Both the position numbers and the translations under genes were made by a program. From Acidovorax sp. (GTDB lineage Bacteria > Pseudomonadota > Gammaproteobacteria > Burkholderiales > Burkholderiaceae_C): 36,464 nucleotides of DNA. The notes under the pieces are model-generated. The model was not told the origin of the DNA. It did not search any database and was given only the letters and a program-made list of their open reading frames with translations. Each line of letters opens with the position of its first letter. Position 1 is the first letter of the stretch. The stretch lies in contig SDXZ01000069.1 in the NCBI GenBank assembly GCA_004210805.1, positions 1 through 36,464 on the forward strand, given 5' to 3'. Shown piece by piece: positions 1 to 36,464 of this stretch.

Positions 1-364
1 GAACATGGGGTGCAGGCGGTCAGGCGGGGGAGTTTGGGGCCGTGGCCGGGCAGGGCTGCGGAATGCGTCTTGATTGTCCGCGCAGGCACGGCCCTGGCTG
101 CGGCGCGTTGATACATCTGTTGACAAACTCCAACAGTCACGGCGTCAGCTTCGGGCCTGGGTGCTTGCGCGCTGAGGGCGTTGGCCTGGAGCGCCTGGCC
201 GCGTCCCTCGACGCTACCGGCTGTGCGGTGGGTGTGAACGCTCGCAGTCGCTGCAGATCTGCGGTGGACGAGGCTGGGAACCTTGGAGGTCGATGGGGGC
301 GGGCCTCGCGCGTGGCCGTGGTTCGATCCGCAGCGTGCGCAGGTCTCCGCGTTGCGCAGGCGGC
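1..364. other. Left-edge stretch without a convincing gene
   Basis: No open frame here has protein-like composition; those present are arginine-, alanine- and proline-rich and typical of GC-rich shadow frames. An ATG on the minus strand at about position 6 could begin a gene that leaves the window on the left, but too little remains to judge. A short inverted repeat, CTGTTG with CAACAG eight bases apart, lies at 117-136. Its left arm overlaps a TTGACA-like hexamer at 120-125 that could be a -35 box, but no matching -10 element is evident. Confidence 0.4.
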
Positions 365-832
365 TTACCGCCGTCGCCAGCGCTGCACCCACTGCCGCCG
401 CAGCACCCGCGCGGCGCGCCAGGCCCAGGAGGTGCGGGCGCGCTCCAGCACGGCGTGTTTGAAGCGGATCCAGTGCGTGTAGGCCCAGGCAAACCAGCGC
501 AACTGCATGAGCGCTGGCTGGGTGAGCGTGAACAGCCGCGCCACCACGGCTGTGCCCACCACCTTGGCCAGGGCAATCACGAGCATGCCCAGCACAACGT
601 GCCCGCGCCCGATGGCCCAGAGCGCGAGCAGCTTGACCGGCAGCAGCAGCGCGGTGGGCAACGCAAACAGTGCCACCGCCGCCCAGGGCGGCAGGCTGCG
701 CACCTTGCCCTCGATCCAGCGCAGCCCGGGCCAGCGGCCGATGCGCGCCAGCAACTGCTGCAGCGGGACCCAGCCCCACTCCTCGAACAGGATCACGGCC
801 GCCAGCAGCCCGCTGGCGATGCCGGCCATCAC
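365..832 (-). CDS. Small hydrophobic membrane protein of unknown function
   Basis: About 155 residues. The N-terminal half has hydrophobic stretches at about residues 5-18, 50-70 and 78-95, suggesting two or three membrane segments. The C-terminus is strongly basic and ends in a run of arginines, which would sit in the cytoplasm. I do not recognise a named family, although the composition is typical of conserved Comamonadaceae membrane proteins. The start is uncertain: a GTG at 832 and an ATG at 829 are adjacent and neither has a clear ribosome binding site. The frame stays open upstream through about 14 more leucine-rich codons without a stop, until it enters the repeat at 875-930, so the true N-terminus may lie further out or may have been disturbed by the repeat. 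It is monocistronic as far as can be seen. Confidence 0.7.
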   Translation of the reverse strand: MMAGIASGLLAAVILFEEWGWVPLQQLLARIGRWPGLRWIEGKVRSLPPWAAVALFALPTALLLPVKLLALWAIGRGHVVLGMLVIALAKVVGTAVVARLFTLTQPALMQLRWFAWAYTHWIRFKHAVLERARTSWAWRAARVLRRQWVQRWRRR

Positions 833-874
833 CCGCGCAGGCCAGCGCAGCAGTTGGAGCAGGAGTTTTTGAAT

Positions 875-930
875 GATTTTGGGCTCCAGCGCTGGTTGTA
901 TAAGGTTTTATTGCTATTGAATAAATAGCA
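875..930 (+). repeat. Dispersed intergenic repeat, family 1, copy 1
   Basis: This copy has a CCAGCGCTGG palindrome followed by the inverted repeat GCTATT-gaat-AAATAGC. It matches the general plan of five other copies in the window (near 6636, 11391, 16625, 22482 and 35915): an AGCGCTT-type stem, then a GCTATT/AATAGC stem. Here it lies just upstream of the small membrane protein gene at 365-832. Confidence 0.65.
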
Positions 931-1248
931 CCGAGGCGGTGAAGGCTGGGCACCCGCCCACGCGCGCTGCAGCATACCGCTGCGAACCGATCGGCTTGTG
1001 GCTCCAGGCCTCGCAATCGGCGGATATCCACATCCCCCTACCTTTGCGGCTGCAACTCCGCGGCATGGGCTTCGGCCCGATATAGCGACCTCACCGAAAT
1101 CAAGACGGCCCTTCAGGCTGGGCGAAAGTACCCCATTGCGATACCCAGGGCGCGCTGCCACGCCACCGGTTGCGAAATCCTGCACTTGTAGCAGCCAATG
1201 CGCGAACCATCGGCGCCACAAGCATGTGCTTGGGTCACTAGGAGCCTT
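931..1248. other. Noncoding stretch between divergent genes
   Basis: No gene is supported. A short plus-strand reading at about 1080-1195 looks superficially protein-like, but it has no start codon and ends in a stop before the lipoprotein gene. The only signal I can point to is the AGGAG ribosome binding site at 1240-1244 for the following gene. Confidence 0.45.
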
Positions 1249-1704
1249 ATGGCCCCGTTGTCTTCGTCATCGATCCGTCACCGCGTTGTGGCCGGCGTGG
1301 TTTTGTCTGCTGCCGTGGCAGCCCTCAGTGGTTGCTATGTGGCGCCCATCCACCATCCCGCGCCGGCGCCTATCGTGGTGCAGGCACCAGCGGCGCCAGC
1401 GCCCGTCACCCTGGCCGTGCGCCTCTATCCCGCCAACGACCAGGCCACCCCCTTTGGCATGGTGCACGCGGTGGTCACCAATGACCTCCACGGCCGGGGC
1501 ACCTTCCAGGCCTCGATCCTGGGCGAGAACTTTGTCGGCGAGGCCACGCGCAAGGCAGGCTCGTCGCGCGAGGGCCTGGCCAGCGGCTCCGGCACACGGG
1601 GCGGGTACCTGAGCTGCCAGTACTCGATGAACTCGGCCACGCTGGGCATGGGCTCGTGCCGCCTGTCGAATGGCGCGTTGTTCACCATGCACGTGGGCGG
1701 ATAA
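1249..1704 (+). CDS. Putative lipoprotein, unknown function
   Basis: 151 residues from the ATG at 1249, chosen because AGGAG at 1240-1244 is well placed for it; the frame is open further upstream but no other start has a binding site. Residues 1-28 form a lipoprotein signal peptide: an Arg-containing N-terminus, a hydrophobic stretch, and a lipobox L-S-G-C with C29 as the predicted lipidated residue. A proline- and alanine-rich linker follows (about residues 30-50). The globular part is glycine- and serine-rich, with a Cys pair (LSCQYS and GSCRLS) that could form a disulfide. I do not recognise a domain. The protein should be anchored in the inner or outer membrane facing the periplasm. It is convergent with the second lipoprotein gene to its right. 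Confidence 0.75.
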   Translation: MAPLSSSSIRHRVVAGVVLSAAVAALSGCYVAPIHHPAPAPIVVQAPAAPAPVTLAVRLYPANDQATPFGMVHAVVTNDLHGRGTFQASILGENFVGEATRKAGSSREGLASGSGTRGGYLSCQYSMNSATLGMGSCRLSNGALFTMHVGG

Positions 1705-1710
1705 CTCCGC

Positions 1711-1746
1711 GGATAGCGCAAGGGATAGCGCAAGGGGTAGTGCAAC
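1711..1746. repeat. Three tandem 12-base units
   Basis: Two identical units, GGATAGCGCAAG, are followed by a third diverged unit in the short gap between convergent lipoprotein genes. It is short and may be simple slippage. Confidence 0.5.
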
Positions 1747-2589
1747 TCAGGGGCTGGGTTGCCCGGTCACTGCGACATCCGTCGCCAGGTGACCGCCCTT
1801 GAGGTGACCCACGTACTGCAGCGCCTGCTTGATCTGCACCGACGGCACATCGCCTTCGCGCATGTGCAGCAGGTCGGCGGGGCTCACCATCAACGCCGAT
1901 GCGTCGGTCAGCGGCAGTTGGGCTGCGCGGTAGGCCTCAAGCACCAGCTGCGAGCAGAAGAACCGGTCGTTTCGGGCCGCGCCGAGCTGGACAGCGGCCG
2001 AGCCGCGCAGGCAGGCGTCGCGCACGCTGCCCGGTACCAGCGGGATCTCGCAAAACTTGCGCTGCAGGGTGAACGGCGCCTGCAGCACGATGCCGGCCGT
2101 GTTGTATTTTTTGCCGTCCTGGGCCTGCGCAAAAACCCGCATCGACTCGGCGTGCGCGTCGGTCATGCCGGGGTGGCGAAAGGCCACGATGGTGGCTTCA
2201 TCGGCCATGAACTCCGCGGTGCTGCGCGTGCGCACGCCGGAGCCCACGGCCTCGATGATCCGGTCGTCGCCCAGATAGAGCGCCGCATGGCTCACCGGCG
2301 ACAACGTGAAGACACGGATGCCCAGCGAATTGATGCCATGCGTGGCCGACAGGATGATGTCGCCCGCGCGCAGGTCCTGGCTGCCCACGGTTTGCCCGCC
2401 GTTGGCGGGCGTGAGCAGGACGCTGTTTTGCAGTTGCAGCGTGGGCAGCCCATTGTCCGGATCGCGGTCGACGCGGCTGGCGCAACCGCTGGTGCCCAGC
2501 AACACCACGCCGATGGCTGCGCACAGCCCCGCGCGGGCGCTGCGGCCGATGGTGGGCGCGAATCCTGAAAGCATGGTGAGTCCGGTCAT
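1747..2589 (-). CDS. Lipoprotein with permuted NlpC/P60 (YiiX-like) fold
   Basis: 280 residues. The signal peptide ends in a G-T-S-G-C lipobox (C36), so the protein is probably periplasmic and lipid-anchored. The remainder fits the circularly permuted papain-like NlpC/P60 group (YiiX/YaeF type). It has a GDIIL motif at about residue 77, the catalytic histidine in SPVSHAALYLG (H101), a following acidic residue (E113), and the nucleophile cysteine late in the chain in FFCSQL (C212). Such enzymes act as amidases, peptidases or acyl hydrolases; the substrate cannot be read from sequence. An alternative start is the ATG six codons in (2574); neither has a clear ribosome binding site. It lies 26 bases downstream of tgt on the same strand, so co-transcription is plausible. 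Confidence 0.8.
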   Translation of the reverse strand: MTGLTMLSGFAPTIGRSARAGLCAAIGVVLLGTSGCASRVDRDPDNGLPTLQLQNSVLLTPANGGQTVGSQDLRAGDIILSATHGINSLGIRVFTLSPVSHAALYLGDDRIIEAVGSGVRTRSTAEFMADEATIVAFRHPGMTDAHAESMRVFAQAQDGKKYNTAGIVLQAPFTLQRKFCEIPLVPGSVRDACLRGSAAVQLGAARNDRFFCSQLVLEAYRAAQLPLTDASALMVSPADLLHMREGDVPSVQIKQALQYVGHLKGGHLATDVAVTGQPSP

Positions 2590-2615
2590 GGTGGGGTATC
2601 AGGTGCTGCGAACGC

Positions 2616-3890
<1,275 letters not shown>

Positions 3891-3913
3891 TCACACTTCG
3901 GAAGGAGACCCCC

Positions 3914-4393
3914 ATGCTCAAGATCCTCATTGCCGTGGACGGCTCGGAACTCTCCCTGGACGGCGTCCACCACGCGCTCGCGCTGGTGCGCCAGGGCCTG
4001 CAGGCCAGCGTGGTGCTGGCCCATGTGCAAGAGCCCGCCACCCTGTACGAACTGGTCACCACCCGCGACCCCGACCTGATTGCCGCCGCCAGCCTGGAGG
4101 CGGGCGAGCATCTGATGGCCCCGGCGCGCGCGCTGCTCGATGCCGCTGGCATCGCTTACGAGACCGATGTGGGCGTGGGCGACGTGGCCCACACGCTGGT
4201 GGACATGATCGAGCGCTCGGGCTGCGACCTGGTGGTCATCGGCGCGAAGGGGCAGGGCGCCATCACCACGGCGCTGCTGGGCTCGGTATCGCAAGAGGTG
4301 GCGCACGCGAGCCCCGTGCCCGTGACCATCGTCAAGCACGCCGAGGTGCTGGAGGCTGTGGATGGGGATGCGGTGGAAGACGCGGAGGCTTGA
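3914..4393 (+). CDS. Universal stress protein, UspA family
   Basis: 159 residues from the ATG at 3914, which has a strong GAAGGAG at 3901-3907. It is a single Usp domain: a beta-strand start (KILIAVDGSELS) with the conserved Asp, and near the C-terminus the nucleotide-binding loop G-x2-G-x9-G-S (GAKGQG...GSVSQEV) followed by PVPVTIVK. This places it in the ATP-binding class. Such proteins are cytoplasmic stress factors whose exact partners vary. The last 15 residues form an acidic tail. It is divergent from tgt and convergent with the hypothetical gene to the right. No operon partner is seen. Confidence 0.92.
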   Translation: MLKILIAVDGSELSLDGVHHALALVRQGLQASVVLAHVQEPATLYELVTTRDPDLIAAASLEAGEHLMAPARALLDAAGIAYETDVGVGDVAHTLVDMIERSGCDLVVIGAKGQGAITTALLGSVSQEVAHASPVPVTIVKHAEVLEAVDGDAVEDAEA

Positions 4394-4472
4394 AGAAGCA
4401 CCAGGCCTTGTCACCCGGATGATCGGCCCGTCGGTGGGGCTCTTCGGGGAGGCGCGGCAAACACGGCGCCGC

Positions 4473-4505
4473 CTAAAACGACAAGGGCCGCATGTTCAGC
4501 GGCCC
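4473..4505 (-). terminator. Rho-independent terminator of the 4556-4942 gene
   Basis: On the minus strand a perfect 7-bp stem GGGCCGC / GCGGCCC with a 7-base loop (bases 4485-4505) is followed by TTGTCGTTTT. It lies about 50 bases past the stop codon of the hypothetical gene at 4556. The stem could also act on the convergent usp transcript, although the T-tract only follows on the minus strand. Confidence 0.7.
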
Positions 4506-4555
4506 TGGGCGTCGGAATAGAGTGAAAAAGAAACGGAAGAAAACCCGGTTGCCGT

Positions 4556-4942
4556 TCAGGCCGCCTTGCGAAACGGCTCCGATGGCCGTTGCAGCTTGCC
4601 GTGTGGCAGCGTGGCCAGGCGCGTGAACATGCGGCGGCAATAACCGCTGATCCACAAACACTTGTTGAGCTCGTCCACCGGCAGCGGGCCCGACACCACG
4701 ACGATGTCGTTGGCCACGTCCTGCGCCCCGGCGGCACGCAGGCGGCGGCGGGTGTTGTTGGCCCAGGACTGGATGCGCGTGGGGCTGCCATGCTGGTGCA
4801 CCTCGCCCGTATGGACGTCAAAGGCAATGGCCACGGTATCGGTTTTCAGCTTGAACCTGCGCTCGCCCGTCACCGCGCTGGGTGCATCGCGCATGTCGTA
4901 CAGGTAGTAGCTGCCGGCCTTGAGCTGGTATTGCATGTCCAT
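4556..4942 (-). CDS. Conserved-looking hypothetical protein
   Basis: 128 residues starting MDMQYQLKAGSYYLYD. An in-frame GTG 14 codons earlier is less likely because the extra residues (MCAPPKCEQREEHP) look non-native and the sequence just before this ATG is a purine-rich GAGAGAGGAAC-type binding site. The chain alternates charged and hydrophobic residues, with no signal peptide or membrane segment. It includes a Trp- and Arg-rich segment (QSWANNTRRRLRAAG) and a basic C-terminus, so it is probably cytoplasmic. I do not recognise the family. It stands alone, with its own terminator downstream and about 400 noncoding bases upstream. Confidence 0.75.
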   Translation of the reverse strand: MDMQYQLKAGSYYLYDMRDAPSAVTGERRFKLKTDTVAIAFDVHTGEVHQHGSPTRIQSWANNTRRRLRAAGAQDVANDIVVVSGPLPVDELNKCLWISGYCRRMFTRLATLPHGKLQRPSEPFRKAA

Positions 4943-5347
4943 GGGGTGTTCCTCTCTCTGCTCACATTTTGGAGGGGCGCACACAGGGGCAATGGCAGCT
5001 TAAACGGGGGGAATACCGCTCTTATCGAAAGCGTGGCCCGCGGCGGGCCATGGCGTCTGGGTGCGCGTGCCATTGTGGCGGCGCATCGGCACCTGATCGC
5101 GAACCTTGAGTGCTATGTCGTAACGAGTTGTGAGCAGTTCAAGCCTGTTGGTGCAAGGCGTTGCCTCGGGGCGATAGCGCAGCTCACCACCCTCAAAAAC
5201 TGGCGCGGCCCAGACGAGGGACGCCAAGCAAGGGCCGCCCCGCAGCGAGGGCGTCGTCCCCTTCCCGAATTGCACAGCAATTCGAGAGAAGGGGTGAAGG
5301 CGCGCCAGCGCCTCAGGGGGATGTGCCTGCCTAAAGGATGTACCTGC
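4943..5347. other. Intergenic region holding a structured repeat
   Basis: No gene is supported in these 405 bases. The right part is a family 2 repeat (5198-5324). The left part should contain the promoter of the minus-strand hypothetical gene, but no clear -35/-10 pair stands out. Confidence 0.6.
5198..5324. repeat. Structured repeat, family 2, copy A
   Basis: This copy is about 85 percent alike by eye to 28861-28988. Both contain a nearly identical core at about 5216-5254 (GAGGGACGCCAAGCAAGGGC and the bases after it), then an 8+3+8 hairpin, then AGGCGC-n4-GCGCCT. In this copy the first stem is CGAATTGC-ACA-GCAATTCG inside an outer CCCCTTC/GAAGGGG stem. It ends about 24 bases from the 3' end of pldA and so lies in the pldA 3' region. 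It has no coding potential. Confidence 0.8.
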
Positions 5348-6556
5348 CTAAAAATCCACCAGGCTCACGCCCACGCTGAACACGGTGCGCTTCTTGTTGT
5401 AGTCGATCATGCTGTCGCCATAGCCGCTGAACAGCGAAGTGTGCAAGCGCAGGTTGCTCTTGCCGCCCAGCAGGTTGGAGCCCACGGCCTGCAGCCATTC
5501 CACGCGCACCGAGCCGCGTTCGCTGCTCGACAGTGAATGCCGCAGCGTCGCGCCCACCGTGTTGTCTTTGTTGATGTTCCAGAACGCCGACAGCTCACCG
5601 CGGCCGACATAGTCGCTGATGCCGGGGTTGTCGTCGCTGCCCGAGCCTTCGGGAATGCGCTTCCAGATGCGAGCGTTCACGCGCACGCTGTTGCCCAGCT
5701 CCATGCCGGTCATCAGGTACGCGCGGTTCCAGCTGCGCGACAGGGGCTTGCTCTGGCCGTTGGACTGGTGCACCAGCCCCACGCCGCTGTAGCGCCACTT
5801 CCAGCCAAACGGCAGCTCGGCCGTGGTGGGGTAGACGTACATGACTTCGGGTTCGTGGTCGGTGGTGCGGAAGGGGCGCGAGATCTCGGGCGTGAACAGC
5901 TGCCAGTACGACTGCTGGGTGTAGCCAAACCACACCGAATCCTTGAGCGTGGGGTGGCCCTGCGTGAGCAGGCCCTGGGCGACCTTGGTGCGCACCGACA
6001 GCTGAATGCGGTTTTCGACGCGGCGGTAGGGCGTGGACTCGGTGGTCGCCGAGTGGTCGGCTGCGTCCGAAGTCGGCTGGCGGTTGACGTTGCTGCCCCC
6101 CACCACCGACACCGTGATCGGTCGGTAGCCGCGGAAGCTGAAAGTGCCGCAGTCGCTGCCCGACTCCAGCTCCCAGAAGCGCGAGAGGTCGCTGTACTGT
6201 GCGTCCCGGCAACCGTCTACGCGCGAGACGTCGATGACGCGCGTGGCCGGCAGGGTGGAGTCCACGGGGGGCGGCACTGCAGCCGTGTCCGTGGCAGTGC
6301 CGGCCGATGCGCCGGGCGCTTTCCAGGTCTGCTCGGCGGCCGCCTGGTCGAAACAGGCCAGGCGGGCCTGGTTGTCTTGCGACAGCGCGGCGCAGCGGCG
6401 CCAGGCGTCGCCCGCGGACGGCGAAACCCCGGCAGTCCCCACGCTGTTGCCTTGTGCCAGTGCGGCACCGCCGGGTGCCAGGGTGGCCAGCAGCGCGAGC
6501 GCGGCAGGAAGGATGTGGCCTTGTGGGCGGGTGCGGAAGTGGTTGCGTAATGGCAT
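5348..6556 (-). CDS. pldA: Outer-membrane phospholipase A (OMPLA)
   Basis: 402 residues, longer than the E. coli enzyme because of an extra periplasmic N-terminal region (about residues 36-110, with two Cys-containing repeats typical of neisserial and burkholderial versions). A signal peptide ends around AALAQ (residue 35). The C-terminal part is a 12-strand beta-barrel ending in Phe, as expected for outer-membrane assembly. The catalytic triad is intact: H263 and S265 in LVHQSNGQS, and N277 in SRSWNR. The 2- and 14-residue spacing matches H142/S144/N156 of E. coli. It hydrolyses acyl chains of phospholipids misplaced in the outer leaflet and needs calcium and dimerisation. It is monocistronic; a family 2 repeat lies just past its stop codon. 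Confidence 0.93.
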   Translation of the reverse strand: MPLRNHFRTRPQGHILPAALALLATLAPGGAALAQGNSVGTAGVSPSAGDAWRRCAALSQDNQARLACFDQAAAEQTWKAPGASAGTATDTAAVPPPVDSTLPATRVIDVSRVDGCRDAQYSDLSRFWELESGSDCGTFSFRGYRPITVSVVGGSNVNRQPTSDAADHSATTESTPYRRVENRIQLSVRTKVAQGLLTQGHPTLKDSVWFGYTQQSYWQLFTPEISRPFRTTDHEPEVMYVYPTTAELPFGWKWRYSGVGLVHQSNGQSKPLSRSWNRAYLMTGMELGNSVRVNARIWKRIPEGSGSDDNPGISDYVGRGELSAFWNINKDNTVGATLRHSLSSSERGSVRVEWLQAVGSNLLGGKSNLRLHTSLFSGYGDSMIDYNKKRTVFSVGVSLVDF

Positions 6557-6635
6557 GGTGGTGTGAGAGTGTCGAGGCTTCAGCGTATTACAGCAGTGCG
6601 GGGCAACGCGCGGGATGGAACTGGAAGTGTCCAGG

Positions 6636-6691
6636 GAGAAATTGCCTCAAGCGCTTGTAGGACGAGCGCTTGTTGCTATCAATATGGTAGT
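6636..6691 (+). repeat. Dispersed repeat, family 1, copy 2
   Basis: Contains AAGCGCTTG, a second GAGCGCTTG, and a degraded GCTATC/GGTAG stem, in the same order as the other copies. It lies between the 3' end of rep and the 5' end of pldA, both on the minus strand, and could affect the end of the rep transcript. Confidence 0.6.
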
Positions 6692-6706
6692 GATTGAATC
6701 TTCGAT

Positions 6707-8791
6707 CTAAGAGATGCCTGCGGGGGTAGCCGCCGCGGCGCTGGCCTGCGCCTTGGCGGCAAACTCGGCGCGCAGCGCCTTGAGCTTTTCGCGCGGGTCT
6801 TCGCGCACGGTGGCCTTGTCCAGCCCCATCTCGGCGATAAAGCGGCTGGGCTGGGCCGAGACCATTTCACGGCCCTTCTTGCGCTTCTTGGTCCAGCTCA
6901 CGGCCAGCGTGCGCTGCGCGCGGGTGATGCCCACGTACATCAGGCGGCGCTCTTCCTGCAGGCGCTGCAGGGTGTCGTCGCTCACCTTCTGCTGGCGGCC
7001 TTCGTCGTCGTCGAGCTTGAAGGGCAGCATGCCCTCGGTCACGCCGACCAGAATGACGTGCGGCCACTCGAGCCCCTTGCTGGCGTGCAGGGTCGACAGC
7101 GTGACCATGTCCTGGTCCTTCTCACGCTCGCTGATGGTGGACAGCAGCGCGATGGTCTGCGACACCTCCAGCAGGCTCTTGGTTTCCTTGGTCACGACGG
7201 CACCTGAGCTGTCGTCGATCTGGCCGCCTGCGCGCTGCGCCATCCAGTCGCAGAACTCCATCACGTTGCTCCAGCGCGCGGCCGCCACCTTCTCGCTGTC
7301 TTCGTTGTCGTACAGGTGCTGCTCGTAGCCGATTTCTTTCAGCCACTCGTTCAGGAAGGTGCGCGAGTCTTCGGCACCATGCACGCGGCGCGCGCTGTAT
7401 TCCAGGTAGTTGATGTACCGGCCGAACTCGTGCAGGCCGTCCATGGCGCGCTTGGGGATCGCGGCGGGCAGCATGCCGTTGAACAGCGCGCCGAACATGC
7501 TTTGTTTGTGCTGCGTGGCAAACGCGCCCAGGGCCGCAAGTGTGGTGTGGCCAATGCCGCGTTTGGGGCTGGTGATGCAGCGCAAAAACGCCGGGTCATC
7601 GTCGTTGTTGATCCACAGGCGAAACCAGGCACACAGGTCCTTGATTTCCGCCCGGTCGAAAAAGCTCGTGCCACCCGAAACCTTGTACGGAATGTTGGCC
7701 TTGCGCAGCGCTTTTTCAAACGGCTTGGCCTGGTGGTTGGCGCGGTACAGGATGGCGAAGTTCTTCCAGTCGGGCGGCGGGTTGCTGGCCGCGCGCAGGC
7801 TCTGGATGCGCGCCACGGCGCGGTCCGCTTCGTGCTCCTCGTTGTCGGCGTCCACCACGCGCACGGGCTCGCCTTCGCCCAGTTCGCTGAACAGCGTTTT
7901 GGGGTACAGCTTGGGGTTGGGCCCGATCACGTTGTTGGCCGCGCGCAAGATGGCGCTGGTGGAGCGGTAGTTCTGCTCCAGCTTGATGACCTTGAGCTGC
8001 GGGAAGTCCACCGGCAGCTTTTTCAGGTTGTCGAGCGTCGCGCCGCGCCAGCCGTAGATGGACTGGTCGTCGTCGCCCACGGCCGTGAAGTGGCCGCGCT
8101 CGCCCACCAGCAGCTTGAGCAATTCGTACTGCGTGGCGTTGGTGTCCTGGTACTCATCGACCAGCACGTGGCTGAGCAGCGCCTGCCACTTGGCGCGCAC
8201 TTCGGGGAAGTCGCGCAGCAGGCGCAGCGGCATGCCGATCAGGTCGTCGAAGTCCACGCTTTGATAGGCCGCCAGGCGCTCTTCGTAGCGCGCCATCAGC
8301 GTGGCGATGATGCGCTCGTTATCGTCCGCCGCCTGGGCCAGTGCCTGCTCGGAGGTCAGGCCCATGTTCTTCCACTTGCTGATCACCCACTGCCACTGCC
8401 GCGCCGTGGCCATGTCGGTGGTGCCGCCGGAGGCTTCCTTCAGGATGCCCGTCACATCGTCGGCATCCAGGATGCTGAACTGGGGCTTCAAGCCCAGCAC
8501 GCTGCCGTCCTCGCGCACCATGCGCACGCCCAGGGCGTGGAAGGTGCACACCAGCACGTCCTTGGCGCGCTTGCCAATCAGGTGCTGCGCCCGCTCGCGC
8601 ATTTCGGACGCAGCCTTGTTGGTGAAGGTGATGGCGGCGATGCGCTTGGGCTCCATGCCCTTTTCGATCATGTGGGCGATCTTCTGGGTGATCACCCGCG
8701 TCTTGCCCGAGCCCGCGCCGGCGAGCACCAGACAGGCACCGTCGGTGTAGTGGACAGCCTGAAGCTGGGCGAGATTGAGGCCTGCGGACAT
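6707..8791 (-). CDS. rep: ATP-dependent DNA helicase Rep (UvrD/PcrA superfamily 1A)
   Basis: 694 residues, against 673 for E. coli Rep. The N-terminus (LNLAQLQAVHYTDG) and the SGGTSFFDRAEIKDL block are closer to Rep than to UvrD, and the N-terminus lacks the extra residues of UvrD. Helicase motifs in order: Walker A GAGSGKT (25-31), ITFTNKAA, Walker B VDEYQDTN, GDDDQSIYGWRGA, QNYRST, TLHASKGLEW, and VGITRAQ. It is a 3'-5' single-strand translocase that clears proteins from DNA ahead of replication forks and restarts stalled forks together with PriA, which is encoded 6 kb away. The lysine- and alanine-rich C-terminal tail probably mediates partner contacts. The start is the first ATG of the conserved N-terminus. 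It is transcribed alone. Confidence 0.95.
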   Translation of the reverse strand: MSAGLNLAQLQAVHYTDGACLVLAGAGSGKTRVITQKIAHMIEKGMEPKRIAAITFTNKAASEMRERAQHLIGKRAKDVLVCTFHALGVRMVREDGSVLGLKPQFSILDADDVTGILKEASGGTTDMATARQWQWVISKWKNMGLTSEQALAQAADDNERIIATLMARYEERLAAYQSVDFDDLIGMPLRLLRDFPEVRAKWQALLSHVLVDEYQDTNATQYELLKLLVGERGHFTAVGDDDQSIYGWRGATLDNLKKLPVDFPQLKVIKLEQNYRSTSAILRAANNVIGPNPKLYPKTLFSELGEGEPVRVVDADNEEHEADRAVARIQSLRAASNPPPDWKNFAILYRANHQAKPFEKALRKANIPYKVSGGTSFFDRAEIKDLCAWFRLWINNDDDPAFLRCITSPKRGIGHTTLAALGAFATQHKQSMFGALFNGMLPAAIPKRAMDGLHEFGRYINYLEYSARRVHGAEDSRTFLNEWLKEIGYEQHLYDNEDSEKVAAARWSNVMEFCDWMAQRAGGQIDDSSGAVVTKETKSLLEVSQTIALLSTISEREKDQDMVTLSTLHASKGLEWPHVILVGVTEGMLPFKLDDDEGRQQKVSDDTLQRLQEERRLMYVGITRAQRTLAVSWTKKRKKGREMVSAQPSRFIAEMGLDKATVREDPREKLKALRAEFAAKAQASAAAATPAGIS

Positions 8792-9094
8792 GGGGATGCG
8801 TGGGGGAAGCCTCTAGGGCCAGAAGAAACCGAGGGGGACAACCGGCCGCGGGGGCCGCCGCCGGAGCGCGCAATGATACCGGTCAGGCCCCAATCGGGCC
8901 GCTGCGCCCGCTGAAACACGGTGGCTGGTGAGCGCAAAGCTGACCGAGGCTGACGACCTGCCCGCAGCCGCCCAGGAAGACTCCCCGGCACGGCCTGGCT
9001 CTGCGGGAAATCCCCCTAGGGGGCACCTTGTCACACTTTGATACTAGGTGGAAAGCCGCGCCTTTGCTGCGTGGCCTGTCTGGATGCGCCCACC
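8792..9094. other. Divergent intergenic region between rep and the receptor gene
   Basis: About 300 GC-rich bases with no supported gene. It should contain divergent promoters, but no clear -35/-10 pair can be assigned by eye. Confidence 0.4.
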
Positions 9095-10234
9095 ATGAAC
9101 CACCACCGCCCGCCTTCCTCTTTGCCCACCACCCTCCCGATCTCCACGCTGGCGGCACGCCGCCGGCAGCGCTATCTGGTGGCCGCGTGCGCTGGTTTGC
9201 TGGTGTGCGCAGCGGCGGCGCTGCCGGCCAGGGCGCAACTGGGCAGCACCGCACCGGTGCGCATTGGCGTCGTGGGCCCCTTCACCGGCCCGTCGGCCGA
9301 CTTTGGTGTGCCCATGCTCAACGGCATCAAGCTGGCGGTGGACGAGATCAATGCCGTGGGCGGCTACCTGGGCCGCCCACTGGAGCTGGTGGTCAAGGAC
9401 GACGGCGCCAACCCGGACCAGGGCCGCAAAGTCTCGCAAGAGCTACTGGCCGAGAAAGTAGTCGCCACCATTGGCTTTTGCAACACCGGCGTGGCGATGA
9501 AGGCCATCGACCTGTTCCAGGACGCCAAAAGCCCGCTCATCGTGCCGTGCTCCACCGGCACCGCGGTGACAACCAAATACCCCGCGCCCGACAGCTACAT
9601 CTTCCGTGTGCAGGCCCGCGATGCGCTGCAAGCGCCGTTCATGGTGGACGACATCGTCAAGCGCGGCTGGGACAAGGTGGCCATCTTTGCCGACAAGACG
9701 GGCTATGGCGAAGGTGGCTACAACGACGTGGTGGCGGCGCTGGCCGCCAAGAACCTCAAGCCCGTGCATGTGGCGCGTTTTGATCTGGGCGTGAAGGACC
9801 TCACGGCCGAGCTCACCGCTGCCCGCGCCGCGGGGGCCAACGTGGTCTACAGCTACACGGTGGGGCCGGAGAACGCGACGATTGCCAACGGCAAGAAGGC
9901 CATGGGCTGGAAGGTGCCGCAGGTGGGGGCCTGGCCGCTGTCTTTCCCGTTTTTCCTGGAAGGCGCCAAGGATGCCGCCGAGGGTGCGCTCATGGTGCAG
10001 ACCTTCATCGCCGAGCCCAGCAACGAACGCCGCGCGTCCTTCCTGTCGAGCTACACCCGCAAATACCAGGGCAAGGTCGCGGTGCCTATGGCGGCTGCCA
10101 ACGCGTACGACGCCACCTATTTGCTGATGTACTCCTTCCTCGGCATCCGCGACGGCAACCTGGCGGGCAAGGCCGTCAAGGAGTCGCTGGAGGGCAAGAT
10201 GAAGACCTACTACGGCGTGGTCTCCACCTACTAA
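9095..10234 (+). CDS. Branched-chain amino-acid type ABC transporter substrate-binding protein (orphan)
   Basis: 379 residues from the ATG at 9095 (MNHHRPPSSL). An earlier in-frame start at 9038 would add a Cys-rich stretch that does not resemble a leader. The signal peptide ends near LPARAQ (about residue 48). The mature part is a Peripla_BP_6/LivK type I fold: VRIGVVGPFTGPSADFG, MLNGIKLAVDEINAVGGYLGR, and VVKDDGANPDQGRK are hallmark strings. The chain stops right after YYGVVSTY, where family members I know continue for about 35 residues with a PFSxxDHxA-type segment. Neither alternative frame after the stop restores that segment. No permease or ATPase gene is nearby, so this is an orphan receptor that would need to share a transporter, and it may be impaired. 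The ligand is unknown. Confidence 0.85.
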   Translation: MNHHRPPSSLPTTLPISTLAARRRQRYLVAACAGLLVCAAAALPARAQLGSTAPVRIGVVGPFTGPSADFGVPMLNGIKLAVDEINAVGGYLGRPLELVVKDDGANPDQGRKVSQELLAEKVVATIGFCNTGVAMKAIDLFQDAKSPLIVPCSTGTAVTTKYPAPDSYIFRVQARDALQAPFMVDDIVKRGWDKVAIFADKTGYGEGGYNDVVAALAAKNLKPVHVARFDLGVKDLTAELTAARAAGANVVYSYTVGPENATIANGKKAMGWKVPQVGAWPLSFPFFLEGAKDAAEGALMVQTFIAEPSNERRASFLSSYTRKYQGKVAVPMAAANAYDATYLLMYSFLGIRDGNLAGKAVKESLEGKMKTYYGVVSTY

Positions 10235-10433
10235 CGTCGTTGGGTCGCCTTGCCGTGCTACAGCACTGTCTGCGGCGCCCCGCCTGGTTATGCAATGGAA
10301 CGCAAATCGCCAGCGGGCCGGTTTTCCGAGCTCCTGCAGCATTCGTTGGGTGTGATGGCCCCCACCTGACTTTGCGCTGACCGCCGCATGGCGCGGCCGG
10401 TCAGCCCGCGCGGCCAGCACGGACAATACCGCC

Positions 10434-11387
10434 GTGCTTTCGATCCTCCTCATCACCTTCCCCTTCTTCGCGCTGGTGCTCTGCGGCTATCTCGCCGCCC
10501 GGCGCGGCGTGTTGCCCCAGCCGGCCATCCCGGGGCTCAACGCCTTCGTGCTGTACTTTGCGCTGCCCTGCATGCTGTACCGCTTTGGCGCCAGCACACC
10601 CATCGGGCAACTGCTCGACCCGGCCGTGGCAGGGGTGTACGTGTTGTGTGCGCTGGCGATGGTGGGCGGCACCGTGGCGCTCACGCGGCGCGGCAGCATC
10701 GGCTGGAACGACGCTGCCTTCGGTGCGCTGGTGGCCGCCTTCCCCAATACCGGCTTCATGGGCGTGCCCCTGCTGGTGGCCCTGCTCGGCGCGCAGAGCG
10801 CCGGCCCGGCCATCGCGGCCATCATGGTCGACATGCTCATCACCAGCTCGCTGTGCATTGCGCTCTCGCGGCTGGATGGCGCCGGCACCCACGGCGTGGG
10901 CGTGGCGCTGCGCAATGCCTTCAAGGGCATGGCGACCAACCCCATGCCGTGGGCCATTGCGCTCGGTGCGCTGGCCTCGGCCCTGCAGTTCAAACTCCCC
11001 GGCCCGGTCGACAAAACCGTCGCCATGCTGGCCGACGCGGCTTCGCCCGTGGCGCTGTTCACCATCGGCGCGGTGCTGGCGCGCTCGCAGATGAACCAGC
11101 ACGAGCAGGTGCCGCCCCGGCTGTATGTGCCCGTGGCACTGGCCAAGCTGCTGGTGCACCCGCTGCTGGTCTGGGTGGTGGGCACGGCGGCGATGACGCT
11201 CGGCGCGCCGCTCACGCCGTTTGCGCTCACCGTGCTGGTGCTGGTGGCGGCCCTGCCCAGCGCCAGCAACGTCTCGCTCCTGGCCGAGAAGTTCGGCGCC
11301 AACAACGGACGCATCGCGCGGATCATCCTGGTGTCCACCGCGCTGGCGTTTCTGAGCTTTTCAGCGGCGGTGGCGTTGCTGACCTGA
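10434..11387 (+). CDS. AEC (auxin efflux carrier) family transporter
   Basis: 317 residues from a GTG at 10434. The protein is almost entirely hydrophobic, with about ten predicted membrane segments in two inverted halves, and a short hydrophilic central loop around residues 150-160. The wording of the first helix (FPFFALVLCGYLAARRG), the NTGFMGVPL motif in the fourth or fifth segment, and the ALPSASNVSLLAEKFG string near the end are typical of the AEC/MdcF-like family (PF03547), which exports or imports organic anions such as malonate or malate. The substrate cannot be told. It stands alone, 200 bases after the receptor gene, and its stop is followed three bases later by a family 1 repeat that probably forms the transcript end. 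Confidence 0.9.
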   Translation: MLSILLITFPFFALVLCGYLAARRGVLPQPAIPGLNAFVLYFALPCMLYRFGASTPIGQLLDPAVAGVYVLCALAMVGGTVALTRRGSIGWNDAAFGALVAAFPNTGFMGVPLLVALLGAQSAGPAIAAIMVDMLITSSLCIALSRLDGAGTHGVGVALRNAFKGMATNPMPWAIALGALASALQFKLPGPVDKTVAMLADAASPVALFTIGAVLARSQMNQHEQVPPRLYVPVALAKLLVHPLLVWVVGTAAMTLGAPLTPFALTVLVLVAALPSASNVSLLAEKFGANNGRIARIILVSTALAFLSFSAAVALLT

Positions 11388-11390
11388 AGT

Positions 11391-11458
11391 TGCTATTGTT
11401 TTAATAGCTATGGGCTCATATGGATCAAGCGCTGGGCCCCTAAATCGTTAAAATTTCA
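11391..11458 (-). repeat. Dispersed repeat, family 1, copy 3 (reverse orientation)
   Basis: Read on the minus strand it contains AGCGCTTG followed by TAGCTATT-aaaac-AATAGCA, the second stem being perfect. It begins three bases after the stop codon of the AEC transporter gene. The stem followed by other AT-rich bases could act as a transcript end for that gene. Confidence 0.7.
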
Positions 11459-11498
11459 GTGCCCGCAGCCGTTGCGCTCTGCCAAGATTGCCGTTCTG

Positions 11499-12338
11499 TC
11501 AGCACAGCGTGCGTGCGGACCGGGCCAGTGCCTCCAAAGCCTGCGCCAGCACGAACGAGCCGGCCACCAGGATCGCACCCTCCACATTGATCTGCAGCAC
11601 AAAGGCCGGCCGGTGAATGCGGGTGGCCATGGTGTGCAGCAGCCGGGCAATGCCCAGCAGCGGGACGGCCAGGATGCCGAAGTGCAGCCACACCTTCCAG
11701 CCGCGCAGCGCCGTGCCCATCGCGGCCTCGGCACTGCATCGGGTGACAGCACCGTGGCGCTGCCAGTCGGCGTAGTCCATGGCCAGGAACAGCAGCACCC
11801 CGCCAGCCAAGGGCACCACCACCATCAGCCAGAACATCACCCAATGGCGGTCGTGCGGGTTCCAGCTGGGTTCGGGCTCCGCATCGTCGGAGTTGCCGCC
11901 GGGGGCAGAGGCGCCCACGACGGCCTTTGCCGAGTGTGTCCCTTCGTTCTGCACCAGTTCGTCGGCAGTGTCGGCCGCCATGTCCAGCCACCGGCGCCAG
12001 TCGCGCACGCGCGGTTGCTGGCCCAGCGCCGCGAGATAGACGTATCCGTCGTCCACACACAGCTGGCGTGACGACGTGATGCGGTCGGCCGACAGGTGCC
12101 AGTTTTTGGACCGGTGCGGCAGCTGCAGCACGAAGACGGTGGTGGTGTCGGACGCCCGGTCGCTGCTGGTGAACAGGCCCGTGGCTTGGTGCGTCAGCTC
12201 GATCACCATCCAGTCGTAACCACGGTGCTCGCCTTTCACGATCCACTCAGGCTGGAGTTCCGTGAGGCCCAGCCTTTCCCACAGCGGGGCAGAAAAACTG
12301 GCGAGCAGCCCGGCGGGTGGAGCTTCCCGGACCGCCAT
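11499..12338 (-). CDS. Membrane protein of unknown function
   Basis: 279 residues. The N-terminal 150 residues are hydrophilic, with a W-rich start (LWERLGLTELQPEWIVKGE) and a conserved-looking GYDWMVIELTHQATGLF segment. A linker rich in Asp, Glu and Pro follows, then three hydrophobic segments (about 165-190, 213-233 and 245-268). A cytoplasmic sensor-like or ligand-binding N-domain tethered to the membrane is a guess; I recognise no family. The start ATG directly abuts the stop of the preceding gene (TAAATG), indicating translational coupling, so the two products probably work together. Confidence 0.75.
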   Translation of the reverse strand: MAVREAPPAGLLASFSAPLWERLGLTELQPEWIVKGEHRGYDWMVIELTHQATGLFTSSDRASDTTTVFVLQLPHRSKNWHLSADRITSSRQLCVDDGYVYLAALGQQPRVRDWRRWLDMAADTADELVQNEGTHSAKAVVGASAPGGNSDDAEPEPSWNPHDRHWVMFWLMVVVPLAGGVLLFLAMDYADWQRHGAVTRCSAEAAMGTALRGWKVWLHFGILAVPLLGIARLLHTMATRIHRPAFVLQINVEGAILVAGSFVLAQALEALARSARTLC

Positions 12339-12728
12339 TTACAAGTCCTCCAGGTCAGCGTCGTCCTGCGCTGCGCGCCGGGCCTGGACGCCGATGATGG
12401 TGGCCACGACGGCGCAGCCCAGCAGGTTCCACGGACCCGGAATGCCATACGCGGCAAAACCGGCTCCGAGCACACCCAGGATGAGGCCCATGCCCCACAG
12501 CGGCTGGTCTTCACAGCGCTTGAGCACGAGGCCCTGGACCATCGAAAGAAGCCCCACCGTCACCGGCCACCCCATGAGGCACCCGAGCATCAGCAAAAAC
12601 GCCGCCATGCCCTTCGCCTGCGAGAACCAGTTCCCCCAGATCCAGTTGGCGCACAACGTCGCCACGGTGATGTTGATGGTGGCCCACAGGGGCTGAAGTT
12701 TGGGCCCGTCGTTCAGTTCTTTGTACAT
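12339..12728 (-). CDS. Small membrane protein, first gene of a two-gene cassette
   Basis: 129 residues with three or four hydrophobic segments (about 18-32, 38-66, 76-95 and 98-112) separated by very short loops, and an acidic C-terminal tail (AQDDADLEDL). I do not recognise the family. Its stop codon touches the start of the larger membrane protein at 12338. The AbiE-like toxin gene ends about 220 bases upstream on the same strand, so readthrough from the abiE promoter is possible, but the gap suggests a separate promoter. Confidence 0.75.
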   Translation of the reverse strand: MYKELNDGPKLQPLWATINITVATLCANWIWGNWFSQAKGMAAFLLMLGCLMGWPVTVGLLSMVQGLVLKRCEDQPLWGMGLILGVLGAGFAAYGIPGPWNLLGCAVVATIIGVQARRAAQDDADLEDL

Positions 12729-12949
12729 GGTGGTGGAGATGGCCAGCGCGCAGGGGCGCTGTCGCTGTCACAGGGATTTGGTGCGGTCGAGGTCCAAAAA
12801 GAGCGCATCCTGACCGGGATCTGCGGGGGCCCATGCGCTGAATTGGGCACAAGGGCACCGGCTGACACCCGCGGTAGCGCACGGCGATACGCCCGGGCAG
12901 GACAGTGCAGGACTTCGAAGGGGCGGTGTCGGCACGTTGGGCGCGTTGT

Positions 12950-13840
12950 TCAATCCGCCACCGGGCGCTGGCCTTGCAGAAATCCCTGCAGGAACGCGTC
13001 GACATGGCGCAGTGGGTGCTGACCGCGCTCAGGGAGGGCACCGGCCAGTTGCAAGGCCCTTTGCAGCTGGTCGTCCAGCCGCTGGCGCCAGCGCCCTTGT
13101 CGGTCGAGGATGTCGGCCACGGCCTGCGCGGTGGTCGCCTGCGTTGTGGCCGCAGCGGCGTCCTGGCCCAGCAGCATGGCGCCTGCCAGGTCGGGGTCGT
13201 AGTCGCAGGCCTGCAGCAGGGCGGTGCCGGTCTCGTACAGCCGGTTGATGTTGCCGGCCTCCGCATAGCGGCGCGCGATCAGCAGGAAGTCGGTGGCGTC
13301 CTTGGATGTGTCCAAATGCCGGTCACGCCAAGCGATCAGCTTGAGCACGGCCAGCGATGGCAGTGAGGCCACGCGCACCGCCAGGGCGCCGTCCAGATCC
13401 ACTTCAACAGCGGCCCGGTGCGCTTCGGCAAAGCCTGCAACGTTCATCACCACCGCATGTTCTGGCGGCCAGGCAATGGTGGCATGCGGACTTGCCACCG
13501 CGCCAAAGGGCAGCAGGTCCAGCGGAATGCCATGAACGGTCGCGGCGGGCCGGTACAGCAGGCGGTGGGCGACTCCGGGCTGATCTTGAAAGCTGCCTTC
13601 GGCCAACAGCTGGTCTTTGAGGGCGCTGAATGCGGCCCAGTCGGTCAGGTGCAGGCCCAGGTCCACATCGCGTGTGGCGCGCCCCGTGCTTTGCCCATGC
13701 ACATGCCACAGCATCAGGTCCCGCGCCAGTGCGCCTCCCACGAAGAAGTCGATGTGAAGGCTGCGGGCCGCGGTGCTGGCCAGCTGCAGGATGTCCCGCA
13801 GCAGCGGATCGACTGGCCGGTCAGGCGATGTCTTGAGCAT
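12950..13840 (-). CDS. AbiEii-like nucleotidyltransferase (type IV toxin candidate)
   Basis: 296 residues. The N-terminal half has nucleotidyltransferase motifs: FFVGGALARDLML (G35, G36, D41), RATRDVDLG with the metal-binding pair D58 and D60, and a third acidic residue in GIPLDLLPFG (D108). The C-terminal half is helical and Gln/Ala-rich. This fits the AbiEii/COG4914 group of putative NTP transferases. In better-studied AbiEii/MenT toxins the reaction is NTP addition to tRNA or another target; the target here is unknown. The gene starts 20 bases before the end of the upstream antitoxin-like gene (overlap 13821-13840), a typical coupled toxin-antitoxin arrangement. The metal-binding Asp residues are present, so activity is plausible. 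Confidence 0.82.
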   Translation of the reverse strand: MLKTSPDRPVDPLLRDILQLASTAARSLHIDFFVGGALARDLMLWHVHGQSTGRATRDVDLGLHLTDWAAFSALKDQLLAEGSFQDQPGVAHRLLYRPAATVHGIPLDLLPFGAVASPHATIAWPPEHAVVMNVAGFAEAHRAAVEVDLDGALAVRVASLPSLAVLKLIAWRDRHLDTSKDATDFLLIARRYAEAGNINRLYETGTALLQACDYDPDLAGAMLLGQDAAAATTQATTAQAVADILDRQGRWRQRLDDQLQRALQLAGALPERGQHPLRHVDAFLQGFLQGQRPVAD

Positions 13841-14861
13841 CGCGGCCGGTGTCCAGGTATTGGGCGCGGACGCGCTGGGCGGTATCGATATTTCGCGGGT
13901 CGGTGCTGGCCATCAGGTCCGCGTAGACGAGCAGCGGCGGCACCGTGGCGCTGCCGGCGTCGTCATCGTCCGCCAGAGGCCAGAAGGCGCTGAGTATTTC
14001 GACGGTGCCCTCGGGGTCGGGGCGCAGCCGGTGTTTCAGGATCAACGCTTCGGGCGCTGCCGCATAGAGGGTCATCTGCTCGGGTTCGAGATACCCGGTC
14101 AGGTGGTGGGCCGCGACTTCGCCGCCCCAGGCTGCGTGCAGGGGTTGCAGATTCAGGCCCCTCCACCAGTCCCGGGCCGGGGCTGCGAAGCGCCGGCCGT
14201 GCAACTGGGGCCGCAGTCTGATGGGGAAGTGGGTGGTCCATTCCTCCTGCAGGGCGGCGGGGGCCAGCAGGCGGCGCGGCTCCGTCAGCGCCAGATGGCC
14301 GCGTGCCTGCAGGTCGCTGAGCACGTCGCCCACGCTGCCCAATGCGACGCCGGCGGTGGTGGCGATCTCGCGGTAAGGCGCGGCTGCAAGGCCCGGGCGG
14401 GTCAGCAGGGCAAAGACGATGCGCAGCCCCGCAGGGGTCAGCGATTTGAAGCGCCCCACAGGCCGCGCGCGCTCGGTGCGGGGGTTGCCGGTGACGTACA
14501 CAAAACAACCCGGCACGTTGAGGTAGGCGTTGCCCGCTGCATCGATGAAGTTCAGGCCGAGGCTGCGGCACTGCCGGGCAGCCTCGGCGGTGATGAACGG
14601 CGCGACCAGCAAGGTCGGCTCGCGCCGGTGGCGCGCCCTGGCGTGGAGCGGGCCCAACACGTGGAAGCGGTCGACAGCCTTGACCTCGGCCGCAAAGCGC
14701 ACCGGCACAGCCTGGGGCGCAATGATGTCCAGCCAGGCATCGGGCGCGGCGTCGTCCGGGGCGCCTTCCATGACTTCGCGGGTGGCAGCCTGCTCCACGC
14801 GCACCCCGGTTGCCGTTTGGAGTGCAGCAATGGCGTTCCTCAGGGTGGCGGCGGTGTTCAT
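13821..14861 (-). CDS. AbiEi-like antitoxin / transcriptional regulator (type IV system)
   Basis: 346 residues from the ATG at 14861; a GTG three codons earlier (14870) is the alternative and has no better ribosome binding site. The protein resembles the AbiEi_2 group (PF09952): a restriction-fold-like N-terminal half with VRFAAEVK and FIDAAGNAYL strings (the latter at about residues 105-114), then a winged-helix stretch near residues 135-195 with PYREIATTAGVALGSVGDVLSDL, and a C-terminal domain with an acidic loop. In type IV systems this partner counteracts the toxin without needing direct binding and represses its own promoter. Here the promoter is covered by three palindromes, which supports autoregulation. 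It overlaps the toxin gene by 20 bases. Confidence 0.82.
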   Translation of the reverse strand: MNTAATLRNAIAALQTATGVRVEQAATREVMEGAPDDAAPDAWLDIIAPQAVPVRFAAEVKAVDRFHVLGPLHARARHRREPTLLVAPFITAEAARQCRSLGLNFIDAAGNAYLNVPGCFVYVTGNPRTERARPVGRFKSLTPAGLRIVFALLTRPGLAAAPYREIATTAGVALGSVGDVLSDLQARGHLALTEPRRLLAPAALQEEWTTHFPIRLRPQLHGRRFAAPARDWWRGLNLQPLHAAWGGEVAAHHLTGYLEPEQMTLYAAAPEALILKHRLRPDPEGTVEILSAFWPLADDDDAGSATVPPLLVYADLMASTDPRNIDTAQRVRAQYLDTGRDAQDIA

Positions 14862-14872
14862 ATTTCTCACTT

Positions 14873-14951
14873 GTTCACGTAGAGTGAACTTTAAGCATAG
14901 CTGAACACTTGACTGTGTTCAATATATTTTTATGTTCACGTCGCGTGAACA
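14873..14951. promoter_or_regulatory. Three evenly spaced operator palindromes at the abiE promoter
   Basis: GTTCAC-n5-GTGAAC lies at 14873-14889, TGAACAC-n6-GTGTTCA at 14902-14921, and TGTTCAC-n5-GTGAACA at 14933-14951. All share the half-site GTGAAC or GTGTTC. Centres are about 30.5 bases apart, close to three helical turns, so the sites would lie on one face of the DNA. One covers the predicted transcription start, one the spacer plus part of the -35, and one lies upstream. The obvious candidate ligand is the AbiEi-like protein. Confidence 0.8.
14894..14922 (-). promoter_or_regulatory. Predicted sigma-70 promoter of the abiE operon
   Basis: On the minus strand, -35 TTGAAC (14917-14922) and -10 TATGCT (14894-14899) are separated by exactly 17 bases. 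The expected start of transcription is near 14887, giving a leader of about 26 bases to the ATG at 14861. Confidence 0.7.
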
Positions 14952-14967
14952 TGAGACTAATGAACGG

Positions 14968-17097
14968 TTAAATCACCAGCGGATCCACATCCACCAGCCA
15001 GCGCACCAGCCCCTTGTGCTCGGGCGCGCTGCGGGTGGCTTGCATCACCGGCTGCCACGCCGCCAAAAACCGCTGCAGCGCGGCGCGGCTGCTGCTTTCC
15101 ATCAGCATTTGCGCGCGCTCCACGTTGGCCACGCGCTGGATGGTCAGCGGCACTGGGGGGAACAGCGTCACAGCCTCCAGCCCTGGCAGGGCGGCTGCGT
15201 GCGCGGCAGCCGTGGCGGAGGTGAGGAAGCCCTGGGCGACTTCCTGCGTGCGGGCGTCGGCGCGCACCAAAGCCTGGAAGGCGAAGGGCGGCATGGCGGC
15301 TTCTTCGCGCTCCTGGAGCTGCTGGGCGGCAAACGCCGGGTAGTCGTGGGTGCGCAGCGCCTCGTACACCGGGTGCTTGGGGTGAAAACTCTGCACCCAC
15401 ATCTCGCACTGCGTGCCCTGGGCGGCCATGTAGGCGGCGTCTCGCCCCGCGCGGCCGGCGGCCTGCATGAGAAGGGCGAACAGCCGCTCGGGCGCCCGGA
15501 AGTCGCTGGAAAACAGCGCCCCGTCGGGCTGCACTGCGGCCACCAGCGTGATGCGCCGAAAGTCGTGGCCCTTGGCGATCATCTGCGTGCCCACCAGCAC
15601 ATCCACCTCGCCCGAATGCACCTGGGCCAGCTGCGCCTCGAGCGCGCCCTTGGCCTTGGTGGTGTCTGCGTCGATGCGGGCGATGCGGGCGGGGGTGCGG
15701 TCGGGCCGCAGCACCTCGGACAGCAGGTCGCCGAGCTGTTCCTCGAGCTGCTCGGTCCCCCGGCCCATAGAATGGATGTCCGGGCTGCCGCAGGTGGGGC
15801 AGGCACGGGGCACGCGCACCGTGTAGCCGCAGTGGTGGCAGCGCAGGGTACGGTCGGCCTTGTGGAAGACCTGGTGCGCGCTGCAGTGCGGGCAGTCGCT
15901 CTTCCAGCCGCAGTCGGCGCAGTGCAGCACGGGCGCGTAGCCCCGGCGGTTGAGCAGCACCATGCTCTGCTCGCCGCGCGCCACGCGCTCGGTAATGGCG
16001 GCCAGCAACGGCGCGCTGAAGATAGCGCGGCGCGGCTGCTGGTTCATGTCCACGCGGCGCACCCGAGCCAGGGCGCCAGCGCCGATCCGGCTGGGCATGG
16101 CCAGGCGCACGTAGCGCCCGCCTTCGGGGTCATCCGCCGTGGCCGGGCGGCTGGCGTGCCAGGTCTCGAGCGACGGCGTGGCCGAGCCCAGCAGCACCTT
16201 GGCGCCTTGCTCTCGCCCGCGCCAGATGGCCAGGTCGCGCGCCGAGTAGCGGGCGCCTTCCTGCTGCTTGTAACTGGGGTCGTGCTCCTCGTCGACCACG
16301 ATGATCTTCAGGCCCGGCAGGCTGGCGAACACCGACATGCGCGTGCCCAGCACGATGCGCGCGACGCCGCTGTGCGCGGCCAGCCAGCTCTTGAGGCGCT
16401 GCGGGTTCGTCATGCCGCTGTGCAGCGACACCACCGCCTGGCTGCCAAAACGCGGGGCGAAGCGGGAGGTAAAGCGCTCCTCCAGTTGGGGGGTGAGGTT
16501 GATCTCGGGCACCATCACCAGCGCCTGGGCGGTGGGGTCAGACTCCAGCGCCTCCTGCACGCAGCGCAGGTAGACCTCGGTCTTGCCGCTGCCGGTGCTG
16601 CCAAACAGCAGGAAGGGGCCGGATTCTGAAGAAATTCGGGCCCTGGCGCTTTCCTGTTCTGGGGTAAGCGCTATGTTTTGTATAGCAATTTCCTCCGCTC
16701 CCTCCCCCATGCCTTTGGCTGGGCGCCGCAACCGGCGGGCCAGCTGCTCGGGTTGCAGGTCGCGCAGCTGCGGGGGCAGGGCGGCCAGGGCCACCTCGCC
16801 CAGCGCGCGCTGGTAGTAGCGCGCGGCAAAAGTCACCAGCCGGCGCCAGGGCAGGCTGAGCGGCTCCACGCCCTCCAGCACGCCCGCGATAGGGCGCATG
16901 GCAGCGCCCTCGGGCAGCTCGCCGGTGGCGTCTTCGGCATCCCACACCACACCCAGCACCTCGCGCTTGCCCAGCGGCACCCGCACCAGGGTGCCCGGGG
17001 GCAGGGGCTGCTCGCTGGCGTAGCTGAGCAAATCCCCCACGCCGCTATGGGACGGCGTGTGCAGCGCAACGTGGACGGTGGCAAAAGAGATAGACAC
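14968..17097 (-). CDS. priA: Primosomal protein N' (replication restart helicase PriA)
   Basis: 709 residues from a GTG at 17097, within the normal range for PriA. An N-terminal DNA-binding domain (1-105) and winged helix come first. The helicase core follows, with Walker A GSTGSGKT (166-173), PEINLTPQ, DEEHDPSYKQ, and LLGSATPS. Next come two zinc-binding clusters (CADCGWKSDCPHC and CHHCGYTVRVPRACPTCG), VGTQMIAKGHDF, and a C-terminal domain. It recognises abandoned forks and loads DnaB. Between winged helix and Walker A, residues about 136-158 are encoded by sequence resembling the family 1 repeat. Upstream lies an unusual 690-base region with DnaA-box-like sites. hemE precedes it on the same strand, and the abiE operon follows. 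Confidence 0.96.
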   Translation of the reverse strand: MSISFATVHVALHTPSHSGVGDLLSYASEQPLPPGTLVRVPLGKREVLGVVWDAEDATGELPEGAAMRPIAGVLEGVEPLSLPWRRLVTFAARYYQRALGEVALAALPPQLRDLQPEQLARRLRRPAKGMGEGAEEIAIQNIALTPEQESARARISSESGPFLLFGSTGSGKTEVYLRCVQEALESDPTAQALVMVPEINLTPQLEERFTSRFAPRFGSQAVVSLHSGMTNPQRLKSWLAAHSGVARIVLGTRMSVFASLPGLKIIVVDEEHDPSYKQQEGARYSARDLAIWRGREQGAKVLLGSATPSLETWHASRPATADDPEGGRYVRLAMPSRIGAGALARVRRVDMNQQPRRAIFSAPLLAAITERVARGEQSMVLLNRRGYAPVLHCADCGWKSDCPHCSAHQVFHKADRTLRCHHCGYTVRVPRACPTCGSPDIHSMGRGTEQLEEQLGDLLSEVLRPDRTPARIARIDADTTKAKGALEAQLAQVHSGEVDVLVGTQMIAKGHDFRRITLVAAVQPDGALFSSDFRAPERLFALLMQAAGRAGRDAAYMAAQGTQCEMWVQSFHPKHPVYEALRTHDYPAFAAQQLQEREEAAMPPFAFQALVRADARTQEVAQGFLTSATAAAHAAALPGLEAVTLFPPVPLTIQRVANVERAQMLMESSSRAALQRFLAAWQPVMQATRSAPEHKGLVRWLVDVDPLVI
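16625..16692 (+). repeat. Family 1 repeat-like sequence inside priA (copy 4)
   Basis: On the plus strand GCGCTT and AAGCGC flank a 14-base interior, followed by GCTAT-gttttgt-ATAGC and AATT. This is the same order and spacing of nested stems as the intergenic copies at 22482 and 35915. It is in frame in priA and encodes residues about 136-158, just before Walker A. The similarity is short and judged by eye. Confidence 0.5.
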
Positions 17098-17192
17098 AGG
17101 CTATGGGCAGTTACAGGTGCTTGTGGAGGCGGTGTGGAGCTTTGGCGGCTAAGTGCTTGATTTGATAGGCGCTGTGAGTAATCCCGATTTTC

Positions 17193-17201
17193 TGTGGATA
17201 A
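17193..17201 (-). promoter_or_regulatory. DnaA box, perfect TTATCCACA
   Basis: The minus strand reads TTATCCACA, the strong DnaA consensus. It is about 95 bases upstream of the priA start, where binding could repress or activate priA. Confidence 0.6.
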
Positions 17202-17380
17202 CTTTGTTGACATCCTGCCCGCGTGCCCCGCAGACCCGCATGAATACTGGGCCTGAACAAATTGCCCACAAATTTGGCACTGCCAAAAAATCCTTATGAA
17301 TCAATCATCTGAAGGATTTTGCGTGCAAATTCTGTGCTAAGCCTCGGCGGCCGGAGTATGTTGCGCCGCATCAAGATTTG

Positions 17381-17389
17381 TGTGCATAA
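17381..17389 (-). promoter_or_regulatory. DnaA-box-like TTATGCACA
   Basis: The minus strand reads TTATGCACA, which fits the relaxed TTATNCACA form. It is the third island of module copy 1. Confidence 0.45.
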
Positions 17390-17527
17390 GTCGAACATCG
17401 GTCCGCCGTCAAGACCCAAGAAAGCCCCAAATTTGTGCTAGCCAGGATCACCTGGGTTCGATTGATTCTGAGATGTAAGCCGCAAGTGCTTGATTTGTCT
17501 GGGGTTTTGCAAGAAATCCAGAGTTTC

Positions 17528-17536
17528 TGTGGATAA
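17528..17536 (-). promoter_or_regulatory. DnaA box, perfect TTATCCACA
   Basis: Second perfect box, in the same orientation and 335 bases from the first, with almost identical flanks over 26 bases. Confidence 0.6.
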
Positions 17537-17598
17537 CTTTGTTGATATCTCCATTGTTTGCCGCGCCAGCCCTTGAAATACCGTGCTTTCGCTGGAAT

Positions 17599-17617
17599 GC
17601 CTGCAAAAAATGCAGGC
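17599..17617. other. Perfect hairpin in the priA-hemE gap
   Basis: GCCTGCA-aaaaa-TGCAGGC. On the hemE strand the T-run is in the loop rather than after the stem, so it is not a standard terminator, but it may still mark the end of the hemE transcript. Confidence 0.5.
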
Positions 17618-17725
17618 CCCGCGTTCCCTTTGAAATCAACGACTTACGAAGTGGTTGAGAATCTTTTCAGGGCCGTCCCCTGGGTGTGCAGGACTGCGCA
17701 TTGACTGCTTGCGCTGCTCCAGTTT

Positions 17726-17734
17726 TGTGCATAA
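17726..17734 (-). promoter_or_regulatory. DnaA-box-like TTATGCACA
   Basis: Same relaxed box as at 17381, 345 bases away, followed by the same GTC on the plus strand. It is the third island of module copy 2. Confidence 0.45.
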
Positions 17735-17789
17735 GTCCCGCGCTGCAGGCGCGCCGGCTGGCCCGCGGAGTGGCAGGCCAGTCCAACGT

Positions 17790-18755
17790 TCATCCCTGCC
17801 GCTGCGCGCGCGAATGGCTGTGCACCGCCTCGACCAGCGCCGACACATGCTCGGGCGGCGTGAACTGGCTGATGCCGTGGCCCAGGTTGAAGATGTGCGT
17901 GGGGCCGGTCGCGCGGGCTTGGCCGAGGTTGGCCGTCCAGTCCAGGCCCAGCACCTCACATTGGAGGTCCTTCATTTCGGGCAGCCAGATGCCGCCGCCC
18001 TTGGTGAACACGATGCGCGGCACGTCGGTGCCGTCCACGCCGGTGCGCTTGAGCTGTGCCAGCACCCGCTTGGTGTACGCCAGGCTGAACTCCTGGAACG
18101 CGCCATCGGCCAGCACGCCGCCCCAGCTGTCGAAAATCATCACGGCCTGCGCGCCCGCGTCGATCTGCGCATTGAGGTAGGCCGCCACACTGTCGGCGTT
18201 GATGGCCAGGATGCGGTGCATCAGGTCGGGGCGCGCGTACATCAGGCTCTTGACCAGGCGGTAGTCGTCCGATCCCTTGCCCTCGACCATGTAGCAGGCC
18301 AGCGTCCAGGGGCTGCCTGAGAAGCCGATCAGCGGCACGCGGCCGTTCAAGGCCTTGCGGATGCTGGTGACGGCGTCGAACACGTAGCGCAGCTTGTCCA
18401 TGTCGGGCACGGCCAGTTCGGCCACCGCGGCTTCGTCGCGCACTTGCTTGGCAAATCGCGGGCCCTCGCCTTCGGCAAACGACAGGCCCAGGCCCATGGC
18501 GTCGGGCACGGTGAGGATGTCGCTGAACAGGATGGCCGCATCGAGCGGAAAGCGCTCGAGCGGCTGCAGCGTCACCTCGGTCGCGTAATCCACGTTGGTG
18601 GCCAGGCCCATGAAGCTGCCGGCCTTGGCGCGCGTGGCCTTGTATTCAGGCAAATAGCGTCCCGCCTGGCGCATGAGCCACAGGGGGGTGTAGTCGGTGG
18701 CCTGGCGGCGGCAGGCGCGCAGGAAGGTGTCATTGGAGAGGGGGGCAAAGCTCAT
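17790..18755 (-). CDS. hemE: Uroporphyrinogen decarboxylase with apparent internal deletion
   Basis: 321 residues from the ATG at 18755 ([18 protein letters not shown]), where family alignments start; an upstream ATG at 18812 would add 19 unrelated residues. The enzyme decarboxylates uroporphyrinogen III to coproporphyrinogen III in heme synthesis. Active-site residues are present: R29 and R33 ([11 protein letters not shown]), D79 (FSDIL), Y155 (CYMVEG), S210 (FDSWGG) and H293 (NLGHGI). However, the usual stretch after the DWTxxLxxAR strand, containing the QGN(L/I)DP motif and the following helix, is absent. A282 is joined directly to [12 protein letters not shown] at 17909/17910, in frame. 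Normal family length is about 355-370, so about 48 residues are missing, one strand-helix unit of the TIM barrel. Either the gene is impaired or the assembly has collapsed. It is 53 bases downstream of the MBL-fold gene on the same strand. Confidence 0.9.
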
Positions 18756-18808
18756 GGCCCGATTGTCGCAGGGGGCGCGCCGCTGCCCTGCCCGGCGCGC
18801 CTCCGCCT

Positions 18809-19804
18809 TCAATGCGCCAGCTTGTACTGCACCAGTCCGTACACGCTGTAGCCCACCAGGTCGGGCATTGCGTAGCCGGGGAAGGCCTTGGCCATTTCTG
18901 CCTGGATCGCCTGGTGGTGCGCGCCCTGGCGTGCGGGGTCGCTCAGCTCGCTGGCGCGGCTGCCCAGGCGGTGGATGTAGCCCGTCACCACTGCGTCGGC
19001 CTTGTCGAGGTAGGCCGTTTGCTCGGCCACCGCCTGCGCCACGGGCACAAAGCTGCCGCGCCCGCCGTAGACCTTGCCGGTGCCCAGGCGGGGCAGTTCG
19101 GCCAGCCCGGCCTTCCAGCCGGCCAGCGTGGGCAGGGGCTTTCCGTTCACGATACCGCCCTCCAGCCAGGCGTGGGTGCGCGTGTGCACCAAGTCCCCCA
19201 CGGCCAGGTCGCCGGTCTGGTCAAAGCGCACCACGGTCTGGTTGCTGGAGATGCCCGGCTGGGGCAGCTCGAACAGCGTGATCGTTTCGCCCGATTGGAG
19301 CGTGATGCGGTGCTGGCCGGAATACGTGGTCTTGATGGCCTCTGCGCGCGCGTAGGTTGCGTCAGTGAACGCTTTGGCAACGTGCACCCAGAAATGGCGC
19401 TTGTACGCGTCGGTGCCCGGCACGGCGGCGGCGGTCTTGGCCGACGCGATGCTCTCGATGCCCTGGGCGTGGAACACCGAGAGGCCGTTGAATTTGTCGG
19501 GGTTGGGGTGTGTCACGACCACGCGGGTCACAGGGGACTTCGTCTGGCTCCGGATGGATGCGAGCAGCGCCTCGGCATGGGCGGGGGTGAACTGGGCATC
19601 GACCACCGTCACCTCCTGGCCATCGTCGTACCAGACAGAGTGGGTGTTGAAACCGGCAGCGTCGGAGGTGAAAACGTTTACGGTGCCCGCCCAGGAGGTG
19701 GCGCCGGCGAACGTGAGGGCGATGGCCGCCAGCGCGCGCAGAGCGCGGGGGCGGCGCAGGGGCCGGAAGGGGCTGGTAAAGCGGGCGAATTGCGAGGCAA
19801 TCAT
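18809..19804 (-). CDS. Exported MBL-fold protein with degenerate metal motif
   Basis: 331 residues. A basic N-terminus followed by a hydrophobic stretch and TSWA|G suggests a cleaved signal peptide of about 39 residues, so it is periplasmic or secreted. The fold is metallo-beta-lactamase-like: [20 protein letters not shown], then the motif region [13 protein letters not shown], then [16 protein letters not shown]. The canonical HxHxDH is H99-P-N101-P-D103-K104, so two of the four metal ligands of this motif are replaced. The remaining ligand candidates H99, D103 and the GD/H late region may still hold one metal, or the protein may not be catalytic. The substrate is unknown. It is divergent from an AraC regulator, which probably controls it. 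hemE follows 53 bases later and could be co-transcribed. Confidence 0.83.
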
Positions 19805-19810
19805 GGTGTG

Positions 19811-19834
19811 GGCTCAATGAAGTGGAAATGAGCC
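19811..19834. promoter_or_regulatory. Inverted repeat in the MBL-AraC divergent region
   Basis: GGCTCA-n12-TGAGCC lies directly upstream of the MBL-fold gene start and within 60 bases of the AraC gene. It could be an operator, though AraC-family sites are often direct repeats. Confidence 0.4.
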
Positions 19835-19886
19835 TCTAAGGTAAATTCGCGAGGCTTGGCCGTCTCGGCGCACCACGACAAAAAAT

Positions 19887-20738
19887 ATGCCCAAACAGAC
19901 AAACGCAACGAACGCTGCCCAGGCGCCTGCGCTGGGCCGCCGCAGGCCGCGCACTGCGGCGCTGGCCTCGTCGGTGCTTGCCAACCCGATCGATGCCGAT
20001 ACCGCCGGGCGCGCAGTCTGTGTGGTGTCCGACCGCTACCCGCCCTTTGACGGCCACTGGCACGCCCACCAGAGCGCCCAGTTTGTCTATGCCTGCGAGG
20101 GCATGCTGACCACCCACACGCAGCGCGGTACCTGGATCGTGCCGCCCCACCGTGCGGTGTGGTTGCCGCCCGGCATGGTCCACAAGGTGGCCGCCGACCG
20201 CCCGGTGTGGCTGCGCACGCTGTACGTGAAACCCGGCGCGGCCGATACCCCGTCGGAGCCAGGCGTCGTTACGGTCGATCCGTTGCTCGACGCCCTGCTG
20301 GCCGAGGCCGCGAGTTTTGGCACCGACTACCCGCTGGGCGGGCGAGAAGAGCGCCTGATCGCCGTCATCCTGGACCGCCTGCCGAACCTGGAAACCGTGC
20401 CGTCGTACCTGCCCACCCCGGCCGACCCGCGGCTGGTGCGCCTCACCGCCGCGCTGCAGGCGCAGCCCGCCGATGCACGCACGCTCGATGAACTGGCCAC
20501 CGCCTGCGGCATGACCGCCCGCACCGCCGCTCGGTTGTTTGCCAAGGAAACGGGGCTGACCTTTGCCCAGTGGCGCCAGCAGCTGCGCCTGCTCAAAGGC
20601 ATGCAATGGCTCAGCCAGGGCCGCAGCGTGACCGAGGTGGCGCTCGAAGTCGGCTATCTGGACGTGTCGGGGTTCATCACCGTGTTCAAGCAAGCGTTTG
20701 GCGACACGCCGGCGCGGTACTTTCGGCGCGGCGGCTGA
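19887..20738 (+). CDS. AraC-family transcriptional regulator
   Basis: 283 residues. A cupin-like N-terminal sensing part (about 40-130) contains GHWHAHQSAQFVYACEGMLTT-type strings and PPHRAVWLPPGMVHKV, typical of AraC_binding cupins. The C-terminal double helix-turn-helix (about 185-283) has TLDELATACGMTARTAARLF and the signature VALEVGYLDVSGFITVFKQAFG-type second helix-turn-helix. The first ATG is followed by a polar, low-complexity leader of about 35 residues, so the start might be further in. It is divergent from the MBL-fold gene and convergent with the MFS exporter; control of the MBL-fold gene is the simplest inference. The effector is unknown. Confidence 0.92.
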   Translation: MPKQTNATNAAQAPALGRRRPRTAALASSVLANPIDADTAGRAVCVVSDRYPPFDGHWHAHQSAQFVYACEGMLTTHTQRGTWIVPPHRAVWLPPGMVHKVAADRPVWLRTLYVKPGAADTPSEPGVVTVDPLLDALLAEAASFGTDYPLGGREERLIAVILDRLPNLETVPSYLPTPADPRLVRLTAALQAQPADARTLDELATACGMTARTAARLFAKETGLTFAQWRQQLRLLKGMQWLSQGRSVTEVALEVGYLDVSGFITVFKQAFGDTPARYFRRGG

Positions 20739-20779
20739 GCGGGCTTGCGCCGCAGGGCGGCTGATTTGTTATGAGCGAA

Positions 20780-22369
20780 CTACCGCTCTGCGATGTAGTG
20801 CGACATGCGCACCACTTCACCGGGGGCGAGGAAGGCTCGCACCTCGGTCTCCAGCGTCTGGTCGGCCATGGTGGCGCGGGCGCGCTGGTGCAGGTAGTCG
20901 GCCCAGGATTCGACGATGAAGCGCTCCACATAACGCGAGGGCTCGCCCAGGTCCTTGTACACGCGCCAGAAGGTCGCACCGTCGCGCCGGCGCGGCGCCT
21001 TCATGCGGCTGATGGTGTCCAGGAACTCGGCGTCGGTGCCCGGCGCAATGCGGTAGCCCACTTCCACCGCCACAGGGCCGGCCTCGGGCAGGGGCTCGGC
21101 CTCGATAAATAGTTCGTCCCAGGGCGTGGCCTGGGTCACCTCGTGCAGCGCGCCCATGCGCAGCGGCATGGGCTTGGCCAGCAGCAGGCCCACGCTCATC
21201 AGGGCCGCGGCCACGTACAGCGTGGGCGCCAGGCCGACGATGTCGGACGCTGCGCCCCAGAACGCCGAGCCCATCGCAAACGCCCCCAGCGCCGCCACCA
21301 TGTGCATGGCCACCGCGCGCGATCGCACCCACTGTGGCGCGCTGGCCTGCGTGGCCGTGTTGAAGGTGGACATGGCCGACATCCACGCCGCGCCCGCAAA
21401 CAGCATGGCGATGTAGACCACCCAGGCGATCTTGGTCAGCGCCGCCACCAGCATGGCCAGGGCAAACACCACGCCGCCCACGCCCACGATGATCTCCATG
21501 CCAAACCGCGCGCGCAGCCGCCCCAGCACCAGGCCGACGGCCACCGCGCCGGTGCCCAGGCAGCCCATCAGCAGGCCAAAGCCCGGCGCCCCGGTGCCCA
21601 GGCGCTGGGCGATGGCGGGGAGCAGGGCCCACAGGGCCGAGCCCGCGGCGCTGAATGCCATCACCCGCACCAGTTGCGCCAGGATGATGCGCGAGTGCCA
21701 GGCAAAACGCAGCCCGCTCAGCGTGCCGCCCCAAAGGCGCTCGGCGGGCAGCTTGGAGGGCGGGTGGGCCTTGGGCGGCCAGCGGCGGATGGACCCCCAC
21801 ATCACCAGGGTGGTAGTGACCGTGACAGCGAACACCCAGCCCGCGCCCAGCTGGGCAAACACCAGCCCTGCCAGCGTCGGCCCGATGGCGCGCGCTGCGT
21901 TGTACGCAATGCTGACAGCGGTGATGGCCTGGGGCCATTCGTCGCGCGGGACGGGGTCGATGACTGAGGAGTTCCAGGCCGGCGTGAGCACGGCGGTACA
22001 GCAGCCGCAGATGAACACCAGGAACAGCACCGAAGCCGGCCCACCCCATCCGCCCAGCACCAGCAGCGTGAGCAGCGCACAGGCCGCCACCTGCGCCATC
22101 AGCGCGCCAGAGATCAAACGGCGCCGGTCGGTGGTGTCGGCCAGCACACCGGCGGGCAGTGCCAGCAGGAACATCGGCATGAACACGGCCGTCTGCACCA
22201 GCGCCGCCAGGAACGACGAGCCGGTGAGCTCCACCATGAGCCAGGCGGCCGCCATGGTCTGCATGCCGCTGCCGATGAAGAACACGCCACCGCAAATCCA
22301 CAGGCCCCGAAAGGCGGGTTGGCGCAGAGGGCTCCAGAGCGAGGTGGACGTCGACATGGGATGGGACAC
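20780..22369 (-). CDS. MFS transporter, MFS_3 (transmembrane secretion effector) type, with C-terminal domain
   Basis: 529 residues. Residues about 15-410 form a twelve-helix major facilitator, with the loop string LPAGVLADTTDRRRLISG after helix two. The last 95 residues (about 430-529) form a soluble domain starting VAVEVGYRIAPGTDAEFL and including RRRDGATFWRVYKDLG, RYVERFIVESWADYLHQ and HYIAE. This looks like a ferredoxin-fold antibiotic-biosynthesis-monooxygenase-like domain and is characteristic of the 524-residue MFS_3/PF05977 group. The family is related to EntS-like exporters; the substrate is unknown. The start may be the first ATG (22369) or the one four codons on. It is convergent with the AraC gene and 40 bases from it. 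Confidence 0.9.
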   Translation of the reverse strand: MSHPMSTSTSLWSPLRQPAFRGLWICGGVFFIGSGMQTMAAAWLMVELTGSSFLAALVQTAVFMPMFLLALPAGVLADTTDRRRLISGALMAQVAACALLTLLVLGGWGGPASVLFLVFICGCCTAVLTPAWNSSVIDPVPRDEWPQAITAVSIAYNAARAIGPTLAGLVFAQLGAGWVFAVTVTTTLVMWGSIRRWPPKAHPPSKLPAERLWGGTLSGLRFAWHSRIILAQLVRVMAFSAAGSALWALLPAIAQRLGTGAPGFGLLMGCLGTGAVAVGLVLGRLRARFGMEIIVGVGGVVFALAMLVAALTKIAWVVYIAMLFAGAAWMSAMSTFNTATQASAPQWVRSRAVAMHMVAALGAFAMGSAFWGAASDIVGLAPTLYVAAALMSVGLLLAKPMPLRMGALHEVTQATPWDELFIEAEPLPEAGPVAVEVGYRIAPGTDAEFLDTISRMKAPRRRDGATFWRVYKDLGEPSRYVERFIVESWADYLHQRARATMADQTLETEVRAFLAPGEVVRMSHYIAER

Positions 22370-22481
22370 CGGTCAGCGGCGGGTGGTGCGGCCGACAAAT
22401 TACTAAGGATGCACAGGATATCGCTTTGGCGCGTAGTGCGTGGACTTCGCTGGCCGGGTGCCTCGCCGGGTAAAAAATCAA

Positions 22482-22539
22482 GCAAAAATGGACTCTAGCG
22501 CTTGATGTGTAAGCGCTACTAGCTATTAATTCAATAGCG
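22482..22539 (+). repeat. Dispersed repeat, family 1, copy 5
   Basis: TAGCGCTT-gatgtgt-AAGCGCTA followed by AGCTATT-aattc-AATAGCG, both stems perfect. This is the best-preserved copy in the window. It overlaps the 3' end of the LysR gene: the last codons and the TAA stop of that gene come from the second stem. Confidence 0.8.
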
Positions 22540-23428
22540 TTCCGCTTTTCCCCGCCTCCAGCAGCCGCGTGAGCAGCGGATGCATCACCTTGCGCGCGCT
22601 GTAGATCAGGTGGAACTGTTCCTGCACGTCCGGTGTGGTGCCCACCTGCACCAGGCCATGCGTGTGTGCCAGGTGCTCGCCCAGAGAAACGGGCGCGGGC
22701 ATCACGCCCATGCCGGTGGCCGCAAAGGTGCTCAAAAGGGCGCTGTCTTCAAACTCCCCGGCGATGCGTGGGCGGATGCGTTCGCGCTCCAGCCACTGGT
22801 CGATGCGGGCGCGCATGGCCGCGTGGTCGGTGGGCAGCAGCACGGGCACCACGGCCAGGCTGTGCGGGAAGTTGTGAGCTGCCGCATCGGCCCACAAACG
22901 CGGCGCGTACCAGGCGATGGCGCTGGTGCCCAGCAGCTGGCTGGTGGTGCGCAGGGCGCGGTTGGGCGGTGCGGCGCGGTCGGCAAGCACCGCATCGAGC
23001 TTGTGCAGCGCGAGCTCGCCCAGCAGCGGCTGGAACTCGCCTTCGTGGCACAGCAGGCGCAGGTGGGGCTCGTCCAGCACGGGGGTCAACAGCCGGTGCA
23101 CGGCCAGCTTGGCGATGCCGTCGGAGATGCCCAGGTTCAGCCGCAGCGTCTGGCCGCTGGCGGCCTCGCGCACGCGCACGGGCAGCAGCTCGCCCAGCGC
23201 AAAGATGTGGTCCGCCTCGTGCAGCGCGGCCACGCCGGCGTCGGTGAGCACCAGGTTGCGGCCCTCGGTACGCAGCAGGCTCACGCCCAGGGCTTTTTCC
23301 AGCTCGCGCACCTGGGCGCTGATGGTCTGCACGGCCATGTCCAGCCGCTCGGCAGCGCGGGCGATGCCGCCTTCCTTGGCCACGACCCAGAAGTAAAAAA
23401 GATGGCGGTAGTTGAAGCTCTGGCTCAT
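22526..23428 (-). CDS. LysR-family regulator, NhaR-like
   Basis: 300 residues from the ATG at 23428, preceded by GAGGAAATC, a strong ribosome binding site; a 39-residue upstream extension of the frame is ignored. The N-terminal winged helix-turn-helix (FNYRHLFYFWVVAKEGG, AAERLDMAVQTISAQVRELEKALG) and the effector domain wording (LLRTEGRNLVLTDAG, GISDGIAKLAVHRLL) match the NhaR subgroup, which senses Na+/H+ stress in enterics. It is divergent from the TerC gene with a perfect palindrome between them, so it likely controls that gene. The C-terminal codons and stop codon lie within a dispersed repeat, so the C-terminus may differ from relatives by a few residues. Confidence 0.9.
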   Translation of the reverse strand: MSQSFNYRHLFYFWVVAKEGGIARAAERLDMAVQTISAQVRELEKALGVSLLRTEGRNLVLTDAGVAALHEADHIFALGELLPVRVREAASGQTLRLNLGISDGIAKLAVHRLLTPVLDEPHLRLLCHEGEFQPLLGELALHKLDAVLADRAAPPNRALRTTSQLLGTSAIAWYAPRLWADAAAHNFPHSLAVVPVLLPTDHAAMRARIDQWLERERIRPRIAGEFEDSALLSTFAATGMGVMPAPVSLGEHLAHTHGLVQVGTTPDVQEQFHLIYSARKVMHPLLTRLLEAGKSGTLLN

Positions 23429-23463
23429 GATTTCCTCGCAATCGGCACCAGGGTGCTGGGGCG

Positions 23464-23486
23464 TTGGTTCGTAAAAACCGAACCAA
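23464..23486. promoter_or_regulatory. Perfect 8+7+8 palindrome, probable LysR operator
   Basis: TTGGTTCG-taaaaac-CGAACCAA, 36 bases upstream of the LysR start and about 108 bases upstream of terC. It contains the T-N11-A layout typical of LysR-type recognition sites (TTCG-n7-CGAA). Confidence 0.75.
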
Positions 23487-23542
23487 TGGTACCGATATGA
23501 CAGGTTTTTAAGAATCGATTGCGCCCCTACAGTCCGTCCAGT

Positions 23543-23573
23543 CATCGGCAGGTCTTGCCCGATGAAACATTTT
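23543..23573 (+). promoter_or_regulatory. Hairpin and T-tract in the terC leader
   Basis: CATCGG-n10-CCGATG followed four bases later by ATTTTT, 21 bases before the terC start. It could be an attenuator or a terminator ahead of the gene. It does not match the yybP-ykoY manganese riboswitch that precedes some TerC/Alx genes. Confidence 0.4.
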
Positions 23574-23593
23574 TCCCCTCGGAGCTATAAATC

Positions 23594-24577
23594 ATGGAAA
23601 CCATAGGAACCTGGTGGATGTGGGCGGGTTTTGCCGTCTTTGTGGTCGTCGCGATCGGCGTCGATCTGTTGGTGATGGAGCGCCAGGGCGCGCACAAGGT
23701 CACGATGAAAGAGGCTCTGCGCTGGAGCCTCTTGTGGTTCTCGCTGGCGTTCGTGTTCGTCGCCATCCTCTGGTGGTACCTCGACAGCAGCCAGGGCCGC
23801 GAGGTGGCCAACACGGTGTCGATGCAGTTCATCACCGGCTACCTGGTCGAAAAGAGCTTGTCGATCGACAACATCTTCGTCTTCCTGATGCTGTTCAGCT
23901 ACTTCGCCGTGCCGCCGCAGTACCAAAAGCGCGCGCTCATCATCGGCATCATCGGCGCCATCGTGCTGCGCACGCTGCTGATCCTGGCGGGTGCTTGGCT
24001 GCTGGCCACCTTCCACTGGCTGCTGTACGTGTTCGGCGCGTTCCTTGTGGTCACGGGTGCCAAGATGTGGTTCGCTGCGGGCCAGGAGCCTGATATCGCC
24101 ACCAACCCGGTGCTCAAGCTCTTGAAGAAGCGCATCCGCATCACCGACCAGTTCGACGGCGAGAAACTCTCCACGCTGATTAACGGCGTAAAGCACTACA
24201 CCCCGCTGTTCGTGGTGCTGGTGCTCATCGGCACCACCGACATCATCTTCGCGGTCGACAGCATCCCGGCCATCTTCGCGATCACCAACGACCCGTTCAT
24301 CGTGCTCACGGCCAACATCTTCGCCATCCTGGGCCTGCGTGCGCTGTACTTCCTGCTGGCTGACCTGGCCGACCGCTTCCATCTGCTGGCCTATGGCCTG
24401 GCGCTGGTGCTGATCTTCATCGGTGGCAAGATGCTGCTCATCGACCTGGTCAAGATCCCGATCGGCTACGCCCTCCTGGTGACAGCCGGCCTGATTGCCG
24501 GGTCCATCTTCCTGTCGCTGCGCAGCTCGGGTGGCAACACCCAGCAGCCCGCACAGGCCCTGCCCCCCAAGGACTGA
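23594..24577 (+). CDS. TerC/Alx family integral membrane protein
   Basis: 327 residues, the usual length for Alx-type members. There are about nine hydrophobic segments. The two family signatures are present: EKSLSIDNIFVF in the third or fourth helix and TTDIIFAVDSIPAIFAIT in the seventh, each with the acidic residues thought to bind metal. A cytoplasmic loop (about 160-190, rich in Lys and Arg) separates the halves. Relatives are linked to manganese efflux (Alx/MntP-like response to alkaline pH) and tellurite resistance; the ion here is inferred, not shown. The start is the ATG at 23594 with GGAG at 23581-23584 as binding site. It is divergent from the NhaR-like regulator and followed after 18 bases by a small membrane protein gene, so these form an operon. 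Confidence 0.93.
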   Translation: METIGTWWMWAGFAVFVVVAIGVDLLVMERQGAHKVTMKEALRWSLLWFSLAFVFVAILWWYLDSSQGREVANTVSMQFITGYLVEKSLSIDNIFVFLMLFSYFAVPPQYQKRALIIGIIGAIVLRTLLILAGAWLLATFHWLLYVFGAFLVVTGAKMWFAAGQEPDIATNPVLKLLKKRIRITDQFDGEKLSTLINGVKHYTPLFVVLVLIGTTDIIFAVDSIPAIFAITNDPFIVLTANIFAILGLRALYFLLADLADRFHLLAYGLALVLIFIGGKMLLIDLVKIPIGYALLVTAGLIAGSIFLSLRSSGGNTQQPAQALPPKD

Positions 24578-24595
24578 CCGCAAGGAACACACGCC

Positions 24596-24757
24596 ATGGA
24601 ACTGCTCGACTCTGTGCTGCTGTTTCTCTTGGGCGGCCTCATCGCCGCCACCGTCATCGCCCACCGCGCGGGCAACGAGAAGCGCGATGTGCGGCTGCTG
24701 ATGGGGCTCTCGGCGCTGTGCGGCGCGGGCACCGCTGCCGCCTTTGCGTGGAACTGA
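24596..24757 (+). CDS. Small membrane protein (53 residues) in the terC operon
   Basis: Begins ATG at 24596 with AAGGAAC upstream, 18 bases after terC, and ends TGA at 24757. Sequence in parts: MELLDSVLLFLLGGLIAATV, then a polar stretch with HRAGNEKRDVR, then LLMGLSALCGAGTAAAFAWN. It has two short hydrophobic segments flanking a charged loop, so a hairpin in the inner membrane is likely. I recognise no family. Its position suggests it assists TerC or the next protein. Confidence 0.65.
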   Translation: MELLDSVLLFLLGGLIAATVIAHRAGNEKRDVRLLMGLSALCGAGTAAAFAWN

Positions 24758-24764
24758 CCGCGCA

Positions 24765-25337
24765 ATGATGGCCATGCTGTGCACCCTGCGCCGCTGGCTG
24801 CGCGGCCTGGAACCCCGGGCGCGCACGCACCTGGACCGCAGCTGGCTGGCCAGCCTGCGCCCCTGGCTGGAGCGGCGCGAGCTGTTCCGCTTTCAGCGCC
24901 AGCCGCTGGCGCGCGGTGTGGCGGCCGGCATGTTTTGCGGGCTCATCCCCGGGCCGCTGCAGATTCCGGGCACGCTGCTGGTGTGCGCAGGGATTCGCGG
25001 CAACGTCGTGGCCGGCGGCGTGGCCACGTTCTACACCAACCCCTTCACCACCGTGCCGCTGTATGCGCTGGCTTTCTACCTGGGGGCGCTGGTGATGCCC
25101 GGCACACAGACGCTGCCCCCGTGGAGCAGCGTGGCACCGGGCGGTGATTTTTCAGTGCAGGCGATGGCCGCCTGGATCCAGGCCCTGGGCACACCGCTGC
25201 TGGTCGGCCTGCCCACGCTGGGCCTGCTGCTCGCGGCGCTGGGGTATGCGGCGGTGCAGCTGATGTGGCTGGCACCGGCATGGCAACGCAAGTGCCGGCT
25301 GGTGCGCTCTCGGCAGGCGTCGGGATTGCGGCCTTAG
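24765..25337 (+). CDS. DUF2062 family membrane protein
   Basis: 190 residues from the ATG at 24765, seven bases past the stop of the small gene. The N-terminal third is basic and amphipathic. Hydrophobic segments follow at about 53-82, 90-112 and 145-178. The strings LARGVAAGMFCGLIPGPLQ and FYTNPFTTVPLYALAFYLG are the DUF2062 hallmark. The function of this family is not established; members occur next to transport and envelope genes. It is probably the last gene of the terC operon. Its TAG stop shares bases with the convergent gene's stop (TTAG at 25334-25337). Confidence 0.88.
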   Translation: MMAMLCTLRRWLRGLEPRARTHLDRSWLASLRPWLERRELFRFQRQPLARGVAAGMFCGLIPGPLQIPGTLLVCAGIRGNVVAGGVATFYTNPFTTVPLYALAFYLGALVMPGTQTLPPWSSVAPGGDFSVQAMAAWIQALGTPLLVGLPTLGLLLAALGYAAVQLMWLAPAWQRKCRLVRSRQASGLRP

Positions 25338-25603
25338 GGCTTCGCCGGGCCGGTATCAGGCCGGTTCTCCTTCTTCCTGAACTTCTGCGCCAGCGTCTCC
25401 ACCAGGCCGATGGTCCAACACATGGGGCAGCCGCGCATCGCCACCAGCGCAATCGCCCCGGCAAGCAATGCCAGCCACGGGGCCTGATGCTGGTGGAGCC
25501 ATGCCCCATACAGGCACCCGAACGCGACCCCGCCGCGCAGAAGGTGCCCCGCCAGGCTGCGGCTCGCGAAAACGCCTGTCGCGCTTTTGGCCAGCAGCTT
25601 CAT
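25334..25603 (-). CDS. Small membrane protein of unknown function
   Basis: 89 residues with two hydrophobic segments (about 20-36 and 42-56) and a GCPMCWTIGL motif with two cysteines after the second segment, then a basic polar tail. A CxxC next to a membrane helix might bind a metal or heme or be redox-active, but nothing further can be said. I do not recognise a named family. The start ATG at 25603 is the first in frame. It is convergent with the DUF2062 gene, overlapping it at the stop codons. Confidence 0.72.
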   Translation of the reverse strand: MKLLAKSATGVFASRSLAGHLLRGGVAFGCLYGAWLHQHQAPWLALLAGAIALVAMRGCPMCWTIGLVETLAQKFRKKENRPDTGPAKP

Positions 25604-25682
25604 CGCACGGGCCCCTGTGCTGCGCCGGTCACCCTGCGTGCTACCCGCGTCCCGGTTTCAACACTCTTTTGATACGACATGG

Positions 25683-25758
25683 GGCTTCCTTGGCTGCCGT
25701 ACAAAACGCGGCATCCCTGCAAAGAGCGGCCGCCGTCGCAAAAGGATTCAAGGAAGCC
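25683..25758. repeat. Long-loop perfect inverted repeat
   Basis: GGCTTCCTTG at 25683-25692 is matched by CAAGGAAGCC at 25749-25758, 56 bases apart, in the gap before the Bug receptor terminator. Its role is unclear; the right arm abuts the terminator's A-run. Confidence 0.5.
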
Positions 25759-25798
25759 AAAAAAAAGCTGACGGTGGCGGTGCCGACGGCAGCGTCAG
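25759..25798 (-). terminator. Rho-independent terminator of the monooxygenase/Bug unit
   Basis: On the minus strand CTGACG-n19-CGTCAG, with an internal GCCGTCGGC palindrome, is followed by C and eight T. The left arm includes the TGA stop codon of the Bug receptor gene, so termination begins at the last codon. Confidence 0.8.
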
Positions 25799-26763
25799 TC
25801 CAGCTTCACGCCCACCTTGGTGATCACCCGGCCCCACTTCTCCCGCTCGGCACGCGCAAAGCTCCCCATCTGCGCCGCGGTGCCGGGCATGGGCTCCACG
25901 CCCAGGGCCTGCAGGCGTGCCTTGGTGCGCGTGTCGGCCAGGGCGGTCTGCAGCGCCTTGCTGAAGTTCGCCACCGCCTCGGGCGGGGTGCCGGTGGGCG
26001 CCACCACACCTTGCCAGGCATAGCCCTCAAAGCCCTGCAGGCCTTGCTCTGAAATGGTGGGCACATCGGGCATGGTGCCCACACGCTGCGGGCTGGCCAC
26101 ACCAATGGCCTTGACCTTGCCGCTGGCCAGGAACGGGTACACCGTGGCGCTGTCGATCCACATCGCGGGCACCTGGCCGCCGATCACATCCTGGATCGCA
26201 GGGGCTGCGCCCCGGTAGGGCACGTGGGTGAGCTTGAGGCCGCTCTGCTCGCGGAACAGCTCGCCCACCAGATGGTGCGGGCTGCCCGGCCCGGCCGACG
26301 CCCAGTTCACGCCATCAGGCATCCCCTTGGCCCAGGCCATGAACTCCTTGAGATTCTTGGCTGGCACGTTGTTGGACACCACCAGGAACATCGGGAAGCG
26401 CACTAGCAACCCCACGGGCTGGAAGTCCTTCTCGGCGTTGTAGCTGAGCTTACTGAACAGGAAGGGGTTGGCCGCCAGCGTGGCGAAGTCGGCCGAGAAA
26501 ATGAGGTTGCCGTAGTCCTTGTTGCGTGCGCTGTACTCCGCGGCGATGTTGGTGCCCGCGCCCGGCTTGTTGTTGATGACGATGGGTCGACCCAGCGTCG
26601 CCGACATCGACTCGGCAATCGTGCGCGCCACGATGTCGGAGCCGCCACCGGCGGCGTAGCCCACCACCCATTCGAGCGGCTTCTGGTCTTGGGCGGTGGC
26701 GGGCAGGGACAGTGGGGCGAGTGCCAGGGCACCGAGGGTGGCGAGGAAATGTTTGCGCAGCAT
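25795..26763 (-). CDS. Bug/TctC-type tripartite tricarboxylate receptor protein
   Basis: 322 residues with an N-terminal signal peptide (MLRKHFLATLGALALAPLSL, cleavage near PATAQ). The mature part matches the Bug family: WVVGYAAGGGSDIVARTIAESM, GRPIVINNKPGAGTNIAAEY, VPYRGAAPAIQDVIGGQVPAMW, and AWQGVVAPTGTPPEAV. It is a periplasmic receptor for carboxylates or other small anions. No TctA/TctB membrane partners are in the window; this is common for Bug proteins, which are often orphans in this group. It follows the DUF2783 gene on the same strand about 100 bases further on and is the last gene of the unit, ending in a strong terminator. The ligand is likely the substrate of the neighbouring monooxygenase, by context only. 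Confidence 0.93.
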   Translation of the reverse strand: MLRKHFLATLGALALAPLSLPATAQDQKPLEWVVGYAAGGGSDIVARTIAESMSATLGRPIVINNKPGAGTNIAAEYSARNKDYGNLIFSADFATLAANPFLFSKLSYNAEKDFQPVGLLVRFPMFLVVSNNVPAKNLKEFMAWAKGMPDGVNWASAGPGSPHHLVGELFREQSGLKLTHVPYRGAAPAIQDVIGGQVPAMWIDSATVYPFLASGKVKAIGVASPQRVGTMPDVPTISEQGLQGFEGYAWQGVVAPTGTPPEAVANFSKALQTALADTRTKARLQALGVEPMPGTAAQMGSFARAEREKWGRVITKVGVKLD

Positions 26764-26864
26764 GGGTTTGTCTCCGGGTGGTTGTGATGCGGTCGAGGCA
26801 GGGGCTGCAGTGCACCGTCTTTGCGATGCTGCTGCGGCCGGGGGAAAAGGGTCCGGGCCGGCGT

Positions 26865-27128
26865 TCAGGCCATGGCGTGCGAGGGCAGGGCCGGTGTGAT
26901 GGCCTCATGGCCTGCCGCATTGGCGGTGGCCGAGTTCAGGCCCACCGTGCCGCGCGCCAGCCGCAGCGCGTCGCACAGCGTGGCCTGCTCGCCGATGTGG
27001 TTGGCCAGCAGCAGTACCAGGCGCGCGTTCGTTGCATGGCTCTCGGCGGTCGACAGGCCCTGGTGCGCATTGATAAGCGCTTCATAAAAGTCATCGCAGG
27101 CCTGCAGATGGGGCTGGGTATTGAGCAT
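26865..27128 (-). CDS. DUF2783 family protein
   Basis: 87 residues starting MLNTQPHLQACDDFYEALIN at 27128; GGAGCTCC is just upstream. A longer reading from 27227 would overlap the monooxygenase and is unlikely. It is helical, with ARLVLLLANHIGEQATLCDALRLARG, a pattern I associate with DUF2783, a small protein usually next to FAD-dependent hydroxylases. It lies 19 bases after the monooxygenase gene on the same strand, so it is probably a subunit or accessory of that enzyme. Its role is not established. Confidence 0.82.
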   Translation of the reverse strand: MLNTQPHLQACDDFYEALINAHQGLSTAESHATNARLVLLLANHIGEQATLCDALRLARGTVGLNSATANAAGHEAITPALPSHAMA

Positions 27129-27147
27129 GTTTGGGAGCTCCTTGGAT

Positions 27148-28800
27148 TCAGGCGTGGGTCGCAGTGGCCCGGGCCAGGGCCGCGCGCACTGCAGCTTGAG
27201 CAGGCGCGCGCCAGCGGGCGCAGACATGCTGGTCGGGGCGCACCAGGTAGGCGGTGCCGGGCAGGGCGTCCAGCCGCTGGTTGGCTAGGCCCTCGGTGTC
27301 CAGCACGTCCACGCCGATCTGCAGCACCTGCACCTGCGGCATGCCAAACGCCCACGCCGGTGCAGCGCCAAAGACGATGAGCGTGAACTCAGGCCCCAGC
27401 GCGCGCAGCAGCCAAGTTGGCTGGCCCTGGCGTGCGAGTGGTGCGTCCAGCAACACGGCACCCGGCACCTGCGTGCCCGCGAAGGCGTCGATATCGGGCG
27501 TGTTCAAAGGCGATGTATGCAGCGTGGCCGGCACCGACAGGCGCCCGCTGTTGACGATGCGCCGCGCAAACGCATGGTCGCGCGCCAGGTGCAGTGCGGC
27601 GTCGCGGAACAGCCGACTGACCTCGCTCTTGGGCGTGATGAAGTCGGTGGCGCGCGTGGAGTTGGCAATGTTCTCGTCGGCCGCGTACTCTCGCTCGGGG
27701 CCGTAGGTGGCGACCAGCGCAGGGCTGGCGCGGCCCTGCAGAACCCAGTCGAGCTTCCAGGCCAGGTTCTCCGCATCCTGCACGCCGCTGTTGGCGCCGC
27801 GTGCGCCGAAGGGTGACACACCGTGGGCACTGTCGCCCACAAAAATCAAGCGGTCGTGCACGAAGCGGTCCATGCGCAGGCAGGCAAAGGTGTAGACGCT
27901 CGCCCAGTCCAGCTCGAACCGTGCGTCGGGTCCCAGCAGCGCCTGCACGCGCGGCAGGATGTTCTCGGGTTTCTTTTCTTCCTCGGGGTCGGCGTCCCAC
28001 CCCAATTGAAAGTCGATGCGCCACACGTTGTCGGGCTGGCGGTGCAGCAGCACGCTCTGGCCGGGGTGAAACGGCGGATCGAACCAGAACCAGCGCTCGG
28101 TCGGAAACTCTGCACCTCCGGCGAGCTTCACGTCGGCGATGAGGAACCGGTCCTTGAAGATGCGGCCTTTGCTTTCCAGGCCCAGCATCTGCCGCATCGG
28201 GGAACGTGATCCGTCGCACGCGGCCACCCATTGCGCGCCGATGCGGTAGTCGCCCTCGGGCGTGGCCACGGTCAGCAACGCGCCGTCGCCATGCTGCTCC
28301 ACGGCGGTCACCTGGTTGTGCCAGCGGATGTCGATGCCCGGCAGCTGCAACGCGCGCTCCACCAGGTAGGCCTCGGCGTAGTACTGCTGCAGGTTGATGA
28401 AGGCCGGGCGCTCATGGCCGGGCTCGGGCAGCAGGTTGAACTCATACAGCTGCTCGTCCTGCAGAAACACCTTGCCCACATTCCACGACACGCCCTTGTC
28501 CACCATGCGCTGGCCCACGCCCAGGCGGTCCCAGATCTCCAGCGTGCGCTTGGCAAAGCAGATGGCGCGCGAGCCGGTGGAAAGCTTGTGGTCGTTGTCC
28601 AGCACCACCACACGCTGCCCGCGCTGCGCCAGGTCAATGGCCAGCGACAGGCCCACGGGCCCTGCACCCACGATGACCACGGGGTGCGCTGCGGGCGTCG
28701 TGCTGTCTTGGTCGGGCGAGCGCACGTAGCCGAATTCGAGGGCCTGCACCTCGGCGCCGCTGGCGCGGAAGGCCTCGGGGGGGATGTCTCTGGGGTTCAT
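27148..28800 (-). CDS. FAD-dependent aromatic monooxygenase, MhpA/PheA type
   Basis: 550 residues from the ATG at 28800 (MNPRDIPPEAFRASGAEVQA). A Rossmann GxGxxG (GAGPVG at 45-50) opens the FAD domain, followed by the DG motif region (AACDGSRSPMRQMLG) and the GD motif (LIFVGDSAHGVSPFGARGANSGVQDAENLAWKL). These are the three fingerprints of class A flavoprotein hydroxylases. The C-terminal third resembles the thioredoxin-like extension of MhpA/phenol hydroxylases. NAD(P)H-dependent ring hydroxylation of a phenolic or aromatic acid is the expected reaction; the exact substrate is unknown. It follows the MBL-fold gene after 195 bases that contain a family 2 repeat, and precedes the DUF2783 gene. 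Confidence 0.92.
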   Translation of the reverse strand: MNPRDIPPEAFRASGAEVQALEFGYVRSPDQDSTTPAAHPVVIVGAGPVGLSLAIDLAQRGQRVVVLDNDHKLSTGSRAICFAKRTLEIWDRLGVGQRMVDKGVSWNVGKVFLQDEQLYEFNLLPEPGHERPAFINLQQYYAEAYLVERALQLPGIDIRWHNQVTAVEQHGDGALLTVATPEGDYRIGAQWVAACDGSRSPMRQMLGLESKGRIFKDRFLIADVKLAGGAEFPTERWFWFDPPFHPGQSVLLHRQPDNVWRIDFQLGWDADPEEEKKPENILPRVQALLGPDARFELDWASVYTFACLRMDRFVHDRLIFVGDSAHGVSPFGARGANSGVQDAENLAWKLDWVLQGRASPALVATYGPEREYAADENIANSTRATDFITPKSEVSRLFRDAALHLARDHAFARRIVNSGRLSVPATLHTSPLNTPDIDAFAGTQVPGAVLLDAPLARQGQPTWLLRALGPEFTLIVFGAAPAWAFGMPQVQVLQIGVDVLDTEGLANQRLDALPGTAYLVRPDQHVCARWRAPAQAAVRAALARATATHA

Positions 28801-28860
28801 GGCGTCATGACCTTTGTGTCTTGGATCGAGCCGGGCGCTGCTCTGGGAACGGACCTTTGC

Positions 28861-28988
28861 AACTGGCGCAGCCCCCAAGCGAGGGACGCCAAGCCAGGGC
28901 CGCCCCGCAGCGAGGGCGTCGTCCCCCTTCCCGCAGCGCGCAGCGGTGCGAGAGAAGAGGGAAGGCGCGCAGCGCCTCAGGGGGGTGT
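28861..28988. repeat. Structured repeat, family 2, copy B
   Basis: Matches 5198-5324. The central hairpin is CGCAGCGC-GCA-GCGGTGCG, at the same position and with the same flanks (CCTTCC before, AGAGAAG after) as the CGAATTGC stem of copy A, but with a different stem sequence. AGGCGC-GCA-GCGCCT follows. It lies between the stop of the MBL-fold gene and the monooxygenase start. Confidence 0.8.
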
Positions 28989-28995
28989 TCTCTAT

Positions 28996-29952
28996 TCAAC
29001 CTTCCAGGGATTTCCACATCTGCACATCCCGTTCGGCCGTCCAGATGCGCGGGTCCGGGTACTGCGTGGCCTCGTCGTAAGCGCGGGTCACGTCAAACGG
29101 CATGCAGTGGTTGAAGATGACCCAGTGCCCATACTTGGGCTGCAGCTTCGCGAACGTGGCTTCGTAGACCTTGCGCAGGTCCTCGCCTTGGGCGGCGCTG
29201 GCCTTCACGCTCTCGTACAGGTCGCTGATGAAGGCGCGCGTGCCGGCCAGGCCGGCCTGTACCTGCTCGGGCGTCTGCAGCGCGGCGCCGCGGCCGGGCA
29301 CCAGCTTCTCGGGCTTCAGGGCGGCCAGGTTGTCCAGGGTCTGCGGCCAGTCCTGGAAGTACGCATCGCCCGCATACGGCGTGGCGTCGAACTCCACCAG
29401 GTCGCCGCTGAACAGGATCTTTTCCGCAGGCAACCAGGCCACCGTGTCGCCCTTGGTGTGGCCACGGCCCAGCTGCAGGATCTGCACTTCGAGCTTGCCC
29501 AGCCACAGGGTCATCTTCTTGTTGAAGGTCATGGTCGGCCAGGTCAGGCCGTCCGGCACGCTCTCCACGTTCTGGAACAGGCGCGGGAAGCGGCCGATCT
29601 CGCTGTCCTTGTCGAACTGGCCGCGCTCGACGATCAAATCGCGTGTGTCCTCGCTGGCAATGATGTGCTCGGCCCCGTAGGCGCTGGCGCCCAGCACCCG
29701 TACTGCGTGGTAGTGCGACAGCAGCACGTACTTGATGGGCTTGTCGGTCACTTCGCGGATGCGGCGGATTACGTCCTGTGCCATCACTGGCGTCGCCTGG
29801 GTGTCGATGACCATCACGGCGTCGTCGCCAATGATGATCCCGGTGTTGGGGTCGCCCTCGGCCGTGTAGGCATAGGCATGGTCGGAGAGCTTGTCGAAGC
29901 TCACTTTCTTGACTTCCAGGTCGGCGGCGGAGGCGAAGGTCTTGGTGGTCAT
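28996..29952 (-). CDS. MBL-fold hydrolase-like protein of the monooxygenase cluster
   Basis: 318 residues from the ATG at 29952; an ATG ten codons earlier (29982) lies in the regulatory region and is less likely. The MBL fold is clear: GIIIGDDAVMVIDTQATPVMAQDV, KPIKYVLLSHYHAVRVLGA, LGRGHTKGDTVAWLPAEKILFSGDLVEF. In the HxHxDH motif H80 and H82 are kept, but D84 and H85 positions are V and R. H165 and D184 are present. This would keep a first metal site (H80, H82, H165) and lose most of the second. No signal peptide, so cytoplasmic. It is the first gene of the divergent cluster and may hydrolyse a thioester or lactone in the same pathway. Confidence 0.87.
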   Translation of the reverse strand: MTTKTFASAADLEVKKVSFDKLSDHAYAYTAEGDPNTGIIIGDDAVMVIDTQATPVMAQDVIRRIREVTDKPIKYVLLSHYHAVRVLGASAYGAEHIIASEDTRDLIVERGQFDKDSEIGRFPRLFQNVESVPDGLTWPTMTFNKKMTLWLGKLEVQILQLGRGHTKGDTVAWLPAEKILFSGDLVEFDATPYAGDAYFQDWPQTLDNLAALKPEKLVPGRGAALQTPEQVQAGLAGTRAFISDLYESVKASAAQGEDLRKVYEATFAKLQPKYGHWVIFNHCMPFDVTRAYDEATQYPDPRIWTAERDVQMWKSLEG

Positions 29953-29998
29953 GGAGATGTAATTCGTTATAGGTGAATGCATTTATCTAAACGGAATG

Positions 29999-30016
29999 AT
30001 TTGATCGTAGTCAAAT
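29999..30016. promoter_or_regulatory. Palindrome in the IclR-MBL divergent region
   Basis: ATTTGA-tcgtag-TCAAAT, between the divergent starts. It is flanked by two related motifs beginning GCATTT (29979 and 30035). This is a likely IclR-family operator. Confidence 0.6.
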
Positions 30017-30097
30017 AATTCGCTCATGTCTAACGCATTTGTTTAGGTGAAAACCCGAAGGGGGTGGGCTGCCCGTGCGCCGTGGACAATCAACGCC

Positions 30098-30916
30098 ATG
30101 GCCACCTCTGCACCCGACACGCCCCGCCCCGATGACGAAGACGACAGCAGCCCGCGCACGCCGCGCGGCATCCAGAGCGTGGAGGTCGGCGGGCAGCTGC
30201 TCAAGGTGCTGGCGCGCACCGGGCGGCGCATGGCGCTCAAGGACCTGGCCCGCGCGGCCGACATGACCGCGGCCAAGGCGCATCCCTATCTGGTGAGTTT
30301 TGGAAAACTGGGCCTGATCGAACAGGACACAGTGAGCGGCCACTACGGTCTGGGCCCCCTGGCCATGCAGCTTGGGCTCATCAGCCTGCAGCAGGTCGAC
30401 CCGGTGCGGCTGGCGATTGCCGAGCTGCCTGCGCTGGCCCAGCGCATCGGCTACACCGTGTCGGCATCGGTCTGGGGCGACAACGGCCCCACCATCATCC
30501 GCGTCGAAGAAGGCCCGACGGCCGTGTACGTGGCCATGCGCCATGGCACCACGGCATCGGTGCGGCACACGGCCACCGGCAAGGTGTTTGCCGCCTTTGG
30601 CCCGCGCGAGCGCGCGGCCGCAGCACTGGCGGCCGAAGGTTTTTCCGGCGCGCTGGACGAGCCCGCGTTTGCCGCCGAACTGGCCGCCGTGCGCACCCAC
30701 CACATCAGCGAGGTCACGGACCAGCTCCTGCCCGGTATCAGCGCCCTGGCCACCCCGGTGTTCGACGGCTTTGGCCAACTGGTGTTGTGCCTGGCCGCCA
30801 TCGGCCCGAGCGCCACATTGCAGACCGGCCCGGACGGAGCCCCTGCGCAGCATCTGCGGGCCGCAGCGCTGGGGCTCTCGCAGCGGCTGGGCGCAGCGCA
30901 GGGCGGCGGTGCGTGA
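30098..30916 (+). CDS. IclR-family transcriptional regulator
   Basis: 272 residues from the ATG at 30098; a GTG at 30047 would add 17 residues not resembling the family. A polar leader (about 1-22) precedes the winged helix-turn-helix (GIQSVEVGGQLLKVLARTGRRMALKDLARAADMTAAKAHPYL). The effector domain contains YTVSASVWGDNGPTIIRVEEG, HTATGKVFAAFGP and ISALATPVFDGFGQLVLCLA, all typical. Divergent from the MBL/monooxygenase/DUF2783/Bug unit with a palindrome in between, it is the likely regulator of that unit, responding to the pathway substrate or an intermediate. Confidence 0.93.
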   Translation: MATSAPDTPRPDDEDDSSPRTPRGIQSVEVGGQLLKVLARTGRRMALKDLARAADMTAAKAHPYLVSFGKLGLIEQDTVSGHYGLGPLAMQLGLISLQQVDPVRLAIAELPALAQRIGYTVSASVWGDNGPTIIRVEEGPTAVYVAMRHGTTASVRHTATGKVFAAFGPRERAAAALAAEGFSGALDEPAFAAELAAVRTHHISEVTDQLLPGISALATPVFDGFGQLVLCLAAIGPSATLQTGPDGAPAQHLRAAALGLSQRLGAAQGGGA

Positions 30917-30937
30917 CCTGCTGGCCGGCCCCGGGGG

Positions 30938-31543
30938 TCAGCCGCGCTGCATGCGGGCCTTGATGCGGCTGAGCGCAACGGGCGTGACGCGCACATAGCT
31001 GGCGATGTCGCGCTGGCGCAGCTGCGCAGCGACAGGGCCCTGGGTCAGCAGGAAGCGGCGATAGCGTTCCTGCGGCGAGAGCGTCAGGAGCTCCATCTCG
31101 CGCTGTTCCTTGCGTTGGCCGTAGAGGCGGTACGCGTTGCTGAGCGCGCGCTGCCATTCGATGTGGCGCCCTGCCAGCGCTTCCAGCACGCCGTGGTCTA
31201 TCTGGTCCACGCTGCAGGGGCCGCCCTCGGCCACGGCGGCGTAGCTGGTCACCCCACCGGGCTCAAGCGCGGTCAGGCTCGCAAAGCACATGCCGGCCGG
31301 CACAAAACCCTTGACCCATGCATCCCCCGCCGGGGTCTCGTAGACCATCTTGATGAGCCCTTGGGTCACCACAAACACGCGGGGCAGCACGTCACCCGCT
31401 TGAAACAGCGCTTCGCCGGCCTGCAGCCCGCGGCGGGTGGCGGCCGCTTCAAAGGTCTGCCACTCGGGCAGCGGGCCTTGCGCGAGCTGTTCCATGACGT
31501 CACGCGCAGAACAAGCCGGGGCAGATGCAGAAGAGGGGGCCAA
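30938..31543 (-). CDS. Crp/Fnr-family regulator
   Basis: 201 residues from a TTG at 31543 that has GGAG seven bases upstream; the first ATG (31495) has no binding site. The cyclic-nucleotide-binding-like N-domain has GEALFQAGDVLPRVFVVTQGLIKMVYETPAGDAWVKGFVPAGMCF and SVDQIDHGVLEAL; the C-terminal helix-turn-helix (LRQRDIASYVRVTPVALSRIKARMQ) is short but present. No Fnr-type N-terminal cysteine cluster, so it is more like the small-ligand or stress-sensing members. It is convergent with the IclR gene, 21 bases apart at the 3' ends. Its target is unknown. Confidence 0.88.
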   Translation of the reverse strand: MAPSSASAPACSARDVMEQLAQGPLPEWQTFEAAATRRGLQAGEALFQAGDVLPRVFVVTQGLIKMVYETPAGDAWVKGFVPAGMCFASLTALEPGGVTSYAAVAEGGPCSVDQIDHGVLEALAGRHIEWQRALSNAYRLYGQRKEQREMELLTLSPQERYRRFLLTQGPVAAQLRQRDIASYVRVTPVALSRIKARMQRG

Positions 31544-31645
31544 AGCGTGTCTCCGTTAACCCAGGTTATCGCCAGAGGACCGAAGCATCTCCACACTGCG
31601 GTGGGCGTGACGCCCGTGACCTGTTCCTTGTGGAGGTGTTTCGTG

Positions 31646-32101
31646 ATGCAGCGGTTTTTTCTGCCACCCGTCGCTTGGGTGGTTTCGGTGGTGGCCATGG
31701 TGATTTTGCAGCGCGCTTGGCCTGTGTGGCGCGTGCCGGAGCTTGCCAGTGCCTGGACGGGCCCCGTGGGCTTGGCGCTCGGGCTGGTGGGCCTGACCAT
31801 CGCGCAGTGGCACGCGCGGCTGTTTCGGCGCATCGGCACCAACATCAACACCTTTCGCGAGCCCGACAAGCTGACCACCGCAGGGCTCTTTGCGCACACG
31901 CGCAACCCCATGTATTTGGGCATGCTCCTGGCGTTGGTCGGTGTGGCGGTGGCGCTCGGGGCGCTGTCGGCCTGGCTTCCCGTGCTGTGGTTCTTCGGCC
32001 TTGCCCAAGCTTGGTACATCCCGGCAGAAGAGCGCAACTTGTCCGCCCGATTCGGCAGCCAGTACCAAGACTACTGCCGGGATGTGCGGCGCTGGATCTG
32101 A
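31646..32101 (+). CDS. Isoprenylcysteine carboxyl methyltransferase family membrane protein
   Basis: 151 residues from the ATG at 31646, with GGAGG about ten bases upstream. It has three or four hydrophobic segments and the PEMT/ICMT signature near the C-terminus: AHTRNPMYLGMLLALVG, then WYIPAEERNLSARFGSQYQDYCRDVRRW. Enzymes of this fold (PF04191) use S-adenosylmethionine to methylate lipids or other hydrophobic substrates; the bacterial substrate is unknown. It begins about 100 bases from the divergent Crp/Fnr gene, which might control it. No partner follows. Confidence 0.88.
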   Translation: MQRFFLPPVAWVVSVVAMVILQRAWPVWRVPELASAWTGPVGLALGLVGLTIAQWHARLFRRIGTNINTFREPDKLTTAGLFAHTRNPMYLGMLLALVGVAVALGALSAWLPVLWFFGLAQAWYIPAEERNLSARFGSQYQDYCRDVRRWI

Positions 32102-32643
32102 TCTATCCGGGAGCGATCCGGACGACCGTGTCCGGGGTGCGGCGGGTGCACCCGGCGCAGGACTTCGTTGAACCTGCCCAGCTCGCCGGACCCTCGCGTA
32201 TCGAAATTGCTGCATCTCGCCGCAGAAAATTAGCCCTGCCTGACGCCGCCGCACCCGTCTGGCCGGCATCCAATGAACCCTGCGCTCCCCTAGCGGAGCC
32301 TCCCGCCCTGCGGGCTCTGCGCCACCCCCTGGCTCGCCTCGCGCGGGCTGGTCATCCTGCGCCAGAACCCATTCTCCGGATCCCGGCCCTGTGTGCCGAT
32401 CACCGCATGCGCCAGTGACGACGTCGCTCGTGTAGGACTCGCCACCCTTTTTTCCGTGAATTAAGCTGACCCGGTGGCCGCGCTGGTGTTTCTAAAATAT
32501 TCATTCGCCAACAATTTTTAGAGTACTCCTGGTCTCCCTCTCTACGGACTTGAATCGCGGGGAAGCCATGGAAGCTGATCGTGATATTGCTGCGGAGCAT
32601 CTGCCGCATGCGCTAACGGGTCAAAACGTCGAAAGGGCAAAGA
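32102..32643. other. Noncoding region ahead of the KaiC-like gene
   Basis: About 540 bases without a supported gene. It includes a GC-rich hairpin-prone stretch at about 32284-32330 (GAGCC / GGCTC arms) and, nearer the KaiC gene, an AT-rich inverted repeat (32491-32522). One short frame at 32550 overlaps the KaiC start in another phase and looks spurious. Confidence 0.5.
32491..32522. promoter_or_regulatory. AT-rich inverted repeat upstream of the KaiC-like gene
   Basis: TCTAAAA-n18-TTTTAGA in a locally AT-rich segment, about 120 bases before the TTG start. It contains TAAAAT, which could be a -10 element. Confidence 0.4.
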
Positions 32644-34158
32644 TTGCCAAACAAATCCAGCCTCCCGCCTTACCAACTAGGCGTCGCATCCACCGGTATT
32701 CCTGGGCTCGACAGCGTGCTCAACGGTGGCTTCCCCGAACAACATCTTTACCTGGTGGAGGGCAGCCCCGGCACGGGTAAGACCACTCTGGCGCTCCAGT
32801 TCCTGATGGCGGGACGCGAGAAAGGCGAACGGGGGCTGTACGTCACGCTGTCTGAGACCTCCGAGGAACTGGCCAAGGTCGCGCAATCGCACGGCTGGAC
32901 GCTGGACGGCATCTCGGTCTATGACCTCGTGAGCGACGAGGGCCTCAGTGAGGAGTCCGAGCAGACCATCCTGCACCCGTCGGAGTTCGAGCTGGGCGAA
33001 ACCACGCGCGACGTGATGCGGCTGGTGGGAGAACTCAAGCCGCACCGCGTGGTGTTCGACAGCCTCTCCGAGCTGCGCCTCTTGGCGCAAAGCCCTCTGC
33101 GCTACCGGCGCCAGATCCTTGCGCTCAAGCGGTTTTTTGCTCAGATGGGCTGCACGGTGCTTATGCTGGATGACAAATCGGCCGGCGAGGGCGACCAGCA
33201 ACTGCACAGCATTGCGCACGGTGTGGTGCACCTGAACCAAAACACCAGCGATTACGGGCCGGACAAGCGCCGGTTGCGTGTGGTCAAGCTGCGCGGACTC
33301 AAATTCCGCAGCGGCGACCATGACTTCGACCTGGACCGGGGCGGCCTCGTGGTGTTCCCCCGGCTGTCCGCTGGTGAGTACCGAAGCACCCTCAAGGCCG
33401 AGCCCGTCTCCACCGGTACGGCCGTACTGGACTCTATGTTGGGCGGCGGTCTCTCGCCTGGCAGCAACATGCTGCTTGCAGGACCGGCCGGTATCGGCAA
33501 GTCCACCACGGCCACGAGTTGTGCTGTAGCGGCCATGCAGCGCGGAGAAAAAGTAGCCTATTACCTCTTTGACGAAGGGCTGAGCACCTTGCTCCAGCGT
33601 TCCAAGGCATTGGGCTTGGACATTGCCCCGTTTATCGACTCGGGCCAACTGATGATCCGGTCATTCGATCCGGCCGAGGTTTCGCCCGGCCAGTTCGCAA
33701 ATGCGGTACGCGACGCCGTAGAAAAAGACGGCGTTCAGATGGTGGTGATCGATAGCCTCAACTCGTACATGCAAGCCATGCCCGGGGGACAGTACCTTTT
33801 GCTTCAGATGCACGAACTGCTGTCCTATCTGAATCTGCGAGGCGTGGTCACGATGATCATTCTCTCGCTGCATGGCACGGTGGGCGAAATACGCAGCGAC
33901 GTCGATCTGAGCTACCTGAGCGACGGCATGGTGCACTACCGCTTTTTCGAGGCCGGGGGCAATCTCCTCAAGGCCATCTCAGTCATCAAGAGCCGAACCA
34001 GGGCGCATGAGACGACGATCCGCGAGTTTCGGGTCGGCGCGAAAGGCGTCGAGATCGGCGAACCGCTGACCGATTTCCGCGGAATCCTCGCCGGCGCTGC
34101 CCACTACGCGGGCGGTCAACGCCTTCTGGGCGATGGTAAAAATCCCGCTGCGACCTGA
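32644..34158 (+). CDS. KaiC-like double RecA ATPase
   Basis: 504 residues from a TTG at 32644 (no ATG or GTG in frame after the preceding stop; AAAGGG lies upstream). There are two KaiC/RadA-like RecA domains: the first with Walker A GSPGTGKT (40-47), Walker B VVFDSLSELR (136-145); the second with Walker A GPAGIGKST (280-288), Walker B MVVIDSLNSY (366-375). The catalytic Glu pairs of cyanobacterial KaiC are S70-E71 in domain 1 and D310-E311 in domain 2, so each keeps one glutamate. The Ser431/Thr432 phosphosite region reads DLSYLSDG, giving S423 and Y424. No KaiA or KaiB gene is nearby. It is coupled to the hybrid kinase gene 12 bases downstream, so a signalling role is likely. Confidence 0.93.
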   Translation: MPNKSSLPPYQLGVASTGIPGLDSVLNGGFPEQHLYLVEGSPGTGKTTLALQFLMAGREKGERGLYVTLSETSEELAKVAQSHGWTLDGISVYDLVSDEGLSEESEQTILHPSEFELGETTRDVMRLVGELKPHRVVFDSLSELRLLAQSPLRYRRQILALKRFFAQMGCTVLMLDDKSAGEGDQQLHSIAHGVVHLNQNTSDYGPDKRRLRVVKLRGLKFRSGDHDFDLDRGGLVVFPRLSAGEYRSTLKAEPVSTGTAVLDSMLGGGLSPGSNMLLAGPAGIGKSTTATSCAVAAMQRGEKVAYYLFDEGLSTLLQRSKALGLDIAPFIDSGQLMIRSFDPAEVSPGQFANAVRDAVEKDGVQMVVIDSLNSYMQAMPGGQYLLLQMHELLSYLNLRGVVTMIILSLHGTVGEIRSDVDLSYLSDGMVHYRFFEAGGNLLKAISVIKSRTRAHETTIREFRVGAKGVEIGEPLTDFRGILAGAAHYAGGQRLLGDGKNPAAT

Positions 34159-34170
34159 CGGAAGAAATGC

Positions 34171-35859
34171 ATGGAAAGCCGCGTTCTGATCCTGGCGCCG
34201 CATGGCCGCGACGCGCAGGTGATCCAGTCGGTGCTGCGCAGCGACAAGATTGATTGCCTGATCTGTCCCGATGCAGCGTCGCTGATGGCCGAGCTCAAGG
34301 TGGCTGCGGGTACGGTGATATTGACGGAGGAGGTACTGGCCCACGGTTTGGCCGAATCCGTGAGCGAGTATCTTGCGCAGCAGCCCGCGTGGTCGGATTT
34401 CCCGTTCGTCGTGCTGGCCACGCGGCAGTCCAGCCGCCGATCCGCGGGGGCAGCCGCATCGCTGCAGGAGCTGGGCAATCTTGTCTTGCTGGAGCGCCCG
34501 GTCAATCCTGAAACCCTGGTCAGCGCCGCACGCTCGGCACTGCGCGGCCGCACGCGGCAATATGCCTCGCGGCGGCACCTGACGGACATCGAAGCCGCCA
34601 AGCAGACAGTGGAGCAGCTCAATGCGGAACTGGAAAGCCGCATCGTCGCGCGCACCAGCGATCTCGCGGGCGCAAACGACCGGCTCACGCGCGAGATTGC
34701 CGACCGCGAACGCATCCAGTCCAAGGTAGTGCAAAGCCAGAAGCTTGAAGCCATCGGCCGCCTCACCGGAGGCATCGCGCACGACTTCAACAACCTGCTG
34801 CATGCCGTGAGCCTGAACCTGCAACTCATCATGCGGATGGCCGCCGACAAGCGGGTGGGGGACTACGCGCGACGCGCCAAGGACTCGGTGGACCGCGGCG
34901 CGCGGCTCACGGCGCAACTGCTGTCGTTTGCGCGGGCGCAGAGCCTGTTGCCGCGCATGCACGACGTCAACGCCATGGTGCGCAACTTGCAGGAGCTCAT
35001 CGAGGTGTCGGTGGGCTCCAAGGTGCAGGTGCAGATGGACCTCTGCGAGGGCGAAGCGCATGCGCTGCTGGACGGCGCGCAGCTGGAGATGGCGCTGCTC
35101 AACATGGCGGTCAATTCACGCGATGCGATGCGCGATGGCGGTACCCTGATCATCCGCACCCGGCTGCTCCATGCGTCCAACGGGCGGCACCAGCTGCAGA
35201 TCAGCGTGCAGGACACCGGCTCCGGCATTCCTGAGGCAATCCAGGCCAAGGTGTTCGATCCGTTTTTCACCACGAAGGCCGATGGCGAAGGCACGGGGCT
35301 CGGTCTGAGCCAGGTATACGGCTTTGCCCGGCAGTCGGGTGGCAGCGCCGAGCTGCACAGCAGCGAGGGCCAGGGCACGACCGTCACGCTGCAATTTCCG
35401 CTGGCGGAGCACTCGGGGCAGGGCGACGAGGCTTCGCTGCCCGAGGCAGGCGCCAACCATAACGGCGATCAAAACACCGATTCGCGCACCGAGGTCCTGG
35501 TGGTCGAAGACGACGAAGCCGTGCGCCAGGGTATTGCCGAAGGCTTGCGCCTGCTGAACTACAGCGTGCGCGAGGCCTGCGATGGCGAAAGCGGCCTGCA
35601 CGAGCTGCGCCGGCACATGCCCGATCTGCTGATGGCCGACTACCTCATGCCCGGCATGAACGGCGCAGAGTTCATCGTCGCCGCACGCGAGATTTATCCG
35701 CAGATCCCGGTGCTGGTCGCCACGGGCTACGCCGACATGGCCGAGGTGGAAAAACTGGTGGGCACGCAGTCCATCCTGAAGAAACCGTTTGACCTGGAGA
35801 CCCTGAACGCCGCGGTGGGCCAGGAGCTTGCACGCGGGCGCGTTCGCGCTCGGGCGTAG
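34171..35859 (+). CDS. Hybrid sensor histidine kinase paired with the KaiC-like ATPase
   Basis: 562 residues. Residues 1-125 have a receiver-like fold without a phospho-acceptor Asp (VILTEEVLAHG at the usual site), i.e. a pseudo-receiver. A coiled coil follows (about 138-190). The histidine kinase core has H204 in IAHDFNN, N box N315 in NMAVNSRDAM, G1 DTGSGIP (348-354), F box FDPFFTTK, and G2 GEGTGLGLS. The last domain (about 440-555) is a true receiver with E446-D447-D448, phospho-acceptor D490 in MADYLMPGMNG, T518 and K538. No membrane segment, so cytoplasmic. The gene begins 12 bases after the KaiC-like gene, so the two are co-translated. No output protein is adjacent. Confidence 0.93.
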   Translation: MESRVLILAPHGRDAQVIQSVLRSDKIDCLICPDAASLMAELKVAAGTVILTEEVLAHGLAESVSEYLAQQPAWSDFPFVVLATRQSSRRSAGAAASLQELGNLVLLERPVNPETLVSAARSALRGRTRQYASRRHLTDIEAAKQTVEQLNAELESRIVARTSDLAGANDRLTREIADRERIQSKVVQSQKLEAIGRLTGGIAHDFNNLLHAVSLNLQLIMRMAADKRVGDYARRAKDSVDRGARLTAQLLSFARAQSLLPRMHDVNAMVRNLQELIEVSVGSKVQVQMDLCEGEAHALLDGAQLEMALLNMAVNSRDAMRDGGTLIIRTRLLHASNGRHQLQISVQDTGSGIPEAIQAKVFDPFFTTKADGEGTGLGLSQVYGFARQSGGSAELHSSEGQGTTVTLQFPLAEHSGQGDEASLPEAGANHNGDQNTDSRTEVLVVEDDEAVRQGIAEGLRLLNYSVREACDGESGLHELRRHMPDLLMADYLMPGMNGAEFIVAAREIYPQIPVLVATGYADMAEVEKLVGTQSILKKPFDLETLNAAVGQELARGRVRARA

Positions 35860-35860
35860 T

Positions 35861-35881
35861 GGTGGGGTGGTGGGGTGGTGG
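35861..35881. repeat. GGTGG-rich tract after the kinase gene
   Basis: Two GGTGGGGT units and further GGTGG runs directly after the kinase stop codon. It has several GG runs and could form a two-layer G-quadruplex in the mRNA or in single-stranded DNA. Confidence 0.45.
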
Positions 35882-35909
35882 TCGCCTTGCAAAGGGTGCG
35901 ACCACGTTT
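35878..35909 (+). terminator. Probable terminator of the KaiC-kinase operon
   Basis: A perfect 8-bp stem GTGGTCGC / GCGACCAC with a 12-base loop, followed by GTTTG. The T-tract is weak, so termination may be partial. Confidence 0.55.
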
Positions 35910-35914
35910 GAAAG

Positions 35915-35983
35915 TGAAAATTTGAGAATAATTGGCCGCTAGCGCTTGTTATATAAGCACTTGTAGCTATCAAAAATATAGCA
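35915..35983 (+). repeat. Dispersed repeat, family 1, copy 6
   Basis: CTAGCGCTT-gttatat-AAGCACTT followed by AGCTAT-caaaaat-ATAGCA, between the 3' ends of the convergent kinase and redoxin genes. Confidence 0.75.
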
Positions 35984-36062
35984 AAACGCGGTGGAGCCGC
36001 GCCGGCTCCATAACTTGCGTGCACACAGCGGCAAGGCCCACCCCATCCGCCCCGGCGGCGGA

Positions 36063-36464
36063 TCAAGCCGGCGATTTGTACTTGATGCTGCAGCCATACG
36101 GCTGCGTCGTGGCCGCCGAGATCGGCTTGCCTGCCAGCGCTTCCGACAGCCCCACCTTTACGTAGTTGGTGGCCTTCTCGATGTCGGCCGGCCGGGCCGA
36201 GGGGATGCTGTCGATGCCGCCCGCATACACCAGCACGCCCTGCGGGTTGACGATGTACAGGTGCGGCGTGGTGCGCGCGCCGTAGCTCTTGCCCACGGTG
36301 CCTTCTTCGTCCATGAGCACGGCAGTGGGGGCCGCTTGGCGCTCTTGCTTCCAGGCCATGAGCTTGGCGGGCTCCAGGTAGTCGCTGCTGGCTTTTTCCG
36401 TGGAATTGATCGACAGCCACACCACGCCCTTGCCGGTCGCGTCCTTTTGTGTGGCGGGCATGTT
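36063..36464 (-). CDS. Thioredoxin-fold redoxin (partial, runs off the right edge)
   Basis: The last 133 residues of a protein whose 5' end lies beyond the window; the first visible codons (N-M-P-A-T-Q) are internal. The part present has VVWLSINSTEK, a short helix-rich segment, VLMDEEGTVGKSYGARTTPHLYIVNPQGVLVYAGGID with the cis-Pro (T-T-P-H) of the thioredoxin fold, and a C-terminal segment ending YGCSIKYKSPA. This matches AhpC/TSA-like redoxins with an N-terminal Cys-Pro-containing active site, which is expected just outside the window. It probably acts in thiol redox or peroxide defence, but the catalytic residues cannot be checked here. Confidence 0.85.
   Translation of the reverse strand, partial: NMPATQKDATGKGVVWLSINSTEKASSDYLEPAKLMAWKQERQAAPTAVLMDEEGTVGKSYGARTTPHLYIVNPQGVLVYAGGIDSIPSARPADIEKATNYVKVGLSEALAGKPISAATTQPYGCSIKYKSPA

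Follow-up and report, generated by a model that had tools for sequence, protein, structure and literature searches.

A hemE gene of an Acidovorax sp. draft genome lacks 49 internal codons in frame, probably through an assembly error or a non-fixed variant

The window analysed here, a stretch of 36,464 bp that makes up the whole of contig 274 in the draft genome of an Acidovorax sp. (GCA_004210805.1, SDXZ01000069.1), carries a gene for uroporphyrinogen decarboxylase, HemE, which appears to lack an internal part of its barrel. The locus raises the question whether the organism lives with a broken enzyme of the heme pathway, whether it possesses a working enzyme of a shorter kind, or whether the gene as assembled is not the one used by the population. 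The gene and its parts were read as follows:

17790..18755, minus strand: hemE, uroporphyrinogen decarboxylase of 321 aa, with ATG at 18755 and stop at 17792-17790; matches to PF01208 and TIGR01464, best solved relative 4exq
17913..18755, minus strand: N-terminal part, residues 1-281, with R29, R33, D79, Y155 and S210
17908..17912, minus strand: deletion junction, placed to within a few bases; 147 bp of relatives absent, in frame
17793..17909, minus strand: C-terminal part with H293, residues 283-321, including the final strand of the barrel (HIFNLGHG)

An earlier sequence-only reading had described a protein of 321 residues without naming the strand; it is encoded by 17793-18755 of the minus strand, stop apart, and the plus-strand frame at the same place is not HemE. 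The protein matched PF01208 with 386.8 bits and the equivalog TIGR01464 with 355.9 bits against a curated cut-off of 302.95, so that the short form still counts as HemE, with the latter match split into two stretches and profile positions 271-309 unmatched. Its alignment to the closest solved structure, 4exq from Burkholderia thailandensis, likewise breaks into two pieces at the gap, and both alignment and models lack the complete barrel with the QGN-D-P strand. R29, R33, D79, Y155, S210 and H293, the six residues named in the sequence-only reading and numbered on the 321-aa protein, were as claimed all present, and invariant in a 36-row alignment; they are regarded as catalytic. An aspartate, a tyrosine and two arginines are mentioned in PMC10427985.

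The internal gap relative to relatives was confirmed. In DNA alignments with six syntenic relatives, 147 bp were missing from the window at 17909-17914 in all six (the aligner divided them as 66 + 81 in G008), and gene-level DNA comparison with 30 relatives returned the same 147 bp, or 49 codons; most of the best junction placements fall at 17908-17912, and a few relatives bound the site less tightly. The join proposed earlier at 17909/17910 is therefore right within the placement ambiguity, and the in-frame internal loss stands, its size having been put one codon too low at 48 residues or 144 bp. Of 116 relative loci (among which some may represent the same genome via two collections), 107 have an interval of 65-78 residues between the motifs GLDW and LGHG, compared with only 25 in the window protein, which argues that the gap is not a matter of chance; at the remaining nine loci the motif pattern failed, and the frames there were 368-377 aa long. 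In the intact relative L034 (Acidovorax sp. MAG_42) the lost piece corresponds to residues 283-331, has 68% G+C and, in the AlphaFold2 model, contains a strand (294-298) and helices 301-305 and 308-322, i.e. one whole beta-alpha unit. The preceding helix (277-284, minus its last two residues) and the following strand (336-339) are kept in the window gene. Thus the loss of a strand-helix unit alongside retained catalytic residues was described correctly, the lost strand being the KALQGN-D-P barrel strand with its helix; at 15 of the 49 missing positions, 35 aligned relatives agree without exception.

That close relatives might share the short form was tested in genus and family genomes and rejected, as the genus searches, a family-wide probe and the GLDW..LGHG intervals all showed full-length genes. 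A hemE match was obtained in 46 of 47 genus genomes, own included; in all 45 others with hemE the C-terminal part (from residue 279-282, the last ~40 residues) was matched as a separate piece, and the own genome, alone in the genus, gave a single match over 1-321. A junction probe of 54 residues spanning the join was searched at E 0.001 in the own and 298 other family genomes. It returned E 4.8e-34 and 116.6 bits in the own genome and a best E of 6.5e-18 elsewhere, where 293 genomes matched and five did not and the top score among the matches listed was 66.1 bits. Some of the listed matches in other genomes cross the join at 63-83% identity; 16 such loci, those starting at probe residue 8-14, were examined; the QGN strand is present in each of them, and the stretch from LDW (or VDW) to LGHG is 67-85 residues long. 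The short form was hence found neither in the 45 other genus genomes with hemE nor by the probe in the 298 other family genomes, and no report of this deletion was found in the open-access literature searched.

It should be added that a single hemE locus was present in 43 of those 45 genomes. In one exception (G027) the gene is divided between two contigs, and in the other (G006, C170:2-565), whose assembly has 8% contamination, the normal copy is accompanied by an extra partial hemE with an internal TAG. The remaining genus genome (G020), a draft rated 99% complete, gave no hemE by protein search or TIGR01464, probably because of an assembly gap.

The short HemE was modelled by AlphaFold2 with mean pLDDT 62.1 and pTM 0.71; an intact relative, aligned with the same set, reached 83.4 and 0.88. 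The short model still resembled UROD (4exq, TM 0.80 by query length), with an rmsd of 4.0 versus 2.1 for the intact relative; this is one pair of models, and low confidence does not prove misfolding. Without the strand-helix unit the enzyme would be expected to be unstable or inactive, and the gene as written is probably inactive. The predicted disruption of the barrel is supported by the models as probable.

The rest of the gene is not that of a decayed pseudogene, a reading rejected on its normal constraint. Over codons 1-281, omega between the window and 30 relatives had a median of 0.083, compared with 0.092 among the relatives themselves (435 pairs; Nei-Gojobori counts in both cases). Within the same codons, residues unseen in the 30 relatives were limited to 260 (E; D in all) and 265 (Q; D in 29, E in one), and E260 occurs in the wider alignment; over the last 39 codons there were no amino-acid differences to L002, L005 and L008, three of the four nearest relatives by DNA. 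Normal purifying selection on the rest of hemE suggests that any real gap is recent: a long-useless gene would bear marks, and on these substitution patterns the gap would be young, or not real, or the gene would still work.

As to how the gap came about, the sequence-only reading had supposed ARA-type repeats at both ends of the segment, which the relatives do not bear out. Of 30 relatives, 27 have a breakpoint microhomology of 0-3 nt, and L014, L016 and L029 have one of 5-6 nt. Close to the flanks, exact repeats reach 7-14 nt at most; in 19 of 30 relatives the longest is the CAACCTGGGC of two NLG motifs, which lies off the join. With at most 6 nt at the breakpoints and no long repeat, neither such repeats nor a simple k-mer collapse are supported; of the assembly collapse proposed earlier, the assembly fault remains favoured and the repeat-driven route does not. 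False gap closure, chimeric reads and strain variants need no long repeat. A hairpin-driven deletion was also rejected: the L034 segment with flanks folded no better than shuffled versions of itself, 159 of 200 of which did equally well (z 0.75).

Assembly quality was assessed by comparing 340 kb of own sequence with 1.2 Mb of another genome (G011) at not less than 75% identity and 70% coverage. Among the 32 matched frames, a thin sample from few contigs named by earlier matches and with some shadow frames (a slightly looser count places 15 of 33 frames inside the window and 14 in one other stretch), hemE was the sole frame with a gap of at least 8 residues. General assembly decay was therefore rejected, as nothing in these frames shows an assembly riddled with such gaps. 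Stops were flagged in three matched frames. Of the two inside the window, one is a shadow frame and the other has its stop upstream of the part that is conserved; the third is a frame in L156 with a stop close to its C-terminal end. With identity relaxed to 50%, which admitted 61 frames, three more gaps reached 12 residues or more: an antisense frame covering the hemE gap has two of them, and a 158-aa frame in L162, 62% identical, has one of 14 residues.

Several other features of the window were recorded. A cluster of short gaps versus six relatives lies at 10242-10342, close to where a frame begins (10388). Two metallo-beta-lactamase-fold hydrolases are encoded at 18809-19804 and 28996-29982 (minus strand), for which the best NCBIfam families among the matches listed were SoxH-like quinoprotein relay families, below their curated cut-offs. 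Frames of 280-413 aa at 23585-24826, 25795-26763, 27389-28231 and 30011-30853 (minus strand) had no NCBIfam match at 0.001.

The own draft (4.75 Mb, 401 contigs, 90.76% complete, 1.1% contaminated) holds one hemE only. Rescue by a second hemE, which the sequence-only reading had offered as one way out, is not supported, since neither protein search nor TIGR01464 found another copy in the assembled genome, of which ~9% may be missing. The missing 49 residues had a best match of E 1.79 in the draft, and weak matches on C230 (E 0.328) and C314 (E 1.79) were taken as noise rather than leftover hemE. HemF (coproporphyrinogen oxidase), the ferrochelatase HemH and four COX1-type heme-copper oxidases were matched end to end; the TonB heme-receptor model matched 34 stretches, none above cut-off, the best TonB-hemin receptor reaching 152 bits against 316.85. 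From these matches, and with no receptor over the cut-off, the organism seems equipped both for the synthesis and for the use of heme. A scan for radical SAM proteins, aimed at alternative heme routes, gave 11 matches, all kinds taken together. The hemE gene of E. coli K-12 stands in a list of genes found essential by TraDIS only and is noted as duplicated in the Keio collection, according to PMC5821084.

We favour, as rather probable, a local error of assembly or consensus, or else a variant that is not fixed; if real, the gap would probably disable the enzyme. Both the loss of function and the cause of the gap, as artefact or non-fixed variant, are what we infer. The assembled sequence would then not correspond to the working hemE of the living population, and the gap would be either a fault of the assembly or consensus at this place or a variant carried by part of the sampled cells. 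The gap is most likely not part of the population's working gene because the organism looks like a normal heme-making and heme-respiring one and the rest of hemE is under normal constraint. Further points counted in favour are that the gap is private to this genome and removes invariant positions, that the draft is fragmented and incomplete, that drafts of this group can miss the gene, as the genus genome without hemE indicates, and that E. coli hemE is in the TraDIS-only essential list of PMC5821084. Counted against it are the lack of a repeat long enough for k-mer collapse, the lack of a second such gap in the 32 frames (a thin sample), the frame being kept (one chance in three) and the position of the gap inside a contig of conserved synteny, away from its edge.

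One rival is a real, recently fixed loss-of-function deletion, after which the organism would make no heme of its own past uroporphyrinogen and would take heme or porphyrins from neighbours. The repeat-free junction fits an ordinary short-homology deletion, no second hemE was found in the draft, and 34 stretches match the heme-receptor model, albeit none over cut-off. Nevertheless, we regard such a fixed loss as unlikely, given the end-to-end hemF, hemH and four heme-copper oxidases, a best receptor at less than half its cut-off and a remainder of hemE in which constraint shows no sign of relaxing, although a loss of very recent date would leave no such sign. It is quite improbable that a full-length hemE resides in the unassembled part, with the short gene as a second copy that the cell can do without or as a strain variant: completeness of 90.76% leaves room for it, but the short gene sits in a priA-hemE neighbourhood that aligned to six of six relatives and hence at the ordinary locus, other genus genomes with hemE have almost always one locus, and the missing residues have no credible match in the draft. 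A short HemE that is real, expressed and active, and that closes its barrel or has it completed by dimerisation despite lacking the QGN-D-P strand and next helix, is very improbable. The kept catalytic residues, an in-frame gap near one complete beta-alpha unit and a model still like UROD speak for it; the lower model confidence and larger rmsd relative to the intact protein, the lack of any short form among the relatives searched and of a clear compensating change (residues 260 and 265 only, with E260 seen more widely) speak against it. A new kind of enzyme is thus a less likely explanation than an assembly flaw or a passing variant.

Should the gap be an artefact, the locus is a warning that a gene of the heme pathway with an in-frame gap can still score above a curated family cut-off. 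A deletion that is real and fixed would point to heme auxotrophy of very recent origin, and a functional protein would offer a natural experiment on the extent of barrel loss that such an enzyme tolerates.

Compared with known systems, the window protein is like HemE/UROD (PF01208, TIGR01464; e.g. 4exq) in its catalytic residues and in sequence along the 321 residues that remain, and differs from it by the loss of one strand and helix (49 residues). The full-length hemE genes of three congeneric genomes (L002, L003 and L005) and of the Acidovorax record L034 share 91.6-92.7% DNA identity with it over the common 963 bases, and all four carry the 147 bp that the window hemE is without.
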